Assembly (NCBI GenBank): GCA_018819925.1
Contig: JAHJPG010000010.1
Location: 1 to 64,000 of the forward strand
Direction of reading: 5' to 3'
Source: Pseudomonadota bacterium
GTDB taxonomy: Bacteria > Desulfobacterota > Desulfarculia > Desulfarculales > Desulfarculaceae
DNA: 64,000 nt
Position 1 is the first letter of the stretch; each line of letters begins with the position of its first letter. A program made the position numbers and the translations under genes. Below the pieces are notes generated by a model. It searched no databases. It saw only the letters and a list, made by a program, of their open reading frames with translations, and had not been told where the DNA came from. Below, in pieces: positions 1-64,000 of the stretch.

Positions 1-461
1 AAATCCGGTATTTTCTGCCCCGCCACAAAACTGCACAGTTGACGGATGGCCCACTTGGCTGGCCTACGCATCAAAGGTATGACCACCTGGCTGCCTGTCC
101 GGGCGCCCACCACCATGTCATGGTCTTGATCAACTGCGACATTGGTCAGGTGGGGGATTTGCTCATTGGGGTAGGTGCCATCGGCATCGGTAATGCAGAT
201 CCAGTCATATGCGGCCTTCCTAATGCCCGTCTTCAGGGCCGCGCCGTAGCCTTTGTTGCATTTGTGCCGCACAATTTTGACCCCTTCCACCTCGGCGGCC
301 CGCTGGGCCGTGGCGTCTTGGGATCCGTCGTCCACCAGGATTATCTCGTAAGTTAGCCCCGAATCCTGCATGGTCCGGACCAATTCAGATAAAACATCCG
401 CTACGGCGTTTTCTTCGTTATAGGCCGGAATGACTATGCTGACGGCTGTTTGATTGGTCAT
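1..461 (-). CDS. Family 2 glycosyltransferase (3' end cut by window edge)
   Basis: Reading leftward from an ATG at 459-461 gives 153 codons that stay open to the window edge. The translation has the GT-A nucleotide-sugar fold signature: VIPAYNEEN at residues 9-17, DDGS at 44-47 and the metal-binding DAD at 92-94. This is the dolichyl-phosphate-mannose-synthase / undecaprenyl-phosphate glycosyltransferase type of GT2. It presumably moves a sugar from a nucleotide donor to a lipid or glycan at the inner membrane. It is the last visible gene of the minus-strand polysaccharide locus and starts 28 bp after the 2-epimerase gene, so co-transcription is likely. The C-terminal half, including any membrane anchor, lies outside the window, so the acceptor cannot be judged. 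Confidence 0.85.
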   Translation of the reverse strand, partial: MTNQTAVSIVIPAYNEENAVADVLSELVRTMQDSGLTYEIILVDDGSQDATAQRAAEVEGVKIVRHKCNKGYGAALKTGIRKAAYDWICITDADGTYPNEQIPHLTNVAVDQDHDMVVGARTGSQVVIPLMRRPAKWAIRQLCSFVAGQKIPD

Positions 462-489
462 AAGCTCAAAATATCTGGGTTAAGGGGGC

Positions 490-1569
490 TTACACGCCCG
501 TTAGTATTCGCACGATCTTTTCGCTTGCGTGGCCGTCGCCGAATTTGGTTGCGCGGCGGCTGTTTGCCGCCGGACGGCAATTGAGGATTGCTTGATGTAT
601 GCCGGAGCCATTTGATCCTAGCACAGTGTTCCAGCCATCCTCCAGGGTTTCCAGCCATTCGGTTTCAGGCCTGATGGTTAGGCAGGGCCTGCCTAAAAAA
701 TAGGCTTCTTTCTGAAGGCCGCCGGAATCGGTGAGGACCAGGCGGCTGCCTCTCACCAGGGCGAGCATATCCAAGTAACCCAAGGGCTCGGTGAGTATGA
801 GGGAAGGCTGGCGCTTGGAATAATCCTGGCCCAGGGCCTCCAATCTGGCCCTCGTGCGGGGATGCACGGGGAACACGACAGGCAGGGGGGAAGTTCCTAT
901 GGCCTGAAGGATATCCCTGAATACTTCGGGGTCGTCAACGTTGTAGGGCCTGTGGAGGGTGCAGACCGCATAAGCCTCCGGCTCCAGCCCCAATCCGCTT
1001 GCAAGCCTCGATGCATCTCCAAGTTGCTCGACAAACGCCAGGACAGCGTCCAGCATGGTGTCCCCCACCAGGTGGACCCCTTCGGTGATGCCCTCGTTGG
1101 CAAGATTGTCCACGGCGGTGGGGGTGGGGCAGAAAAGCAGGTCAGCCGCATGGTCCGTTAGTACCCGGTTATGCTCTTCGGGCATGGATCGGTTGAAAGA
1201 ACGAAGGCCAGCTTCCACATGGGCCAAGGGCAGTTGCATTTTCAAAGCGGCCAAACTGCCCGCGAGGGTCGAGTTGGTGTCGCCATAAACCAACACCAGG
1301 TCTGGTCGTTGCTCGGTCAAAACTTTTTCGAGACCGGTCAGCATTTGGCTTGTTTGCCAACCCGGCGGGCCGGAGCCGACGCCTAGGTTCAGGTCCGGTT
1401 CGGGAAGCTTCAATTCACTGAAGAAGACTTGGGACATGACCGCATCGTAGTGCTGGCCAGTATGAACCAGAAATTCCTCGATCCCCGTCTGGGCAAGAGC
1501 CTTGCAAACGGGAAAGGCCTTTATGAATTGGGGACGGGCGCCAACGACTGTAACGATCTTGGCTAACAT
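490..1569 (-). CDS. Non-hydrolysing UDP-N-acetylglucosamine 2-epimerase (WecB/WbpI family)
   Basis: This 359-residue protein has the family's usual length and all its hallmarks: GARPQFIK at 10-17, HTGQHYD at 36-42, GDTNST at 96-101, HVEAGLRS at 117-124, PEEHNR at 130-135, LHRP near 205, HPRTR near 236 and TDSGGLQ at 280-286. Family members invert C2 of UDP-GlcNAc or of its 3-acetamido uronic acid derivative (WbpI), giving ManNAc-type donors. It lies 13 bp downstream of the dehydrogenase/acetyltransferase fusion gene. That placement favours the WbpI-like step (UDP-GlcNAc3NAcA to UDP-ManNAc3NAcA) over the WecB step, but sequence alone does not separate the two. A second, less similar paralogue sits at 4101-5198. 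Confidence 0.92.
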   Translation of the reverse strand: MLAKIVTVVGARPQFIKAFPVCKALAQTGIEEFLVHTGQHYDAVMSQVFFSELKLPEPDLNLGVGSGPPGWQTSQMLTGLEKVLTEQRPDLVLVYGDTNSTLAGSLAALKMQLPLAHVEAGLRSFNRSMPEEHNRVLTDHAADLLFCPTPTAVDNLANEGITEGVHLVGDTMLDAVLAFVEQLGDASRLASGLGLEPEAYAVCTLHRPYNVDDPEVFRDILQAIGTSPLPVVFPVHPRTRARLEALGQDYSKRQPSLILTEPLGYLDMLALVRGSRLVLTDSGGLQKEAYFLGRPCLTIRPETEWLETLEDGWNTVLGSNGSGIHQAILNCRPAANSRRATKFGDGHASEKIVRILTGV

Positions 1570-1582
1570 TCAGGGGCCCGCT

Positions 1583-3184
1583 TCAATCATTTTCAGCCAG
1601 GCCGGACTCTGATTGCCGGTACCGTTTGGCACACGCGGGGCAGGACAGGTCCGGTTCCAGCTTCACCCCACAAGAGCAAATCCATCCAGACTGCCGCGCC
1701 GGATTGCCCATTACCAAGGCGTGGTCCTTAATGTCCTTGGTAACGACGGCCCCTGCCGCCACGAATGCGTAGCGTCCGATGGTGTTGCCGCACACAATGG
1801 TGCAGTTGGCGCCCAAACTGGCCCCTGTCTTGACCACGGTGGGCAGCAGTTCATCCATGCGTCTAATCCCGGCCCGCGGGTTGATGACATTGGTGAAAAC
1901 CATTGATGGACCGCAAAAAACCTCGTCCTGGAGCGTCACACCTTTGTAGACGCTTACGTTATTTTGGACTTTGCAACCCCGGCCGATGGACACATCTGGT
2001 CCTATCACCACATTTTGGCCGATGTTGCAGTTTTCACCCAGACGTGATCCTTGCATCACGTGCGAAAAGTGCCAAAATTTACAACCTGCTCCTATTTGGC
2101 ACCCTTCATCGATCACAGCGGAAGGATGGGCGAAATAATCGATTGGTTTGCCTTCCGGGCCAGGGGGAGTAAGGGCCTTATGGGGAGCTTGGTTCCTGCC
2201 TTCGTCCAGGAAGCGCTGGCTGGCCTTGAGGATCTCCAATACGGATAATCCTTCGGAGCCATCGGTAAGCGGCTGTTCGTTGTTGGCGATACAGCCCAAA
2301 AAGTGCTGGCACTCGTTTCGTAGCGGTTCGATTTGGGGCACTACCACTGTTTCGGGCTGACCTTGATTAGGAACCGGTTGGTGGTTCTGCCAGTTTATCT
2401 TGTGGGGATAAATTAGTAGTTTTTCACCCCAGGGCAGGGTGTCGTCGAAGACCGCCATCTTGGAGTCGCCGACGACCACCAGCTTTTGTTCCTTAAAGGG
2501 GTGCAGCCAGGATACGAAGATGTGAGCCTTGAGTCCCGATGGGAAGTCGAGATGGGTGGTGGTGACGTCGGCTATTTCCTGATGCAGGTAATAGCCGCCG
2601 GTGGCCATCACCTTGTTGGGCATTTCCCCGGCCAAAGTCAAAATCATTGAAATATCGTGAGGGGCAAAAGACCAAAGGATGTTTTCTTCCCGGCGGATTT
2701 TGCCGAAATTGAGACGGTGGGAGCAGATGTAATTGATGCGTCCAAGCTCCCCGGCTTGCGCCATTTCTTTTAGTTTAATGAAGGCGGGGTGGTACTGAAG
2801 CAGATGCCCCACCATCAGGACCAGTTCCCGTTGGCGGGCCAACTCAACCAGCTCGTTACCCTGGAATTGATCCAACACCAAAGGCTTTTCCACGAAAACA
2901 TGTTTGCCCGCGTTCAAAGCAGCCTTGGCCAAATCATAATGCGATTCGGCCGGCGTGGCTATCACCACACCCGAGATGTCATCGCGAGCAAATGCCTGCA
3001 TTGGGTTGTGTGAGGTCTCAATTTCAGGATATTGCTCTTTAACCTTTTCCAGCCGGCCGGCATCGCTGTCGCACACAAGCCTTAACGCGCCAAGTTCTTG
3101 GTAATTGCGTACTAGATTTTTACCCCAATAGCCGCAGCCAATAACGGCGATATTTCGATCAACCGGCGTTTGAGTGGACGACAT
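1583..3184 (-). CDS. Fusion: Gfo/Idh/MocA sugar dehydrogenase + left-handed beta-helix N-acetyltransferase (WbpB/WlbA + WbpD-like)
   Basis: This 533-residue protein joins two pathway enzymes. Residues 10-330 are a Gfo/Idh/MocA oxidoreductase: Rossmann GCGYWG at 16-21 and the EKP motif at 99-101. From about 350 to 500 come hexapeptide repeats of a trimeric beta-helix acyltransferase of the WbpD type, ending in a Cys-rich tail (CSCG...CPAC) that resembles a small zinc ribbon. In the Pseudomonas/Bordetella pathway these activities are WbpB/WlbA (oxidises C3 of UDP-GlcNAcA) and WbpD (N-acetylates the 3-amino group), with the WbpE aminotransferase acting between them. A broken WbpE-like gene lies directly upstream (3217-3840). 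The ATG at 3184 has an AAAGG Shine-Dalgarno sequence. Role assignment is inferred from family and context. Confidence 0.88.
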   Translation of the reverse strand: MSSTQTPVDRNIAVIGCGYWGKNLVRNYQELGALRLVCDSDAGRLEKVKEQYPEIETSHNPMQAFARDDISGVVIATPAESHYDLAKAALNAGKHVFVEKPLVLDQFQGNELVELARQRELVLMVGHLLQYHPAFIKLKEMAQAGELGRINYICSHRLNFGKIRREENILWSFAPHDISMILTLAGEMPNKVMATGGYYLHQEIADVTTTHLDFPSGLKAHIFVSWLHPFKEQKLVVVGDSKMAVFDDTLPWGEKLLIYPHKINWQNHQPVPNQGQPETVVVPQIEPLRNECQHFLGCIANNEQPLTDGSEGLSVLEILKASQRFLDEGRNQAPHKALTPPGPEGKPIDYFAHPSAVIDEGCQIGAGCKFWHFSHVMQGSRLGENCNIGQNVVIGPDVSIGRGCKVQNNVSVYKGVTLQDEVFCGPSMVFTNVINPRAGIRRMDELLPTVVKTGASLGANCTIVCGNTIGRYAFVAAGAVVTKDIKDHALVMGNPARQSGWICSCGVKLEPDLSCPACAKRYRQSESGLAEND

Positions 3185-3216
3185 TGGCCTTTACCAACTT
3201 TCCTACTGATGCCTCT

Positions 3217-3840
3217 TTAGCAGGCGAGGAGGACATCAATGATTCTTTCCTGATCAGGTTGCTTCAAGTATGGGGACATCGGAAGGCTAACTATGCGTTG
3301 ACACCTCACTAACCGGTAAATCACCCGGCCGGTACCCCAGAGATGCGAATGCCTCCTGCCGGTGCAATTGCTTGGGAGAATACACTACGGTGGGCACCCC
3401 GGCGGAAGCCAGTTGTTTTCTTATGTGGTCACAAACGGCCAAATCCCCGGCCAAGAAGGAGTACGGGGCCCAGGCATAACGGTTATTACTGGGTGGAGCC
3501 GGGACTTCCACGAGGGGAATGGCCTCCATCACCTTATGTATGTTTATAAGCGATTTCCTGGCGCATGACAAGCTCATCCTCAAAAACTTGTAGCTTGGCC
3601 AATAGGATAGCCGCCTGAATTGTGTCGAGGCGGCCGTTGAGCACTATTCGAACGTTTTCATACTTGTCAATGCTCTTGCCGTGGACCCTGAGGGATCGCA
3701 GGGTGTAGTAATTTTCTGCCCCACGGCAACAAATAACCCTTCCGTATCCATAGCAGCCCATGGGTTTTGCTAGGGAAAAGATAGTTGCCGCCAAGGGGGC
3801 CAGCCGGCTGTTGAAAAAGTCTCGGATGCTGGCTGCTTCA
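3217..3840 (-). pseudogene. Decayed DegT/DnrJ/EryC1 (WbpE-like) sugar aminotransferase remnant
   Basis: Three reading frames must be spliced to recover aminotransferase sequence. The first (about 3840-3545) reads LAPLAAT...AKPMGCYG, then RVHGK, NGRLDTIQAAILLAKL. The second (about 3545-3290) reads PLVEVPAPP, VPTVVYSPKQLH and FASLGYRPGDLPVSE. The third (about 3290-3217) reads SLPMSPYLKQPDQERII and then a stop. These are the middle and C-terminal parts of a WbpE-type PLP aminotransferase. The N-terminal half is not recognisable in 3841-4100 in any minus-strand frame. So at least two frameshifts and a 5' deletion separate it from a working gene, although sequencing error at the two frameshifts cannot be excluded. 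The region is AT-richer than its surroundings. An intact copy would supply the transamination step between the two halves of the downstream fusion enzyme. Confidence 0.8.
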
Positions 3841-4100
3841 TATCAAAATCGGTTAAAGCGAGGAGGGCCGGATGCGCGGAGCCGATCAGAAACAGGGAAG
3901 CATGCTGTGTTTGTTGTCACCCGAGCAGGGGGCGCCCCAAAATCACCCTCTCGGTGGCATTCGGCAAGTTGCCGATGTGAATGATCTCCCCCCAGTAAAC
4001 GGTACCAATCAAAATTATAAGATTCTGGAACATGGCCTGTTTCACGGAAACTGGTCCAAATCGGATGAGCTTTAATTGTGTTTGTCTGGCGCAAGCATTT

Positions 4101-5198
4101 TCAAATCGCCATCTGAGCTATATCGTGTGCCACTCTTTGCGAGGTATTGCCATCCCATAATTTTGGGCACGCGCCTGTATCCCAGTTTCCGTCTAATACT
4201 TTTTGGATGTCAATTTCAAGTTGATCGAAATTAGTCAGCTTGTTAGAGCCTTCTCTTACTGTGATTGGGCGTTCAGTGTTGTTTCGCATTGTAAGACAAG
4301 GGATCCCAAGAAAAGTGGTTTCCTCTTGCAGCCCTCCGGAGTCGGTGATGACCAAGCGACAGCCAAAGGCTAGACTCATGAACTCCATGTATGGCAATGG
4401 TTCCAAGAGAGTTATAAATTGGCATGAAGCTAATTTACCCCACAGGTTGAATTGCTTCAGGTGGTGCTTGGTTCGTGGGTGGACTGGGAATACAAGGGGA
4501 AGCATGTGCGCTGAACTTATCAGAATGTCAACAATGCGTTCCAGTCTGGTGAAATGGTCTACATTGGAAGGGCGGTGTAAAGTGAGCAATCCGTATCCCC
4601 GACATGACAAACCTAAGGTTTGCCAATGTTGCATATTTTCGATCTTGTCTTTGAGCATGACCACCGAATCGATCATAATGTTACCAACCCGACTGATTCG
4701 AGCGGGATCGATTCCTTCACGTATGAGATTATCATCCGCTTCCGGCGAATGTGTCCACAATAAATCTGATATTTGGTCAGTTAACAAACGATTAATTTCT
4801 TCAGGCATTGACCAGTCAAAACTTCTTAGACCTGCCTCTAAGTGAGCCACCTTGATATTAAGCTTTCGTGCAGCCAAGGCACAAGCCACCGTGGCGTTAA
4901 CATCTCCCGCCACAACAACACAAGCAGGAGGGGCGGCTAGTAACACCTTTTCGTATTCGATTAGGCACTTGCCAGTCTGCGCTCCATGCGTGCCAGACCC
5001 TACGCCAAGATGCACATAAGGATCTGGTAATTTGAGATCATTTAGAAAGGATTGGGACATATTAAAATCATAGTGCTGCCCGGCATGTACAAAACGCACT
5101 TCAAAATTATCATGTTTGATCAGCTCGTGAAATAGCGGAGCTATCTTCATAAAATTAGGCCTTGCTGCAGCGACCAAATCAACTTTAATTTTATTCAT
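4101..5198 (-). CDS. Second UDP-N-acetylglucosamine 2-epimerase family protein
   Basis: The product has 365 residues of the non-hydrolysing UDP-GlcNAc 2-epimerase family. Visible motifs are ARPNFMK near 12-18, HAGQHYD near 37, GDVNAT, HLEAGLRS, PEEINR, LHRPSN, HPRTK and TDSGGLQEE. The usual GDTNST motif reads GDVNAT here and GARPQ reads AARPN, so it is diverged from the paralogue at 490-1569. It probably makes a ManNAc-type UDP-sugar for the surface polysaccharide. The gene is visibly AT-richer than the rest of the window, as are its flanks (3841-4100 and 5199-5403 show no convincing gene), which suggests later acquisition. No clear Shine-Dalgarno sequence precedes the ATG. Confidence 0.88.
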   Translation of the reverse strand: MNKIKVDLVAAARPNFMKIAPLFHELIKHDNFEVRFVHAGQHYDFNMSQSFLNDLKLPDPYVHLGVGSGTHGAQTGKCLIEYEKVLLAAPPACVVVAGDVNATVACALAARKLNIKVAHLEAGLRSFDWSMPEEINRLLTDQISDLLWTHSPEADDNLIREGIDPARISRVGNIMIDSVVMLKDKIENMQHWQTLGLSCRGYGLLTLHRPSNVDHFTRLERIVDILISSAHMLPLVFPVHPRTKHHLKQFNLWGKLASCQFITLLEPLPYMEFMSLAFGCRLVITDSGGLQEETTFLGIPCLTMRNNTERPITVREGSNKLTNFDQLEIDIQKVLDGNWDTGACPKLWDGNTSQRVAHDIAQMAI

Positions 5199-5403
5199 GG
5201 AGTAGCGTTCCGTGGATTGGTGTACATTGGTTTGCCAAGAGGCAGTATATTAAAATTGGTCAAAAATACCAACAAATAATTATTATAATTTTACGTTAAT
5301 GTGATTATAACTTATTAGTATTTATAGGCATCATTCTCGCAATCATGGAAAGGACCCAATGCCATATAGTAATAAATAATTATGCTTATATGCGCATCGC
5401 AAC

Positions 5404-6726
5404 TCAATAAATGCCCAACTTATTTAAGGCAGCTTTAGCCTTTTTGTCATGTGGGTTCAAATCCAGGGCCCGCTGGATTTCCTGGACCGCTGCTTCATAT
5501 TGTTTGTCCTTGGCATAGGCCAAACCCAAGTATACATGGTATTCAGGTAAATTTGGAGAGAGAGCCACGGCCTGTCCGTAAGCCCTGATGGCTTCCTTTG
5601 GTCGTCCAGCCCCTAGAAGGCAATCACCAAGATTGATGAAAGCATTGGGGGCGGTGGGGTCGGCTACAATGGCCGCCCTTAGGATCTCGAGAGCCATTTC
5701 AACCTGTCCCGCCTGACGGGCGGCCGAGGCCAGGAAAAGCATTTCCTCAGGAGAGAACCTGGCATGCATTTGGGCTTGGCTGATTACCGCTACTACCTCC
5801 AGTCCGGTGAAAATCTTTTTTTGCCTAAGCATGGTGCGCACCAGCTCCTGCCAAGCCTTGGGGTCCGAAGGGGAGATGGAGAGATATTCCCGCAGAACAT
5901 CCTCGCTGGCCCTGGGCAAGTTGGCCAATTCCAAGCCACGGGCCAGGGCCTTGTATTTGTCCAAGCCTACGGCCTTTTCCTTAAGATCCCGTGAAATTAG
6001 CTTGGAGGCTGCCGTCCACCCCTCTGCTCCCAGATTTTTGAATAAGCCCAGGCCCATAAGCCGCCACTGCGTGTCCGTTTCTGGTTTAAGGAGGCGGGCC
6101 TGAGCATAGTCCGTAGCCAGGCCAAGGCATCTGGTATAGGCCTGGGCTTCGGCCTTTCGGTACCAGGAATTATACCGTAGGGTCGGGCGCATCAGATGGA
6201 GGGCCTGGCCGTATTGGCGGCACAAGCTTTCGATCTGTTCGATTTGGGCCAGGGGTGTCCTGGTGGCTTGATCATAAAGAAGATCTGCATAGCGGTAATG
6301 CGCGTAGCCATAGGTGGGATTTCTTTGCAAAACAGCTCGATAAAGTGGTTGGCAAGGTTCTGCCCCCCCTGCGAGGGGCGTGTTTTTTTGGCGGACAGCG
6401 CACTGATTGGCGAGGTTGAGCAGGGGCACCTCCCACGATGGAGCCAAGATGCTAGCCTGATACAGGCTCAATTCCACAACTCTATCGCGCCTCTCGGGAG
6501 AAAGAGTGGAGGCGGGAGCCAGGGCCAATCTAGCCCTTTGGTCCCAATAAAAGGCATTGGCGGGGTTGAGAAGCAAGGCGACGTTAAGCCGCCCCCATCG
6601 CTGGTGGAATTGCTGGGCTATGGACCCCGGTGCAGGGGGGCTTTTGGCTGCGAACAGCGACCCCCCAGACCAAGCGGCTGCCAGCAGGATGGCCAAGACC
6701 AGCAGTATGCCTAGCAGATGTCGCAT
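5404..6726 (-). CDS. Membrane-anchored TPR protein of the exopolysaccharide locus
   Basis: This 440-residue protein starts with a hydrophobic signal or anchor (residues 3-21, LLGILLVLAILLAAAW). The body is alpha-helical, and its last third is clear tetratricopeptide repeats, for example NAFINLGDCLLGAGRPKEAIRAY and PEYHVYLGLAYAKDKQYEAAV. TPR proteins of this layout are common in Wza/Wzc-type and PEP-CTERM-associated exopolysaccharide operons, where they are thought to scaffold periplasmic assembly. It begins 3 bp after the stop codon of the Wzc-like gene, so it belongs to that operon. A precise function cannot be given from sequence. Confidence 0.8.
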   Translation of the reverse strand: MRHLLGILLVLAILLAAAWSGGSLFAAKSPPAPGSIAQQFHQRWGRLNVALLLNPANAFYWDQRARLALAPASTLSPERRDRVVELSLYQASILAPSWEVPLLNLANQCAVRQKNTPLAGGAEPCQPLYRAVLQRNPTYGYAHYRYADLLYDQATRTPLAQIEQIESLCRQYGQALHLMRPTLRYNSWYRKAEAQAYTRCLGLATDYAQARLLKPETDTQWRLMGLGLFKNLGAEGWTAASKLISRDLKEKAVGLDKYKALARGLELANLPRASEDVLREYLSISPSDPKAWQELVRTMLRQKKIFTGLEVVAVISQAQMHARFSPEEMLFLASAARQAGQVEMALEILRAAIVADPTAPNAFINLGDCLLGAGRPKEAIRAYGQAVALSPNLPEYHVYLGLAYAKDKQYEAAVQEIQRALDLNPHDKKAKAALNKLGIY

Positions 6727-6729
6727 GCT

Positions 6730-8904
6730 TTAAGAGCGGCGGCTTTTTTGCCCCTCCTCGTAATAGTCGTAGCGGTAATAATATTTATGCTTGTATCCGC
6801 CGTAATAATAATCCGAGCGGAGCTTTATGGTTTGGTTGAGCACCACGCCCAACAGGTTGATGTCGGATTTTTTGAGCTTGTCCACCGCTTGCTGCAAGGC
6901 GTGGAGGGGCAGTTTGGCCGCGGCCACCACCAGCACCATGCCATCGGCCAGGTTGCCCAGGATAACCGGGTCGGCCACCGGCAGGATGGGCGGTGAGTCT
7001 ATGATGATCTGGGAATAGGCCTTGCCCAGGGCGGTGAGCAGTTGGGACATCAGCTCCGACTGGAAAAGCTCCGAAGGGCTGGGGGGCAGCGGGCCCGAGG
7101 TGATGATGTCGATGTTGGGGATAACCTCCCGATGCAGGGAGCTTTCAATGCCCGACTGGCCGCTCAACAAGGTGCTTAAACCAGTTTCATTGGAAAGGCC
7201 CCAGATGCGGTGCTGACGGGGCTTGCGCATGTCGCCGTCGATGATCAGGGTCTTTTTCCCGGCCTCGGCAAAGGCTATCGCCAAGAAAGAGGAAATGACG
7301 CTTTTGCCCTCCATGGGGGCGGTGCTGGAAACCACCAGGGATTTTGGCGGGGTGCCTGCCTTGGACAGGCTGATGGAGGCCCGGACCATGCGCAGGGGCT
7401 CTATGGTGACTGATTTGGGATTGGCGATCACCTCCAACAAGGAGTAGGCGCTGGCCTTTTTACGGCTTCCACGCTGGAACAGTGCCGAGTCGTAGGGAAT
7501 GCTGCCCAATAGCGGCAGGCCCAACTGATCTTCCACCTGGCTGGGCAACTTGATGGTGTTGTCCATGTATTCCAAAATAAAGCCCCAAAAAAGGGCGACC
7601 AATATCCCGCCAACAATAGCCAGAAGAATATTAAGCTTAACCCGAGGGCGGGAAGGACCTCGCGGCACCTGAGATCCGTCTACCACCGTTACCATGCCCA
7701 CATCGATCTCTTCCGCCACGCGGGCTTCTTTTACTTTGGTCAGCAGCATGTCATAAAGCTGTTGGTTGGTATCCACCTCGCGTTTTATGACGCTGAAGCC
7801 AATGCCCTTCTTGCGAATGTCCATGGCCTGTTGCCTTTGCTGGCCCAGGGCTTGCCTAATGGCGCTTTCGCGAGCCTTGGCTAAGGTTAGCTGGCTTTCC
7901 TGGGAGTTGATTATCTGGGCGATCTCTCCTCGCTTTTCGCGTTCGAGGGCTGCCTTCTCGGCCTTGAGAGCCAACATCTTGGGGTGACGGGCGCCGTATT
8001 TCTGGGAAAGCTCGGCCTCGCGCTTGGACAACTCCAGTTCACGCTCCCGTACCTTCTGGATGACCGGGCTATCCATGAATTCTTTGATGCTCTCAAATTG
8101 GGATTGGCCCTGTCTGGCCTTCAAGGCCAAGTTGTAATGGGCTTGGGCTTCTTTGCGTGCGGTCTCGGCATCCACCAATTGTTGGTTAAGGTCCGCCAGC
8201 TTTTGGGTGATTATGTTGTTGTAATTTTCTGATATGACCGTGGCCAGGCGGTTTTCCTCCATATATTTTTGTAGGGCCAACTGGGAGGCCTGCAGCTTGC
8301 GCCTTTGTTCCTCGATGCGGCGCGACAGGAACTTGACCGCCATTTGGCTGATGGCCAGTTTTCGGTCCAAAACGTAATCTATGTAAGCTTGGGCCGTGGC
8401 GTTGGCCACCTTGGCCGCCAGTTTAGGATCCTTGGAGGTGAAGGATATATCAGCCAAACGGCTTTGACGTATGGGAGCAACTTTTAGCTTTTTACCGAAG
8501 ATATTAACCGCGGTGCGGATCGCCTCTTCCTCCGTGGGCGGCTTTTCGCCTTGATCCAGGTCGCTGGGCGCCACGGCGCCAAATTCGGGCAGCGTATAAA
8601 GTCTCAGGGACGTGACTACCTTCGTGGCGATGGTTCTACTTTCAATGAGGCGGTATTGGGTCTGGTAAAAGTCCATGGCCGAACTGTCCACGGCCAGGGC
8701 TTCCTGCAACGACAAAGAGCGTTGGGCGGTCTGTTCTATCAAAAGCTGAGTAGTGGCGGTGTAGTATCTCGTGGCTAGCATGGTATAGGTGGTCACCAAG
8801 GCCACGATCACAACAAATACGGAGAGTATGGGTAGGCGGCGCCTTTTGATCACATCAAGGTAATCGCGCAGGTGGATTGTTTTGGCTTCACCAGGAGATA
8901 TCAT
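6730..8904 (-). CDS. Wzc-like polysaccharide chain-length determinant / BY-type tyrosine kinase
   Basis: The 724-residue protein has a Wzz domain bounded by membrane segments at about 24-43 and 424-444, with a long periplasmic coiled coil between them (about 180-360). A cytoplasmic bacterial tyrosine kinase domain follows: Walker A STAPMEGKS at 527-535, Walker A' LIIDGDMRKP at 553-562 and a Walker B IIIDSPP near 640. The C-terminus is a tyrosine cluster (DYYYGG, KYYYRYDYYEE), the usual autophosphorylation tail. Family members control polymer length and export together with Wza. The ATG at 8904 has an AAGGA Shine-Dalgarno sequence 6 nt upstream and lies 9 bp from the Wza-like gene. All key motifs are intact. 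Confidence 0.94.
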   Translation of the reverse strand: MISPGEAKTIHLRDYLDVIKRRRLPILSVFVVIVALVTTYTMLATRYYTATTQLLIEQTAQRSLSLQEALAVDSSAMDFYQTQYRLIESRTIATKVVTSLRLYTLPEFGAVAPSDLDQGEKPPTEEEAIRTAVNIFGKKLKVAPIRQSRLADISFTSKDPKLAAKVANATAQAYIDYVLDRKLAISQMAVKFLSRRIEEQRRKLQASQLALQKYMEENRLATVISENYNNIITQKLADLNQQLVDAETARKEAQAHYNLALKARQGQSQFESIKEFMDSPVIQKVRERELELSKREAELSQKYGARHPKMLALKAEKAALEREKRGEIAQIINSQESQLTLAKARESAIRQALGQQRQQAMDIRKKGIGFSVIKREVDTNQQLYDMLLTKVKEARVAEEIDVGMVTVVDGSQVPRGPSRPRVKLNILLAIVGGILVALFWGFILEYMDNTIKLPSQVEDQLGLPLLGSIPYDSALFQRGSRKKASAYSLLEVIANPKSVTIEPLRMVRASISLSKAGTPPKSLVVSSTAPMEGKSVISSFLAIAFAEAGKKTLIIDGDMRKPRQHRIWGLSNETGLSTLLSGQSGIESSLHREVIPNIDIITSGPLPPSPSELFQSELMSQLLTALGKAYSQIIIDSPPILPVADPVILGNLADGMVLVVAAAKLPLHALQQAVDKLKKSDINLLGVVLNQTIKLRSDYYYGGYKHKYYYRYDYYEEGQKSRRS

Positions 8905-8913
8905 GATTATCCT

Positions 8914-10029
8914 TTAGAAGAAGCTTTGGGGAACCACGATTACATCATTAGGCTGTACCAGTATGTCTTTGCTTTTATCGCCATCAAGAATGTCTTCCAC
9001 CGGAATTTTGATGGTGGTTTCCTTGCCGTCCTTGTAGCGCACCAATCGGGTGCGATTGCCCGCCGAGATACGGGTGAAACCGCCGGCCATGGTGATGGCC
9101 TCGACTACGCTTATGGGTTTATCCTTGATCTTGTAATAACCGGGGCTCTTAACTTCACCAGTCACGAAGAAGCGCGCCGCCTCGGGGACGTAGATTACGT
9201 CACCGTCTAGCATGACCATGTTGTATTCCGGATGATCGCCCCTGGTAAGAGCATCCAGATCGATCTCCATGGAGATGCGCTGCTTGGGCTTGCCCGGCAC
9301 ATCAACCAACCGTAGTATGCTTATCTTGTTGGCGGCCACTTCGCCGTCGGCATCGAATTTTATTCCGCCCGCCTTGCCCAGCATTTCGGCTAGGCGCTCA
9401 TTGCCTTCTTTGAAGTGGCTCCCCGGGGTGTTCACCGCGCCTAGGATCAAGACGCGCTGGCCCTTGAATTCCTTGATATGCACCGAAACCTGGGGATGTT
9501 TGAGGATATTTTCCTGCCGGTAACGGATTTGGATCAGCTGCTCAATTTTCCGCGGCGAAAGCCCGGTCACATTCAACTCACCCAAAAGAGGCAGGCTGAT
9601 TGTGCCTTGAGAGGATACCCGCAAGTTTTCCCGGGAAAGCTCGGGTTCATCGAATAAAATGACGCTAATCACGTCCTTTGGACTTACTTTGTAGTCTTTT
9701 TTGGTGTCGGGTATTCCATATTGCCGGATGTACTCGCCCACCTCCATTTGCTTGGCTTGTTTGAACTCGTCGGCAATCTCCGGCGACAGGTCTTCTTTGG
9801 GCTTTGGCTTGGGTATTGCGATTTCCTTGGGAGCGGACCGACCTTGGGTTTGGGCAGAGGCATCGGGAACCGGTTTGGCCGGGGAGGGGGTAGCCTGGAC
9901 CGCGCCGGGGGGGGGTTGGTCGAATAGGCTGCGTCTGTTGGGGTTGTCCAGCGCCAGAGCGGGGCAGATGGATAGCAAGGCAAAGGCAATTGCAATTGCT
10001 AGGGCTGCTTTGTATCTGGTGGCCTTCAC
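8914..10029 (-). CDS. Wza-like polysaccharide export protein (SLBB domains)
   Basis: The product has 371 residues if read from the GTG at 10029, which has GAGG 5-6 nt upstream. A longer reading from a TTG at 10044 lacks such a site. A signal peptide (about residues 1-26, ending PALA) is followed by a Pro-rich linker, a Poly_export domain (SPKDVISVILFDEPELSRE, GTISLPLLGELNVTGLS) and SLBB repeats (RVLILGAVNTPGSH, FFVTGEVKSPGYY). No lipobox cysteine is visible at the signal cleavage site, unlike classical Wza, so it may be periplasmic or anchored through a partner. The chain-length kinase follows directly. It should form or gate the outer-membrane exit for the polymer. Confidence 0.9.
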   Translation of the reverse strand: MKATRYKAALAIAIAFALLSICPALALDNPNRRSLFDQPPPGAVQATPSPAKPVPDASAQTQGRSAPKEIAIPKPKPKEDLSPEIADEFKQAKQMEVGEYIRQYGIPDTKKDYKVSPKDVISVILFDEPELSRENLRVSSQGTISLPLLGELNVTGLSPRKIEQLIQIRYRQENILKHPQVSVHIKEFKGQRVLILGAVNTPGSHFKEGNERLAEMLGKAGGIKFDADGEVAANKISILRLVDVPGKPKQRISMEIDLDALTRGDHPEYNMVMLDGDVIYVPEAARFFVTGEVKSPGYYKIKDKPISVVEAITMAGGFTRISAGNRTRLVRYKDGKETTIKIPVEDILDGDKSKDILVQPNDVIVVPQSFF

Positions 10030-10129
10030 TGAATCCTCATCCAAGGGAAACCCGATGGGCGTTATCGCAATCGTGGCTGCTAAACATCTTTGTTTTTAAC
10101 ATGATATCCATCACGCCCGTGGAAAGCAA

Positions 10130-10170
10130 TAAATTGCGGGGTAGGTGTCGGCCTCCTACCCCGCAATTTA
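10130..10170 (-). terminator. Perfect 16-bp hairpin between beta-barrel and Wza-like genes
   Basis: The arms 10130-10145 and 10155-10170 are exactly complementary, with a 9-nt loop. The A/T-rich stem base can act as the U-tract in either direction. The hairpin sits 23 bp beyond the stop of the minus-strand beta-barrel gene, so it probably ends or attenuates that transcript before the export operon. Confidence 0.7.
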
Positions 10171-10192
10171 AACAAGCTTGATCGGGCGGGTT

Positions 10193-11482
10193 TTAAAAGC
10201 GTCCTCCCAGCCCTACGTAGAACACGTTGTCGGTGTAGCCCAGGTTGTCCTTGTTGGAGCTACGATAGTCGTACAGGTAGCTGCCGGTGAGGTAGAGGTA
10301 CTTCAGGAAGGCGTACTCGATGCCGGCCTGGCCCTTGAAGACGTCATCCGAGCGGGAGTCGGCGTCGTCCAGGGAGTTGTAGTCGTTGAGGCCCGCCAGC
10401 ACCATGCCGAACAGGGTCAGCTTGGGCATCAGGGAGAAACGGGCGCCCACGCTGGCGTTGGTGTCCACGTAGTAGTTGTTGGGGAAGGAAGTGCCCACCA
10501 GGCCCTGGGTGGACTGGCGGATGCCCCGCATCACTGAACCGGTGAGCACCAAGCGCGCGGTGGCCTGCCAGGAAAGGTTGACCTCGGCGATCCAGGTGTT
10601 CTTGTTTTCGTACTCTTGGCCCACGGTGTTGAACTGGTTGTCGTAGTTCATGATGCTGTAACCCACCTTGGCCTCGCCGGTGAGCTTGGAACTGCTGTCC
10701 CACGTCAGACCCACGAAGAAGTCATGGCGGTAGAAGTCCTCGGCGTTGCCCGTGGGCTGGTCCACATATTCGCGGGTCACATAGGTGTATTGGAACAGTC
10801 CCGAAGTCTTGGGCCAGAACTTGTAGAAGAACTTGCCGCCGTAGTTGAACTCACGCTGGTTTTGGTAGCGGTCGCGGTCGTCGTCGTATTCCAGGATGAT
10901 GTAACGCGCGTAGACCTGGGCCTTGGTCTTTTCGCTGAAGGTCCACCCTGGAGAGACGTAGGTATTGTTCTGGGTGCGCGCGGTCTTGATGCCCAGGTTG
11001 TAGAGGTCCTGGCTGCCGAAGGGGTCGGAGGAACGCCAGAAGTCGTTGGACACCTCCACGAAAGGACCGGTCTTGCCCCCCAGGAAGAAGTCGAAGGGTA
11101 CGTAGTGGGAGTCGTAGTCGTTCTTGGTGTTGTCCTGGTAGTAGGCGAAGACGCCCTGATACTCCAGCGCCCAAAAACTGGTGGAGGTGAAATCGTGGCG
11201 CACCGCGAGGGCCGGCTTGAACTCCATGATGCTGTCGGAGACGGTGTTGTCTTTGCTCAAGAAGATGTTGGAACGATTTTTCCAACCAACTTCCAGCCCA
11301 CCTCTGACTTTAAGCGGCCCACGGCTCAACCAGGTGCCCAGGTTTTGGTCAGGGTCCGCAGGCAGACCCTCGCGGGAAAGTTGGGCGCCGGCAGGCGCGG
11401 GCATTCCAAGAACAAAAACACCCAAACCAGCTAAAAGCAGCGCAAGGGTGCTTGCTATCAGCTTTTTGTGATGACACTTCAT
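10193..11482 (-). CDS. Outer-membrane beta-barrel protein of polysaccharide loci (BBP2-like)
   Basis: This 429-residue protein has a signal peptide (about 1-33, ending APAGAQ). The rest is built of alternating amphipathic beta-strands rich in Tyr, Phe, Asp and Asn, with many turn motifs (YDDDRDRYQNQREFNYGGKFFYKF, TGSYLYDYRSSNKDN). It ends in a C-terminal strand with terminal Phe (VFYVGLGGRF), the outer-membrane insertion signal. Proteins of this sort (putative beta-barrel porin 2 / EpsL-like) accompany exopolysaccharide gene clusters. It is separated from the Wza-like gene by a strong hairpin and likely has its own promoter in 11483-11752. A role in export or anchoring of the polymer is inferred from context only. 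Confidence 0.82.
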   Translation of the reverse strand: MKCHHKKLIASTLALLLAGLGVFVLGMPAPAGAQLSREGLPADPDQNLGTWLSRGPLKVRGGLEVGWKNRSNIFLSKDNTVSDSIMEFKPALAVRHDFTSTSFWALEYQGVFAYYQDNTKNDYDSHYVPFDFFLGGKTGPFVEVSNDFWRSSDPFGSQDLYNLGIKTARTQNNTYVSPGWTFSEKTKAQVYARYIILEYDDDRDRYQNQREFNYGGKFFYKFWPKTSGLFQYTYVTREYVDQPTGNAEDFYRHDFFVGLTWDSSSKLTGEAKVGYSIMNYDNQFNTVGQEYENKNTWIAEVNLSWQATARLVLTGSVMRGIRQSTQGLVGTSFPNNYYVDTNASVGARFSLMPKLTLFGMVLAGLNDYNSLDDADSRSDDVFKGQAGIEYAFLKYLYLTGSYLYDYRSSNKDNLGYTDNVFYVGLGGRF

Positions 11483-11679
11483 TGGTATCCCACCCCTTTA
11501 ATATAGAGTAAGATTACGATCCAACTTATCCCCCAATAAGCCCGCCATGAACAGGGCAGAAGGATTAAGCAGGCCGTATCTAAGAACTTTACGATCTATA
11601 TTCGCAAAATTTGCCACCAAGATGCAAGAGAAAAATACCTCTAAAAAGTAAAATAATTAACGCCAGCCAACTTATTTCC

Positions 11680-11710
11680 TTGACATTTTGGGGGTAGGTC
11701 GGTTCATATT
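11680..11710 (+). promoter_or_regulatory. Possible sigma-70 promoter for the Ala/Thr-rich secreted protein
   Basis: An exact TTGACA at 11680-11685 is followed after 19 nt by CATATT (11705-11710). The -35 is perfect; the -10 is weak and the spacing long. It lies about 43 bp before the ATG at 11753. Confidence 0.3.
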
Positions 11711-11752
11711 GGCTTATATATTAGGCATTCAATGGACTCTGCGAGGGCGGAT

Positions 11753-12307
11753 ATGCATATTCTACGCAATAAAGTAGTGGGTGGCGCGTCTGGGAAAGCG
11801 TTGACTTGCCTGGCGTGTATCTTTGTTTTTGGCTTGATGATCTTGTCTGCCGGCCCAGCTCTGGCCCAGCAGCAGGTTCCCCAGGCCATCCTGGATCAAT
11901 TGGCGGCCAATCCCGCCAATGCGGCCCAGATAGCCGCCGACGCGGCCAGGGCCAATCCTGGGTTGGCGGCGGCCATCGCGGCTGCGGCGGCGCTGGTCAA
12001 CCCCGACGCGGCGGGCGACATCGCCGTGGCGGTGGCCCAGGCGGTGCCTGACCAGTCTGCGGCCGACATCGCCCAGGCGGTAGTGGATGCGGTGCCTGAC
12101 CAGGTCGATGCGGTCAACGCGGCCATGGCTGCGGCCTTTAGCGGCTGGACCTCGGTGACCGCCACCCAGCCCACCAGTAGCACGGCTACCGACACAACCG
12201 CGACCACTTCCACCAGCAGCACCACCAGCACCACCGAGAGCACCACCACTTCGGCCAGCCCCAGCAGCGAGCTGCTCAACCGGCTGGCCAGCGCCCGCAA
12301 TCTATAG
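11753..12307 (+). CDS. Secreted low-complexity Ala-rich / Thr-Ser-rich protein
   Basis: The start at 11753 is chosen because GAGGG precedes it; an in-frame ATG at 11732 has no Shine-Dalgarno sequence. This gives 184 residues. A hydrophobic signal (CLACIFVFGLMILSAGPALAQQ) leads into an Ala-rich region built of imperfect helical repeats (AANPANAAQIAADAA, AVPDQSAADIAQAV, AVPDQVDAVNAAM). A roughly 45-residue tract of almost only Ser and Thr follows, then a short tail LLNRLASARNL. The Ser/Thr tract could be a glycosylated or flexible linker. It is transcribed divergently from the polysaccharide operon and ends at a strong terminator, so it is an independent, probably well expressed unit. The family is not recognised; a surface or matrix role is a guess from position. 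Confidence 0.72.
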   Translation: MHILRNKVVGGASGKALTCLACIFVFGLMILSAGPALAQQQVPQAILDQLAANPANAAQIAADAARANPGLAAAIAAAAALVNPDAAGDIAVAVAQAVPDQSAADIAQAVVDAVPDQVDAVNAAMAAAFSGWTSVTATQPTSSTATDTTATTSTSSTTSTTESTTTSASPSSELLNRLASARNL

Positions 12308-12329
12308 ACCTAACCTCGTAGCTATTCCA

Positions 12330-12366
12330 AGCGCCCCGGGCCCCGCGCCCGGGGCGCTTTTTTGCG
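12330..12366 (+). terminator. Strong rho-independent terminator
   Basis: A perfect 11-bp GC-rich stem (12330-12340 with 12348-12358), a 7-nt loop and a T-run directly after it. It is placed 22 bp downstream of the Ala/Thr-rich secreted protein gene. Confidence 0.9.
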
Positions 12367-12485
12367 CGCGCGCGGGACGCGGCGGGCGGGGGCCCCAGGG
12401 GCCACGTAGCCAAAACCGCGAATCCGAGGCAAGCCTTTTGCCGGCTAGCCAACGATGGGGTCAACCGGCCGTGGGTGGCAGGCGC

Positions 12486-15400
12486 TTATTGATCTTTGGG
12501 TTTGCCGCCGCCCGCCGGGGCGTCCAACTCCTTCAGGCGGGCCTGAGCGTGCTTGGCGTAGGGGTGGCCGGGATAATCCTTGAGCACCCATTGCCAATGG
12601 GCCCTGGCCTGGTCCCGGCGGTCCCGCTTCATTTCGGCCAGGCCCAGGTGATAAAGGGTCTGGGGACGCAGGGCGGTTTCGGGCAGGCGGCGCAGCAACT
12701 CCCGCCACACCTCCTCGGCCTGGGAGTAACGCTTCTGCAAAAACAGGCTCAGGGCCTGGTGATTCAGGGTGTGGTCCAGGATCATGGACCGGGGGAAGCG
12801 CCTGGCCGCCTGGCCGAAAAGCTCCACCGCCCGGCCGTAGTCGCGGGCGTTGTAGGCGGCCAGGCCCCGGTTGAAGGCCACGGTGGCGTCGGCCTTGAGG
12901 CCCAGGGCGCAGTAGGCCCCCGCCCCGCCGGCCACCAACAAAAGCCCGGCCAGGGCCAGGGCCCCGGCGTGGCGCGAGCACCAGCCCAGGGGCCGGGAAA
13001 GGCCGCGCTCAAGCGCCCCGGCCAGAGACTCCAGAGGCCGGTTCACTCCTTGGCGCAAGGCCCGGGCCCAGGAAAGCCGGCGCACCCCGGGCAGGCAGAG
13101 CAAGGCGGTCAGCCAGGCCAGGAGGCTCAACGCCTGGCCAAGGTAATTGGGCCAGCTTTGGCCGAAGTAAAGGCGCACCGTGTTCTGGGTGGGGAAGATG
13201 AGCATGAACGAGGGCGAGGCCAAAAAGACCTTGGCCGCCCCTTCCACCTTCCAGTTGGGGTGGTAGGACATCTTGATCAACAAGGGGGTCAGGCGGTCGG
13301 TGGTTATGTTGATTTCCTGCCAGCCCACCCGGGAGCTCACCCGGGCCGGTGGCAAGGGCAGGCGGGGCAACTTCTCCGGGGGCGCTGGGCCCGCCGAGGC
13401 GAAGCGCTCAAGGTCCCCGGCCTCGGCGGCGCCGGCAAAGACCAGGGGCACCTCCAACTCCTCGCCACGGAACCAGTCAAAGGCGGCGTACTTCCACGGC
13501 TTGCCGGTGACCAAGACCGGCTTGTATCTGAGCGGCGTCACGTAGCCGCCCGAGCCGGCCAGGCCAAACACGGTGTAGGGCCCGAAGCTGGCCTTGGGGG
13601 TGAAGCCGGGATGGGCCCGGGCGGCCCGCTTCACCTCCGGGCTGGTGGCCACGAACTGGGAGACGTTGAAAAGCCTCAGCCGCTCCAAACCCTTGCTCAA
13701 TTCCATGCCGGCGTAGTTGTAGCCGGTGATGGGCGTGCTGGGCCGCTGGCAGGTGAGCGACTGCAGATAGAAAATGAAAGGCGAGCTGGGCGAGGACTGG
13801 ATGTAGAGGCCCTCCAGGGTGGAGCGGCCCGAGAACAGGGGCAGGCTCTCCAGGGCGCGCACCGACCCGGCCCGGCGGTGCAGGATGGAGTGTTCGTAGG
13901 ACACCCTGGGATCGCCGGGGCCGCCCTTCAGGTAGCCGTTGAGGCGGCGGAAGTCTTCCCAGCCCGGCGCGGCGGCAAAGCCGCTGTAGTTCCAAGCGGC
14001 CCAGCGGGGGATGAAGCTGACGTTGTAGCCCACTCCCAAGAGCACCAGCACCAGGGCCAGGGCGGGGGCCAGCCAGGCGGCGGGCATGCGGCGCAGCCAC
14101 TCGGCCAGGGCCCAGGCGGCCCAAAGGGTCAGGGCCAGCCAGGCGAAGGGCAAAAAGCGGATGTCGATGACGTTGATGTGGAAGGCCACCAGATAAAGCA
14201 GCGAGGCCAGCACCACCTGGCCCCCGAAAAAGGCCGCCGGCCCCAGGTCCCCCCGGCCCCGTAGGCGTCTTGCCAGCCGCCAGGCGAAATGCAGCAGGGC
14301 CAGGCCCATCAGCGGCAGCAGCAGGGGAGGCAGCGCCGTATCCCACGCGCTGATGATCCACACCATGTTGTGGGGGCTGTTGTAGGAGGCCAAGGCCAAC
14401 AGCGGCACGATCCAAAAACCCAGGAAGGCGAAGGCCAGGGCGTAGACCTTGCCCAGGTACAGGGCCCGGGCCGCCGCCTGCCGGGAGAAGAGGAAACACC
14501 CCCCGGCCAGAACCCCGAACAACAGGGGCCCGCCGTGGCACAGCCCGGTGGCCGCCAAGAGCACAGCCGCCCGCAGGGGGTGACGGCGCTCACCCAGGTC
14601 CCCGGCCAGGGCCCCGAAAAACACCACCATCAGGGCCAGGCTGTAGGAATAGGTGAACTCCCCGGCCAAGAGGCTGGGCAGATTGCCCCCAAAGGTGGAG
14701 TTGGTCTGGTTGAACAGAAACAACAGGCTCAACACCGCCCCCAAGGACGGGGCCGGGAAAGGGGCCCGGGCCAGGCGCAGGCCCAGCCAGACGGCCAGGG
14801 GCAGCACCACCGCCCCGCCGGCGGTGACCAGCTTGAAGGCCACGCCCAGGGGCACGGCCGCCGACAGCAGGACCATGACCAGGAAGGGCAGGGGGAAGTA
14901 GAACTGGAACATGGGGTAGCCGGCCAGGTTGCCCGGGCACCAGCCCGCTATGCGCCCCGAGGGCAGGAGCACGTGCTTCAGATACCAGGCGCTGTAGTAG
15001 TGGCTGGCCGTGTCGCCGCCGGTGGTGATGCCTTCCTTGATGAGCAGGCCGGGGGCCAGATAGCTCAGGGTGTAGGCCGCGCAGACCAGGGCCAGGGACA
15101 ACTCCAGCCAAAAGGCCCAACCCGGCGCACCAGCCGGGGCGGGGCCGCCGCGGCCCCGCAGCCAAAGCACCGCCATGATCGCGGCCAAGAGCCCGGCCAG
15201 GGCCCACAGCCAGGCGCGCCAGGCGGCCAGGGTGTCGGGCGGGGTGGAAACCTTGAGCAGGGCCACCGCCGCCACGGTGTGCTGCCGGCCGTCCTCCTGA
15301 TAGCCCGCCAAGGCCACCACCGGGTAGAGGGAGTCATCCAGGGCCCCCCGGTTGGACAGCGCGGCCTCCACCCGCCGGCTCTGGCCCGGCCCCAGCAGCA

Positions 15401-15944
15401 CCTCTTGGCGGGTAAGCCGGGGGGTCATCTCGCCCGGAGCCATGACGGCCAGGCTCACCCGGCGGGCGCCGGGGCCGGGGTTGTGCAGCACGAAGGCCGG
15501 CGGCTTGGCTGGCAGGGGGCCGCCGGCCTGGCCCTTGATGCTCAACCGGGAGGCGGCGGCCTTCTGGTGGGAGAAGATGCCCCAGGAAATCGCGCTGAGG
15601 GGGTAGCCGTTGGAGTCGGTGTAGTTGACCCTGACCAGCACCCCATAGGTGCCGGGCAGGGGCGGGGCGAAGGAGGTGCTTAACACCACGGTGGCGCTCT
15701 TGCCAGGGGCCAGGGTGGCCGGGCCCGAGGCCTGGGCCGAGGCGCCATGGGCCTGGATGGCAATCTCCAGGCCGTGGGCCGCCTCTTGGCCCTTGTTGCG
15801 CATCTCCACCTTCACCGCCAGGCGGCCATGCTGTAAGATGGGGGTCACAGCCACCCGCAGGCTGATGTTGCCGGCCAGGGCCGGACCGGCCCACAAGAGC
15901 AATATGGCCAGCAGGGCGCAGCATTTTAGGCTTTCTCGCCGCAT
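12486..15944 (-). CDS. Large polytopic membrane protein, PTPS-related type, with C-terminal TPR
   Basis: This 1152-residue protein has a signal peptide (about 1-25). Two beta-sandwich-like periplasmic regions follow (25-235; phrases such as VKVEMRNKGQEAAHGLEI resemble CARDB domains). Next come about a dozen hydrophobic segments between 245 and 640, carrying the TTGGDTASHYY and GYPMFQFYFPLPF motifs seen in membrane proteins annotated as 6-pyruvoyl-tetrahydropterin synthase-related. After these are a soluble region, two more membrane segments near 960 and 1005-1025, and TPR-like helices at the C-terminus (VAFNRGLAAYNARDYGRAVELF). The layout resembles GT-C glycosyltransferases or YfhO-like proteins, suggesting glycan transfer at the periplasmic face. 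That is inference; no substrate can be named. It lies alone, divergent from the UDP-sugar dehydrogenase gene. Confidence 0.78.
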   Translation of the reverse strand: MRRESLKCCALLAILLLWAGPALAGNISLRVAVTPILQHGRLAVKVEMRNKGQEAAHGLEIAIQAHGASAQASGPATLAPGKSATVVLSTSFAPPLPGTYGVLVRVNYTDSNGYPLSAISWGIFSHQKAAASRLSIKGQAGGPLPAKPPAFVLHNPGPGARRVSLAVMAPGEMTPRLTRQEVLLGPGQSRRVEAALSNRGALDDSLYPVVALAGYQEDGRQHTVAAVALLKVSTPPDTLAAWRAWLWALAGLLAAIMAVLWLRGRGGPAPAGAPGWAFWLELSLALVCAAYTLSYLAPGLLIKEGITTGGDTASHYYSAWYLKHVLLPSGRIAGWCPGNLAGYPMFQFYFPLPFLVMVLLSAAVPLGVAFKLVTAGGAVVLPLAVWLGLRLARAPFPAPSLGAVLSLLFLFNQTNSTFGGNLPSLLAGEFTYSYSLALMVVFFGALAGDLGERRHPLRAAVLLAATGLCHGGPLLFGVLAGGCFLFSRQAAARALYLGKVYALAFAFLGFWIVPLLALASYNSPHNMVWIISAWDTALPPLLLPLMGLALLHFAWRLARRLRGRGDLGPAAFFGGQVVLASLLYLVAFHINVIDIRFLPFAWLALTLWAAWALAEWLRRMPAAWLAPALALVLVLLGVGYNVSFIPRWAAWNYSGFAAAPGWEDFRRLNGYLKGGPGDPRVSYEHSILHRRAGSVRALESLPLFSGRSTLEGLYIQSSPSSPFIFYLQSLTCQRPSTPITGYNYAGMELSKGLERLRLFNVSQFVATSPEVKRAARAHPGFTPKASFGPYTVFGLAGSGGYVTPLRYKPVLVTGKPWKYAAFDWFRGEELEVPLVFAGAAEAGDLERFASAGPAPPEKLPRLPLPPARVSSRVGWQEINITTDRLTPLLIKMSYHPNWKVEGAAKVFLASPSFMLIFPTQNTVRLYFGQSWPNYLGQALSLLAWLTALLCLPGVRRLSWARALRQGVNRPLESLAGALERGLSRPLGWCSRHAGALALAGLLLVAGGAGAYCALGLKADATVAFNRGLAAYNARDYGRAVELFGQAARRFPRSMILDHTLNHQALSLFLQKRYSQAEEVWRELLRRLPETALRPQTLYHLGLAEMKRDRRDQARAHWQWVLKDYPGHPYAKHAQARLKELDAPAGGGKPKDQ

Positions 15945-16032
15945 GGAGGCTAGTCTGCCCCCAAACCACCGGCTGGGTCAATGCGGCTTGGCTACATAAA
16001 TTTTAAATGCGCGGCCCGGGGCCAGGCGGCTA

Positions 16033-16061
16033 TTGACTCCGCAACCGCCCGCCTGTATTGA
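16033..16061 (+). promoter_or_regulatory. Possible promoter upstream of the UDP-sugar dehydrogenase
   Basis: TTGACT (16033-16038), a 17-nt spacer, then TATTGA (16056-16061), about 60 bp before the ATG at 16122. The -35 and spacing are good; the -10 matches only its first three bases. Confidence 0.35.
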
Positions 16062-16121
16062 ATTAGTTCACGTAGCCGCCTGCCCGCCGCATGGGCTGGG
16101 TCCGCAAGGAGTTGTCTCTGA

Positions 16122-17762
16122 ATGAATCAAGACGCGAACCAGGTTTCCATAAGCCCCGAGGGCGAGGCTTTTCCCCTTCCGGGCGAGGCTGAATACCAGG
16201 CCGAAAATAGCCGCTTGGCCGAACTGGTGGCCCAGCAGCGTCAAATGGGCCGCGAGATCGTGGTGGTCATGGGCGTGGGCTTCGTGGGGGCGGTGATGGC
16301 GGCGGTGGTGGCCGACAGCGTGGACCCGGACGGCCAGCCGGGCAAGTTCGTCATCGGCATGCAGCGCCCCAGCACCCGCAGCTTTTGGAAGATCCCCATG
16401 CTCAACCGGGGCCAATCACCGGTCAAGGCCGAGGACCCCGAGGTGGATCTGACCATCGCGCGCTGCGTAAACGACAAGAAGACCCTCACCGCCACCTTTT
16501 CCTACGAGGCCCTGACCCACGCCGACGTGGTGGTGGTGGACGTGCAGTGCGACTATTCCAAGCAGGCCCTGGCCGATGTGATCCAGGGCAGCGTGGAAAT
16601 GGCCGCCCTTGAGGAAAGCCTCAAGATCATAAGCGAAAAGGTGCCGGCGCAGTGCCTGGTCTTGATAGAGACCACTGTGCCCCCGGGCACCACCGAATAC
16701 GTGGCCCATCCCATCATGGCCAAGGCCTTCGCCCAGCGGGGCATAACCAGCGAGCCGCTTTTGGCCCACAGCTTCGAGCGGGTGATGCCCGGCCGCGAAT
16801 ACGTGAAGAGCATCCGCGACTTTTGGCGGGTGTGCGCCGGGATCAACCCCGAGAGCCGGGACCGGGTGGAGAAGTTCCTCTCCGAGGTGCTAAACGTGGC
16901 CGAGTTCCCGCTAACCGTGCTGGATAGGCCCATGGAGAGCGAAACCACCAAGATCGTGGAGAACAGCTTCCGGGCCTCCATCCTGGCCTTCATGGACGAA
17001 TGGAGCACCTTCGCCGAGACTAACGGGGTGGATATAATCAAGGTGATAAACGCCATCCGCATGCGGCCCACCCACAACAACCTGATGTTTCCCGGCCCGG
17101 GCATCGGCGGCTATTGCCTGCCCAAGGACGGCGGCCTGGGGGTGTGGGCCTACCATCACCTCATGGGCTTCCAGCAGCCGCTTTTCAAGATCACCCCCAT
17201 GGCCATCGACATCAACGACAGCCGCGCCCTGCGCGCCGCCGAATTGGTGCGCGACGCCCTGCGCAACATGGGCACCCTGGTGCCCAACAGCCGCATAGTG
17301 GTCTTGGGCGCGGCCTACCGCGAGGACGTGGGCGACACCCGCTACTCGGGCAGCGAGCTGGTGGTCAGGCGTTTGGCCGAGATGGGGGCCGACCTGGCGG
17401 TGCACGACCCCTACGTGCTCACCTGGTGGGAGTTCGCCAAGCAGGACGAGTACCCCGCCACCAGCGCCGGAAGGGCCCGCTTCTTCCGCAACCAGGAGGG
17501 GCTCAAGGACCTGGCGGTGAGCCAGGACCTTTCCGCCGTCCTGTCCGGGGCCGACGCGGTGGTGCTTTGCGTGCGCCACGCCCAATATTTGGAGCTGGAC
17601 CCCGACTGGGTGGTGGAGGCCTGCGGCGGCCCGGTGGCCGTGGTGGACTGCTTCGCCCTGTTGGACGACGAGCGCATCCGCCGCTATATCGAGCTGGGCT
17701 GCGAGGTGAAGGGCCTGGGGCGCGGACATATTAAACGTATCAAGGACGAGGTGCGGGGCTAG
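16122..17762 (+). CDS. UDP-glucose/GDP-mannose dehydrogenase family (UDP-HexNAc 6-dehydrogenase, WbpA/WbpO-like)
   Basis: The product has 546 residues, about 100 longer than usual because of a roughly 45-residue N-terminal extension and an insertion after the Rossmann motif. Visible motifs are the NAD-binding GVGFVG, ETTVPPGTTEY, the substrate-binding FERVMPGREY, ESETTKIVENSFRA, the catalytic cysteine in GGYCLPKD, and the C-terminal VLGAAYREDVGDTRYSGS domain. The family oxidises the C6 hydroxyl of a UDP-sugar to a uronate in two NAD-dependent steps. It would feed the dehydrogenase/acetyltransferase fusion at 1583-3184 with UDP-GlcNAcA. AAGGAG lies about 10 nt before the ATG. A TPR membrane protein follows 34 bp later and probably shares the transcript. 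Confidence 0.9.
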   Translation: MNQDANQVSISPEGEAFPLPGEAEYQAENSRLAELVAQQRQMGREIVVVMGVGFVGAVMAAVVADSVDPDGQPGKFVIGMQRPSTRSFWKIPMLNRGQSPVKAEDPEVDLTIARCVNDKKTLTATFSYEALTHADVVVVDVQCDYSKQALADVIQGSVEMAALEESLKIISEKVPAQCLVLIETTVPPGTTEYVAHPIMAKAFAQRGITSEPLLAHSFERVMPGREYVKSIRDFWRVCAGINPESRDRVEKFLSEVLNVAEFPLTVLDRPMESETTKIVENSFRASILAFMDEWSTFAETNGVDIIKVINAIRMRPTHNNLMFPGPGIGGYCLPKDGGLGVWAYHHLMGFQQPLFKITPMAIDINDSRALRAAELVRDALRNMGTLVPNSRIVVLGAAYREDVGDTRYSGSELVVRRLAEMGADLAVHDPYVLTWWEFAKQDEYPATSAGRARFFRNQEGLKDLAVSQDLSAVLSGADAVVLCVRHAQYLELDPDWVVEACGGPVAVVDCFALLDDERIRRYIELGCEVKGLGRGHIKRIKDEVRG

Positions 17763-17796
17763 GGCCTCACTCCGGCCGGTCGCGAAAGAAGGTAAC

Positions 17797-18504
17797 ATGG
17801 CTAAGGTGGACCGCAAGAAGCTGCTCAAAGAGCCCGACGAGTTCCTCACTCTCAGCAGCAGGGTAATCCGCTGGAGCAAGGTGAACCTCAACAAGGTGCT
17901 GTGGGGCGCCACCGCCGTGGCCCTGATCGTGGCCGCGGTGTTGGGGGCCAAGACCTACCTGGACTGGCAGGAGCAAAGGGCCGCCGCCGACCTGGCGCCG
18001 GTGATGTCCGCCTACGCCGCGGCGGTGGAAGGCAAGCTGGACAAGGCCAAGACCGCCAAGCTGGCCGATGATCTGGCCCTGGTCACCGAGAGCTATGGCT
18101 CCACCCCGGCGGGCTTGCAGGCCCGCCTGGCCCTGGGCGACCTGCGTTTGTCCCTGGGCCAGTGGGACCAGGCCAAGAAGGTCTTTGAAACCCTGACCCA
18201 GGAGAGCGCCCTGGGCGTGGAACTGGCCCCCCTGGCCTTCCACGGGCTGGGCCAGGCCTTGGAAGGGGCCAAGGAATACGCCAAGGCGGCCCAAGCCTAT
18301 GAAAAGGCCATCGCGGCGGCGGGCCCCAACCTGGGCCAGATCTACAAGTTGGACCAGGCCCGGGTGTTGGCCGCCGCCGGCGACACCAAGGCCGCCGCCC
18401 AGCTTTACCGCGCCATTTTGGCCAAGCCGGCCGAGCAGGGGGTGCATGAGCGGGCCAACAACGCCCTGGCCGCCCTGGGCCTGGAGCCTCCGGCCGAGAG
18501 CTAG
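17797..18504 (+). CDS. Single-span membrane TPR protein (YfgM-like)
   Basis: The 235-residue protein has a short basic cytoplasmic N-terminus, one membrane helix (about 37-57, VLWGATAVALIVAAVLGAKTY), and a soluble Ala-rich helical part with TPR-type units (FHGLGQALEGAKEYAKAAQAYEKA). The layout matches YfgM/TPR_21 proteins, which are ancillary to the SecYEG translocon and hold client proteins at the periplasmic face. AAGGT precedes the ATG by 5 nt. Its spacing from the dehydrogenase gene suggests one operon, ended by the hairpin at 18528. The YfgM match is by architecture rather than by specific residues. Confidence 0.75.
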   Translation: MAKVDRKKLLKEPDEFLTLSSRVIRWSKVNLNKVLWGATAVALIVAAVLGAKTYLDWQEQRAAADLAPVMSAYAAAVEGKLDKAKTAKLADDLALVTESYGSTPAGLQARLALGDLRLSLGQWDQAKKVFETLTQESALGVELAPLAFHGLGQALEGAKEYAKAAQAYEKAIAAAGPNLGQIYKLDQARVLAAAGDTKAAAQLYRAILAKPAEQGVHERANNALAALGLEPPAES

Positions 18505-18527
18505 CTTTTACCAACGGGTTGTTTGGC

Positions 18528-18570
18528 GCGCCGGTTCCCTCGGGGGGCCGGCGCTCTGCTTTTGTTTTGT
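18528..18570 (+). terminator. Rho-independent terminator
   Basis: A 7-bp GC stem (18528-18534 with 18548-18554), a 13-nt loop and a T-rich tail, 24 bp after the TPR gene. The long loop lowers confidence. Confidence 0.55.
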
Positions 18571-18739
18571 TAGTTTTATATCTTATAATTAAATTAGAAG
18601 GCAGTTTGTACTGGCCAGCCATGGGCGATGCCAATGAATAGCAAGCCAGGCAAGTTAAAAAACCTTTATGTTATGCTGTCGTGTCCACACCTCTCTGGAA
18701 GCGATCAGGTTCCCGATGGTCGTGATTGCGAGGTGAATC

Positions 18740-19033
18740 ATGTGGTTTCAAAAAAGACGGTGTGCAAAAAATGAATCTGGCATGGGTGCTGGCAACAAAA
18801 GGCGGCTGGCGGGTGTCCTGGTTTGCCTGCTGCTGCTGTCTCTGGGGGGGTGCGCTACCGATCGCTGGTGCAACGAACTCAATGACTACACCACCCTAGA
18901 GGCCGATCTGGATCACTGCGAGCGCAAGGCCGGTTTTTGGGGCCAGGTTATACCCGGAAGGGTTGATAACTGCATGAAGTCCTTGGGCTGGCGGCCCTGC
19001 CAAGTCCATACCGGCGAAGACCAGGCTCCCTAG
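18740..19033 (+). CDS. Small lipoprotein of unknown function
   Basis: The product has 97 residues. GAGGTG sits 4 nt before the ATG at 18740, supporting this start over an internal ATG at 18782. A basic region and hydrophobic stretch (LAGVLVCLLLLSLGGC) end in a lipobox cysteine near residue 37, so the mature lipoprotein would be about 60 residues. It has three further cysteines (CNEL, HCERK, NCMK) plus one in RPCQ, which could form disulfides in the periplasm. No family is recognised. It lies alone between a terminator and the convergent disulfide reductase gene. Confidence 0.72.
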   Translation: MWFQKRRCAKNESGMGAGNKRRLAGVLVCLLLLSLGGCATDRWCNELNDYTTLEADLDHCERKAGFWGQVIPGRVDNCMKSLGWRPCQVHTGEDQAP

Positions 19034-19153
19034 GGAATCCGGGGCGCTTCCTCACTCCAGAAGTTATCGTCCAAGACCAGCCGGGTTCGCTGCCCGGGCT
19101 GTCCCGGGTTGGCCAGGACCACCGCCGCCACCGGAGGCCCGGCCAGGGGCAGG

Positions 19154-20524
19154 CTAGGCCCCCAATTTCTTGGCCAGGCGGCCGGCGGTTAACTCGCTGA
19201 TCTCGGCCAGGCTGGGGTGGATGTAGGGGATGGAGGCGATGTCCGCCGCCGTTCCTCCCAGCTTGATGGCCACGGCCATGTCGTGGATCATCAGCGCCGC
19301 CTCCGGGGCCACCAGCTCGGCCCCCACGATGCGCCCGGTGCCCTTTTCGGCCCGCATGCTCATGAAGCCGCGCACCTTCTCCGGGTAGGTCTTGGCCACC
19401 CCCATGCCGTCCAGCTCGTAGTCCGCCTCCAGGCAATCCAGGCCCGCCGCCCGGGCCTGCTCCCCGCTCAGGCCCACCCGGGCGAACTGGGGGTCGGTGA
19501 AGATGGCCGTGGGCAGCACCCGGTCGTTAACCTCCCTGGGCTCATGGTGGGTGGCGTTGTAGCCGGCGGCCTCGCCCTGGACCACGGCCAGGTTCACCAC
19601 CATGGCTCCGCCGGTTACGTCGCCGGCGGCGAAGATGTGGGGTTGGCTGGTGCGCATGTGGCGGTCCGCCACGATCTCCCCCTTGGGGCCGGTGTCCACC
19701 CCGGCGGCCTCCAGGTTCAGACCTGCGGTGGCGGGCCGCCGCCCCAGGGAGAGCAGCAGGGCCTGGGCGCTGACGCTGACCTCCCGGCCCTGGTGGCTGA
19801 AAACGGCGGTGACTTGGCCGCCGCCGCGCCGCACCTGGTTGAGTTCGGTGCCGGTGTAGATCGTGGCCCCGTCCTCGCTCAGGGCCTGGGCCAGGATGCG
19901 CCCGAAGCGCGGGTCGAATTTGCTCGCCAGATGCCCGGAGCGCTGCACCACCGTGGTTTTCACCCCCAGGCGCGCTGCCACCTGGGCCAACTCCACCGCC
20001 TGGGCGCCCCCGCCCAGCACCAGCAGGGACTCGGGCAGCTCGGCCAGGCCCATGAAGCCCTCGGAGTCCAGATAGCCGCTCTCGGCCAGGCCGGGGACCG
20101 GCGGCGCCCCTTCCAGGCTGCCCGTGGCGATCACCAACTTGGCGGCGGTTATCCTTTGGCCGCCGATCTCCACGGTGTGGGGGTCCACAAAACGGGCCCT
20201 CCCCCGGTAGAGCTTCAGACCCTGTTTCTCCTTGGCCGCCACCGCCTGTTCGCGGCCTCCGGCCAGGTGCTCCACCACCGCCCGGGTGGACTGGTGCACC
20301 GCCGGATAGGCCGGCCGGCCGGAGACGCCCCGGGCCTTCACCTGGGCCGCGCCGTGCAAAAGGGTCTTGCTGGGCATGCACCCGGCCAGGATGCACAGGC
20401 CGCCCAGGCGGCCGGCCTCGGCCATGCCCACCTTGGCCCCGTATTTCATGGCCGTGGTGGCCGCGGTGAACCCACCGCTGCCGCCTCCGCCGATCACCAT
20501 CAGGTCCAGGTCAAAGCCGCTCAC
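19154..20524 (-). CDS. FAD-dependent pyridine nucleotide-disulfide oxidoreductase (dihydrolipoamide dehydrogenase / mercuric reductase-like)
   Basis: This 456-residue class I flavin disulfide reductase has an N-terminal FAD motif (GGGGSGGFTAA, about 11-21), the redox-active pair in CILAGC (CxxxxC), an NAD(P) motif (LVLGGGAQAVELAQ), the second FAD motif (IFAAGDVTGG) and a C-terminal HPSLAE carrying the His and Glu of the catalytic dyad. All residues needed for dithiol/disulfide exchange are present. The usual Lpd sequence GGTCxNxGCxPxK is altered to GGLCILAGCMPSK, so it is not a classical pyruvate-dehydrogenase E3, and no E1/E2 genes are nearby. The GTG start overlaps the stop of the CNNM-type gene by 4 bp, showing translational coupling. 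The physiological substrate is unknown. Confidence 0.88.
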   Translation of the reverse strand: MSGFDLDLMVIGGGGSGGFTAATTAMKYGAKVGMAEAGRLGGLCILAGCMPSKTLLHGAAQVKARGVSGRPAYPAVHQSTRAVVEHLAGGREQAVAAKEKQGLKLYRGRARFVDPHTVEIGGQRITAAKLVIATGSLEGAPPVPGLAESGYLDSEGFMGLAELPESLLVLGGGAQAVELAQVAARLGVKTTVVQRSGHLASKFDPRFGRILAQALSEDGATIYTGTELNQVRRGGGQVTAVFSHQGREVSVSAQALLLSLGRRPATAGLNLEAAGVDTGPKGEIVADRHMRTSQPHIFAAGDVTGGAMVVNLAVVQGEAAGYNATHHEPREVNDRVLPTAIFTDPQFARVGLSGEQARAAGLDCLEADYELDGMGVAKTYPEKVRGFMSMRAEKGTGRIVGAELVAPEAALMIHDMAVAIKLGGTAADIASIPYIHPSLAEISELTAGRLAKKLGA

Positions 20525-21567
20525 GCTTCATCTTCCTCGCTGGCCTTGAGCATGACCCGGGCCCGGCGCCGGGCGGTTTCCTGCAGATCCACTTCTTGAT
20601 CGGTTTCGTCCACTATCTCCGAGCCCACCAGGGATTCGATGACGTCCTCCAGAGTGACCAGGCCCATGACCCCGCCGTATTCGTCCACCACGATAACCAG
20701 GTGCTCCTTGCGGGACAGGAAGCTGGCCAACAGGCGCAGGGCATTGGCTCCCGGGGGCACGAAGCGCACCGGCTTGAGGAAGTCGAGCAGGGTCTTGTCC
20801 AGGTCGCGGCCTTCCAGGCGGATGATGTCGTCCTTATGCACGTAGCCCACCACTCCGTCGGGGCTGTCTTTCCACACCGGGACCCGGGTGTGGGCCCAAT
20901 GGCGGGCCTCCAACTCCACCTCGTCCACGGTCAGTTGGCCGTTCAACGACATCATTATGGTGCGGGGAGTCATGATGTCGGCCGCGCTGATCTCCTCCAG
21001 GCCGATGATGTTGCCGATGAGTTCGGCCTCCATGCGGCTGATCTCCCCGCCGCTGGCCCCCAGGGAGGCGGCGGCCAGGATTTCGTCCTCGCTTACCGAC
21101 GAGCCCTTCTTGCGGCTGCGGGTGATGAGCCCGGTCACCGCCTGGGTGAGCCAGATCAGCGGTTTGAGCACCAGGATCATGATGCGCAGGGGCAGGATGG
21201 AGCGGGCCCACAGGCTGCGCCAGTGAACCGCCCCCACCGTCTTGGGAATTATCTCGCTGAAGATGAGTATGGCCAGGGTGAAGAACACCGAGAACATCCA
21301 CAGGGAGCCCGGCCCCCACACCTGCCCGGCGGCCCAGCCGGCCAGGGCCGCCCCGGCGGTGTTGGCCGCGGTGTTCAAGATGAGGATCGCCGCCAGGGGG
21401 CGGTCCACCTGGGACTTGAAGGCCCGCATGGCCAGGGCGTAGCGGTTGCCCGAGGCCGCCGCCGCCTCCAGGGTGATGACCCGGGTGGAGTAGAGCACCG
21501 ACTCCAGCAGCGAGCACAAGGCCGATACGAATATCGAGGCGCTTACCGCGATAATGAGCGTAGTCAT
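20521..21567 (-). CDS. CNNM/DUF21 membrane protein with CBS pair (HlyC/CorC family)
   Basis: The 348-residue protein has an N-terminal DUF21 transmembrane domain (about 1-170, hydrophobic segments near 3-20, 55-75, 85-105 and 120-140), including FSEIIPKTVG, a typical DUF21 signature. A cytoplasmic CBS-pair region follows (DIMTPRTIMMSL near 195; LVIVVDEYGGVMGLVTLEDVIESLVGSEI near 293-320). The usual C-terminal CorC_HlyC domain is absent or very short, ending soon after VDETDQEVDL. Family members are linked to Mg2+/divalent-cation export. GGAGA precedes the ATG by 5 nt. It overlaps and precedes the disulfide reductase gene. Confidence 0.87.
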   Translation of the reverse strand: MTTLIIAVSASIFVSALCSLLESVLYSTRVITLEAAAASGNRYALAMRAFKSQVDRPLAAILILNTAANTAGAALAGWAAGQVWGPGSLWMFSVFFTLAILIFSEIIPKTVGAVHWRSLWARSILPLRIMILVLKPLIWLTQAVTGLITRSRKKGSSVSEDEILAAASLGASGGEISRMEAELIGNIIGLEEISAADIMTPRTIMMSLNGQLTVDEVELEARHWAHTRVPVWKDSPDGVVGYVHKDDIIRLEGRDLDKTLLDFLKPVRFVPPGANALRLLASFLSRKEHLVIVVDEYGGVMGLVTLEDVIESLVGSEIVDETDQEVDLQETARRRARVMLKASEEDEA

Positions 21568-21673
21568 GGCATCTCCCGCCGGCTATGAAAAACGCCGGCT
21601 CCTGGCTCAAGAATACCATGATTGGCGCGGACCATTAACCGCTCGCGCCCCTATTTTAAACGCTCGAATTTTT

Positions 21674-22975
21674 CTAATAGACCACTCCGGGCAGCCAGGT
21701 GGCCAGGAAGGGGAAGGCGGTCATGAGCGCCGCGCCCAGGGCTAGGGCCGCCAGGAATGGCATGGCCCCCTTGAAGATGGCCGACAGGGAGGTGTGGCCG
21801 TCTATGCCGGCCACGATGTAGACGTTCACCCCCACGGGCGGGGTTATCACCCCCATCTGGGTCACCAGCACGATCATCACCCCGAACCAGATGGGGTCGT
21901 AGCCCAGGCCGGTGATGAGGGGATAGAAGATGGGTATGGTGAGCATTATCAAGGCCAGGGCGTCGATGAAACAGCCGCCGATCAGGTAGATGACCACCAC
22001 GGCCATGATGACCGCCCAGGAGGGCCAGGCCAGCTCGGCCACGGTCTGGCCGATGATAAAGGGCAGACGGGTGACGGCCAGGAAATGCCCCAGCACCACC
22101 GCTCCGGCCACCAGCATCATGGTCATGGCCGAGGTCCACAGGGTGTCGTTTATGGCCTTCTTGAAGCCGGCCCAGGACAAGGAGCGGCGCAGCAATCCCA
22201 CCAGGAGCATGCCTCCCGCGCCCACTCCCGCCGCCTCGGTGGGGGTGAAAAGCCCGGCGATGAGCCCGCCCATGACCAGCAGGAACACGGCTAGCACCTC
22301 GGCCAACTGGGCCAGGGAGGCGATCTTTTGGCGCCAGGGCACCTTCTCGCCGGGAGGGCCCAGATCCGGCCGCCACCAGCACACCAGAAACACCGCCAGC
22401 ATGAACAGGGCGCAGATGACCAGGGCGGGGATGATGGCCGCCACGAAAAGCCGGCCGATGGATTGCTGGGTGAGCACGCCGTAGACGATGAGCACCACGC
22501 TGGGGGGCATGAGCATGCCCAGGCCCCCGCCGCTGGCCACGGTGCCCCCGGCCAGACCGGGATCGTAGCCAAAGCGCTTCATCTCCGGCAGGCCCACCGT
22601 GGCCATGGTGGCGGCGGTGGCGGTGGTGGAGCCGCACACCGCGCCGAAGCCGGTGCAGGCCAAAACCGTGGCCATGGCCAGGCCGCCCCGGGTGGCTCCG
22701 GACATGGCCCGGGCCGCGTCGTAGAGCCGTCGGCTCACCCCGGAGTGCAGGGCCAACTGTCCCATGAGGGTGAACAGGGGTATCACCACCAGGCCGTAGT
22801 TGGAAAAGGTGCCCACCAGGTCCCGGGCCAGCAGGCCCAGGCCCGCCTGGGGCGACACCAGATAGGAAAATCCCAGCCAGCCCACCAGGGCCATGGCATA
22901 GGCCACGGGCATGCCGCTCAGGAAGATCATTAACATCAGGGCCAGGGCCACCAGGCCCACCACGGTGGGGGTCAT
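21674..22975 (-). CDS. TRAP transporter large permease (DctM)
   Basis: Read from the ATG at 22975, which has AAAGGCGG upstream and overlaps the DctQ stop by 4 bp, the protein has 433 residues, the usual DctM length. It is hydrophobic throughout, with about 12 predicted membrane segments. It has family phrases such as LSGMPVAYAMALVGWLGF, STTATAATMATVGLPEM, FTPTEAAGVGAGG and MGVITPPVGVNVYIVAGI. DctM carries the sodium-coupled solute path of the tripartite transporter. Small permease and binding protein genes follow the canonical order P-Q-M. The frame stays open to 23158, but that extension lies inside dctQ and is not coding. Confidence 0.95.
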   Translation of the reverse strand: MTPTVVGLVALALMLMIFLSGMPVAYAMALVGWLGFSYLVSPQAGLGLLARDLVGTFSNYGLVVIPLFTLMGQLALHSGVSRRLYDAARAMSGATRGGLAMATVLACTGFGAVCGSTTATAATMATVGLPEMKRFGYDPGLAGGTVASGGGLGMLMPPSVVLIVYGVLTQQSIGRLFVAAIIPALVICALFMLAVFLVCWWRPDLGPPGEKVPWRQKIASLAQLAEVLAVFLLVMGGLIAGLFTPTEAAGVGAGGMLLVGLLRRSLSWAGFKKAINDTLWTSAMTMMLVAGAVVLGHFLAVTRLPFIIGQTVAELAWPSWAVIMAVVVIYLIGGCFIDALALIMLTIPIFYPLITGLGYDPIWFGVMIVLVTQMGVITPPVGVNVYIVAGIDGHTSLSAIFKGAMPFLAALALGAALMTAFPFLATWLPGVVY

Positions 22976-23457
22976 GGCCGCACCGCCTTTCGGGCCGTGG
23001 CGTATATCTGCACCAACAAAACCAGGCAGGTTACCCAAAGGCTCAAGGAGATTATTCGGGCCAGGATGTGCTGGGGCAGGCCCAGGGTCATGGATATTTC
23101 GTTGCTGGCCATGAGCTGGCCCCCGTAGACCCAGCTCTGCCAGGCGGCGGCTCCGCACAGGGTGAGCGAACCCAAGGCGGCCAGGGTCTGCAAGGCCGCC
23201 GAGGAGCGCCGGGGCAGGCGCTGCACCAGGGTGAGCAGACCCACGTGGCCGTGACGGGCCTGGGTCTGGGGCAGGGCCAGGGCCAGCACCAGGGCCCCCA
23301 GCCAGGCCACCAGCTCCACCGCGCCCTCCAGGGGGCTGCCGGTGGCGCGCATCACCACGTCAAGGCAGGTGAGGGCCATCATGGCCACCAGGCACGCGCC
23401 CCCACCCGCCTTGAGTCCGCTCACCAGCAGGCCGGTGAGACGATTAAAGGTTTCCAT
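22972..23457 (-). CDS. TRAP transporter small permease (DctQ)
   Basis: This 161-residue protein has four hydrophobic helices (about 5-28, 44-62, 85-105 and 125-150), and TGSPLEGAVELVAWLGALVLALALPQTQARHGHVGL matches the DctQ pattern. It bridges the binding protein and DctM in the inner membrane. It starts 8 bp after the binding-protein gene and overlaps the large permease gene by 4 bp. Confidence 0.92.
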   Translation of the reverse strand: METFNRLTGLLVSGLKAGGGACLVAMMALTCLDVVMRATGSPLEGAVELVAWLGALVLALALPQTQARHGHVGLLTLVQRLPRRSSAALQTLAALGSLTLCGAAAWQSWVYGGQLMASNEISMTLGLPQHILARIISLSLWVTCLVLLVQIYATARKAVRP

Positions 23458-23465
23458 GGCCCGGC

Positions 23466-24485
23466 TTACTTCCCGCCGGCCTGGGCCAAGGATTCCTGGG
23501 CCGCCTTGACCACGGTCTTGCCGTCCAGGCCGCGCTGGCTGGCCGACTTCTCGTATTCAACCAGCACCGGCTGGGCCGCTTGGCGCCAACGCTGGCCCTC
23601 GGCCTGGTCCAACTGGATGATCTGGCGGCCGGGCTGGGCCAGGAAAAACTCGCGGCCCTTGAGGTCGGCCTGGTCCCAGGCCTGGCCGGTCTTGGCCACC
23701 CACTCCTTGTTGATCTGAACGATGGTCTTTTTCACGTCCTGGGGCAGGGCGTTCCAGCGGGCCTTGTTCATCACCACGAAGAAGCTGGTGGTGTAGGCCA
23801 CCGGCAGGCACCAGGTGCCGAACTTCACGGTCTCGCCCAGCTTCCAGCCCAGGTTGGCCTCCACCGGGTAGAAGGAGCCGTCCACCACTCCCCGGGCCAG
23901 GGATTGGTAGGTGTCGGGCATGGGCAGGGTCACCGGCACGCCGCCCAGGGCCTTGACCAGTTTGGCCGAGGTGCCGTGGGAGCGTATCTTGAGGCCCTTG
24001 ATGTCCTCCAGGGTCTTAACCGCCTTGTCCCGGGTGAACAACAGGCCTGGCCCATGGGCATGCACGTACATCACCACCACCTGGTCCAGTTCCTTGGGCC
24101 TGATCTTTTCCACGAACAGGTTGGCGGCTCGGGTGGCCTGGGTCCCGTTCTGGTAGCCCAGGGGCAGATCCAGGGCCTCCATGGCCGGGAAGCGGCCACG
24201 GGTGTAGGCAAAGCAGCCCATGGCCAGATCGGACAGGCCGTTGACCACGCCGTCATAGGCCTGGCGGGCCGGGGTGAGGGTCTGGCCGGGGAAGTACTGC
24301 ACGCTCACCTTGCCGTTGGTGCGTTTTTTGACCTCGTCGCACCAGGCCTTGGCCAGCAGGCTCTGGGCGTGGGTGGGGGGGAAGAAGTTGCTGTAGGTCA
24401 ATACGGTTTCGGCCGCGGCCGGGGGGGCGGTGAAGGCCAGGGTCAGAAGTAGGCTCAAAAGGGCTAACATGCTTCGCTGCAACAT
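23466..24485 (-). CDS. TRAP transporter solute-binding protein (DctP family)
   Basis: The start is placed at ATG 24485 because GGAGAAAATC precedes it; an in-frame GTG at 24497 overlaps that site. The product is 339 residues with a signal peptide (about 1-25, ending PPAAAE). Family phrases include SNFFPPTHAQSLLAKAWCDEV, GKVSVQYFPGQTL, LKIRSHGTSAKLVKALGGVPV (with the conserved Arg that clamps the substrate carboxylate), PMPDTYQSLARGVVDG and MNKARWNALP. TRAP binding proteins of this kind bring carboxylates such as C4-dicarboxylates or keto acids to the permease. The exact substrate cannot be told from sequence. It is the first gene of the three-gene operon. Confidence 0.93.
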   Translation of the reverse strand: MLQRSMLALLSLLLTLAFTAPPAAAETVLTYSNFFPPTHAQSLLAKAWCDEVKKRTNGKVSVQYFPGQTLTPARQAYDGVVNGLSDLAMGCFAYTRGRFPAMEALDLPLGYQNGTQATRAANLFVEKIRPKELDQVVVMYVHAHGPGLLFTRDKAVKTLEDIKGLKIRSHGTSAKLVKALGGVPVTLPMPDTYQSLARGVVDGSFYPVEANLGWKLGETVKFGTWCLPVAYTTSFFVVMNKARWNALPQDVKKTIVQINKEWVAKTGQAWDQADLKGREFFLAQPGRQIIQLDQAEGQRWRQAAQPVLVEYEKSASQRGLDGKTVVKAAQESLAQAGGK

Positions 24486-24824
24486 GATTTTCTCCACAAC
24501 GTTGGGGTCCGGCGCTAGGCGGCAAGCCTGGGCGCGGGCATGGCTGTCTTAATGGGCTGGGGGTATGGGTGTTTATGTAGGGGTAGTTATCAGCCGCGGG
24601 GCGGCCGATAGTGATAGCAATAGACGTAAGCGTAGGCGCGGACGCTATGTGCTGCGTTGCTGGCCATGGTGTTGCTTGCGTCTCTCCTTGCCATCAAAAG
24701 GCCGGGCGGTGAGCCCGGAGCACGTGAAACCTAGCACAACGAAAAATCCTCCGCAAGGAAGTTTTAGGGGGTTGGCGTTGAAATATGGGGCGGGCTAAGA
24801 TGGAGCCGTGAACCAAGGAGCGGC
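24486..24824. other. Intergenic region between divergent TRAP operon and a small membrane protein gene
   Basis: About 340 bp without a convincing gene. It must hold the TRAP operon promoter (minus strand) and the promoter for the small gene at 24825. I see no consensus sigma-70 or sigma-54 site and no strong hairpin. A 77-codon plus-strand frame at 24565-24798 has no Shine-Dalgarno sequence and no family resemblance. Confidence 0.5.
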
Positions 24825-25016
24825 ATGGACGCCGGGCGGAGCAAAAAGAGACGGGCCTGGGCCCTGGTGTGGGTGGGGGCCGGAGTATGTCTGGGGGCCT
24901 ACGCCCTGGCCGCCTGGAGTCTGGCCGATTACACGGGAGGCTGGCAGATGGGCCTGGCCGCCCTGATTCTGTTGGCCGCCCCGCCCCTGGTGTGGTGGGC
25001 GCTGAAAAGAGGCTAA
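24825..25016 (+). CDS. Small two-helix membrane protein of unknown function
   Basis: This is a 63-codon gene with AAGGAG 6 nt before the ATG. A basic start (MDAGRSKKRR) leads into two hydrophobic helices (about 12-31 and 42-58) joined by a short polar loop (DYTGGWQM), ending in KRG. The composition and Shine-Dalgarno sequence favour a real gene, but no family is recognised. It is followed by the structured intergenic repeat at 25122-25241 and then the convergent rnc gene. Confidence 0.6.
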   Translation: MDAGRSKKRRAWALVWVGAGVCLGAYALAAWSLADYTGGWQMGLAALILLAAPPLVWWALKRG

Positions 25017-25121
25017 CCCGCCTATCGCACGAAGATTTGGCGAGGGTGGGCCCCGGGTTGGTTTTTACGTGGTGTTTGTTAAAAAGTCTCTCGTTTTTGC
25101 GTGGTGTGGGGTTATCCGGGC

Positions 25122-25241
25122 CTGGCACAGCCATGCGCCGCAGGGCAAGGCGGCAGGCGAACGAGGGACGCGGGGGTAGGAAAACCTACCCCGAGGACCG
25201 AGTGACGCCGACAACCCAGCCATGCGGCGTATGGCGCAGCC
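25122..25241 (+). repeat. Dispersed structured repeat, copy 1
   Basis: This copy shares long blocks with 43056-43172 (inverted) and 55001-55120. They include CAAGGCGGCAGGCGAACGAG, GAGGACCGAGTGACGCCGAC and terminal GCGCAGCC-like blocks. The centre is a hairpin, GGGGTAGG-AAAA-CCTACCCC. Similarity to copy 2 continues upstream to about 25065 through a T/A-rich stretch. It sits between convergent genes. Confidence 0.8.
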
Positions 25242-25247
25242 GGAAAG

Positions 25248-25964
25248 CTAGCCCCACTCCATGAGCCGCCACGCCTCCAGGCCCCGGCGGGCGGAGTCCT
25301 GCTCGGCGTCTTTTTTGGAGCGGCCGCTGCCGGTGGCCACCCGGCGGCCATCGATGAGCAGGGCCACGGTGAATATCTTGGCGTGGTCGGGGCCCTCGGT
25401 GTGGATCAGCTCATAGCCCGGTGTGATGTGCAGCTGATCCTGCACCTCCTCTTGCAGGCGGGTCTTGTAGTCCTTTTTGGGGGCGCGCAACAGGGCGTTT
25501 TCCGCCGCCTCGGCCAACAGGGCGTTCAGCACCCGCCGGGCCTCGTCCAGGCCGCCGTCCAGGTAGATCGCCGCGGCCAGGGCCTCCACCACGTCGGCCA
25601 GGATGGAGGACTTTTCCCGGCCGCCTTGCATCTGTTCGCCCCGGCCCAAAAGGATGCAAGGGCCCAAATCCAGGGAACGGGCCACGGTGGCCAGGCGGTT
25701 TTCGTTGACCACCCCGGCCCGGGCCTTGCTGAGTTGACCCTCGCTGGCCTCGGGAAAGCGCCGGTACAAGAGTTCGGTTATCACCAATTCCAATACCGCG
25801 TCGCCCAGGAACTCCAGGCGCTCATAGCTCTCGCCCTCTTGCTCCGGGTGCTCGTGGATATAGGATGAGTGACGCACCGCCTGAGTCAGCAGGGCGGGGT
25901 CGCGAAAGGAATAACCCAAACGGGCGCAAAGTTGTTCCAAGCAAAGTTGCAATTCGTTGTCCAC
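25248..25964 (-). CDS. rnc: Ribonuclease III
   Basis: Read from the GTG at 25964, preceded by GGAGGAG, the product is 238 residues, the normal size. The N-terminal endonuclease domain (about 1-160) has the RNase III signature ERLEFLGDAVLELV with the metal-binding Glu and Asp, and the second acidic cluster DVVEALAAAIYLDGG. The C-terminal double-stranded-RNA-binding domain (about 165-235) has DYKTRLQEEVQ and SGRSKKDAEQDSARRGL. It cleaves double-stranded RNA in rRNA maturation and antisense control. It stands alone, divergent from the glycosyltransferase operon. The frame stays open upstream to 26201 without coding character. Confidence 0.96.
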   Translation of the reverse strand: MDNELQLCLEQLCARLGYSFRDPALLTQAVRHSSYIHEHPEQEGESYERLEFLGDAVLELVITELLYRRFPEASEGQLSKARAGVVNENRLATVARSLDLGPCILLGRGEQMQGGREKSSILADVVEALAAAIYLDGGLDEARRVLNALLAEAAENALLRAPKKDYKTRLQEEVQDQLHITPGYELIHTEGPDHAKIFTVALLIDGRRVATGSGRSKKDAEQDSARRGLEAWRLMEWG

Positions 25965-26067
25965 TGTGCTCCTCCGGGCCAAGTATCGGTCCGGATAGGG
26001 TAAAATGTCAACGCAACGATGAGGGCCACGCTTGACGCACACCGCCGGCTGCCGTAAGAAGGGCCAG

Positions 26068-27174
26068 ATGAAACCTCTGGGCATTATACATTCAGAATGG
26101 TCCAACGGCTGGGGCGGCCAGGAGATACGCATCCTCACCGAATGCCAGGGCATGGCCTCCCGGGGCCACCGGGTGTCGATGGTGGGCTGCCCCGGCGGCA
26201 AGCTGCGCCAGGCGGCCCAGGCGGTGGGGCTGGTTTTTTACCCCCTGGAGATGCGCGGCCCCTGGGACCTGCCGGCCATAGTCAGACTGCGGGCCCTTTT
26301 GATAAGCCAAAAGGCCGACATTTTGCACACCCACTCCTCGGTGGACGGTTGGGTGGGGGGCATGGCCGCCCGCTGGGCCGGCGTGGCCAGTTTGCGCACC
26401 CGCCACCTTTCGGCCAAGGTGCCGGGCCATCCCTTCAACTTCGTCTACCGCCTGCCCCAGGCGGTCGTCACCACCGGCGAGAGCATCCGCCGCCACCTGA
26501 TACAGGACTACGGCCTGGCCTCGGAGCGGGTGGTGTCCATTCCCACGGGCATCGACGTGGAGCGCTACGCCCCCCGGGAGGCCGAACCCGGCCTGGCCGA
26601 AGAACTGGGCCTTAAGCCCGGCTTGCCGGTGGTGGCCATCGTGGCCATCCTGCGCTCCTGGAAACGCCACGATCTTTTCCTGGCCATGGCCCGCGAGCTG
26701 GTGGACGCCGGCCGCCAGGTGCAGTTCCTCATCGTGGGCGGGGGCCCCAAGGAGGCCGAGGTGCGGGGCCTGGTGGAGAGCCTGGGCCTGGGCGACAGGG
26801 TGGTGATGACCGGCATGCGCCCGGACGTGGAGCGCATCCTGCCCCTGTGCGACGTGTGCGTGCTGGCCAGCGACAAGAACGAGGGCGTGCCCCAGGCGGT
26901 GTTGCAACAGATGGCCGCCCAGCGGCCGGTGGTGGCGGCCCGGGCCGGCGACGTGGGCCAGGTGGTCCTGGACGATGAGACCGGGATCTTGGTGGAGCCG
27001 GGGGAGGCCTCGGCCCTGGCCGCCGGGGTGGCCCGCATTCTGGACGATCCGGAGTTGGGCGCGGCCCTGGGGCAAAGGGGCCGGCGGATGGTGCTGGAGC
27101 GCTATTCCTCGGCGGCCATGCTGGACGCCACCGAGGATATCTATGGCCGGGTGCTGGCCGGGAGGAAGCCGTGA
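26068..27174 (+). CDS. Family 4 glycosyltransferase
   Basis: The ATG at 26068 is preferred because AAGGG lies 5 nt upstream, giving 368 residues. The protein has the GT-B fold. The N-terminal half has IIHSEWSNGWGGQEIRI and DILHTHSSVDGWVGG. The C-terminal half has VAILRSWKRHDLFL, IVGGGPKEAE, VVMTGMRPDVERILPLCDVCVLAS and the donor-binding loop NEGVPQAVLQQMAAQRPVVA (E-x7-E-like). Family members add hexoses or heptoses to LPS core or surface glycans at the cytoplasmic face. It overlaps the deacetylase gene by 4 bp and heads a three-gene glycan cluster. Confidence 0.92.
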   Translation: MKPLGIIHSEWSNGWGGQEIRILTECQGMASRGHRVSMVGCPGGKLRQAAQAVGLVFYPLEMRGPWDLPAIVRLRALLISQKADILHTHSSVDGWVGGMAARWAGVASLRTRHLSAKVPGHPFNFVYRLPQAVVTTGESIRRHLIQDYGLASERVVSIPTGIDVERYAPREAEPGLAEELGLKPGLPVVAIVAILRSWKRHDLFLAMARELVDAGRQVQFLIVGGGPKEAEVRGLVESLGLGDRVVMTGMRPDVERILPLCDVCVLASDKNEGVPQAVLQQMAAQRPVVAARAGDVGQVVLDDETGILVEPGEASALAAGVARILDDPELGAALGQRGRRMVLERYSSAAMLDATEDIYGRVLAGRKP

Positions 27175-27953
27175 TTTGGTGGTTGGCCGGGCTGGCCGGG
27201 CTGGGGGCCGCGGCCTTCAGCGCCCGCTACCATTGGTGGCGGCCCCGTCTGCCCGGCGCGCCGGTGCTCATGTACCACCAAATACGCCAAGACCTGGAAA
27301 ACACGCCCCTTCCCAAGCTGCGCGTGCCGCCCCAGGCCCTGGCCCGGCAGTTGGAGGTGCTTGAGCGGCGGGGCTATCAGGTTATGAGCCTGGGCCGGGC
27401 CCTGGAGGCCGGGGATGGAGTCAAGGCGGCGGTCATGACCTTTGACGACGCCTTCAAGGACTTCGCCCAAAACGCCTGGCCGCTCATCAAGGCCCGGGGC
27501 ATGGGGGCCACGGTGTTCGTGGTCACCAGCCAGATCGGGGGCCACAACGCCTGGGACGCAGGCAAGGGGATTCCCCGGGCCCCCCTGCTGGACGCGGCGG
27601 AAATCAAGGAGTTGGCCGCCCAGGGGGTGGAGTTCGGGGGCCACGGCCACGCCCACCGCGACCTGACCGCCATGACCCCCCAGGAGTTGGCCGAGGATTT
27701 GAGCGCCTGCCAACAGACCCTGACCGATCTTTTGGGCCAGCCCGCCCGCACCTTTTCCTACCCCTATGGCCTGTTCAACGGCGCGGTGAAAAAGGCGGTG
27801 GCAGAGGCGGGCTTCAGCGCCGCCTGCACCACCAGGCCGGGCATGTTGAGCGCGCGAACAGACCCCCTGGCCATCCCCCGCATCATGGTCAAACGCTCCG
27901 ATGGGGCCCTGGACTTCGCCCTGAAGCTTTCCCGGGCCAGGAGCCGCTGGTAG
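27171..27953 (+). CDS. Polysaccharide deacetylase (NodB homology, CE4)
   Basis: This 260-residue protein starts at a GTG overlapping the upstream stop. An N-terminal hydrophobic helix (WLAGLAGLGAAAFSARYHW) anchors it in the membrane, so the domain probably faces the periplasm. NodB motifs are visible: motif 1 MTFDDAF (catalytic and metal Asp), motif 2 FGGHGHAHRDLT (metal His), and AEDLSACQQTLTDLLGQPARTFSYPYG (motif 3-4 region). CE4 enzymes remove N- or O-acetyl groups from glycans. Coupling to a GT4 and a GT2 gene suggests it trims an LPS-core or other lipid-linked sugar. Confidence 0.9.
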   Translation: MIWWLAGLAGLGAAAFSARYHWWRPRLPGAPVLMYHQIRQDLENTPLPKLRVPPQALARQLEVLERRGYQVMSLGRALEAGDGVKAAVMTFDDAFKDFAQNAWPLIKARGMGATVFVVTSQIGGHNAWDAGKGIPRAPLLDAAEIKELAAQGVEFGGHGHAHRDLTAMTPQELAEDLSACQQTLTDLLGQPARTFSYPYGLFNGAVKKAVAEAGFSAACTTRPGMLSARTDPLAIPRIMVKRSDGALDFALKLSRARSRW

Positions 27954-27958
27954 GGGCC

Positions 27959-28732
27959 ATGATCAAGCTTTCCGCCGCCATAATCGTGCGAAACGAGGAG
28001 GCCAACCTGCCCCGTTGGTTGGCGGCGGTGGGCCAGGTGGCCGACGAGATCGTGGCCGTGGATTCGGGCTCCAGCGACCGCACCGTGGAGATTTTGCGCC
28101 AAGCCGGGGCCAAGGTGGAGTTCCGCGCCTGGAGTGGCTACGCCGACCAGCGCAACCACGCGGCCGGTTTGTGCGGCGGCGATTGGATATTGATGCTGGA
28201 CGCGGACGAGGTTTTGGCCCCGGAGAGCATCGCCAGCCTGCGCCGCTTCAAGCAGGGGCCCGAGCCGGACTACGACGTTTTTCTCATGCCCTCCCGGGTG
28301 TGGTTTTTTGGTCATTTTCTGCGCCATGGGGGCTTTTTTCCGGAGTGGAAGCCCCGCCTGTACCGCCGGGGGGCGGCCCGATGGGTGCGTCAGCAGGTGC
28401 ACGAGCGCCTGGAGGCCAGGGGAAGCACCGGCCGCCTGCCCGGGCTCTACGATCATTACTCCTACGATACGATTGAGCAGTACCGGGCCCGGGCCCGGGG
28501 CTATGCCGAGGCCGGGGCCCAGCGCCTGCTGGCCGCGGGCAAGCGCCCCGACCCCCTCACCGGCCCCGCCCACGCCACCTGGGCTTTTTTGTATAGATAT
28601 TTGATTAGGCTTGGCATATTAGACGGCAAGGCCGGGTGGTGGGCCGCCCGGCTGGAGGCGGGCTACACCTGGGAGAAATATGTCCGCCTGCGCCGCCTGC
28701 TCCGGGAGGCCCGGAGTGGACAGGAGGCCTAG
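27959..28732 (+). CDS. Family 2 glycosyltransferase (WaaE/KdtX-like)
   Basis: The 257-residue protein starts with ISAAIIVRNEEANLPRWL and has AVDSGSSDRT, then GDWILMLDADEVL (the DxD metal site, about residues 75-87), and later GFFPEWKPRLYRRGAARW and VHERLE. This matches the WaaE/KdtX group that adds a glucose or related sugar to LPS inner core from a UDP donor. It begins 6 bp after the deacetylase stop. The C-terminal third has a hydrophobic stretch (WAFLYRYLIRLGILDGKAG) common in this group. It is the last gene of the cluster. Confidence 0.9.
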   Translation: MIKLSAAIIVRNEEANLPRWLAAVGQVADEIVAVDSGSSDRTVEILRQAGAKVEFRAWSGYADQRNHAAGLCGGDWILMLDADEVLAPESIASLRRFKQGPEPDYDVFLMPSRVWFFGHFLRHGGFFPEWKPRLYRRGAARWVRQQVHERLEARGSTGRLPGLYDHYSYDTIEQYRARARGYAEAGAQRLLAAGKRPDPLTGPAHATWAFLYRYLIRLGILDGKAGWWAARLEAGYTWEKYVRLRRLLREARSGQEA

Positions 28733-29028
28733 GTTACAGATATACTTTAGGCTTGACACCGCAACGGGGTCTATTTAAGGTACCCAAGACTCGTGTAATA
28801 CGCAGGGAAGGCAAGGCCGGGCCGGGGAGAGCGGCCGGGACCTGGCGGATAGGGCCTTTTGGGCCCCAAGTTTTTGCCCTGCAAAGTGATAAAAGGCACA
28901 AAGTGGACGCCATCCATAATGCCGGGCCGAATCCGGTCCGGTGGCGAAGGTAAAGAATAAATTACCCGCCCCGCGAGGCGGGCGCACCCAACGGGGGCGC
29001 GGGAACTAGCTTAAGGAGGCTTATACAA

Positions 29029-30231
29029 ATGGCACTTATCGAACCTCATGGTGGTGGAAATCTAAAGCCGCTGTATGTGATGGATGATGCGCAGCGCGCC
29101 GACCTGGCCAAAGAGGCCATGAGTCTGCCCTCCATCGTGATCAGCTCTGCCGCGGCGGGCAACGCCGTGATGCTGGGTGGCGGTTACTTCACCCCGCTGG
29201 CTGGCTTCATGAGCAAGGCCGACGCCCTGGGCGTGGCCAAGGAAATGAAGACCGCCTCCGGCCTGTTCTGGCCCACCCCGGTGTTGAACATGGTCGAGGA
29301 CGCCGGTTCCATCAAGGCCGGCGACCGCATCGCCCTGCGCGACCCCAACATGGCCGGCAAGCCGGTCCTGGCCATCCAGGACGTCGAGGCCGTGGAGACC
29401 TTTACCGACGAAGAGATGGCCATGATGACCGACAAGGTCTATCGCACCGACGACATGGCCCACCCCGGCGTCAAGGCCTTCAACACCGTGGGCAAGACCT
29501 GCATCTCCGGCCCCATCAAGGTGCTGAACTACTCCTATTTTGAGAAGGACTTCGGCGACACCTTCCGGACCGCCTACCAGATCCGCGAGGAAATGGAAAA
29601 GCTGGGCTGGTCCAAGGTCGTGGCCTTCCAGACCCGTAACCCCATGCACCGGGCCCACGAAGAGCTCTGCCGCATGGCCTACAATGACCTGAAGTGCGAC
29701 GGCATCCTGATCCACATGCTGCTTGGCAAGCTCAAGGCCGGCGACATCCCGGCTGACGTGCGCGACGCCTGCATCCGCAAGATGGTGGAGCTGTACTTCG
29801 AGCCCAACACCGTGTTGGTGACCGGCTACGGTTTCGACATGCTCTACGCCGGCCCCCGCGAGGCCGTGCTGCACGCCGTGTTCCGTCAGAACACCGGCTG
29901 CACCCACTTGATCGTGGGCCGCGACCACGCCGGCGTGGGCGACTACTACGGCGGATTCGACGCCCAGACCATCTTCGCCGAAGAGGTCCCGGCCGGCTCC
30001 ATGAAGATCGAGATCTACAATGCCGACCATACCGCCTTCTCCAAGAAGCTGGGCAAGGTCATCATGATGAAGGACGCCCCCGAGGGCCACACCCAGGAAG
30101 ACTGGGTATTCCTGTCGGGCACCAAGGTGCGCGAGATGCTGGGCCGCGGCGAGGCTCCGCCCCCCGAGTTCTCCCGCCCCGAGGTGGCCAAGATCCTCAT
30201 GAACTACTACCAGGCCATCGACAACAAGTAG
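29029..30231 (+). CDS. sat: Sulfate adenylyltransferase (ATP sulfurylase), canonical copy
   Basis: This 400-residue Sat of the homo-oligomeric, SRB-type family has an N-terminal PUA-like domain (residues 1-165). The catalytic domain has QTRNPMHRAH (the QxRNP sulfate-binding loop and HxxH), [15 protein letters not shown], and SGTKVREMLGRGEAPPPEFSRPEV. All active-site residues are present. The enzyme makes adenosine 5'-phosphosulfate from ATP and sulfate, the first step of dissimilatory sulfate reduction in the cytoplasm. AAGGAGG precedes the ATG by about 9 nt. A strong hairpin (30274-30315) follows, so it may be expressed separately from the paralogue 141 bp downstream. No aprBA or qmo genes lie in the window. 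Confidence 0.97.
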   Translation: MALIEPHGGGNLKPLYVMDDAQRADLAKEAMSLPSIVISSAAAGNAVMLGGGYFTPLAGFMSKADALGVAKEMKTASGLFWPTPVLNMVEDAGSIKAGDRIALRDPNMAGKPVLAIQDVEAVETFTDEEMAMMTDKVYRTDDMAHPGVKAFNTVGKTCISGPIKVLNYSYFEKDFGDTFRTAYQIREEMEKLGWSKVVAFQTRNPMHRAHEELCRMAYNDLKCDGILIHMLLGKLKAGDIPADVRDACIRKMVELYFEPNTVLVTGYGFDMLYAGPREAVLHAVFRQNTGCTHLIVGRDHAGVGDYYGGFDAQTIFAEEVPAGSMKIEIYNADHTAFSKKLGKVIMMKDAPEGHTQEDWVFLSGTKVREMLGRGEAPPPEFSRPEVAKILMNYYQAIDNK

Positions 30232-30273
30232 GTTATTCCGGGCCGGCTCCGGCCGGCCCGGTCCCCTGAGTTA

Positions 30274-30315
30274 AAGCCCGCCTTCCGCGCGCCGGAAGGC
30301 GGGCTTGTCTTTTAT
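30274..30315 (+). terminator. Strong terminator between the two sat genes
   Basis: A perfect 14-bp stem (30274-30287 with 30293-30306), a 5-nt loop and a T-rich tail. It should end or reduce read-through from the first sat gene into the second. Confidence 0.88.
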
Positions 30316-30372
30316 TCCGCCGCCGAGAGGGGGCGGCGGGGTGGTGTTTCGCTTTTAAAGGAGGAATCGTAT

Positions 30373-31551
30373 ATGGGTTTGGTACTCCCCCATGGCGGAG
30401 GTGAACTCAAACCGTTGCTTTTGGAGGGCGAGGCCCGCCAGGAGAAGATAGGACAGGCGCGGGGCTACAAGACGCTGGAGATCACCAGCCGAGAGGCCCG
30501 CGACTGCTTCATGCTGGGCATCGGCGCCTTCACACCGCTGACGGGCTTCATGGGCCGGGCCGACTGGCACGGGGTCTGCTCGGAGATGAGGTTGGACAGC
30601 GGCCTGTTTTGGCCCATGCCCATCACCGTTAGCTGTGGCGATGCCGACGGCATCGAACCCGGCGACAAGGTGGCTCTGGTCAGCCCGGAATACGGCGGCT
30701 TGGTGGCCACCATGGACGTACGGGAAAAATACCAGATCGACAAGCAGTTGGAATGCCTGCACGTATTCTCCACCGACGAGGCGGTCCACCCCGGGGTGGC
30801 CAAGGTAATGGCCCAGAAGAAATGGAACCTGGCGGGCCCGGTGAGCGTGGTGAGCGAGGGCGGCTTCCCCGAGGAGTACGGCCAACTCTACGCCCGCCCG
30901 GCCCAGACCCGGGCCTTGTTCCAACAGATGGGCTGGTCCCGGGTGGCCGCCTTCCAGACCAACAACCCCATGCACCGCAGCCACGAGTACCTGGTCAAGA
31001 TCGCGGTGGAGGTCATGGACGGGGTGCTCGTCCACCAGGAACTGGGCAGGCTCAAGGCGGGGGACATCCCCATCCAGGTGCGGGTCAGGGCCATCAACGC
31101 CCTGCTGGACAACTACTTCGTGCGGGGCACCGTGGTCTCCAAGGGCTATCCCATGGAGATGCGCCATGGCGGCCCCCGGGAGGCCTTGCTGCACGCCGTG
31201 TTCCGCCAGAACTTCGGCTGCTCCCACCTCATCGTGGGCCGGGACCACGCCGGGGTGGGCGACTACTACGGGCCCTTTGACGCCCAGAAGATCTTCCAAA
31301 CCCTGCCCGAGGGCAGCTTGGAGCTGAGGCCCCTGACCATCGACTGGACCTTCTATTGCGACAAGTGCGAGGGCATGGCCTCCATGAAGACCTGTCCCCA
31401 CGGCAAGGAGCACCGCCTGCTACTCAGCGGCACCATGGTGTGCAAGACCCTGTCCGAGGGCGGCGAGCCGCCCCGGGAGTTTTCCCGGCCGGAGGTGCTG
31501 GAGGTTCTGCGGGACTACTACCAGTCCCTGGACGGGAAGGTGGATATCTAG
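30373..31551 (+). CDS. Divergent Sat paralogue with altered active-site motifs and a Cys cluster
   Basis: The 392-residue protein is clearly homologous to the first Sat over its full length ([57 protein letters not shown]). Two positions differ at key sites. The QxRNP loop reads [10 protein letters not shown], so the sulfate-contacting Arg is Asn, and SGTKVREML reads SGTMVCKTL. It also has a cluster CDKCEG...KTCPHGKEH near residues 333-347, a likely zinc site like that in some archaeal-type Sats and absent from copy 1. Either catalysis is changed or the protein is regulatory. AAAGGAGG precedes the ATG. A hairpin follows at 31606. Confidence 0.9.
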
Positions 31552-31605
31552 CTCCACGGCGCGCCCACTGTTAAGGAGAAAAAAATAGTTTTATAACAGG
31601 TTGTT

Positions 31606-31645
31606 ACGGCGGCGGTCCCGGGCGGGGCCGCCGTCTTATATTTTC
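31606..31645 (+). terminator. Rho-independent terminator after the second sat gene
   Basis: An 8-bp stem (31606-31613 with 31627-31634), a 13-nt GC-rich loop and an A/T-rich tail with a T-run, 55 bp after the stop. Confidence 0.65.
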
Positions 31646-31677
31646 CATCCTTGCCCTGGCGCCCGCCAGGCCCGAGA

Positions 31678-32886
31678 ATGAAGCAGCACCCCGCCGCGGA
31701 GGAATACGTGGAAAAGAACTTCCGGGAGCGCTACCTGCTCTACCGCCGCCTTAACCGCCGCCTGGCCGCGGTGTTGGAGGTGAACCACATCCTGGAGGCG
31801 GTTAGGGCCGAGGCCAAGCTGGTGGTGCCCACGGCCATGGAGGCCTGCATCCTGCTCTTGGACCCGGTGGCCACGGCCTACACCCGCCCCATGCAGTGCG
31901 ATCTTTTCGCCACCCCGCGCAACTGCCTGAGCTGCAAGCGCAACCGTCCGGCGGTGCAAAAGGCCCTGGCCCAGCGCAAGGCGATTGTGCTCAACCAGCC
32001 CGGCACGGTGATCCGCCCCGACGGCGCCGTTGTGGCCACCGGCCCGGAGGCCGCCGTGCCCATTTTGGTCAAGGGCGAGGTTTTGGCCGTGGGCACGGTG
32101 CTGGCCCGGCCCGGGACCCGCTTCACCCGCCGCGAGTTCTTTTTGATGCGCGACTTGGCCGACATCGCCGGCAATCAGCTCTTGGGGGCCAAGCTGCACT
32201 GGCAGGTGACTCAGGAAAAGCTAAAGATAAGCCAGAACTTGCAGCAGCTCACCCCCTTCGTGCCCCGCGCGGTGGCCCGCCTGGCCCAGGAGGGGCCCCA
32301 GGGCCTGGCCCTGGGCAAGCAACGCCGCCAGGTGGCGGTGTTGTTCGTGGACATCGAGGGCTACTCGCGGCTTTTCTCCCGCATGGCCGAGGAGGAGGTC
32401 AACCAACTGGTGGAGCGCTACTTCTCCAGCTTCGTGGACCCCATACACCGATCCGGGGGCGACATAAACGAAACCGCCGGCGACGGACTGATGATCATCT
32501 TTCCCGACGAAGACCCCGCCGCCGGAGCCAAAAAGGCGGTGGAGGCGGCATTCGACATCCAGGCCACCGCCTCCATGAACAACCTGTCCCTGGGCCTGGA
32601 GTCCGACCCCCTGCGCCTGAACATGGGCATCAACCTGGGCCAAGCCCTGGTGGGCACCACCCACCTGGCCGGCAGCCTGGGCAGCCGCATGACCTACACC
32701 GCCAGCGGCCCGGTGACCAACCTGGCCGCTCGCCTGGCCGACATGGCCCAAGGCGGGGACATCCTGATAAGCGAGCCGGTGCGCGAGCAAATCAAGGGCC
32801 TGTGGCCCGCCTATTCCCGGGGCGAGGTGTGCTTCAAGGGCATCCAGGAGACGGTGAAGGTGTGGTCTCTGATGGGGGAGAGCTAG
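31678..32886 (+). CDS. GAF-type sensor domain + class III adenylate/guanylate cyclase
   Basis: Read from the ATG at 31678; the frame opens at a TTG at 31651 that is less likely. The product has about 402 residues. Residues 25-180 resemble a GAF-like module (VLEVNHILEAVRAEAKLVVPTAMEACILLLDP, VPILVKGEVLAVGTV) with a CLSCKRN motif that may bind metal or sense redox. The C-terminal cyclase domain has the first metal Asp in VLFVDIEGYSRLF, the second in GGDINETAGDGLMIIFP, and TYTASGPVTNLAARLADMA. It would make cAMP or cGMP in response to a cytoplasmic signal. It stands alone after a terminator. The substrate (ATP or GTP) cannot be read with confidence. Confidence 0.86.
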   Translation: MKQHPAAEEYVEKNFRERYLLYRRLNRRLAAVLEVNHILEAVRAEAKLVVPTAMEACILLLDPVATAYTRPMQCDLFATPRNCLSCKRNRPAVQKALAQRKAIVLNQPGTVIRPDGAVVATGPEAAVPILVKGEVLAVGTVLARPGTRFTRREFFLMRDLADIAGNQLLGAKLHWQVTQEKLKISQNLQQLTPFVPRAVARLAQEGPQGLALGKQRRQVAVLFVDIEGYSRLFSRMAEEEVNQLVERYFSSFVDPIHRSGGDINETAGDGLMIIFPDEDPAAGAKKAVEAAFDIQATASMNNLSLGLESDPLRLNMGINLGQALVGTTHLAGSLGSRMTYTASGPVTNLAARLADMAQGGDILISEPVREQIKGLWPAYSRGEVCFKGIQETVKVWSLMGES

Positions 32887-32911
32887 ATTCGCCCGGATGG
32901 GGCGGATGGCT

Positions 32912-33871
32912 TCACCTTCCCCTGGCCGGCAGCTTGTTATCCTTGAAATAGCTCCAGTCAATAAATTGGGAACGGTCCTTGGGGCGGGGAAGATTGAAAA
33001 AAGCCTGGTATTGGGCCGACGACAGCAGTTTGCTGAATTGGTCCTGAGTTTCGAACAAATACTGGTTCATGCGCGCTTTAAAAACCGGGTCCACGCGCTT
33101 GGATTCCATCATCTTGCCCAGGAAATCCCTTAGCAGGGCGTTTTGCCGGTTATAGTTCGAACTCCAAAATTGTTCCACGGCGGGGGCCAGCCTGCCGGCT
33201 TCCTCTCTGCCAAGAGCAATATCCAGCCGGTTGCGCACCGAATCCCAAGAGTGATTCTTGTAAAGCCGGGCCCCTTCGGTGTCCAGGAGCATGGGGGGGA
33301 TGCCCTTGATGGACTGCCGGAAATTGTCATATAAAACGATTTGCTCGTCAGGCTTTTGGCCGCTTTGGACCCGTTGACGGGGCGCGGCGGCCAGGCAGTC
33401 AACCATGTCGTAATTGTCGCTGAACCTGGTAAGGCGGCCGTAGACCCCGAAAAAGTAGTGAGACATGCCGTATCCGTTGGCCTTTTCCACCGTGGCGCCC
33501 ACGCTGTATAGGCCGCGGTTGGCCAATTGGTGGCACACTCCGACTGCCCCGTACAGGACTTTGGGCCAGGCGCAAGGCGGCTGGCCGCACATGAACAAAA
33601 TGCGCCCCAACAGGGAGGCGGGAACAAATTTTTTTGAGCCCGCCAACTCCTTGCCGCCGGCGTCGCCGCCTAGGCAGGGGCAGGTGTCTATTTTTCCTGC
33701 ATTTTTTTGGGCCAACAAATAAGTGTGATGCACCGGGCTGAAGCTGACGAAGGCCGGGTACACCTCAATCCAAATGGCCGCATCCCCCTGCGCCCGGGCC
33801 AAGCTGGGCGGGCAAAAGCCAACCAGGGCGCAGGCGAGCAGGATCAACCAACAACAAAGGGCCTTTTTCAT
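32912..33871 (-). CDS. Secreted protein of unknown family with conserved-looking Cys/His motifs
   Basis: This 319-residue protein has a signal peptide (about 1-28, ending LARAQG). The mature part contains WIEVYPAFVSFSPVHHTYLL, a CPCLGG motif near 64, CGQPPCAWPKVLYG near 94-107, then GVCHQLANRGLYSVGATVEKANGYGMSHYFFGVYGRL. The GVCHQ motif with an NxGYG segment looks like an active-site or ligand motif, perhaps a Cys/His hydrolase, but I do not recognise the family. The C-terminal half is helical and charged. It is minus strand, convergent with the cyclase gene, and 51 bp downstream of the SbsA-like gene, so it may be the last gene of an envelope operon (34577 to 32912). Confidence 0.72.
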   Translation of the reverse strand: MKKALCCWLILLACALVGFCPPSLARAQGDAAIWIEVYPAFVSFSPVHHTYLLAQKNAGKIDTCPCLGGDAGGKELAGSKKFVPASLLGRILFMCGQPPCAWPKVLYGAVGVCHQLANRGLYSVGATVEKANGYGMSHYFFGVYGRLTRFSDNYDMVDCLAAAPRQRVQSGQKPDEQIVLYDNFRQSIKGIPPMLLDTEGARLYKNHSWDSVRNRLDIALGREEAGRLAPAVEQFWSSNYNRQNALLRDFLGKMMESKRVDPVFKARMNQYLFETQDQFSKLLSSAQYQAFFNLPRPKDRSQFIDWSYFKDNKLPARGR

Positions 33872-33922
33872 GACCGTTCTCCCTTGGGGCAGGAGCGGGT
33901 GGCCAAGGCCGGGGGCGGGGGT

Positions 33923-34318
33923 TTATTTGGTGCCGGTGGTGAATATGATCTGGTACGGCGCGCAGGGCGTGTCCGGATCGGCCTTAGAGCGGAAGTTGCC
34001 GTAACCCTCGGTATTTATGCCCACCGCGTAGGTGGTCCCCGGGCCCAGCTTCACCGGCAGGCGGCAGGTGCGCGGGTCCACGAAAATCGACTTGCCCGCC
34101 ACCACCGGAAAGGCCCCCAGCTTGGGGTTGGTCACCCATGACCAGCGGCCGGTGAGCATGTCCTCATTGAAACGCACCTCGACGTAGGCCAGGCTTGGGT
34201 CCACCCCCTGGGCCCGGTTGGCGGGAGTGGTGGACGCCACCTGGCAGGGCTGGGCCAGGGCCGGGCCCACGGTTAGCAGCAGGCCGGCGGCCAGCAGCAG
34301 ACAGGCAATGATTTTCAA
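33923..34318 (-). CDS. Small secreted protein with SbsA/Big_5-type Ig-like domain
   Basis: The start is a TTG at 34318, chosen because AAGGAGG lies 9 nt upstream and a signal peptide starts there (KIIACLLLAAGLLLTVGPALAQP). The product has 131 residues. The mature part, STTPANRAQGVDPSLAYVEVRFNEDM, matches the beginning of SbsA Ig-like (Big_5) domains, and LGPGTTYAVGINTEGYGNFRS fits its closing strands. A pair of cysteines may form a disulfide. It lies 4 bp after the EF-Tu-domain-like gene, so the two are co-transcribed. It is likely a periplasmic or surface adaptor of unknown partner. Confidence 0.7.
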   Translation of the reverse strand: MKIIACLLLAAGLLLTVGPALAQPCQVASTTPANRAQGVDPSLAYVEVRFNEDMLTGRWSWVTNPKLGAFPVVAGKSIFVDPRTCRLPVKLGPGTTYAVGINTEGYGNFRSKADPDTPCAPYQIIFTTGTK

Positions 34319-34322
34319 AGGC

Positions 34323-34577
34323 TTAGGCCTCCTTGAACACCTCGTCGCCGGGACGGCAACGCTCGGGCACCTGGATGCCCACGGTTTGGCCCAGCCCGGC
34401 GGTCTCGATGCTGGCGTGATCCTCTTGCATGGAGCCCACCGTCGCCTCGAAGTCGGTGGTGAATCCGGCGAAGTGCAGCGTATCTCCCTTGGCCAGGGTG
34501 CCGGCGGTGATGCGGATGGCCGCCACCATGGGCTTGGCGAAGAATTTGATGACCTCGCCCACCTTGCTCTCGGACAT
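34323..34577 (-). CDS. Small EF-Tu domain 2-like beta-barrel protein
   Basis: The product has 84 residues. VGEVIKFFAKPMVAAIRITAGTLAKGDTLHFAG and GLGQTVGIQVPERCRPGDEVFK match the second (beta-barrel) domain of translation elongation factors. It is free-standing, without a GTPase domain. Such small 'translation elongation factor-like' proteins are common in anaerobes and are often linked to U32 peptidase systems, but no U32 gene is nearby. An A/G-rich stretch precedes the ATG. The function is not established from sequence. Confidence 0.75.
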   Translation of the reverse strand: MSESKVGEVIKFFAKPMVAAIRITAGTLAKGDTLHFAGFTTDFEATVGSMQEDHASIETAGLGQTVGIQVPERCRPGDEVFKEA

Positions 34578-34727
34578 GGCAATCCCCCTTTGGCTGTTAT
34601 CTATCTAACATAGCCGCCTAGCACACCGCTTTGTCAAGGGCACGCCGCGCGGCCTTCCGCTCCTTGCCACAGGGGGAAAGCTTCCCCACATGCGGGCAAG
34701 GACGAGGGGCTGGCCGCCGGGTTGGGG

Positions 34728-36335
34728 CTAGATGACGATGGCCGGGCGGCCTTTCTGGGGAGGGGGGTCCGGGGCGGGGCGGCTCCCCTGGCCCATGCGC
34801 GCCAGGGCCTCGTTTACCTGCTGGTGCAGCTTGGGTATGGCCTTCAGGGCCTTGAGGGGAAGCACCGCCTGGCATACCGCCTCGGTGACCAAATCCTCGG
34901 CCCCGCGCCTCTCCTGGGCGCAGACGTAGCCGGCCAGGTCGAAAATCTCCTCCAGGGCCTTTTCGGCGTGTTGGGCGTGTTCCGGCTCCTGGGGGTCGAA
35001 ATCATCCCAGTCAAAGGGCGGCTCCACCTGGGCCGTTCCGGCGGCCTTTTCCTCCTGGGAGAGCCCGCGATAATAGTTGCGGGCATCTTCGCCGTAAAGC
35101 TTTTCCAGAGGCAACTCCCCCAGGCTTTCGCCCAGCACCCGTTTAAACTGGGCGTCGATCCAGTCGGTGTACAGGGCGCCTTCAAAGTCGGCGTCGCGCC
35201 GGGCCAGGTTGAAAGGCCCCCAGCGCTCATCCACCCAGCGGGGGCAAAAGGAAGGGAAGGCGGGACCCAGCACACCCAGGCGCCGCCTGCGCACGCTGTC
35301 CCACTCCACGGTGAATTGAGTGGTCTTGTCCCACCAGGTCATGCCCCGGTAGGCCTCGTGGCAACGGTTCAAAAGCCGGTTTTCCAGGTGATGCTCCTCG
35401 GCGCCGATCTCGGGACGGGGCGGGGGATTGGCGCAGGGGTTCCATTTGGTCACCATGCCCTCATGGTGGCCGTGCGCCTCCGGCTGGGGCTCGGCCGGGC
35501 CAGAGGGGTCCAAGATTGGCCCCAAGGGCCCCAGGTCCTGCAAGGCATCGTTGGCCAGTTGGGGGCTCACCCGCTCCTGGCCCTGCTGGCTGGCCGCTTC
35601 CAGGCACTTGAGGCACAGGGCGTTGATGAGGCGCGGCACCCCGTGAGTGCCGGCATGGATCAGATCCACGGTCTCCGGGGGGAAGATGGCCGGGTCGCCG
35701 CCGGCGGCCAGCAGGCGCTGCTCCAGGTATTGGGCGGTTTCCTCCTTGGGCAGGGGGGTTAGCCGCCGCTGGCGGTGCAGGCGCTGGCTCAGGTCCTCCT
35801 CCTGGGCCTGTTGCAGCAGGTGCTTGATGAGCGGGCGGGAGGAGAGAAATACGTTGAGCACTCGTGGCTCGCCGGCGTCGGCGCTGGCCAGCAGGCGCAG
35901 CTCGGTGAGTTGATCCGGGGTCAGGGTGTGGGCGTCGTCGATGACCAGGAGCACCGTATCGCCCTGGGCCCGGCGCTGATCCAGCAGCCCGCGGAGATCA
36001 TTGAAGAACATACCCTTGCGCTCGTAAGGCCCGGACATGCCCAGGGCCAGGGCGATCTGGTTGCAAAGATCCAAGATGTCCTGGGCGGGCCGGGCCACCA
36101 CCCCGGCCACCACCGTTTGGCCCAACTGCATCATCAGGGCCTTGAGCAGGGTGGTCTTGCCCAGGCCCGCGTCACCATAGAGCAAGGCCCAGCCCTCCCG
36201 CTGATCCAGGGCGTAGACCAGGGTGGCCAGGGCCTCGCGGTGGGTGGGGGTGAGCACGATGAGCCGGGGGTCGGGCTCAGGGTCGAAGGGGGCGAAATCT
36301 AAATTGAAGAAAGTTTGATACATAACCTGGCTCAC
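34728..36335 (-). CDS. ExeA-like AAA ATPase fused to an unrecognised C-terminal domain
   Basis: The 535-residue protein has residues 1-270 as an ExeA/MshM-type AAA ATPase: NLDFAPFDPEPDPR start, Walker A GDAGLGKTT (54-62), Walker B LLVIDDAH (129-136), sensor region VFLSSRP and the HGVPRLINALC end. A Pro-rich linker follows. Residues 323-520 form a domain with AYRGMTWW, RRRRLGVL, PRW, FNLARR and ADFEGALYTDW that recurs in the winged-helix protein at 39212-40606. ExeA-type ATPases usually assemble secretion or pilus complexes or act with transposases; no such partners are here. The shared domain suggests that both proteins act on the same target. The gene stands alone on the minus strand with an AT-rich promoter region (36336-36507). 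Confidence 0.85.
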   Translation of the reverse strand: MSQVMYQTFFNLDFAPFDPEPDPRLIVLTPTHREALATLVYALDQREGWALLYGDAGLGKTTLLKALMMQLGQTVVAGVVARPAQDILDLCNQIALALGMSGPYERKGMFFNDLRGLLDQRRAQGDTVLLVIDDAHTLTPDQLTELRLLASADAGEPRVLNVFLSSRPLIKHLLQQAQEEDLSQRLHRQRRLTPLPKEETAQYLEQRLLAAGGDPAIFPPETVDLIHAGTHGVPRLINALCLKCLEAASQQGQERVSPQLANDALQDLGPLGPILDPSGPAEPQPEAHGHHEGMVTKWNPCANPPPRPEIGAEEHHLENRLLNRCHEAYRGMTWWDKTTQFTVEWDSVRRRRLGVLGPAFPSFCPRWVDERWGPFNLARRDADFEGALYTDWIDAQFKRVLGESLGELPLEKLYGEDARNYYRGLSQEEKAAGTAQVEPPFDWDDFDPQEPEHAQHAEKALEEIFDLAGYVCAQERRGAEDLVTEAVCQAVLPLKALKAIPKLHQQVNEALARMGQGSRPAPDPPPQKGRPAIVI

Positions 36336-36507
36336 GGGGCGGGCCGCCCAAGGGCATGACCGCGTCTAATTAAGCCACAAATATTATCACCTAAAAAAAG
36401 TAATATATTCCTAGGGCGGTGGTCAATAATTAACTATCGAGGCTGATTGTATAAATCGGCCTGTTTCTTCTGCTTGGCCCGGCCAAGCGGCGGCACTATA
36501 CTTACCC

Positions 36508-37152
36508 ATGGCTTGCTTGCGCGCCCCCATATTGGCCCTGATCCTGCTGGTTTCGCTTTTATCCGGCGCGGCCCCGGCGGGCGAGCTTCGGCTCCCGGCG
36601 GTGATCGCCCAGGCCCAGGCCGACCTGGACGGCGACGGCCGGGCGGAGACCCTGGAGGTGGTGCTGCTAAAGGGGCGCCAGCACCATGACGCCGAGCCCT
36701 GGTGCGGCTCCGGGGACAAATGGGAGGGCTCCTTCGCCCTGCGGGCGCGCCGTGGGGACCGCCTGCTGGACCAGCGGGCTTGGGGCGAGCTGTTTTTTCC
36801 CCCCGGCCAGGCCGATGAGCCCGCCTTTTTCTGGAAGCCCCTGGAGTTGGTCCTGGCCGACTACAACGGCGACGGCCGCCTGGACTTTAACCTGGGGGCT
36901 TACGGCTCCTGCAACGCCAACCTCTACCGCCTGTTCACCCTGGGTCCGGACGGCCGCCTGTCCCGCCTGCCGGTGCAGGAGGGCCGGGCCCTGGCCGTTT
37001 CCGGAGCGGGCCGGCAAAACTCCACCAAGGCCATCCGGCTGGAAGGCGGCCTGCTCACCCACTCCTATTACGACAATACCCTGGGCCGGCTGGTAACCGC
37101 TCGATACCGCTGGCGGGAAGGGCGCTTCGCTCCCCTGGCCCCCAACCCCTGA
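36508..37152 (+). CDS. Secreted protein with calcium-binding FG-GAP/VCBS-like repeats
   Basis: The 214-residue protein has a signal peptide (about 1-25, ending AAPAGE). Two EF-hand-like calcium loops are visible, DLDGDGRAE (about 38-46) and DYNGDGRLDF (about 118-127), each starting a beta-blade as in FG-GAP/VCBS repeat proteins. The rest is beta-rich (LYRLFTLGPDGRLSRL, GGLLTHSYYDNTLGRLVTARYRW). It is probably periplasmic or exported. No Shine-Dalgarno sequence is evident before the ATG. It is divergent from the AAA ATPase gene and convergent with the squalene-cyclase-like gene. No specific role can be given. Confidence 0.75.
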   Translation: MACLRAPILALILLVSLLSGAAPAGELRLPAVIAQAQADLDGDGRAETLEVVLLKGRQHHDAEPWCGSGDKWEGSFALRARRGDRLLDQRAWGELFFPPGQADEPAFFWKPLELVLADYNGDGRLDFNLGAYGSCNANLYRLFTLGPDGRLSRLPVQEGRALAVSGAGRQNSTKAIRLEGGLLTHSYYDNTLGRLVTARYRWREGRFAPLAPNP

Positions 37153-37188
37153 GCCTGGTCGAAAATATGACTTGGCGCAGGCTTGGCC

Positions 37189-38058
37189 TCAACGGGACAA
37201 TAGGCCGAGGTTTTTAAGGGCATGCACGATGAGGAAGCTCTTGAATTCGCGGTCGCAGCGCCCCCACCAGCCGTCATGGGCCTGGCCGGCGGCCAGGCCG
37301 GGTAGAAAGGGCTGGAGCAAGCCGGAGGCCCTCCGGCCGGGAATGTGGGCCAAGGCGTTGAAAATCTGATAAAAGGGCAGTCCCCTGGGCCAGGCCCCTT
37401 GCCCCGCCCCGGCTCCTTTCAGCCGCCGCAAAAAAGCGTCCACTCCCTCGCCCCGGCAAAACTTGGGATGCACCGCCAGAGTTCTGAGCAGGTTGTTGCA
37501 TGCGGCCCAGCCCAAGCGCTGGTTGGAGGCCAGGCGGTCCTGGAGCCCGCTCAGGCCGCTAAATACGGCGGGGTCTTGTTCGCGCCCAAAGATGCAGGCC
37601 AAAAAAAGCACCGCCGCAGGCCAAAGGGCGTCCCCTCGGCTGGGGGTGAAAGGCAGGCAGTACAAATCGCGGGCCGAGGGGGTGTTGGGAGCCCCGCCGG
37701 GGGTCATGGCCCGGTCCCAAAGCCAGTCCAGGGCCCGCTCCACCGCCGGATCGGCGCGGCGTTGGGTGAGGTGCAGGCCAAAAAGGCGGCGCAGGGTGGC
37801 CAGAGGCGAAGCGCCCCAGGAACCGTCGGCCCGCTGCCCCTTCTTGAGGGTGGCCACGCAACGGTCCATGTCCCGCTTCAGGCGGGGATCGTCTCCCAGC
37901 CAGCGGGAGCGGGCATAGAGCCCTGCCGGGGTTCGGCTGGCCGCGAAGGGGGCCAGGGGATCATGGGTCAGCTTGAAAACGGCCTGCCTCCTGGTGGCTT
38001 GGGGTGGCGTCGGCTCGATTATCAGCAAAGCAAACCCCGAAAAATATGGCAAGTTCAA
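37189..38058 (-). CDS. Alpha/alpha-toroid protein resembling prenyltransferase/squalene-oxidase repeats
   Basis: The reading shown opens at a TTG (38058) and gives 289 residues. The true start is uncertain because no good Shine-Dalgarno sequence is visible. The sequence is helical with a QW-like motif (LKKGQRADGSWGASPLATLRRLFGL) and repeated helix pairs (RALDWLWDRAM, LARTLAVHPKFCRGEGVDAFLRRL-like stretches), as in the alpha/alpha toroids of terpenoid cyclases and prenyltransferases. It is shorter than a squalene-hopene cyclase (about 650 residues), and I do not see the catalytic DxDD motif, so it is probably not a cyclase. It lies alone between convergent and divergent neighbours. Confidence 0.6.
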   Translation of the reverse strand: MNLPYFSGFALLIIEPTPPQATRRQAVFKLTHDPLAPFAASRTPAGLYARSRWLGDDPRLKRDMDRCVATLKKGQRADGSWGASPLATLRRLFGLHLTQRRADPAVERALDWLWDRAMTPGGAPNTPSARDLYCLPFTPSRGDALWPAAVLFLACIFGREQDPAVFSGLSGLQDRLASNQRLGWAACNNLLRTLAVHPKFCRGEGVDAFLRRLKGAGAGQGAWPRGLPFYQIFNALAHIPGRRASGLLQPFLPGLAAGQAHDGWWGRCDREFKSFLIVHALKNLGLLSR

Positions 38059-38226
38059 ATAATCGGCAAAGGCTATGGATAATAATGCTTACAATAATAA
38101 ATACTACACCGCGCTGGAAACTTTTGGGAGGACCCGACGTGGCGAGCCGTTGTCTCGCGCCCGCCGGCGAGGCGGGAGACGGCGAGGGATTGACTGGGTC
38201 GAGGTGGGCCTAACGGAGGTGAAGCA

Positions 38227-38814
38227 ATGAAGACGAGCCGTTTGGTAATGGTTGCCGTGGTCATGGGGCTGGTGTTGGGTTTGACTCTGACAGCAGGTTT
38301 CGCGGTTGCTGCGAGTAAAAAAGATGTGGCCGAGGCGCGGGCGGAACTCCGCAAAATGGCTCAAGAAACCTTGGATCGTTTATACAAAATGCGGCCTTCG
38401 GCCAAAAATTTGATAGGCAAAGCGGACGGGTACGCGGTTTTCAGCAACTTCGGCACTAAGATCTTGCTGTTTGGCGGCGGTGCGGGCAAGGGGATCGTAT
38501 TCGACAAAAAGGCCAAGCAGGAAATCTTCATGAAGATGGTCGAGGCCCAGGCGGGGTGGGGCTTTGGGGTGAAAAAGTTCCGCCTGGTCCTGGTGTTCGA
38601 GAAACAAAAGGACCTTAAGCGGTTTGTGGATACCGGCTGGGAGTTTGGCGGACAGGGCTCGGCGGCCATGAAGATGGGCGAGGAAGGCGGTGCCTACGCC
38701 GGGGCCATCTCGGTTTCTCCGGGGGTTTGGCTGTACCAGCTTACCGACAAGGGCCTGGCCATGGAGCTTACCGGCAAGGCCACCAAGTATTACAGGGACG
38801 ATGATCTGAATTGA
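38227..38814 (+). CDS. Secreted SYLF (YSC84-like) lipid-binding domain protein
   Basis: The product has 195 residues and GGAGG 8 nt upstream of the ATG. A signal peptide (about 1-29, ending FAVAAS) is followed by a SYLF-type domain: AKNLIGKADGYAVFSNFGTKILLFGGGAGKGIVFD near the start, with GEEGGAYAGAISVSPGVWLYQLTDKGL at the end. SYLF proteins bind phosphoinositide-like lipids in eukaryotes; secreted bacterial versions are of unknown function. It stands alone. The following 38815-38985 holds only a 27-codon frame without a ribosome binding site. Confidence 0.8.
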   Translation: MKTSRLVMVAVVMGLVLGLTLTAGFAVAASKKDVAEARAELRKMAQETLDRLYKMRPSAKNLIGKADGYAVFSNFGTKILLFGGGAGKGIVFDKKAKQEIFMKMVEAQAGWGFGVKKFRLVLVFEKQKDLKRFVDTGWEFGGQGSAAMKMGEEGGAYAGAISVSPGVWLYQLTDKGLAMELTGKATKYYRDDDLN

Positions 38815-38988
38815 TCATGATTTCCGGTGTGGCGGAATACCAACTGATCTCGGTGGATCAGGCCCGCAACATGGGCATCCTTCCCTTGGCGTTGGATTGA
38901 GCATAGGCGGGTGATGCCCGGCGGGCGCCGGGCGCGCGCAAATTTTGGGATCAGCCCCGGCCGGGGTCGCGGCCTCCGCCGCATGGCC

Positions 38989-39029
38989 CACAAATAATAA
39001 GGGGAGTCGGCCGGTTTGGCCAACTCCCC
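38989..39029 (-). terminator. Terminator of the tRNA-Ser(GGA) transcript
   Basis: A stem of 7 bp, a single mismatch and 4 more bp (39001-39012 with 39018-39029), followed on the minus strand by a T/A-rich tail. It lies 13 bp beyond the tRNA 3' end. Confidence 0.7.
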
Positions 39030-39042
39030 GTAGTTATTAAAT

Positions 39043-39136
39043 TGGCGGAGAGAGAGGGATTCGAACCCTCGGTACACCTTTTGGGCGTACACACGATTTC
39101 CAGTCGTGCACCTTCGGCCAGCTCGGTCATCTCTCC
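39043..39136 (-). tRNA. tRNA-Ser, anticodon GGA
   Basis: A 94-nt cloverleaf with a 7-bp acceptor stem (GGAGAGA with TCTCTCC), encoded CCA, the long variable arm typical of serine tRNAs, the T-arm sequence GGGTTCGAATCCC, and an anticodon loop CTGGAAA giving GGA (reads UCC and UCU). It is transcribed leftward, downstream of the winged-helix protein gene. Confidence 0.97.
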
Positions 39137-39211
39137 GGAGGGCCTTTTGGCAAAGTAAAGGCAGAGATACCCGAAAGCCGGGTGGATGTCAACCTGAGCC
39201 GGGAAATGTTT

Positions 39212-40606
39212 TTAGATAATCAGGGGCGTACGCATGCCGGTCTGCACCGGAGTGGCGCAGGTGGTGGATGCCTTGGCGCTCTGCTGGCCCTGAGGCTGTG
39301 CGGTTTGCTGGCGAACAGGCGGCAAAAACTCCGGATGCTCCCGCTGCAACACCGCCAGCACCGCGGTGCGGTATTCCGGGCGCAGTTGCAGGGCGGCCAG
39401 GGGCAGGTTGCCCCGCCACACCGCCTCCACCAACAGGTTCACCGGGCCCACCGGGTCGTCGCCGTACACCCGCTGGGCCAAGTGGGCCAACTGGTCCAGC
39501 AAATTCTCGGCATAGGCCACATGGGCGGGGTCGTTGATGTCGAAGGTTTCCAGGCCATAGGGCGGCTCGCCCACCAGGGTGGGGCTGGCTTGCTCCTGGG
39601 CCGGGCGGCTCTGTTGGTGGGCCCGGATGGCCTTTTCGCCGTGCAGTTGGCGGGGGGCCACGTCGTCGCGGTCCCCTTCCTGGGCCAGGTCGTACTGAGC
39701 CTTCACCCATTCGCCATAGTCGGCTCCCCGGGCGTCGGCCTGGCGGCGGGCCAGGTTGAAATCCTCCCACCCGGGGTCTTCCCAGCGGGGCCTGAAGGAA
39801 GTGAAGTAGGTGGTCAACAGGCCCAGGTGGCGGCGGCGGGCCCGATCCCATATTTCGCTCAGATCGCGGGTGCGTTGCCACCAGATGATGTTGCGGTATT
39901 CGGCGCGGGCGGTGAGGAGGAGCTTTTCCTCCAGGGTGGCTTCGGCCGGACTAAGCTGGGGAGGCTGGGCCTGGGCCAGTGGCTCGGGCTCCTCCACGGG
40001 TTCGGGCTGGGGCTCGGCAACCTGCTCCTGGGCCAGGCCGAAGTCGAGGTCGTCCACCGGCTCCGGAGCCGGAGAGGCTGCCTGGGCCAGGGCTTGGGGG
40101 CTGACCCCCAGATCCCGCAGGGTGCGGCTTAATAGCTCCACGGTCTGGCCGCGGTCCAGATCCAGCAGGTGCTTTTCCAACTGCTGGTAGAGGCGGCGGG
40201 CCAAGGCGCCCACGCTGTCGGGCTCGGCCTGGGGCTGCGGCTGTTCTTGGGGCTCTTCCCAGGAAGGCTCCTCTGGGGCCGGGCGGCTTTGCGCCTGGCC
40301 CAGCAGACGCAGACCGGTGGAAGTGGGCCTGACGTTCAGGGGCAAGCCCGGTCCCGGCTTTACGATGCGGATCAAACCATCGGATTCCAGGCCCCGGAGG
40401 TGGCGGTTCAAAAGTTGTTGGCTCATGTCGGCGTGCTCCCGCACCTCGCTGCTGGTGGCCCACTCCCCATCACGGCATAGGGAGGCCACCGCCTTGAGCA
40501 CCATGCGCCGCGTGGGATGCAGGCGCGGGTGCTTGGAGGCCACCCAAGCGTCCAAACGGACCGGCTCACCGCCGCCGTTGGAGCCGTTCTTGGAGAAGTT
40601 GACCAT
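39212..40606 (-). CDS. Winged-helix DNA-binding protein with the same unrecognised C-terminal domain as the AAA ATPase
   Basis: The 464-residue protein has residues 30-105 as a winged helix (RRMVLKAVASL, ATSSEVREHADMSQQLLNRHLRGLESDGLIRIV), so it likely binds DNA. A Pro/Glu/Gln-rich linker with a short helical part follows (105-225). Residues 226-432 match the C-terminal domain of the protein at 34728-36335: EYRNIIWW, RRRHLGLL, FTSFRPRW, FNLARRQAD, GADYGEWVKAQ, then DINDPAHVAYAENLLDQLA and LLVEAVWRGNLPLAAL. The tail is low-complexity. I find no known family for the shared domain. Its own upstream region (40607 on) is AT-rich. Confidence 0.82.
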   Translation of the reverse strand: MVNFSKNGSNGGGEPVRLDAWVASKHPRLHPTRRMVLKAVASLCRDGEWATSSEVREHADMSQQLLNRHLRGLESDGLIRIVKPGPGLPLNVRPTSTGLRLLGQAQSRPAPEEPSWEEPQEQPQPQAEPDSVGALARRLYQQLEKHLLDLDRGQTVELLSRTLRDLGVSPQALAQAASPAPEPVDDLDFGLAQEQVAEPQPEPVEEPEPLAQAQPPQLSPAEATLEEKLLLTARAEYRNIIWWQRTRDLSEIWDRARRRHLGLLTTYFTSFRPRWEDPGWEDFNLARRQADARGADYGEWVKAQYDLAQEGDRDDVAPRQLHGEKAIRAHQQSRPAQEQASPTLVGEPPYGLETFDINDPAHVAYAENLLDQLAHLAQRVYGDDPVGPVNLLVEAVWRGNLPLAALQLRPEYRTAVLAVLQREHPEFLPPVRQQTAQPQGQQSAKASTTCATPVQTGMRTPLII

Positions 40607-41095
40607 GGATTCCGTTCGCTCCCGGTTATTATCCGTAGATTATTAAAGCAAAAGCAGTGCCAACTGCCTTAATCCGCCCGGGATGCCGAAAAACCTCCCC
40701 GTGGTTGCGCCAGCCAAGCCTCGAACTCGCCGCCAGCTAGATTACTATAACTTATAGTCTGGTTATGATTGACCAATTTGTCAATAACAAAGGCGCCGGT
40801 TCGGATTGTTTCCGCGCGTCCGCAATATGTTGGGTGGTCATTCGTTGAGTACCACCAGTAGTGGGGCTGCTTCCTGAATCTAAATATCGGGTGCGCTCGG
40901 CGTCTTAGACTCGTTTCGGCTAAAAAAGCACCCGGCATGGCGCGGCCGCAGTCAAAATGAAGCCGCTTCAGTGGCTGTTTTGGGTGGGTTGTGGGACCGG
41001 TTTATACTCAAGCCGCCGTAATGCTTGGGCCACCGCCGGAGGGCATCTAATCGTCAAAAAAATGGCACGTTGGTGGGTATACGGCAACATATTGA
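40607..41095. other. AT-rich intergenic region without a convincing gene
   Basis: About 490 bp, lower in GC than the neighbours. It must contain the promoter of the winged-helix gene (minus strand) and the 3' flank of the PEP-CTERM-like gene. An 89-codon minus-strand frame (40669-40938) has no ribosome binding site and no family features. No repeat or strong hairpin was seen. Confidence 0.5.
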
Positions 41096-41455
41096 CTATT
41101 GTTTGGGTCGGCCCCTGCCCCGGCGGCGCCAGCGGGCCACACCCAGGCTGCCCAGCAGGGCCGACCCGGTCAGCAGCAGGGTGGCCTGGCTGGGGTCGGC
41201 GCTGAAGTTGACGGTGGGGCCGCCGTCCAGTTCGGCATAGCCACGCTCAAGATACCAATGGCCCTTGTCGTCCCGCTCCTTGTACAGGTCGTACAGGGTG
41301 AAGGAAACCAGTGTCACCGGCTGGCTGAAGGTCACGCTCAGGCGTTCGGGGTCGTTGATCTCGTCGTTCAGGTTGATATCGGCACCCCACGCCGGCAAGG
41401 CGATCAGGCCGATGGCTAGCGCCAAGGCGATTATTTTTAGCTTGTGCTTGCCCAT
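41096..41455 (-). CDS. Small exported protein with a PEP-CTERM-like sorting tail
   Basis: The start at ATG 41455 has GGAGGGG 5 nt upstream, giving 119 residues. A signal peptide (about 1-24, ending PAWGAD) is followed by a beta-rich domain of about 60 residues (RLSVTFSQPVTLVSFTLYDLY, HWYLERGYAEL). The C-terminus DPSQATLLLTGSALLGSLGVARWRRRGRGR has the three-part sorting layout of exosortase substrates: short motif, membrane helix, Arg cluster. The usual PEP is DPS here. Such proteins are processed by XrtA-type exosortases whose genes lie in exopolysaccharide loci. No exosortase gene is in this window. Confidence 0.72.
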   Translation of the reverse strand: MGKHKLKIIALALAIGLIALPAWGADINLNDEINDPERLSVTFSQPVTLVSFTLYDLYKERDDKGHWYLERGYAELDGGPTVNFSADPSQATLLLTGSALLGSLGVARWRRRGRGRPKQ

Positions 41456-41554
41456 TGGACCCCTCCATCCAATTCCCTCCAAGTATAATTTAAGTCCTCA
41501 CGGGGGGTTGGGCAAGGAGGGGGATGGGGAGCCGCATCCGGGCTCCGGATGGGG

Positions 41555-42724
41555 TCAGCCCGCCAGCTTTCGCAATCCAGCCGCCGCCTTCTCCAGGGTT
41601 TCCCGGGTCTTGCAGAAGCAGAAACGCACCTGGGTTCGGCCCAACTCGGGCCGGGAGTAAAAGCTGGAGCCGGGCACCGTGGCCACGCCGGTAAGCTCGA
41701 TGAGCTTCAGGGCCATATTCGTGTCGTCGGCGCAGCCGTAACGCTCCATGAGGTGGGCCACCTCGGTGATGATGTAATAGGCCCCCTTGGGCAGGTTGGG
41801 GTTGAAGCCCAATTCGTCCAGCACGCCGTAGAGTTGGTCCCGCCGGTCGGCGTAGAGCCCCTTGAGGCCCTGGTAATAGGACTCGGGCAGCCTGAGGCCG
41901 GCGGCGCAGGCCTCTTGCAGGGGATGGGCCGCGCCCACGGTGAGGAAGTCGTGCACCTTGCGCACCGCCGCGGTCACCTCGGGCGGGGCGATGACCCAGC
42001 CCACCCGCCAGCCGGTGGCCGAGAAGGTCTTGGACATGGAGTTGACGGTGATGCCCAGGTCCTCCATTCCCGGCAGGGCCGCCGGGGAGATGTGCTCCTC
42101 GCCGTCATAAAGTATGTACTCGTAGATCTCGTCGTTGATCAGGTAGGCGTCCCAGCGCCGGCAAAGCTCGGCGATGCTGTTGAGCTCCTGGCGGGAAAAT
42201 ACCTTGCCGGTGGGGTTGTTGGGGGTGTTGACCACGATGGCCTTGGTCTTGGGGCCGAAGGCGGCGGCCAGCTCGTCCGGGTCGAAGCTCCAGTTGGGGG
42301 GGCGCAGGGTCACGGAGCGGGGGGTGGCCCCGGAGAGCAGGGTGTCCGGGCCGTAGTTTTCGTAAAAGGGCTCGAAGATTACGATCTCGTCGCCGGGGTT
42401 GATGATGGCCTTGAGCGCGGCGATCATGCCCTCGGTGGCCCCGCAGGTCACGGTGATCATGCTGTCGGGGTCGCAGGGCATATGGTTGTAGATTTCGGCC
42501 CGCTGGGCGATGGCGTCGCGCAGGTTGGGGGTGCCCCAGGTGACGGCGTACTGGTTGAAGCCGTCGCGGATGGCCTTGATGGCCGCCTCCTTCACCTCCT
42601 CGGGGGTGTCCCAGTCCGGGAAGCCCTGGGCCAGGTTGATGCCCCCGTGGGCCGCGCAGACCCGGCTCATTCCCCGGATCACCGATTCGCCGAAACGCAA
42701 GGTAAGTTCGTTGACTGGCTTCAA
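41555..42724 (-). CDS. Class I/II PLP-dependent aminotransferase
   Basis: This 389-residue fold-type I aminotransferase of the aspartate aminotransferase family (AspC/MalY/PatB-like group) has GINLAQGFPDWDTP near 29-42, VTCGATEGM, VVNTPNNPTGKVF with the PLP-stacking Asn, YLINDEIYEYILYDG with the Asp and Tyr, SMSKTFSATGWRVGW with the PLP lysine, and VRFCFCKT with the C-terminal substrate-carboxylate Arg. It is the type often annotated as kynurenine or glutamine transaminase, or as aspartate/aromatic aminotransferase. The substrate cannot be fixed from sequence. It lies in a minus-strand run but about 100 bp from its neighbours. Confidence 0.93.
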   Translation of the reverse strand: MKPVNELTLRFGESVIRGMSRVCAAHGGINLAQGFPDWDTPEEVKEAAIKAIRDGFNQYAVTWGTPNLRDAIAQRAEIYNHMPCDPDSMITVTCGATEGMIAALKAIINPGDEIVIFEPFYENYGPDTLLSGATPRSVTLRPPNWSFDPDELAAAFGPKTKAIVVNTPNNPTGKVFSRQELNSIAELCRRWDAYLINDEIYEYILYDGEEHISPAALPGMEDLGITVNSMSKTFSATGWRVGWVIAPPEVTAAVRKVHDFLTVGAAHPLQEACAAGLRLPESYYQGLKGLYADRRDQLYGVLDELGFNPNLPKGAYYIITEVAHLMERYGCADDTNMALKLIELTGVATVPGSSFYSRPELGRTQVRFCFCKTRETLEKAAAGLRKLAG

Positions 42725-42826
42725 GGCTCGCTACTCCCCGGCTGGGCTGGGCCGCCCCGCTCCGGCAAGGCGGCGATTTTAAGATACCGCAAGGCTATCT
42801 CAAAGACGGCTCCCGGGCAAAGGCAA

Positions 42827-43000
42827 TCAATCCTCGCCGTGCAGGCGGGGGCAACACTCGGCCACTTGGCCCAGGGCGGCCACCACCCCCCGCAGCAGGC
42901 CCAGCACCTCCGCTCCGGGCAACACCCCTTGTTCGCTCAACAATTGGGACGCTTGCTCCACCTGGCGCTCCAGGCTTTTCACGGTCAGGCGCAGGTCTTC
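42827..43000 (-). CDS. Small coiled-coil-like protein of unknown function
   Basis: This is a 57-codon gene from ATG 43000, with AAGGAG 6 nt upstream. The sequence MEDLRLTVKSLERQVEQASQLL is strongly helical with heptad character, followed by a hydrophobic helix-like stretch (LGLLRGVVAALGQVAE) and a CCPRLHGED tail with a Cys pair. No family is recognised. It lies 102 bp from the aminotransferase start and next to repeat copy 2. The Shine-Dalgarno sequence is the main reason to believe it. Confidence 0.5.
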   Translation of the reverse strand, partial: EDLRLTVKSLERQVEQASQLLSEQGVLPGAEVLGLLRGVVAALGQVAECCPRLHGED

Positions 43001-43055
43001 CATGCTCACTCCTTTGCAGTTAGCCCGCATATTTCATGTGGGCCGCGCGTCCGGC

Positions 43056-43172
43056 TTCTCCAGACTCCGCATGACTGCTTTGTCGGCGTCACTCGGTCCT
43101 CGGGGTAGGATTACTACCCCTGCTCCCTCGTTCGCCTGCCGCCTTGTCCCGCGGCGTCTGGCTGCGCCGGGC
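43056..43172 (-). repeat. Dispersed structured repeat, copy 2 (inverted)
   Basis: On the minus strand it reads GACAAGGCGGCAGGCGAACG, a central hairpin GGGGTAG-TAATC-CTACCCC, then GAGGACCGAGTGACGCCGAC, nearly the same as copy 1 at 25122-25241. Similarity continues on the far side to about 43245, including a T6A6 stretch. Confidence 0.8.
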
Positions 43173-43259
43173 CCAGGTACCAATCGTGCCCCCGCAAGGA
43201 TAAGTTTTTTAAAAAAGGACCGCATCAACACCAATTCGTTTTTCGCCGCCGCCCGGCCT

Positions 43260-46200
43260 TCATGAAATATCCGGGCTCCGCCAGGCGGGCAGGGCGTCCA
43301 GGCGGGGGGCGAGGGTTCGCCATCGCCAGGCGAACTCGGCTCCCAGGTCGGGCTCGATCACCAGACGGGCCGGGCGGTTGCCCGGGGCCTTCAGCTCCAG
43401 CTCCAAAAACACCGGGCCTTGTTTGACTTCGAGGCTCAACTCCACCCGGCGGCGTCCCGCCTCCAGGGGCGTCTCGGCCAGGGTGGCGGCGTGGTCCCAG
43501 CCGCTGGAGCGCACCACCAGGCGCGCCGGGGCGCTCAAGGGAGCGGCCAGCTCCAGGCTCAGGCGCAGCAGGCCGGGCAAAAAGGGCTGGGACAGCTTGA
43601 GGCGCGCCCCGCCGGGGCCGGTTTCCAACTGGGCCGGAGGCCAGCTTCCCGCCCCGGCGTCATCGGCCGGCGGGGTGGGCCACACCAGACGCTCCCAGTA
43701 GAGCAAAGGGGCCGGGGCGCTGGTCAGCCGGGCCAAGGCCCGGTCCAGGGCCGGGCCGCCGCCGGCGTTGGCTAGTTCCCGGTAACTGGCCAAGAAATCG
43801 GGATGATCCCGTCGCAGCTTGGCCAGGGCCTGGCCGGCCCCGGCGCGGTCGCCCGCCTCCAGGCGGGCGGCCACGGCTATCAGCCGGGCCTCGGCCGGGG
43901 CGTCGGGCCCCAGGCGGGCGGCCAGTTGGGCCATGGCCTTCCACTGGCCTTGGCGCAAGAGCAGGGGCAGGGCCGTCTCCGGCCGGGGGAAGAGCCCCAC
44001 CCACGCGAAGGCCCCCTCGGGGTGAGCCCGGCCCTCCAGCTTGTAGGCCCGGGGCCTAAGTGGAACCAGGCTCCGCCAGGGGCAAACCTGGCCGCTCAGG
44101 GTGCGGCCCCAGTCCAGGTCAAGGGGCCGGCCCAGCTCCGGGGCCCAGAACAGACGGGCCCGGCCCCGGCCCAGGGCGGCGAAGGTCACCACCCCCGGCG
44201 GCGAGGGGCTGATGAGCCATTGGTCCTCATCAAAGCCCAGGCGGCCGGAAAAACGGCGGCCCACCAGGAGGTCCCGGGGCCGGGAGCGGGCCCAGGGGGT
44301 GGTGAGGTAGGCCGGCAGGGGCAGGGTGACCCGTACGTGGGGCAGGATGATCTGGCTCCTATAGTCGGGCATGTTTGGCAGGTACAGGCCTATGTCCGGG
44401 TTTTCCCAGCAGTAGTTGCGGCTGGCGAAAATCTGGGCCGGCCGCAGCCAGTTCTGGGGCAGGGGCGGCTGCCACCAGAAGCGCTCCAGGGCCAGAACCC
44501 CCTGCCCGGCCAGGTCGGGGCGGCCCCGCCTTGCCAGGTCATCGCGCATTAGCCACTTGTGGGAGCGCTGGTATGCCTCCGGCGGCAGCCAGCGGCCCTT
44601 GCTCACCGGGTACTCACCTGCCATGAGCTGCTCCGGTCCCAGCACCTTGGACACCCAGCGCCCGGCCATCTGTCCGGTGGCGGGCATGCGCGCCAGCCAG
44701 GCGTCGTTCAGCGCGATGATCCCCTGCCAGGACAAAAACAGGCAGGCCAGCCCCAGGGCCAGTCCCTTGCGGGCGCGCCCCCAACGGGCCTCCAGGGCCG
44801 CCGCCAACATGGCGGCCAGGGGCAGGCTCAGGAAGGGAGTGAGGTTCACCATGTCCCACTCGCGCAGGGAGCGCAGGCGAATCACTATAAGGACGATAGC
44901 CAGCAAGGCGCCCAAAAGGGCCAGCAAGTCGGCCTTCTTGTGGCGCAGGGCCAGAAACATCAGGCCCGCCCCGGCCAGGAGCATCCAGGCCAGGCCGAAG
45001 CGCCGCACCAGGGCCTCCCAGGCGTAGACCAGGGCCAGCAGGGGGTCGTTGCTCTGCACGGCGGGGCTCTGGATGGCCACGATATTCAGTAGGTCCTGGC
45101 ACCAGCGGGCCGGGTCCACCCAAAACAGGGGCGACAGCAGCAGGCAGCCCAGCGCCAGGCCCACAACCATGGTGAGCAGGGGGGGCCAGCCCGCCCAGGG
45201 ACGCCGCAGCCCCCAGGCGGCCAGGGCCAGGACGATGACGTAGCCGCCGTAGACCTTGGCCGCCACCGCCGCCCCGGCGGCCAGCCCGGCGGCCAGGTAG
45301 TCCCACCAACGCCCTTGCCGCAACACCCGCGCCGCGAAGAAAAAGGACAGCCACACCGCCAGGGCCTGGGGGACATCGCCCATGAGCTGGCGGGAGTAGG
45401 TGAGGTGCAAGGGGTCCAGGGCCAAGAGCAGCCCGGCCAAGAGCCCGGCGGCCACGCCCCACAGGCGGCGGGCGGCCAAAAAGGCCAGCAGGGGCAGCAG
45501 GGCTCCCAGGCTGGCCTGGAGGCAGCGGGCGAAGAGCACGTAGGCGCTCCAGCCCTCGTGGCCCACGGTCCAGACGTGCCAGGGCGAACCGGGGGTGAAC
45601 ACCCAGCCCGCCAGGCGGCCCAGGGCGGCGTAAAGGTAAACGTGGCCAAAGGGATAGCTGGTCGGCGGGGTGAGTTCGCCGCGCAAAAAGGCGGGCAGCA
45701 GCACCAGTTGTTTGGGAGTGTCCACGTGGGAGATGAACTCGGGCCAGCCGTGGGCCACTCCGGCCAGCCTGAGGCCCAGGCCCAGGGCCAAAATGCCCGC
45801 CAGGGCCAAGCCGGTCCAGGGCATGGCCGGGCGCGCGGGCTTCGGCTCCAGGGCCAGGCGCCGGGCCAGGGCCAGGAAATACAAGGCGCCCAGGGCGGCT
45901 GTGGGCAAGAGCCAGGCCGGCGGGCCGGTCCCCAGGACCCCCCACACCAGCAGCCAGGCCGGGGACAGGCCGGCCAAGGCCCAACCGGTGGCCCACAGCA
46001 CCAGGGGGCGGGCCAGCATCAGGGCCAGCATCACTGCGGGCAGCAGCCAGAGCAGAGGGTGGCGGGCCAGTGTCTCCCAGGCCAGCCAGGCCAGGGGAAT
46101 TAGCCCCAGCAGGGACCAGGCAAGGCGGGGCAGGGCTTGCGGTTCCCGGCGGGCCAGGATATGAACCAGCCCCCAGGCCAAGAGCCCCCCGGCCAGGGCC

Positions 46201-46364
46201 CCGGCGGCCAAGCCTCCGGGCAGGCGCAGCCAAGCCCCTTGCCAACCATCCCAGCTAAGGAAATAGAGCTGGCTCTTGAGGCCCATCAGGGCGCCGGCCA
46301 CCCAGGCGGGTCCCAGGGCGGCCAACGGCGGGCGAGGCAAGGCTTTTGGCCAAGAGAGCTTCAT
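43260..46364 (-). CDS. Large GT39/PMT-like membrane glycosyltransferase with soluble C-terminal region
   Basis: Read from ATG 46364 (AAGG about 5 nt upstream), the protein has 1034 residues. Residues 1-560 hold about 12-14 membrane segments of the GT-C type: an N-proximal periplasmic loop with SHVDTPKQLVLLP carrying an acidic residue like the catalytic Asp of PMT/ArnT enzymes, then PTSYPFGHVYLY and YSRQLMGDVPQALAVWL. The last 450 residues are soluble: beta-rich segments, a helical stretch resembling TPR (LLRQGQWKAMAQLAARLG, GQALAKLRRDHPDFLASYRELA), and a beta-sandwich. The enzyme probably moves a sugar from a polyprenyl phosphate to a periplasmic acceptor. The acceptor is unknown. The frame extends to 46439 without coding evidence. 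Confidence 0.8.
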   Translation of the reverse strand: MKLSWPKALPRPPLAALGPAWVAGALMGLKSQLYFLSWDGWQGAWLRLPGGLAAGALAGGLLAWGLVHILARREPQALPRLAWSLLGLIPLAWLAWETLARHPLLWLLPAVMLALMLARPLVLWATGWALAGLSPAWLLVWGVLGTGPPAWLLPTAALGALYFLALARRLALEPKPARPAMPWTGLALAGILALGLGLRLAGVAHGWPEFISHVDTPKQLVLLPAFLRGELTPPTSYPFGHVYLYAALGRLAGWVFTPGSPWHVWTVGHEGWSAYVLFARCLQASLGALLPLLAFLAARRLWGVAAGLLAGLLLALDPLHLTYSRQLMGDVPQALAVWLSFFFAARVLRQGRWWDYLAAGLAAGAAVAAKVYGGYVIVLALAAWGLRRPWAGWPPLLTMVVGLALGCLLLSPLFWVDPARWCQDLLNIVAIQSPAVQSNDPLLALVYAWEALVRRFGLAWMLLAGAGLMFLALRHKKADLLALLGALLAIVLIVIRLRSLREWDMVNLTPFLSLPLAAMLAAALEARWGRARKGLALGLACLFLSWQGIIALNDAWLARMPATGQMAGRWVSKVLGPEQLMAGEYPVSKGRWLPPEAYQRSHKWLMRDDLARRGRPDLAGQGVLALERFWWQPPLPQNWLRPAQIFASRNYCWENPDIGLYLPNMPDYRSQIILPHVRVTLPLPAYLTTPWARSRPRDLLVGRRFSGRLGFDEDQWLISPSPPGVVTFAALGRGRARLFWAPELGRPLDLDWGRTLSGQVCPWRSLVPLRPRAYKLEGRAHPEGAFAWVGLFPRPETALPLLLRQGQWKAMAQLAARLGPDAPAEARLIAVAARLEAGDRAGAGQALAKLRRDHPDFLASYRELANAGGGPALDRALARLTSAPAPLLYWERLVWPTPPADDAGAGSWPPAQLETGPGGARLKLSQPFLPGLLRLSLELAAPLSAPARLVVRSSGWDHAATLAETPLEAGRRRVELSLEVKQGPVFLELELKAPGNRPARLVIEPDLGAEFAWRWRTLAPRLDALPAWRSPDIS

Positions 46365-46436
46365 GGGCCTTTTGTAGCACAACCAGCCCGGGCTTGTCCC
46401 CGGGTTGGACAAGCGGAAGCCGGGTGCATTAAAAAA

Positions 46437-46470
46437 CAAGGGCCTCCCACCAGGGGAGACCCTTGCCTTT
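46437..46470. terminator. Bidirectional-type terminator hairpin
   Basis: A 6-bp stem, one mismatch, then 5 more bp (46437-46448 with 46454-46465), a 5-nt loop, a T-run on the plus side and six A's on the other. It lies 55 bp past the stop of the minus-strand HEAT-repeat gene and before the glycosyltransferase gene. Confidence 0.78.
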
Positions 46471-46519
46471 TTAGGGCGTTTTGCCGGTTCGGGGGAGAAC
46501 TGGCCAGCTTCAGCGGCCC

Positions 46520-47059
46520 TTAGCGGGAACTAAGCATTGTGCCAATCACGTTGTGCACCCGGCCTTCGGCTCGGGGATAGGAGGCTAAAAGAACCCGGTT
46601 GGCCTGTTCGCCGGGGAAGCGGCCCAGGGCCGAGGCGGCGACGCAACGGACCATCACCCGCTCGTTGGGGTTGTTGAGCATGTAGGCCAGCGGGTAAACC
46701 GCCCGGGGATCGTTGATCTTGCCCAGGGCGTGGGCGGCCATGCGCCGCAGGTTGGGGTCCTGATCCTCAAGCACGGCGATAAGCGGCTCCACCGCCCGGC
46801 GCTCGCGGATGTCGCCCAGGGTGTAGATGGCGATGCCGCGAACCTTTTGGCTGCGCGCCTTCAGAAGCACCAGCAAGGTGTCGGAATCAACCTTTTCAAC
46901 CGGTTCCATGAGGCCCTCGACAGCCGCCTGCTGGCAGACCGCCATGACCTTGACTTGCAGATATTGGGGCACTGATCGCCCATTGTCCGCCCACACCGAG
47001 GCGGGAATTAGGCATAACAGGGCCGCCAGCAATCCGCTTCTTAATATGAAGCTTCTCAT
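46520..47059 (-). CDS. Secreted HEAT-repeat protein
   Basis: The start is placed at ATG 47059, because AAAGGG lies 9 nt upstream; the ATG at 47068 touches that site. The 179-residue product has a signal peptide (about 1-24, ending SVWADN). The mature part is PBS/HEAT-type helical repeats: VRGIAIYTLGDIRERRAVEPLIAVLEDQDPNLRRMAAHALGKINDPRAVYPLAYML and VMVRCVAASALGRF. HEAT solenoids bind other proteins. It is divergently oriented to the small Pro-tailed secreted protein at 47334. A scaffold role in the periplasm is a reasonable inference; no partner is visible. Confidence 0.8.
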   Translation of the reverse strand: MRSFILRSGLLAALLCLIPASVWADNGRSVPQYLQVKVMAVCQQAAVEGLMEPVEKVDSDTLLVLLKARSQKVRGIAIYTLGDIRERRAVEPLIAVLEDQDPNLRRMAAHALGKINDPRAVYPLAYMLNNPNERVMVRCVAASALGRFPGEQANRVLLASYPRAEGRVHNVIGTMLSSR

Positions 47060-47333
47060 GTCGTCCATCCCTTTCGAAGGATTTGCTTTGCGTTCGTTCT
47101 GGCTCTCCCGCCCTTCACGGTGCGGGAGGACAGGCCCTTTGTATGGAAAACTAACGCTCTTGGCGTGGACCGTAAATGAGGGATAGACCTCATCAGGCCC
47201 CCGGGAATGGCCCGAAGATGGGGGGGCGATCACCCCACTGGATAAAAATAATAAATTAATCAGTCTGTTGGATGTGCTGGCGGTTATGGGGCGAGGATGA
47301 TAGATTGAAGGCAAAAGCCATGGAGCGGCGAAA

Positions 47334-47672
47334 ATGACCGGCCCCGGCCCCCTGAAAAAGTGGTGTTTAATCCTGCCGGCCCTTGTGGGGGCGGCTTTTT
47401 TTTGCGCCGCCGGCCCGGCCTGGGCCCTCAGCGGGGACGAGAACAGCAGCCCCCAGGGCATCGAAAAGCGCATTCAAGAATTGCGGGTGATTTACAAGGA
47501 CGACCACCCGGAGATACAGCGCTACCTGCGGGCCCTGGAAAAGGCCCGAGAGGGCGAGGCCAGGCGCCAGACTGAGAAGATGATGAAACAGCGGCAGGAG
47601 CAGCAGGAGGGCGCCCCGGCTCCGACACCAGCCCCCGGCCCCAGCCCCAGCCCCGGAGAAGAAGAGCAATAA
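47334..47672 (+). CDS. Small secreted coiled-coil protein with Pro-rich tail
   Basis: The product has 112 residues with GGAG about 8 nt before the ATG. A signal peptide (about 1-31, ending PAWALS) is followed by a charged helix (EKRIQELRVIYKDDHPEIQRYLRALEKAREGEARRQTEKMMKQRQEQQEG) and a tail of alternating Pro with Ala, Ser and Thr (APAPTPAPGPSPSP). KDDHPEIQRYL resembles a stretch found in Wzz-type polysaccharide copolymerases, but the protein lacks their membrane segments. The family is unknown. A hairpin follows at 47711. Confidence 0.62.
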   Translation: MTGPGPLKKWCLILPALVGAAFFCAAGPAWALSGDENSSPQGIEKRIQELRVIYKDDHPEIQRYLRALEKAREGEARRQTEKMMKQRQEQQEGAPAPTPAPGPSPSPGEEEQ

Positions 47673-47710
47673 TAAGGTTGACCGAGGCCTTGGCCCGTGC
47701 GGCATGAAAA

Positions 47711-47742
47711 AGGGGAGCCCGGATGGGCTCCCCTGTGCGTTT
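47711..47742 (+). terminator. Terminator-like hairpin after the Pro-tailed secreted protein
   Basis: A perfect 10-bp stem (47711-47720 with 47725-47734) closed by a GGAT tetraloop, 38 bp after the stop. The following T-tract is short. Confidence 0.6.
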
Positions 47743-47856
47743 ACGGGCGCAATTTGGCCACAGCCGTCCGGTTGTTGCTTCCCGCGCCCCTGCCCGCGAA
47801 GGCCCCAAAATCCCGCCCCCATACCCCCGGTGCATGTTCCGGGGCCAACCCGGGGG

Positions 47857-47885
47857 TTGCAAGCATCGGCTTTTGGAGATATGAT
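47857..47885 (+). promoter_or_regulatory. Sigma-70 promoter of the DAHP synthase leader
   Basis: TTGCAA (47857-47862), a 17-nt spacer and TATGAT (47880-47885) put the transcription start near 47892, about 34 bp before the leader-peptide ATG. Spacing is optimal and each hexamer is close to consensus (5/6 each). Confidence 0.7.
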
Positions 47886-47925
47886 TTAAATGTATACAGA
47901 CTCATGATAACGCGGCGGATGAAAC

Positions 47926-48063
47926 ATGAACCACCAGCGGGGACAATTTAAGAGCCAGGATGCCACGGCCGGCGTGCTCCCCCGCAGCGCCGCGTTTTTC
48001 TATTTTTATTATTACGCCCCCGCCACCGAGACGGTGAGCTTGCCAGGAGTGCGTAAGGTCTAG
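47926..48063 (+). CDS. Phe/Tyr-rich leader peptide of the DAHP synthase gene
   Basis: This is a 45-codon frame from ATG 47926 to TAG at 48061-48063. Codons 24-30 (47995-48015) read Phe-Phe-Tyr-Phe-Tyr-Tyr-Tyr, an unbroken run of seven aromatic codons, in a genome where such runs are rare. It is followed by APATET and a short tail. The run sits just before the competing hairpins at 48022-48124, and the whole lies just upstream of a DAHP synthase. That is the arrangement of pheA/aroF-type attenuation leaders, where slow translation of Phe/Tyr codons signals shortage of charged tRNA. The ribosome binding site before the ATG is weak, and a GTG at 47974 is an alternative shorter start. The frame was worked out base by base. 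Confidence 0.75.
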   Translation: MNHQRGQFKSQDATAGVLPRSAAFFYFYYYAPATETVSLPGVRKV

Positions 48064-48124
48064 CATCTAAAACTCTCCCAAAGCACCACAGCCCACCGTC
48101 TTCGGACGGTGGGCTTTTTTGTTT
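48022..48124 (+). promoter_or_regulatory. Transcription attenuator upstream of DAHP synthase
   Basis: Segment 1 (48024-48028, CACCG) pairs with segment 2 (48032-48036, CGGTG). Segment 2 in its longer form (48030-48040) can instead pair with segment 3 (48090-48100) with one mismatch in 11. Segment 3 pairs perfectly with segment 4 (48105-48115) in an 11-bp UUCG-capped terminator followed by T6 (48115-48120). The aromatic codons lie 9 nt before segment 1, so a stalled ribosome would cover it and favour the 2:3 antiterminator. Without stalling, 1:2 and 3:4 form and transcription stops 50 bp before the DAHP synthase ATG. Confidence 0.78.
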
Positions 48125-48172
48125 GGCTGAAAACAGCCGGGCCCCAGGCGGCCATGAACAAGGAAATGGAAA

Positions 48173-49243
48173 ATGATCATTCAACTGAAGGCGAGCGCGG
48201 GAAAAAGCGGATTGGAAAAGGTCGTGTCCCATCTGGCCAAGGACGGGGTGCCCCGCCAGCGGCTGGACATTTTTTCCGGCGACACCTACAACCTGGTGGG
48301 CATCAAGGGCGACGCCAGCAAGCTGGATCTGGGCAAGTACCAGGCCCTGGACTACGTGTTCACGGTGCATCGCATCTCCGATCCCTTCAAGGAGCTATCG
48401 CGCCAGTTCCATCCCGACGACACCCTGGTTGAACTGCGTAACGGGCATTGCGTGGGCCGGGACCTGAGCATCATCGCCGGGCCCTGCGCCATCGAGAGCC
48501 GGGAGCAGTTGTTCAAGACCGCCGAAATGGTGGCCAGAGCCGGAGCCAACATCCTCCGGGGCGGTGCCTTCAAGCCCCGCACCATCCATCGCAGCTTTCA
48601 GGGCCTGGGCGAGGATGGCCTAAAGCTGCTGGCCGAGGTGCGCGAGGCGGTCGGCCTGCCCGTGGTCTCCGAGATAATGGACGCCCGCGACATCCCCCTG
48701 TTCGTGGACTACGACATCGACATATGGCAGGTGGGGGCGCGCAACTGCCTCAACTACACTTTCCTCGACGCTCTGAGCCAGGTGCCCAACCCCAAGCCGA
48801 TCCTGCTCAAGCGCGGCGACCACGTGTCGGTCAGCGAGCTGCTGGGCGCGGCGTTGAGGCTCTACGAGGGCAACCAGCAGGTGATCCTCTGCGAGCGGGG
48901 CGACAAGACCGCGGACAAGGTGCACCGCAACGTGCTCAACCTGAACAACGTCTCCTACCTTAAGCACCACTACCACCTGCCGGTGATCGTGGACCCCAGC
49001 CACGGCACCGGCGTCCGGGAGCTGGTGGTGGATCTGGGCATGGCCGGCCTGGCCGCCGGCGCGGACGGCTTGATGGTGGAGGTCCACTACCAGCCGGAAC
49101 ATGCCCTGTGCGATGGGGCTCAGAGCCTTAACCATGAGTTCGGCTCCATGGTGCCCCTGGCCTCCACCATCTTCCAGGCGCGTAGCGGGCTGGGCGCGGC
49201 CCAGGCGGCCGAGTGCAGCGTATTGGCGGCCACGGCTCGTTAG
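48173..49243 (+). CDS. aroF: 3-deoxy-7-phosphoheptulonate (DAHP) synthase, type I-beta with N-terminal regulatory domain
   Basis: The product has 356 residues. An N-terminal ferredoxin-like regulatory domain (about 1-70, [31 protein letters not shown]) is fused to a KDO8P/DAHP synthase barrel: [70 protein letters not shown]. Metal ligands Cys (GPCAIES), His (SHGTG) and Glu are visible. It condenses phosphoenolpyruvate and erythrose 4-phosphate, the first step to aromatic amino acids. In Thermotoga-type enzymes the N-terminal domain gives Tyr/Phe feedback. Here the upstream attenuator adds transcriptional control by the same amino acids. The gene is followed by a strong hairpin. Confidence 0.96.
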
Positions 49244-49244
49244 A

Positions 49245-49294
49245 GGCTCAAAAACAAAAAAAGAGGCTCTGCCGGGAAACCGCGCAGAGCCTCT
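49245..49294 (-). terminator. Terminator of tRNA-Ser(CGA), possibly shared with the DAHP synthase gene
   Basis: A perfect 10-bp stem (49262-49271 with 49285-49294) is followed on the minus strand by a long T-run (49245-49261). It may also stop plus-strand transcripts leaving the DAHP synthase gene. Confidence 0.85.
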
Positions 49295-49306
49295 AACTAT
49301 TTAAAG

Positions 49307-49402
49307 TGGCGGAGAGGGTGTGATTCGAACCCACGTAGCGGTTATTAGCCGCTAACCCGATTTCGAGTCGGGCCCGTTACGACCGTACTTCGGTACCTCT
49401 CC
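49307..49402 (-). tRNA. tRNA-Ser, anticodon CGA
   Basis: A 96-nt cloverleaf with acceptor stem GGAGAGG/CCTCTCC, encoded CCA, a long variable arm, T-arm GGGTTCGAATCCC and anticodon loop CTCGAAA giving CGA (reads UCG). It is transcribed leftward just upstream of its terminator. Confidence 0.96.
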
Positions 49403-49433
49403 GCGAAGATCGACAAGTATTATAATGGCGGCC

Positions 49434-49904
49434 CTAGCGCCGCGCCGCGAAAAACTCTCTTAAGATCTCCGCCGCCTCCTCGGCCAGCAACCCGCCCTGC
49501 ACCAGGGGCTGGTGGTTCAGGCTGGCCACCGCGCCCAGGTCCAGGGCCGAGCCGTAGGCCCCGGCCTTGGGGTCGTGGGCGGCGAAAACCACCCGCTCCA
49601 ACCGGGCCCACACCACCGCCCCGGCGCACATGGCGCATGGCTCCAGGCTCACGTACAGGGTGCAGCCGCCCAAGCGGTAGTTGCCCAGCACCCGCGCCCC
49701 CTGGCGCAGGCAGAGCATCTCGGCGTGGGCGGTGGGGTCGCCCTGGGCGATGGTGGCGTTGCCCGCCTGGGCGATCATCTCGCCTCCGGCGTCCACCAGC
49801 ACCGCGCCCACCGGCACCTCGCCAGCGGCGGCGGCCCCACGGGCCAACTCCAGGGCCCGGGCCATGAACTCCCGGTCCGCCTGGCTGAACCCCGGCTGAA
49901 TCAT
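49434..49904 (-). CDS. tadA: tRNA-specific adenosine-34 deaminase
   Basis: Read from ATG 49904, the product has 156 residues, the normal size; an in-frame TTG at 49937 is less likely. The CDA-fold zinc motifs are intact: HAEM (His ligand and catalytic Glu) in PTAHAEMLCLR, and PCAMCAGA (two Cys ligands) in SLEPCAMCAGAVVWARL. FAAHDPKAGAYGS and NHQPLVQGGLLAEE are also typical TadA. It converts A34 to inosine in tRNA-Arg(ACG). It lies between tRNA-Ser and the formyltransferase gene, 36 bp from the latter. Confidence 0.95.
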   Translation of the reverse strand: MIQPGFSQADREFMARALELARGAAAAGEVPVGAVLVDAGGEMIAQAGNATIAQGDPTAHAEMLCLRQGARVLGNYRLGGCTLYVSLEPCAMCAGAVVWARLERVVFAAHDPKAGAYGSALDLGAVASLNHQPLVQGGLLAEEAAEILREFFAARR

Positions 49905-49940
49905 GGGGAAGCTACCATAGGCGCCAAGGCCCCGCAAGCC

Positions 49941-50726
49941 TCAGGACAGTTCAACGGGGCGCACCCCGCCGGGCCTGGGTTGGCCGTCCAAGGTGGCCAC
50001 GCCGTCGTCGGTCAGGCCCAGCCGCCCCTGGGCGATAAGCTCCAGGGTAGCCGGGAACACCACCCAATCGCCGGCCTGCTTGAGCCTCTCCTGGTGCTCG
50101 TCGGCCACTTGGCGAAGGCGCTCGGTGTCGGCCTTGAGTTCCTCCAGGGGGGCGGGCAAGTTTATGGGGACGGGGTCGCTGACCATGAGCAGGGGGCCCG
50201 AATCCACCCCCAGGTCGGTGAACAGGGTGGAGGAGCGCAGCTCCTGCTGGCCGGCCAGAATGGCGTCCATCACCGCGTCGTCGCCCACGAAACGGCGTTT
50301 GCCGTCAGGCGCCGCCAGGCTCAGGTCGGCCGGGTGCACGTTGATGGCCCCGGTGAGAGTGAGAAAGCTCATGTACCCTCCCAAGGCGATCACGTCGATG
50401 CCGAAGGCGTCCACCAGGCGGGCGGCCACCTGGTCGTAGGCGCGGCGGGCCTCCAGCCCCTGCATGGTGCGCACGCTGCGCTTGAGGCCGCGCAGCTCAT
50501 GGAAGCGGCGCACGTCGTGGGCGAAGTAGGGCAGGCCGAAGCGGCGGGCGATCTCCTGGCCCCGGCACTTGCCGCCGGCCGTGTCGCTGAAGATGAAGAC
50601 CACCTCGTAGGAGGGCGCGGGGGCCTCCAGGAGCTTGACCACGTTGGTGCCCGAGCCGGACATGAAGGCGGCCACCCTCAGGGGCCGGCCGAAGCGCACG
50701 GGGTCGAAAATAAGTTTACCGGCCAT
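49941..50726 (-). CDS. PurN-like formyltransferase, divergent and long
   Basis: The 261-residue protein has AGGAGG 4 nt upstream of the ATG. The formyltransferase fold is shown by VAAFMSGSGTNVVKLLE, LGGYMSFL and INVHPADLS with the catalytic Asn and His, and LFTDLGVDSGPLL with the catalytic Asp. PurN uses 10-formyl-THF to formylate GAR in purine synthesis. This protein is about 60 residues longer than typical PurN. The usual GxHAV loop reads FVGDDAVMDAIL and an extra segment (CRGQEIARRFGLPYF and others) is inserted, so it is either a PurN subfamily or another formyltransferase. It may be co-transcribed with tadA. Confidence 0.8.
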   Translation of the reverse strand: MAGKLIFDPVRFGRPLRVAAFMSGSGTNVVKLLEAPAPSYEVVFIFSDTAGGKCRGQEIARRFGLPYFAHDVRRFHELRGLKRSVRTMQGLEARRAYDQVAARLVDAFGIDVIALGGYMSFLTLTGAINVHPADLSLAAPDGKRRFVGDDAVMDAILAGQQELRSSTLFTDLGVDSGPLLMVSDPVPINLPAPLEELKADTERLRQVADEHQERLKQAGDWVVFPATLELIAQGRLGLTDDGVATLDGQPRPGGVRPVELS

Positions 50727-50804
50727 GGGGCCTCCTAGGGGGTTGGCGTTGTCACCCCTAGTCTATAGGACGCTAAACGGATTGGGTCAAGGGCGGGCGC
50801 GGGG

Positions 50805-51230
50805 TTAGGTCTGAGGCGCGCTGGTTCCGGGCGTTTCCTGGCCGTAGTGCTCGCGCACGCAGTGGGGGCAGATGCCGTGAGAGACCTCCACCGCAAGGGC
50901 TTTTTCCAGATATTGGTCCACCGGCAGCCAGCCCTGTTGAGAGCGGCCCTGGTCCGGGTCGGGGTTCACTCCGTGGCAGTGCATGCACACGCGCAACCAG
51001 GCGGGATTGGCCTCCCGGCTAAAGGGTAGCAGGCGGACAAGCAGGAGGCCGGACAAAGCGCCGAGCATGGCGGGCGGCAGCAACGGCACCCAATTGCCCG
51101 GGCCGCCGTCTATCAAGGCCAGCCATAGCAGCGAAAGCCCCGCGGCCAAGGCACAACCGGCTGCGGCGCCCGCCAAAAGAATGCAAGAACGGATACCGCC
51201 CGTGGCGGCAGTGGTAGGCCCTTGAAACAT
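50805..51230 (-). CDS. Two-helix membrane protein ending in a Cys4-like motif known from sensor kinases
   Basis: The product has 141 residues. Two hydrophobic helices (about 16-37 and 50-68) are followed by VCMHCHGVNPDPD, WLPVDQYLEKALAVEVSHGICPHCVREHY. The CxxC...WxxxxxYL...SHGICPxC pattern is the same as the short C-terminal module found after PAS/receiver domains in many proteobacterial sensor proteins, where it likely binds metal or stabilises the domain. Here it stands alone on a membrane anchor. GGAG precedes the ATG. It is divergent from ahbB, and a Fur-like palindrome lies between them. Confidence 0.72.
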   Translation of the reverse strand: MFQGPTTAATGGIRSCILLAGAAAGCALAAGLSLLWLALIDGGPGNWVPLLPPAMLGALSGLLLVRLLPFSREANPAWLRVCMHCHGVNPDPDQGRSQQGWLPVDQYLEKALAVEVSHGICPHCVREHYGQETPGTSAPQT

Positions 51231-51328
51231 AACTCCACTGTTGGTTGAAAAATCATGAAGGGAAATCGATCATCCACCATTACTCCATGGCCGGATGGGA
51301 TGTCAACTATATTTAATTAAATAAACAT

Positions 51329-51347
51329 GTTATTGATAATCAATATG
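51329..51347. promoter_or_regulatory. Fur-box-like palindrome
   Basis: The 19-mer centred on ATTGATAATCAAT matches 15 of 19 positions of the E. coli Fur consensus by eye and is a near-perfect palindrome. It lies between the divergent membrane protein gene and ahbB-hemL, about 60 bp upstream of the -35 of the ahbB promoter. Confidence 0.5.
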
Positions 51348-51408
51348 GTTCGTCCCCTGCTTCGCACACGGGCCTCCCCCTCTGCGCGCCGGCAGGTCCC
51401 GGCCTTTC

Positions 51409-51437
51409 TTGACAAGCCCTCCCGGCCTGGACATAAT
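51409..51437 (+). promoter_or_regulatory. Sigma-70 promoter of ahbB-hemL
   Basis: A perfect TTGACA (51409-51414), a 17-nt spacer and CATAAT (51432-51437, 5/6). The start site would be near 51444, only about 13 nt before the ATG, with AGGAGG at 51447-51452 just inside the transcript. Confidence 0.8.
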
Positions 51438-51456
51438 CATTTTCTCAGGAGGCAAC

Positions 51457-51951
51457 ATGGATCTGGACGCCATAGACCGCAAGATCATCGCCCGTTTGCA
51501 GGGCGACTTGCCCCTGATTTCTCGGCCCTTCGCCGGCCTGGCCCAAGATTTGGGCTTGGAAGAGGACGAGGTGGTGCGGCGCATCCAGGCCCTGGCCGCT
51601 GGCCGGGTGATGCGCCGCTTCGGAGCCACCTTGCGCCACCAGCGTTCGGGCTTTGCCAGCAACGTGATGGTGGCCTGGCGGGTTCCGGCCCAGCGGGCCC
51701 GGGAAGTGGGGGCGCGCCTGGCCGCCTTCCGCAACGTCAGCCACTGCTACTGGCGCGAGCCCTGCGAGGGTTTTTCCTATAATCTGTTCTCCATGGTCCA
51801 CGGCCGCGACGACGCCGAGTGCCGCTCCCTGGTGGAGGTGATGGCCCTTCAGGCCCAGGCCGAGGAGTTTGAGTTGCTTTTCTCCGTGGAGGAGCTTAAA
51901 AAGACCTCCATGCGCTACTTTGATCAAGAAGGTGAAATCCATGAAGGATGA
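51457..51951 (+). CDS. ahbB: Siroheme decarboxylase subunit (AhbA/AhbB, Lrp/AsnC-like)
   Basis: The product has 164 residues from an ATG with AGGAGG 5 nt upstream. An N-terminal helix-turn-helix (LDAIDRKIIARLQGDLPLISRPFAGLAQDLG) and an AsnC-type ligand domain show the heme-pathway signatures RFGATLRHQRSGFASNVMVAW and VSHCYWREPCEGFSYNLFSMVHG, with His and Tyr/Arg residues that act on the porphyrin carboxylates. AhbA/B decarboxylate siroheme to didecarboxysiroheme in the alternative heme route used by sulfate reducers. Only one of the pair is here; whether it is AhbA or AhbB cannot be settled by eye (B is preferred). It overlaps hemL by 11 bp. Confidence 0.83.
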   Translation: MDLDAIDRKIIARLQGDLPLISRPFAGLAQDLGLEEDEVVRRIQALAAGRVMRRFGATLRHQRSGFASNVMVAWRVPAQRAREVGARLAAFRNVSHCYWREPCEGFSYNLFSMVHGRDDAECRSLVEVMALQAQAEEFELLFSVEELKKTSMRYFDQEGEIHEG

Positions 51952-53224
51952 TAGGTCCCGGGAACTGTGGCAGCGGGCACAGAAGGTTATCCCCGGCGGA
52001 GTCAACAGCCCGGCCCGGGCCATGCTGGCGGTGGGGCGCGAGCCCCTTTTCATTCGCTCGGCCCGCGGCTGTTACATAGAGGACGTGGACGGCAACCGCT
52101 ATATCGACTACGTGGGCTCCTGGGGCCCGCTGATCCTGGGTCACGCCGACCCGGACGTGGTGGGGGCGGTGAAAAAGGCGGCGGAAAAGGGCACCAGCTT
52201 TGGGGCGCCCACCGAGGCCGAGGTGAACTTCGCGGAGATACTCACCCGCCTGATCCCTTCCATGGAGCAGGTGCGCCTGGTCTCTAGCGGCACCGAGGCC
52301 ACCATGAGCGCATTGCGCCTGGCCCGGGGCTACACCGGCCGCGACGTCATCGTGAAGTTCGACGGCTGCTACCACGGCCACAGCGACGGCCTTTTGGTGG
52401 CCTCGGGCAGCGGCCTGGCCACCCTGGGCATCCCCTCCTGCCCCGGGGTGCCCGAAGACGTGGCGGGCCTGTCGGTGAGCATCCCCTACAACGACCTGGC
52501 CGCCCTGGAAAGACTGTTCCACGACAAGGGCCAGAAGATCGCGGCGGTGATCGTCGAGCCGGTGGCCGGCAACATGGGGGTGGTGCCCCCGGCCCCGGGC
52601 TATCTGCAAGGGGTGCGCGAGATATGCGATGAATACGGTGCCCTGTTGATCTTCGACGAGGTGATAACCGGCTTCAGGGTGGCCCTGGGCGGAGCCCAGG
52701 CGCTGTGCGGCGTCACCCCGGATTTGACCACCCTGGGCAAGATAATCGGCGCGGGCCTGCCCCTGGGGGCCTATGGCGGCAAGGCCGAGATAATGCAAAA
52801 GATTGCCCCCTGCGGACCGGTGTACCAGGCCGGCACCCTCTCGGGCAACCCCTTGGCCACGGCGGCCGGGCTTCGGGCCCTGGACATGCTGGACGTGGCC
52901 GGGGTCTACGAGCGCCTGGAGGAAAGCTCCGCCCGGCTATATAACGGCCTGGGGGAGATTTTCGCCCAGGCCGGGCTGCCCCACTGCGGCAACCGGGTGG
53001 GCTCCATGTTCTCCTATTTCTTCCAGGCCGGGCCGGTCACCGACTGGACCAGCGCCAGCAAGAGCGACACCGATACCTTTGCCCGCTGGTACCGGGCCAT
53101 GCTGAATCGGGGCATCTACCTGGCCCCCAGCCAGTTCGAGTGCACCTTCGTGAGCCTGGCCCACGACGCCGACGCCATAGACCAGACGCTGTCCGCCGCC
53201 GGGGAGGCGGTCAAGGAGATCTAG
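51941..53224 (+). CDS. hemL: Glutamate-1-semialdehyde 2,1-aminomutase
   Basis: The start at ATG 51941 has AAGGTG upstream and gives 427 residues, the usual size. The motifs are IPGGVNSPARA near the N-terminus, YVGSWGPLILGHADP, SSGTEATMSALRLARGYTGRD, KFDGCYHGHSDGLLV, IFDEVITGFR, and TTLGKIIGAGLPLGAYGG with the PLP lysine. It isomerises glutamate-1-semialdehyde to 5-aminolevulinate, the first tetrapyrrole precursor. Translational overlap with ahbB puts an early and a late step of heme/siroheme metabolism in one operon under the promoter at 51409. Confidence 0.97.
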   Translation: MKDDRSRELWQRAQKVIPGGVNSPARAMLAVGREPLFIRSARGCYIEDVDGNRYIDYVGSWGPLILGHADPDVVGAVKKAAEKGTSFGAPTEAEVNFAEILTRLIPSMEQVRLVSSGTEATMSALRLARGYTGRDVIVKFDGCYHGHSDGLLVASGSGLATLGIPSCPGVPEDVAGLSVSIPYNDLAALERLFHDKGQKIAAVIVEPVAGNMGVVPPAPGYLQGVREICDEYGALLIFDEVITGFRVALGGAQALCGVTPDLTTLGKIIGAGLPLGAYGGKAEIMQKIAPCGPVYQAGTLSGNPLATAAGLRALDMLDVAGVYERLEESSARLYNGLGEIFAQAGLPHCGNRVGSMFSYFFQAGPVTDWTSASKSDTDTFARWYRAMLNRGIYLAPSQFECTFVSLAHDADAIDQTLSAAGEAVKEI

Positions 53225-53303
53225 GGAGGTTCGTTTCCCAACCAGTGCCCGCGACTGCCGGTGAAAACCGGCGGCGGGCATCCACGGCCTCGGGGGGGAA
53301 GGC

Positions 53304-54926
53304 ATGGCTGAAAACAAGCTGTACTACGGCGACAACCTGGATATTCTGCGCAGGTACCTCGACAGCGAGTCGGTGGACCTGATCTATCTCGACCCGCCCT
53401 TTAATAGCAACCAAGACTACAACGTGCTCTTCGCCGAGCAGGACGGCACCCGCTCCGCCGCCCAGATCAGCGCCTTTCAGGACACCTGGCGCTGGGACGC
53501 GGGGGCGGTGGCCGCCTTTGACGAGGCGGTGCGCTCCGATGGCCGGGTGGCCGCCACCATGCAGGCCTTTTACACCATGCTGGGGGCCAGCAACATGCTG
53601 GCTTACTTGTCCATGATGGCCCCGAGGCTGGTCGAGTTAAGAAGGGTGTTGAAGGAAACAGGAAGCATTTACCTCCACTGCGATCCTACGGCCAGCCACT
53701 ACTTGAAACTGCTGATGGACTCTGTTTTTGGGCCGGAAAACTTTAAGAATGAGATTGTTTGGAAAAGAACTACAGCACATAACGATCCAAAAAAATACGG
53801 CAATATTCATGATGTTATTTTGTTTTACTCTAAGTCGAACAAGAACTTCTGGAAGAAATTATATACTCCATACACCCCTGAATATATAAAATCAGAATGG
53901 AATGAATTACCAAGTGGTAGGTTTTACAAGTGTGAAAATATGCTTGACCCCAGGGGTAAGATGAAGGAGTTCGTTTTTAAAGGAACTAAAGCAAGGTGGA
54001 GAACAAATGAAGAGGGAATGTTAAAATTTTGGAATGAGCCTCAAACAGAAGTGCCAAATAGCCATGGAAAAATAAAATTAGGAAAAAATGGGAAGCCAAC
54101 CAAAAGGTGCCGGATAATATTTTTAGATGAAATGCCTGGCGTGCCCCTTCAGACAATCTGGAATGACATTTTTTCTTTGAAAGGTGGCGCTGCTGAACGC
54201 CTCGGCTATCCTACTCAAAAACCTCTTGCTCTTCTAGAGCGAATCATCAGCGCCAGCAGCAACGAGGGTGATGTCGTCCTCGACCCCTTCTGCGGCTGCG
54301 GCACGGCCATCGACGCGGCCCAAAAGCTGGGCCGCCGCTGGATAGGCATAGACGTAACCCACCTGGCCATAACCCTAATCAAGCACCGCCTCCACAGCAC
54401 CTACGGCAAAACCCTGGAGTTCGACATCATCGGCGAGCCCAAGGACGACGCCGGGGCCAAGGAACTGGCCCAGGCCGACCCCTGGCAGTTCCAGTGGTGG
54501 TCCCTGGGCCTGGTGGACGCCCGGCCGGTGGAGCAGAAAAAGGGCGCGGACAAGGGGGTGGACGGCCGCTTGTTCTTCCGCGACGAGTCCAAGGGTGCCC
54601 TCAAGCAGATCGTTATATCGGTGAAGGCGGGCACCACCGGCCCGGCACACGTGCGCGAACTGCGCGGGGTCATCGAGAGGGAAAAGGCGGCCATCGGCCT
54701 TTTGATAACCATGCAGGAGCCCACCAAGAAGATGCGCGAGGAGGCGGTGGACGCGGGCCTGTACCAGTCGCCCGGCGGCACCAAGCACCCGCGCCTGCAA
54801 CTGCGCACCGTGGCCGAGCTTATGGAAGGCAAGGCCCTGGACTACCCCCGCTATGCCGAGAACGTCACCTTCAAAAAGGCCCCCAAATCCCAGGCGGGCG
54901 GACACCAACAGAGCAATCTACTTTAG
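53304..54926 (+). CDS. Beta-type DNA methyltransferase fused to Mrr-like nuclease domain, with AT-rich central segment
   Basis: This 540-residue protein has methyltransferase motif IV YLDPPFNS at about 26-33 and motif I DPFCGCGTAIDAA near 330-340, an order that marks the permuted beta class. The region between them should contain the target-recognition domain. Residues 365-520 resemble an Mrr-type nuclease domain (GADKGVDGRLFF, IVISVKAGTTGPAHVRELRGVIEREKAAIG), but the usual E/QxK is SVK here, so cleavage activity is uncertain. Codons 113-310 (about 53640-54235) are strikingly AT-rich while both ends match the host, suggesting exchange of the specificity segment. There is no separate restriction subunit nearby. 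Confidence 0.85.
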   Translation: MAENKLYYGDNLDILRRYLDSESVDLIYLDPPFNSNQDYNVLFAEQDGTRSAAQISAFQDTWRWDAGAVAAFDEAVRSDGRVAATMQAFYTMLGASNMLAYLSMMAPRLVELRRVLKETGSIYLHCDPTASHYLKLLMDSVFGPENFKNEIVWKRTTAHNDPKKYGNIHDVILFYSKSNKNFWKKLYTPYTPEYIKSEWNELPSGRFYKCENMLDPRGKMKEFVFKGTKARWRTNEEGMLKFWNEPQTEVPNSHGKIKLGKNGKPTKRCRIIFLDEMPGVPLQTIWNDIFSLKGGAAERLGYPTQKPLALLERIISASSNEGDVVLDPFCGCGTAIDAAQKLGRRWIGIDVTHLAITLIKHRLHSTYGKTLEFDIIGEPKDDAGAKELAQADPWQFQWWSLGLVDARPVEQKKGADKGVDGRLFFRDESKGALKQIVISVKAGTTGPAHVRELRGVIEREKAAIGLLITMQEPTKKMREEAVDAGLYQSPGGTKHPRLQLRTVAELMEGKALDYPRYAENVTFKKAPKSQAGGHQQSNLL

Positions 54927-54942
54927 ACCAAAGCGAATAATT

Positions 54943-54982
54943 AAAGGCGGAGCCGCATCCGTGGCTCCGCCTTTCTTTATTG
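54943..54982 (+). terminator. Strong terminator after the methyltransferase gene
   Basis: A perfect 12-bp stem (54943-54954 with 54963-54974), an 8-nt loop and a T-rich tail, 16 bp after the stop. Confidence 0.88.
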
Positions 54983-55000
54983 GGCCCCCGCATCCAAGAC

Positions 55001-55120
55001 CGGCACAGCCAGGCGGCGGCAGACAAGGCGTCCGGCGAGCACGGGCCGGAGGCGTAGCAACGCTACGTCGAGGACCGAGCGCAGCCGGCAACGCGGTATG
55101 CCGGTGTCTGGCGCAGCCGG
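55001..55120 (+). repeat. Dispersed structured repeat, copy 3
   Basis: This copy shares the terminal GCACAGCC / GCGCAGCC blocks, GACAAGGCG and GAGGACCGAG with the copies at 25.1 and 43.1 kb. Its central hairpin has changed to CGTAGC-AAC-GCTACG, keeping pairing while the bases differ. It is more diverged than copies 1 and 2. It lies between the methyltransferase terminator and the convergent paaK stop. Confidence 0.7.
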
Positions 55121-55132
55121 CGGGTGACCAAG

Positions 55133-56428
55133 CTAACTTAGCTTGCGCCTGTCCTGCACCCGCTCCGCCTTGCCCTGGGCCACGGGCAGCGCGCCCGGAT
55201 CGCAGATCTCCACCGCCGGGGTGAGCAGCAGCTCGTCGCGCAGGTCCTTGGCCAGGGACCGGGCCAGGCCGGAGCGCTCCTCGGGCGACAGGCCCGCCGC
55301 CTCGGGGCGAAGCTCGGCCCGCACGATCATGGCGTCGCCGCTTTCCCGGCTCTCCAAGACGATGAGGTAGTTGCCCCCCACCGGCTTGTGGCCCATGAGC
55401 ACCGCCTCCACCTGCATGGGATAGACGTTCACTCCCTTGACGATGAACATGTCGTCGCTGCGCCCCACGATGCGGCTCAGGCGGCGGTGGGGACGGCCGC
55501 AGGGGCAATCGCCGGGCAGCAGGGCGGCCAGGTCGCGGGTGCGGTAGCGGATCAGGGGCATGGCCCGCCGGTTGAGGGTGGTCAGCACCACCTCGCCCAC
55601 CTGGCCCGGGGCCACCGGCTCCAGGGTGGTGGGGTCCAACACCTCCACCAAAAAGGCGTCCTCCCAAAGGTGCAGGCCGTTCTGCTCGGCGCACTCGAAG
55701 GCCACCCCCGGGCCGTTCAGCTCGCTCAGGCCGTAGTTGTTGTAGGCCTTCACCCCGAACATCTCCTCGATGCGCCGCCGGGCCTGCTCGGTGTGGGGCT
55801 CGGCCCCGATGATGGCGATCTTGAGCGAGGTGTCGGCGCGGGGGTCCAGGCCCTGCTCGGCAAAGGCGGCGGCCAGGCGGTGGGCGTAGCTGGGGATCAT
55901 GTGCATCACCGTGGTGCCCATCTGGCGCATCAGCGAAATCTGGCGGCGGCTGTTGCCCGCCCCGGCGGGAATTACCAGGGCGCCCAGGCGCTCGGCTCCG
56001 TAGTGCATGCCCAGGCCGCCGGAAAACAGGCCGTAACCGGCCAGGTTCTGGAACACGTCGCTGGGGCGCACCCCCACCATGTACAGGCCCCGGGCCACCA
56101 GATCGGCCCAGGCCTTTAGGTCGGCCTTGCCGTGGAAGATGGCGGTGGGGGTGCCGGTGGTGCCGCTGGAGGCGTGAAGGCGCACCACCTGGCTGCGGGG
56201 CACGGCCAAAAACCCGAAGGGGAAGTAGTCGCGCAGGTCCTGCTTCACGGTTAATGGCAGGTGGCGGGCGTCATCGGGGGTGGTGATGCCGTCGGGGTCC
56301 ATCCCGGCCAGGGCCTTGGCGTAAAAAGGCGATTTCTTGGCCATCTCCACGGTGCGGCGCAGGCGTTGGGCCTGCAAGCCGCGCAGTTGGTCCGGGGGCA
56401 TCAACTCCAGGTCTTTTTGCCAAAACAT
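55133..56428 (-). CDS. paaK: Phenylacetate-CoA ligase (AMP-forming)
   Basis: Read from ATG 56428 (GGAG 9 nt upstream), the product has 431 residues, the normal PaaK size. Adenylate-forming motifs are present: LHASSGTTGTPTAIFHG (phosphate loop), YNNYGLSELNGPGVAFEC, RTRDLAALLPGDCPCGR, and the C-terminal domain start RIVGRSDDMFIVKGVNVYPMQVE. It activates phenylacetate or a related aromatic acid to its CoA thioester using ATP. In many anaerobes it works with indolepyruvate ferredoxin oxidoreductase, or with dedicated ring-degrading pathways, not seen here. It stands alone on the minus strand, convergent with the methyltransferase gene. Confidence 0.93.
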   Translation of the reverse strand: MFWQKDLELMPPDQLRGLQAQRLRRTVEMAKKSPFYAKALAGMDPDGITTPDDARHLPLTVKQDLRDYFPFGFLAVPRSQVVRLHASSGTTGTPTAIFHGKADLKAWADLVARGLYMVGVRPSDVFQNLAGYGLFSGGLGMHYGAERLGALVIPAGAGNSRRQISLMRQMGTTVMHMIPSYAHRLAAAFAEQGLDPRADTSLKIAIIGAEPHTEQARRRIEEMFGVKAYNNYGLSELNGPGVAFECAEQNGLHLWEDAFLVEVLDPTTLEPVAPGQVGEVVLTTLNRRAMPLIRYRTRDLAALLPGDCPCGRPHRRLSRIVGRSDDMFIVKGVNVYPMQVEAVLMGHKPVGGNYLIVLESRESGDAMIVRAELRPEAAGLSPEERSGLARSLAKDLRDELLLTPAVEICDPGALPVAQGKAERVQDRRKLS

Positions 56429-56573
56429 GCTGAACATCTCCGCTGCGGGCTGTGAAGGCAAAACAATACCCCTCACCGCCCTTGGCAACAACCCGCCGCC
56501 CCTTGCCCCGGCCGGGGTCCTTGGGCAAGAATGAAGGCTGGAATCTAAAACCAGCCGAGGAGCCGGTCAAAAA

Positions 56574-58451
56574 ATGCCCGACGCAATCCCAACCAAACGG
56601 GTGCCCCACAAGATTCTCTACGACCAGAGACCCAACTACACCCGCCCGGCCCTGGAGTTGAGCGAACAGGTGCGCCGGGATCTTTTGGGGCATCTCGCTT
56701 TCCTCTACGGACAAGAAAAAGCCCAGGCCTGTATGCCGGAGATGGAGCGCATCCTCAAGGTGCACCACGCCTTCAAGTCCCAAGAGCTGCGCGAGCTGCT
56801 CGAGCGCCGCGACCCCGAGCATCTGTTCAGCGAAAAGGACATGATCATGATCACCTACGGCGACATGATCGGCGGCGGCGGCGGCACTCCCCTGGCGGTG
56901 CTGGCCCGGGCCTGCGACGAGCACATGATCGCACCGGACATCCTGCATATTTTGCCCTTTTTCCCCTACTCCTCGGACCGGGGCTTTTCGGTGGTTGACT
57001 TCCGCAGGGTGGACCCGCGCCTGGGCACCTGGGAGGACATCCACCGCCTGGCCGGCCGCTACCGCCTGATGTTCGACGGGGTACTCAACCACATTTCGGC
57101 CCACAGCGACGCTTTTCATCAGTTCCTGGACGGCGACCCGGAACTGCAGGATTTTTTCATCGCCTACGAATCCCCGGACGATCTGACCCAGGACCAGCGC
57201 TCCAAGATATTCCGCCCCAGGGTCAGCGACATCCTCACCCCCTTCATGACCATAAACGGGGTTCGCTATCTGTGGACCACCTTCAGCCCCGACCAGATCG
57301 ATCTGAACTACCGCAACCCCAAGGTGCTGCTTTCGGTGGTGGAGGCGCTTTTGTTCTACATACGCCAGGGGGCGGACCTGTTGCGCCTGGACGCGGTGAC
57401 CTACATCTGGGCCGAGCCGGGCACCGAATGCGTCCACCTGGAACAGACCCACGAGATCGTCAAGCTGCTGCGCACCGTGGTGGAGGCTGTGGCGCCGGGG
57501 GCGGCCTTGGTAACCGAGACCAACGTGCCCCACGCGGACAACGTGAGCTATTTCGGCAATGGCCGCGACGAAGCCCACATGGTCTACAACTTCGCCCTGC
57601 CGCCCCTGGTGCTGCACGCCATCTACCGCCAGGACGCAAGCCGTCTGGCCGCCTGGGCCGCCGAGCTGGAGCCGCCCAGCGACGCCACCGCCTTTTTCAA
57701 CATCCTGGACACCCACGACGGCGTCGGGCTCATGGGGGTCAGGGACCTGTTGCCCCCCGAAGAGGTGAATTTCATCGTGGACCGGGCCAGGGCCAACGGC
57801 GCCCTGGTGTCCATGAAGACCATGGAGGGCGGCGGCGAGGAGCCCTATGAGATCAACAGCACCTGGTGGAGCGCCTTGAACCACCACGGCGGCGAGGACC
57901 AGGACCTGCAAGTGGACCGTTACCTGGCCAGCCGGTCGGTGGCCCTGGCCCTAAAAGGGGTGCCGGGGGTGTATCTGCACGGCGCCCTGGGCAGTTCCTC
58001 GGACCTGGAGGCCTACCGCCAAACCGGCCACAACCGGGACGTGAACCGAGGCACGGTGGATTTGAAAGTGCTGGCGGCCCAGGCTAGCGATCCTTACTCC
58101 CGGCTTGGCCGTCTGGCCCCGCGCTTAAGCCATCTGCAAGTGACCCGGGTGTCCCAAAAGGCCTTTGACCCCCACGGCAAGCAGCTAGTGCTGCGAGCCC
58201 CCGCCCCGGTGCTGGCCCTGCTGCGCGTCTCCCCGGACGGCGGCCAGCGCCTCCTGGCCCTTACCAACGTCAGCGCCCGGAAGGTGGCTTTCACCCTGGA
58301 GCTTCCTCCCGAGGCCCGGGGAGCCGGAACCTGGCTGGACTTGGTGGGAGCGGCGGATTTGGAGGAGAAAAACGGGGCCTTGGCCCTGGAACTGAGGCCC
58401 TACCAGGTGATGTGGCTGCGGCCCCGGGGTGAAGCCGGGGCGCCGAACTAG
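56574..58451 (+). CDS. GH13 sugar phosphorylase (subfamily 18-like: sucrose 6F-phosphate / glucosylglycerate phosphorylase type)
   Basis: The 625-residue protein has an N-terminal helical part, then a GH13 barrel: MITYGDMIGGGGGTPLAVL, ILPFFPYSSDRGFSVVDF, DGVLNHISAHS, LLRLDAVTYIWAEPGTE with the nucleophile Asp, LVTETNVPHADNVSYFGNG with the acid/base Glu, and NILDTHDGVGLMG with the third catalytic Asp. The C-terminal domain is beta-rich. The Gly-rich start, FPYSSDRGFS and the long loop after VTETN are typical of subfamily 18, whose members phosphorolyse sucrose, sucrose 6-phosphate, glucosylglycerol or glucosylglycerate. The last two are compatible solutes. The substrate cannot be read from sequence. 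No Shine-Dalgarno sequence is apparent. Confidence 0.88.
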   Translation: MPDAIPTKRVPHKILYDQRPNYTRPALELSEQVRRDLLGHLAFLYGQEKAQACMPEMERILKVHHAFKSQELRELLERRDPEHLFSEKDMIMITYGDMIGGGGGTPLAVLARACDEHMIAPDILHILPFFPYSSDRGFSVVDFRRVDPRLGTWEDIHRLAGRYRLMFDGVLNHISAHSDAFHQFLDGDPELQDFFIAYESPDDLTQDQRSKIFRPRVSDILTPFMTINGVRYLWTTFSPDQIDLNYRNPKVLLSVVEALLFYIRQGADLLRLDAVTYIWAEPGTECVHLEQTHEIVKLLRTVVEAVAPGAALVTETNVPHADNVSYFGNGRDEAHMVYNFALPPLVLHAIYRQDASRLAAWAAELEPPSDATAFFNILDTHDGVGLMGVRDLLPPEEVNFIVDRARANGALVSMKTMEGGGEEPYEINSTWWSALNHHGGEDQDLQVDRYLASRSVALALKGVPGVYLHGALGSSSDLEAYRQTGHNRDVNRGTVDLKVLAAQASDPYSRLGRLAPRLSHLQVTRVSQKAFDPHGKQLVLRAPAPVLALLRVSPDGGQRLLALTNVSARKVAFTLELPPEARGAGTWLDLVGAADLEEKNGALALELRPYQVMWLRPRGEAGAPN

Positions 58452-58625
58452 CTTTGGGCTGGGCTTGTCAAACCCGTCCCCGGGCAAGGAATGGGGTTGG
58501 GCGGCACAGCCCGGGCCGTGCGGATCTTCAGTTAACCAGCCGGTTCCACAAGGTCAAATCCGGGCGTGGGGGGCTTGATTTGAATGGGGGCGGCCCCTCG
58601 CCGGTATGGGATTGTTGTGTTAGCC

Positions 58626-58645
58626 TTGGCACAATGTTTGTGCCA
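58626..58645 (+). promoter_or_regulatory. Inverted repeat resembling a sigma-54 promoter
   Basis: TTGGCAC, five bases and TTGT follow the -24/-12 spacing of sigma-54 promoters, with GG at 58628 and GT (instead of GC) at 58640. The same bases form a perfect 8-bp inverted repeat (58627-58634 with 58638-58645) that could be an operator. It lies 30 bp before the CoA-transferase ATG. Confidence 0.4.
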
Positions 58646-58674
58646 GCGTAACTTACAGCGAGAGTGACCACACC

Positions 58675-60183
58675 ATGCCTGAACAACGAATACGCTATGC
58701 ACCTCTGCGGGACAAGATTACCAGCGCCGCAGAGGCGGCCAGCCACATCACCGACGGAACCAGCTTGTTCATAAGCGGGTTCACCGCCGGCTATCCCAAG
58801 CTCATCCCCGCCGAACTGGTCAAAAGGGCCGAGGCCGGCGAGAAGATGAAGATAAACATCTACGCCGGCGCCTCCACCGGTGACGCGGTGGACGGGGTCT
58901 TGGCCCGGGCCGGGCTGATCAAGTGGCGCCGCCCCTACATGAGCGACCGGGGCATGCGCGCGGCCATCAACCGCGAGGAAATCCTGTTCAAGGACGACCA
59001 CCTCTCCGGGCTCTCGGCCGCAGTGCGGGCCGGGGAGTGGGGCCCGGTGGATGTGGCCGTGGTGGAGGTGGCCGCGGTCACCGAAAAGGGCCAGCTCATC
59101 CCCACCCTGAGCGTGGGCAACACCCCCAGCTACGTGAAGATGGCCAAAAAAGTGATCCTGGAGGTGGCCGCCGCCGACCCGCCGGAGTTGGAGGGCATCC
59201 ACGACATCTATATCCCCGAGGACCCGCCCTGGCGCATGCCCATCCCCATCTATCGGACCGGCGACCGGGTGGGCAAGCCCTTCATCGAGTTGGACCCGGC
59301 CAAGGTGGTGGCCGTGGTCCACAGCCAGGAGCCCGACGCCTGCGCCTTTTTCTCCGAGCCCGACGAGGTTTCCCTGCTCATCGCCGAGCAGCTTTTGGAT
59401 TTCGTGCGCCACGAAACGAAAAAAGGCCGTATTCCCAAGAACCTGCCCTGGCAGTCCGGGGTGGGCGACGTGGCCAACGCGGTGCTGGCCGGCTTTCAGG
59501 AAGATCATTTCTTCAACGACCTGAGCATCTACTCCGAGGTGTTGCAGGACACGGTGCTGGAACTCATCGACATGGGCAAGGTGCGCGCCGCCTCCGGCTC
59601 GGCCCTGACCCTGTCCCAGCGGGCCCGCGACGTGTTTTTCCGGGACCTGGAACGCTACAAGGAAAAGGTGGTGCTGCGTCCGGTGGAGATTTCCAACTCC
59701 CCGGAGGTCATCGCCCGCCTGGGGGTGTTGGCGGTCAACACCGCGCTGGAGATCGACATCTACGGCCAGGTGAACTCCACCCACGTGATGGGCAGCCAGA
59801 TGATGAACGGCATCGGCGGCTCGGGCGACTTCGAGCGCCACGGGGCCATCTCCTTCATGGTCACCCCCTCGGTGGCCAAGGGCGGGGCCATCAGCAGCAT
59901 CGTGCCCATGGTCAGCCACGTGGACCACTCCGAGCACTCGGTGGACGTTATAATCACCGAACAGGGCCTGGTGGACACCCGCCCCCTGACCCCCCGCCAG
60001 GTGGCCGAGGCGGTCATCACCAAGTGCGCCCATCCCATGTACCGCGACATGCTCATGGATTACTACCAGCGGGCGGTGCGCGAAGTGGGCGGCCACGAGC
60101 CCCATCTGCTGGGCGAGGCCTTCAGTTTCCACCAGCGGTTCATGCAAACCGGCGACATGCGCCTCACGGGCGGCCGCCAGTGA
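58675..60183 (+). CDS. Acetyl-CoA hydrolase/transferase family (Cat1/SucC-type succinyl-CoA:acetate CoA-transferase)
   Basis: The product has 502 residues, the normal length for Cat1. Features are SLFISGFTAGYPKLIPAELV near 30, IYAGASTGDAVDG, GPVDVAVVEVAAVTEKGQLIPTLSVGN, IYSEVLQDTVLELIDMGK with the catalytic Glu in SEV, and ASGSALTL, GSQMMNGIGGSGDF, SVDVIITEQGLVDTRPLTPRQVAE. The family moves CoA between acetate and succinate or related acids through a glutamyl-CoA intermediate. In sulfate reducers it can activate acetate or succinate or work in propionate metabolism. Its stop overlaps the start of an alpha/beta hydrolase gene. Confidence 0.93.
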   Translation: MPEQRIRYAPLRDKITSAAEAASHITDGTSLFISGFTAGYPKLIPAELVKRAEAGEKMKINIYAGASTGDAVDGVLARAGLIKWRRPYMSDRGMRAAINREEILFKDDHLSGLSAAVRAGEWGPVDVAVVEVAAVTEKGQLIPTLSVGNTPSYVKMAKKVILEVAAADPPELEGIHDIYIPEDPPWRMPIPIYRTGDRVGKPFIELDPAKVVAVVHSQEPDACAFFSEPDEVSLLIAEQLLDFVRHETKKGRIPKNLPWQSGVGDVANAVLAGFQEDHFFNDLSIYSEVLQDTVLELIDMGKVRAASGSALTLSQRARDVFFRDLERYKEKVVLRPVEISNSPEVIARLGVLAVNTALEIDIYGQVNSTHVMGSQMMNGIGGSGDFERHGAISFMVTPSVAKGGAISSIVPMVSHVDHSEHSVDVIITEQGLVDTRPLTPRQVAEAVITKCAHPMYRDMLMDYYQRAVREVGGHEPHLLGEAFSFHQRFMQTGDMRLTGGRQ

Positions 60184-60815
60184 GCCGGCAGCCGGTTGTC
60201 ATCGAGGTTGACGATCACGTCACCCTGGAGGGCGGGTTCAGCCTGCCGGCCCAGCCCCGGGGGGCGGCCCTGATCCTGCACCCCCATCCCCTTTACGGCG
60301 GCTCCATGGACAACAACGTGGTCCTGGCCCTGGCCGGGGCGGCCACGGAGGCGGGTTGGGCGGCGCTTCGCATTAATTTCCGGGGAGTTGGCCGCAGCAC
60401 CGGCAGCCACGATGAGGGACGCGGCGAGCAGCAGGACGTTATCGCCGCCGCCAAATGGCTGGCCGCCCAGACCCCCGGCCCCCTGGTGCTCATGGGCTAT
60501 TCCTTCGGCTCCCTGGTGGGGGCCCGGGCCGCGGGCCGGGTCGCGGGACTGGCCGGGTGTGTGTGGATTTCCCCGCCCTACGTCTTGGGCGATCTGCCCC
60601 CCTGGCCCGCTGGCGCCGGGCCCCTGCTGGTCATCACCGGCGAGCACGACGAGTACGGCGACCTGACCCGGCTGCGGGCCTATATTCAGGCCATGGGTGC
60701 ACTGGGAACCCTGAAGGTGCATCCCGGGGGGGACCATTTCTGGTGGAGCGGTCTCAGTGCACTTCAGGAGCAAACCACCACTTTTTTGGGTCAACTGGCT
60801 GCCGGGGGGCAATAG
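60180..60815 (+). CDS. Alpha/beta hydrolase (COG2945-like)
   Basis: The product has 211 residues from a GTG that overlaps the CoA-transferase stop by 4 bp. It has LILHPHPLYGGSMDNNVV near 34-51, INFRGVGRSTGSHDEG, the nucleophile elbow GYSFGSLVG, the acid in VITGEHDEYGD, and the catalytic His in GGDHFWWSG. This is the small COG2945 / dienelactone-hydrolase-like group of alpha/beta hydrolases. The likely substrates are esters or thioesters. Translational coupling with the CoA-transferase suggests a shared job, perhaps removal of a stalled acyl-CoA, but that is only inference. Confidence 0.9.
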   Translation: MSRQPVVIEVDDHVTLEGGFSLPAQPRGAALILHPHPLYGGSMDNNVVLALAGAATEAGWAALRINFRGVGRSTGSHDEGRGEQQDVIAAAKWLAAQTPGPLVLMGYSFGSLVGARAAGRVAGLAGCVWISPPYVLGDLPPWPAGAGPLLVITGEHDEYGDLTRLRAYIQAMGALGTLKVHPGGDHFWWSGLSALQEQTTTFLGQLAAGGQ

Positions 60816-61191
60816 CCGGTTTTAGACAACATTTGGTGGGGACTAAAAAAATATCCACAACATGTAGTTTTTGTGCTTGACACACTTCAAAGCACCTTGT
60901 TACTTTGTACATAACACAGCATGCACTGTCTTATTAGGCGTAAGCCCTCTCTCCACCCAGCAAACGTACTGCAAGCCTTTCCGACAGGGTGCATTGGACG
61001 CATGCAGGGTGGTTGTTCCCCCCAGGAAGGTCACTGATCTTCCCCCCTCCCCGCTCAGGGCCGGATTAAAACCCCGGCCCTGATCCTTTGCTTGGCCTCA
61101 AGGTCCCCAGGGCAAACCAATGGGAGATTGTCTTGCCCCGGCCCGGTGGTTCTGCTACAAAAATAAGGCACACTACTGTTTAGGATTTGCC
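60816..61191. other. Intergenic region before the histidine kinase gene
   Basis: About 375 bp. It contains a TTGACA at about 60878-60883 with a poor -10, and a hairpin with an 8-bp stem (61057-61064 with 61074-61081) without a good T-run. The frame of the kinase is open from 61120, but no ribosome binding site supports that start. No other gene or repeat was seen. Confidence 0.45.
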
Positions 61192-62331
61192 ATGGACCCC
61201 AACCCGGCCGATGAAAACACCTGCCGGTCGGACCTCCACGAGGCCGCCCAGGAGCTGGAGAAATTCCGGCAGATCGTGGAAACCGCCGAACTTGGCGTGG
61301 TTACCATCAACGAGAACCACGAAGTGGTGTACATGAACGCGGCGGCCGAGGCCATGTTCGGCTACGCCCGCCAGGAGATCATGGGCGGCGACCTCTCTCC
61401 CCTGATCCCCTCGGAGCACCGCGAACACCACCGCAACTACGTGGAGCGCTACGTGGCCACCCGCCGAGGCAGGCTGATCGGCCACACCGCCGAGCTGGAG
61501 GCCGAGCGCCGCGACGGCTCCCGCTTCCCCATACACATCAGCTTTTCCACCGCCGAGGTGGCCGGCGGCCTCTTGATGACCGCCATCATCCGCGACTTGA
61601 GCAAGGAGGCGGGCCTGGAGAAAGAGGTGCGCCAGAGCCAGCGCCTGGCCATCCTGGGAGAGATGGTGGCCACGGTGAGCCATGAGATCCGCTCGCCGCT
61701 CACCCTCATTGGCGGCTTCGCCCTCCAACTGGAACGCGACCCCGAACTGAGCGAAAAGGTTCGCGGCAAGCTGAAGATCATCACCGCCGAGGTGAAGCGC
61801 CTGGAAACCATCCTCAACGAACTGGGCGATTTGTCGCGTCCCCACAAGTACGACTGGCGCGAGACCGATGCGGCCCAGTTGCTCGAGCACGTGGCCGAAC
61901 TCATGGGGCCGGAGCTTGAGCGGGCCGGGGCCGAATTAAAGATAAGCCGCAACGGCGAGTTGCCGCCCCTCATGGCCGACGCCGGCCGCTTGAGCCAGGT
62001 GTTGATCAACCTCATAAACAACGCCGTGCAGGCCAGCGGCGACCACCCGGTGATCGAGGTGGTCCTGGAGCCTCACCCCGAAGGGGTGCTTCTGGAGGTG
62101 CGCGACCAGGGCCCCGGGGTGGACCCGGCCAACGCCAAGCAGCTGTTCACGCCCTTTTTCACCACCAAGAGGGGGGGGACGGGCCTGGGCCTGCCCGTGG
62201 CCCGGCGCATAGTGGAGGAGCACGGCGGGCGCATCGAGTTGGCCAACCGCGACCAGGGCGGGGCCGTGGCCCGGGTTCGCTTGCCGGCCGCCCCGGCCAT
62301 CCAGCAAAAGCTGCCCCTGATGGACGTCTAG
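61192..62331 (+). CDS. PAS-domain histidine kinase (orphan, cytoplasmic)
   Basis: The start at ATG 61192 has AGGA 6 nt upstream; an ATG at 61120 lacks a site. The product has 379 residues. A PAS domain (about 22-135: VTINENHEVVYMNAAAEAMFGYARQEIMGGDLSPLIP) is followed by the dimerisation/phosphoacceptor helix with VATVSHEIRSPLTLIGGFA (conserved His), and a HATPase domain: NLINNAVQASG (N box), VRDQGPGVD (G1), FTPFFTTKRGGTGLGLPVARRIVEEHGG (F and G2 boxes). There are no membrane segments. No response regulator gene is adjacent, so its partner is elsewhere. The PAS ligand is unknown. Confidence 0.92.
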   Translation: MDPNPADENTCRSDLHEAAQELEKFRQIVETAELGVVTINENHEVVYMNAAAEAMFGYARQEIMGGDLSPLIPSEHREHHRNYVERYVATRRGRLIGHTAELEAERRDGSRFPIHISFSTAEVAGGLLMTAIIRDLSKEAGLEKEVRQSQRLAILGEMVATVSHEIRSPLTLIGGFALQLERDPELSEKVRGKLKIITAEVKRLETILNELGDLSRPHKYDWRETDAAQLLEHVAELMGPELERAGAELKISRNGELPPLMADAGRLSQVLINLINNAVQASGDHPVIEVVLEPHPEGVLLEVRDQGPGVDPANAKQLFTPFFTTKRGGTGLGLPVARRIVEEHGGRIELANRDQGGAVARVRLPAAPAIQQKLPLMDV

Positions 62332-62422
62332 CCGGCCCGATCCATTTGCCCCCCCAGGCTTTATCCCCGCCCGCCGCCGCGTTATACTTAAGCCGCAACG
62401 CCAAAAACGGATTTAGAGGATA

Positions 62423-62935
62423 ATGGCCCGACTACCCATAAAGACTTTTCCCGATCCCGGACTCAGCCGCCCCTGCCGCCAGGTGCGCGAGGTGGACGAA
62501 GACCTCAAGCAACTGGCCCAGGACATGTTGGAGACCATGTACGCCGCCCCCGGGGTGGGCCTGGCCGCCCCCCAGGTGGGCCGCGATCTGCGCCTGGTGG
62601 TGATCGACTGCGTCCCCAGGGACGAAGAGCCCCAGCCCATGGTGCTTTTCAACCCCCGCATCGTCCACATGGAAGGCCAGGTGATTTTCGAAGAAGGCTG
62701 CCTGAGCGTGCCCGGCTTCACCTGCGATGTCACCCGGGCCGAACGGGTGGTGGTGCAGGCCATGGACGCCGAGGGCCGGCCGTTCACCGTGGAGGGCGAG
62801 GGCCTCATGGCCATCTGCCTGCAACATGAGTTGGACCATTTGGATGGCCGTTTGTTCCTGGACCGCATCAGTCCCCTGAAGCGAACCCTGTACAAGAAGC
62901 GCCGCCTTAAACAGCTAAAGCGGGACGCGGAGTGA
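62423..62935 (+). CDS. def: Peptide deformylase
   Basis: This 170-residue protein has the three PDF motifs: GVGLAAPQVG (motif 1), EEGCLSVPG (motif 2, metal Cys) and QHELDHLDG (motif 3, two metal His and catalytic Glu). It removes the formyl group from nascent chains. It is preceded by an AGAGGA Shine-Dalgarno sequence and overlaps fmt by 4 bp; def-fmt is the conserved order in most bacteria. Length and motifs are normal for a type 1 PDF. Confidence 0.97.
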   Translation: MARLPIKTFPDPGLSRPCRQVREVDEDLKQLAQDMLETMYAAPGVGLAAPQVGRDLRLVVIDCVPRDEEPQPMVLFNPRIVHMEGQVIFEEGCLSVPGFTCDVTRAERVVVQAMDAEGRPFTVEGEGLMAICLQHELDHLDGRLFLDRISPLKRTLYKKRRLKQLKRDAE

Positions 62936-63876
62936 GCCCCCTGCGCCTGGCCTTTTGGGGCACCCCGGCCATCGCCCTGCCCAGCCTGAGGGCGGCGGCC
63001 CGGGAGCACCAGGTGGCGCTGGCCATCACCCAGCCCGACCGCCCGGCGGGCCGGGGGCGCAAACTCAAGCGCCAACCCGTGGCCGCGGCGGCCGACGAAC
63101 TGGGCATCGAGGTGCTGCAACCCGCCGTGGCCGACGAGGCTCTGGAGCGCCTGGCCCAGGTGGAGCCCGAGGCCATGGTGGTGCTGGCCTATGGCCAGCT
63201 TCTCTCCCCGGCGGTGTTGGCCGCCGCCCCCCTGGGCGCGGTGAACATCCACTTTTCCCTGCTGCCCCGGCTGCGCGGGGCCGCGCCCATCAACTGGGCC
63301 ATCCTCGGGGGGTTGGAGCGGACCGGGGTGAGCAGCATGTTCATGGACCAGGGCCTGGACACCGGCGAGATCATCTTCCAAAAGGCCTGTCCCATCGGCG
63401 CACAGGAGACCGCCGGCTCCCTGGCCCAGCGTTTGGCCGAAATGGGGGCCCAGGTGCTCTTGGCCACCCTGGAGGCCATGGCCACGGGGAGCGCACCCCG
63501 CCAGTCCCAGGACCACCGCGCGGCCACCTGGGCGCCCATGCTCGGCAAGGGCGACGGCCTGCTGGACTGGGACCGGCCCGCCGCCGAGCTGGACCGCCGG
63601 GTGCGGGGCCTGGACCCCTGGCCCGGGGCCCACACCACGCTAATGGGCAAGACCCTGAAGCTCTTCGCGCCCACCAAGATTCTGCCTGATAACCAAGGCC
63701 AGGCTCCGGGCGCGGTGCTGGAGGCGGCCGCCGAGGCTCCGGGCATGCTGGCCGTGGCCTGCGGGGAGGGGGCCCTGGCCCTGGGTTCGGTGCAGGCGGC
63801 GGGCAAGCGCCGCATGGAGGCGGCCGAGTTTCTGCGCGGGGCGGGCCCGGCCCCCGGTCAGCGGTTGGGAGCATGA
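62932..63876 (+). CDS. fmt: Methionyl-tRNA formyltransferase
   Basis: The 314-residue protein starts at a GTG overlapping the def stop. It has RLAFWGTPAIALPSL at the N-terminus, TQPDRPAGRGRKLKRQPV, VNIHFSLLPRLRGAAPINWAI with catalytic Asn and His (normally NxHxSLLPRxRGAAP; the His-Pro is His-Phe here), and MDQGLDTGEIIF with the catalytic Asp. A C-terminal OB-like domain follows. It formylates initiator Met-tRNA with 10-formyl-THF. It overlaps rsmB by 4 bp. Confidence 0.97.
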   Translation: MSPLRLAFWGTPAIALPSLRAAAREHQVALAITQPDRPAGRGRKLKRQPVAAAADELGIEVLQPAVADEALERLAQVEPEAMVVLAYGQLLSPAVLAAAPLGAVNIHFSLLPRLRGAAPINWAILGGLERTGVSSMFMDQGLDTGEIIFQKACPIGAQETAGSLAQRLAEMGAQVLLATLEAMATGSAPRQSQDHRAATWAPMLGKGDGLLDWDRPAAELDRRVRGLDPWPGAHTTLMGKTLKLFAPTKILPDNQGQAPGAVLEAAAEAPGMLAVACGEGALALGSVQAAGKRRMEAAEFLRGAGPAPGQRLGA

Positions 63877-64000
63877 GCCAACCCCGCCGCGACGCCTTCC
63901 GCGTGTTGCAGGAGTCGGAGACCGGCCCGGCCCTTCTGGAAAGCAGCCTGGCCCGGCATCTGGAAAAGGCCCAGCCCAGGGAGCGGGCCTTCGCCACCAA
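63873..64000 (+). CDS. rsmB: 16S rRNA cytosine-967 C5-methyltransferase, N-terminal part (cut by window edge)
   Basis: Reading from ATG 63873, which overlaps the fmt stop, gives 42 codons open to the edge. PRRDAFRVLQESETGPALLESSLARHL and PRERAFAT fit the NusB-like RNA-binding domain that begins RsmB/Sun proteins. The def-fmt-rsmB order supports this. The catalytic domain lies outside, so the call rests on context and a short match. Confidence 0.72.
   Translation, partial: MSQPRRDAFRVLQESETGPALLESSLARHLEKAQPRERAFAT

Follow-up and report, generated by a model that had tools for sequence, protein, structure and literature searches.

A predicted, mainly tyrosine-sensing attenuator of a DAHP synthase gene in the Desulfarculaceae, probably re-coded from the trpE attenuator

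In the window, i.e. the whole stretch of 64,000 nucleotides that was analyzed, a DAHP synthase gene is very likely to be controlled by a ribosome-dependent attenuator of the trp/pheA kind, which would sense mainly charged tRNA-Tyr and would have arisen from a duplicated and re-coded trpE attenuator. This reading was obtained from sequence comparison and RNA folding. The mechanism is a classical one, and the re-coded trp attenuator is its most interesting aspect. The features involved are listed in Table 1; the promoter, the leader of 45 codons with FFYFYYY at codons 24-30, the three helices and the T6 tract were each recovered at the coordinates that a preliminary description of this DNA had assigned to them.

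Table 1. Features of the aro leader and of the gene behind it (window coordinates).
Feature	Position	Strand	Basis
Sigma-70-like promoter TTGCAA-17-TATGAT	47857..47885	+	Promoter scan; similar hexamers here in most congeneric orthologues
Palindrome TGTATACA at expected transcription start, possible operator	47891..47898	+	Related TTGTATACAA sites in aro and trp promoters of relatives
Shine-Dalgarno-like GGCGGA, weak, 5' of leader start	47914..47919	+	Inferred
Leader peptide ORF MNHQRGQFKSQDATAGVLPRSAAFFYFYYYAPATETVSLPGVRKV, 45 codons	47926..48063	+	Start codon and frame kept in 7/7 congeneric genomes
Regulatory codons 24-30, FFYFYYY, putative Tyr-dominated sensor	47995..48015	+	Codon reading
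1:2 anti-antiterminator hairpin	48022..48039 (core CACCG-AGA-CGGTG, 48024-48036)	+	Folding; helix search in relatives
Segment 2, GACGGTGAGCT, near copy of segment 4	48030..48040	+	Sequence; folding; pair comparison
Segment 3, AGCCCACCGTC, partner of segment 2 (antiterminator) or segment 4 (terminator)	48090..48100	+	Folding; pair comparison
Segment 4, GACGGTGGGCT, and T tract of intrinsic terminator	48105..48120	+	Terminator scan; folding
Type I-beta DAHP synthase, N-terminal ferredoxin-like domain, 356 aa, predicted regulated gene	48173..49243	+	PF00793, PF18152; 1rzm

The enzyme had already been described as type I-beta, in agreement with the Pfam domains detected (DAHP_synth_1 and the ferredoxin-like domain). 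Its nearest solved relatives were the Thermotoga maritima DAHP synthase 1rzm (E 1.5e-73), 3pg9, and 4grs, a construct carrying the regulatory domain of the T. maritima enzyme. The gene stands alone. The host belongs to the family Desulfarculaceae, as judged from its named relatives, and has a genome of 4.03 Mb; its earlier labelling as a sulfate reducer is plausible in view of this family and of a dsrA match above the curated cut-off.

The promoter was the sole match of the promoter scan, with 0.2 expected in shuffled sequences. The regulatory codons read TTT TTC TAT TTT TAT TAT TAC. Segments 2 and 3 pair with a single A.C mismatch, whereas the terminator helix (3:4, 48090-48115) is perfect, with 11 pairs, and runs into the T tract at 48115-48120. 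Taken singly, the helices had free energies of -6.1 (1:2), -12.7 (2:3) and -23.1 kcal/mol (3:4), and the fold of the whole leader was beaten by just one of 200 shuffles (z -2.65). The mismatch (48037 against 48093) is kept in all seven aro leaders known from the genus, and most trp leaders have a mismatch at the equivalent pair; it may adjust how readily the antiterminator forms relative to the terminator.

With ample Tyr, the ribosome would pass the FFYFYYY run, 1:2 would re-form behind it, 3:4 would follow and transcription would stop near position 48120. When Tyr is short, the ribosome would come to a halt at the final Tyr codons, its front edge covering segment 1; 2:3 would then pair, the terminator would be blocked and DAHP synthase would be made. 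We infer leader translation, stalling and the Tyr response. The RNA was folded with a ribosome in place, an approach already named in the preliminary description. Placing the ribosome's edge on the final Tyr codon removed 1:2, and 2:3 was the minimum-energy fold when only segment 3 had been made, while with the ribosome at the stop codon segment 2 refolded on segment 1 and the terminator formed. The short leader ORF with its run of end-product codons and the terminator between leader and gene are those of this class of attenuator, and in the model a ribosome stalled on codon 30 prevents 1:2.

The 1:2, 2:3 and 3:4 alternatives, with regulatory codons adjoining segment 1, are also those of trpL and pheL of E. 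coli, which differ in having Trp or Phe codons and other target genes. The leader stop of E. coli trpL sits between segments 1 and 2. In contrast, the stop of the aro leader lies past segment 2, by 20 nt in five genomes including this one and by 2-3 nt in G006, and directly behind it in G010.

Orthologues of the DAHP synthase gene were found in seven congeneric genomes including this one (81-100% identity); an eighth congener lacks it. These orthologues support the interpretation of the region as an attenuator. The preliminary description had named a lack of the aromatic run or terminator before orthologues as contrary evidence; instead, the leader with its run, the terminator and segments 2 to 4 were all present at the equivalent place in each of the seven. 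All three helices were recovered in the seven leaders, with 43-52 nt between segments 2 and 3. As previously proposed, 2:3 and 3:4 are mutually exclusive, since segment 3 is common to both in every aro leader; segment 2 is likewise common to 1:2 and 2:3. No such leader was present before three orthologues found outside the genus but within the family (68-74% identity), and among the genomes compared the element occurs in one genus only.

The 1:2 hairpin is kept despite base differences (CACCG/CGGTG here, CCGTC/GACGG in G007 and G008). Segments 2 and 3 are nearly invariant, and covariation analysis was silent among the seven aro leaders because these segments hardly vary; when trp leaders were added, two double-change pairs each appeared in 2:3 and 3:4, a weak signal given the little variation. 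Differences between the seven leader frames showed no third-position excess, and therefore no sign of selection on the peptide outside the run.

The run had been described as a mixture of Phe and Tyr. This holds for FFYFYYY, which is found in three genomes, but overstates Phe, because the run is Tyr-dominated across the relatives (YLYSYYY, YLYYYYY, FGYYYYY and FYYYYFY in the other four). The final codon, which precedes a conserved Ala and is nearest to segment 1, is Tyr in all seven leaders, and Phe is absent from two, so that Tyr rather than an even Phe/Tyr mix is most likely the conserved sensor. Stalling was modelled simply, with an assumed ribosome footprint of 15 nt; 1:2 was broken solely by a ribosome halted at codon 30, perhaps 29, and survived one halted at codon 28, in keeping with the invariance of the final Tyr.

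Alternatively, the same attenuator might respond to Phe no less than to Tyr, or to the charging of aromatic tRNAs as a whole, with Phe shortage as the natural signal. Three of the seven runs do contain three Phe codons, and the aroR leader of Corynebacterium glutamicum, located before the DAHP synthase gene aroF and carrying Phe-Tyr-Phe, shows a response to Phe but none to Tyr (PMC4046766, PMC11802643). Both leaders are ribosome attenuators with mixed Phe/Tyr codons and a DAHP synthase downstream, but the likeness is one of description, and they differ in their runs, in phylum and in the Phe response of C. glutamicum; on the basis of the conserved Tyr codons, the opposite response is predicted for the aro leader. 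Phe sensing of this extent is rather unlikely in view of the two runs without Phe, the invariant final Tyr and the footprint model, in which the last Tyr codon is decisive.

The combination of features is more than would be expected by chance. A scanner for a short ORF with six of nine residues Phe, Tyr or Trp, followed by an intrinsic terminator, had exactly one match on both strands of the window, the aro leader. Applied to 1500 stretches drawn at random from the fetched loci, it had 33 matches, of which the 14 listed were all genuine trp or DAHP synthase leaders. The 4.03-Mb genome has five separate matches to a Phe/Tyr pattern of six codons, and two of these are DAHP synthase leaders. Phe/Tyr runs at G000:C74 and G006:C213 were rejected as leaders, being inside long ORFs, as were those at G004:C1:1013572, G009:C14 and G009:C24, which have no leader anatomy.

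The trpE leader of this genome (L077, about 5189-5410) ends in ...GGWLYWWRSPMTVRSAGEKPT and has a 9-bp terminator stem identical to that of the aro leader. In six of the seven congeners having the gene, the stem pattern CCCACCGTC-N-GACGGTGGG was found at just two places, the aro and trp leaders, and the seventh (G010) has variants of it; the congener that lacks the gene had a single copy, and the pattern also turned up in two other genera. A reversed control pattern had no occurrence in 20 genomes. With a profile made from congeneric trp leaders alone, the aro leader was the best match in the window (E 2.5e-11); it remained the best, though a weak one, when the terminator was left out (E 0.02-0.17).

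The two leaders align from segment 2 through the T tract. No pairing is assigned in the attenuator model to the linker that joins segments 2 and 3, and its likeness in the aro and trp leaders exceeded that of all 500 permutations. Both leaders have TV, eight further codons (in most members) and TAG, placing their stop codons alike. They differ in that the trpE leader has Trp codons (WLYWW) and controls trpE. Unlike the aro leader, the trp leader extends to other genera, which makes duplication and Trp-to-Tyr re-coding the most economical explanation. An older trp attenuator was thus probably duplicated in the ancestor of the genus and re-coded from Trp to Tyr/Phe. The direction of duplication is one that we infer from the distribution of the two leaders, and gene conversion is conceivable as another origin of their likeness.

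Control might also be exerted mainly at initiation, by a repressor on the TGTATACA palindrome, with the leader as a relic of the trp attenuator. Sites matching TTGTATACAA, exactly or nearly, recur at the aro and trp promoters of relatives, and the only exact YTGTATACAR of this genome precedes trpD. However, G004 has only a degraded palindrome and G008 has lost it, although both keep the attenuator, and other copies of the palindrome lie near unrelated genes, making this explanation improbable as the main control. The two kinds of control are compatible, and TTGTATACAA may be an operator. Such matches were located in the control regions of aro (window 47891-47898), trpE and trpD (L077:5207-5216 and 16907-16916) of the genus. 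A role of the TGTATACA palindrome as an operator specific to aromatic genes was rejected, as copies were found near genes for a purB-like lyase, a methyltransferase and a recombinase.

Intrinsic terminators do close small transcription units, but it is highly improbable that this one belongs to an independent gene for a small RNA or small protein, leaving DAHP synthase to its own promoter or to constant read-through, given that the promoter scan, in a search for the downstream start that the preliminary description had named as contrary evidence, found no promoter-like site between terminator and gene, that segments 2 and 4 are near copies of each other, at a fixed distance, in all relatives, and that aromatic codons precede an aromatic-pathway gene in each congener.

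The tyrosine attenuator proposed here has partial precedents. A list of predictions from 2005 has attenuators in front of aromatic operons (PMC1173090, Table 7); Desulfovibrio vulgaris contributes one of them, and some of the operons include a type I-beta DAHP synthase. An 'attenuator sensing tyr-tRNA' was predicted for Shewanella aroF in 2009 (PMC2659441, Table 3). As far as these tables go, the predictions share attenuation of aromatic genes with the present case, once with Tyr sensing, and concern other genes and organisms; the tables give no leader run or comparative anatomy for those operons. No papers on attenuators in Desulfovibrio, Geobacter or the delta-proteobacteria were found in the openly licensed literature. 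No leader or T-box family of Rfam matched at its gathering score; such families were not among the weak matches at the aro leader locus, nor were any found at the trp and aro leaders of relatives that were searched. The earlier suggestion of a new case is thus tenable for the particular element, which is described neither in Rfam nor in the openly licensed literature searched, while older subscription surveys of attenuators may hold related predictions; it does not extend to the kind of control, for which precedents exist (PMC4046766, PMC11802643, PMC1173090).

The trp leader of this genome is followed by trpE, a trpG-like gene, a DAHP synthase gene, an EPSP synthase gene, a shikimate kinase/dehydroquinate synthase fusion and further genes. 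Later in this cluster a second leader, VFFYFYYFTAVCP, precedes another DAHP synthase gene, pheA and tyrA. Leaders of this type, rich in Phe and Tyr and with a terminator (L077:13700-13980 here, and its counterparts in the phylum), were found in nearly all genomes of the class having a pheA-linked DAHP synthase gene. Of 42 loci sampled from the phylum's other classes, at least 24 had a leader before the pheA-linked gene, often with Trp besides Phe/Tyr (e.g. NLGWWFYFYYWGGVCP, RYYGYSFYYFWFNRGGPP). Tyr-rich leaders such as SYYYFYYYFTFSR, with terminators, were also observed before DAHP synthase genes of Lachnospiraceae, other Clostridia and a contig labelled Sutterella (L010, L011, L012, L015, L016, L018, L026, L021, L025, L022). 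The occurrence of Phe/Tyr leaders across the class, the phylum and the Clostridia indicates that this kind of control is common.

The three E. coli DAHP synthase isoenzymes are controlled by repressors. On balance it seems likely, with appreciable doubt, that in this genus a trp attenuator was copied and re-coded to become Tyr-specific, so that three DAHP synthases would stand behind Trp, Phe/Tyr and Tyr leaders in place of repressors of the E. coli type. The aro leader would then be a natural case of an attenuator that switched the amino acid sensed while retaining its RNA switch, which can be tested by swapping a few codons. Taken together, the leaders suggest that aromatic synthesis in Desulfobacterota, the regulation of which has been little studied, is largely run by leader peptides. 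Being conserved, they offer a handy route to annotating DAHP synthase isoenzymes by the amino acid to which they answer.

Two further loci were observed. The gap between tyrA and trpD (L077:16900-17260, contig C93) holds tandem Trp leaders, MFNTAWRYWWRNWNRSGPPAPGR and MNIERHTFQGVYGWRWWRFTKRESVLP, each with its own terminator. The first is kept in several congeners, with a related form in G005 and G013, and the second is also present in G006 and G009; such serial attenuators before trpD look unusual. At L267:2108-2240, and likewise in L265, a leader (MTARQFQRAYRFFYFSGYIGALMG in L267) and a terminator lie behind a TTGTATACAA site and before a gene of the metallo-beta-lactamase fold. This predicted Phe/Tyr attenuator thus stands in front of a gene without a known aromatic role.
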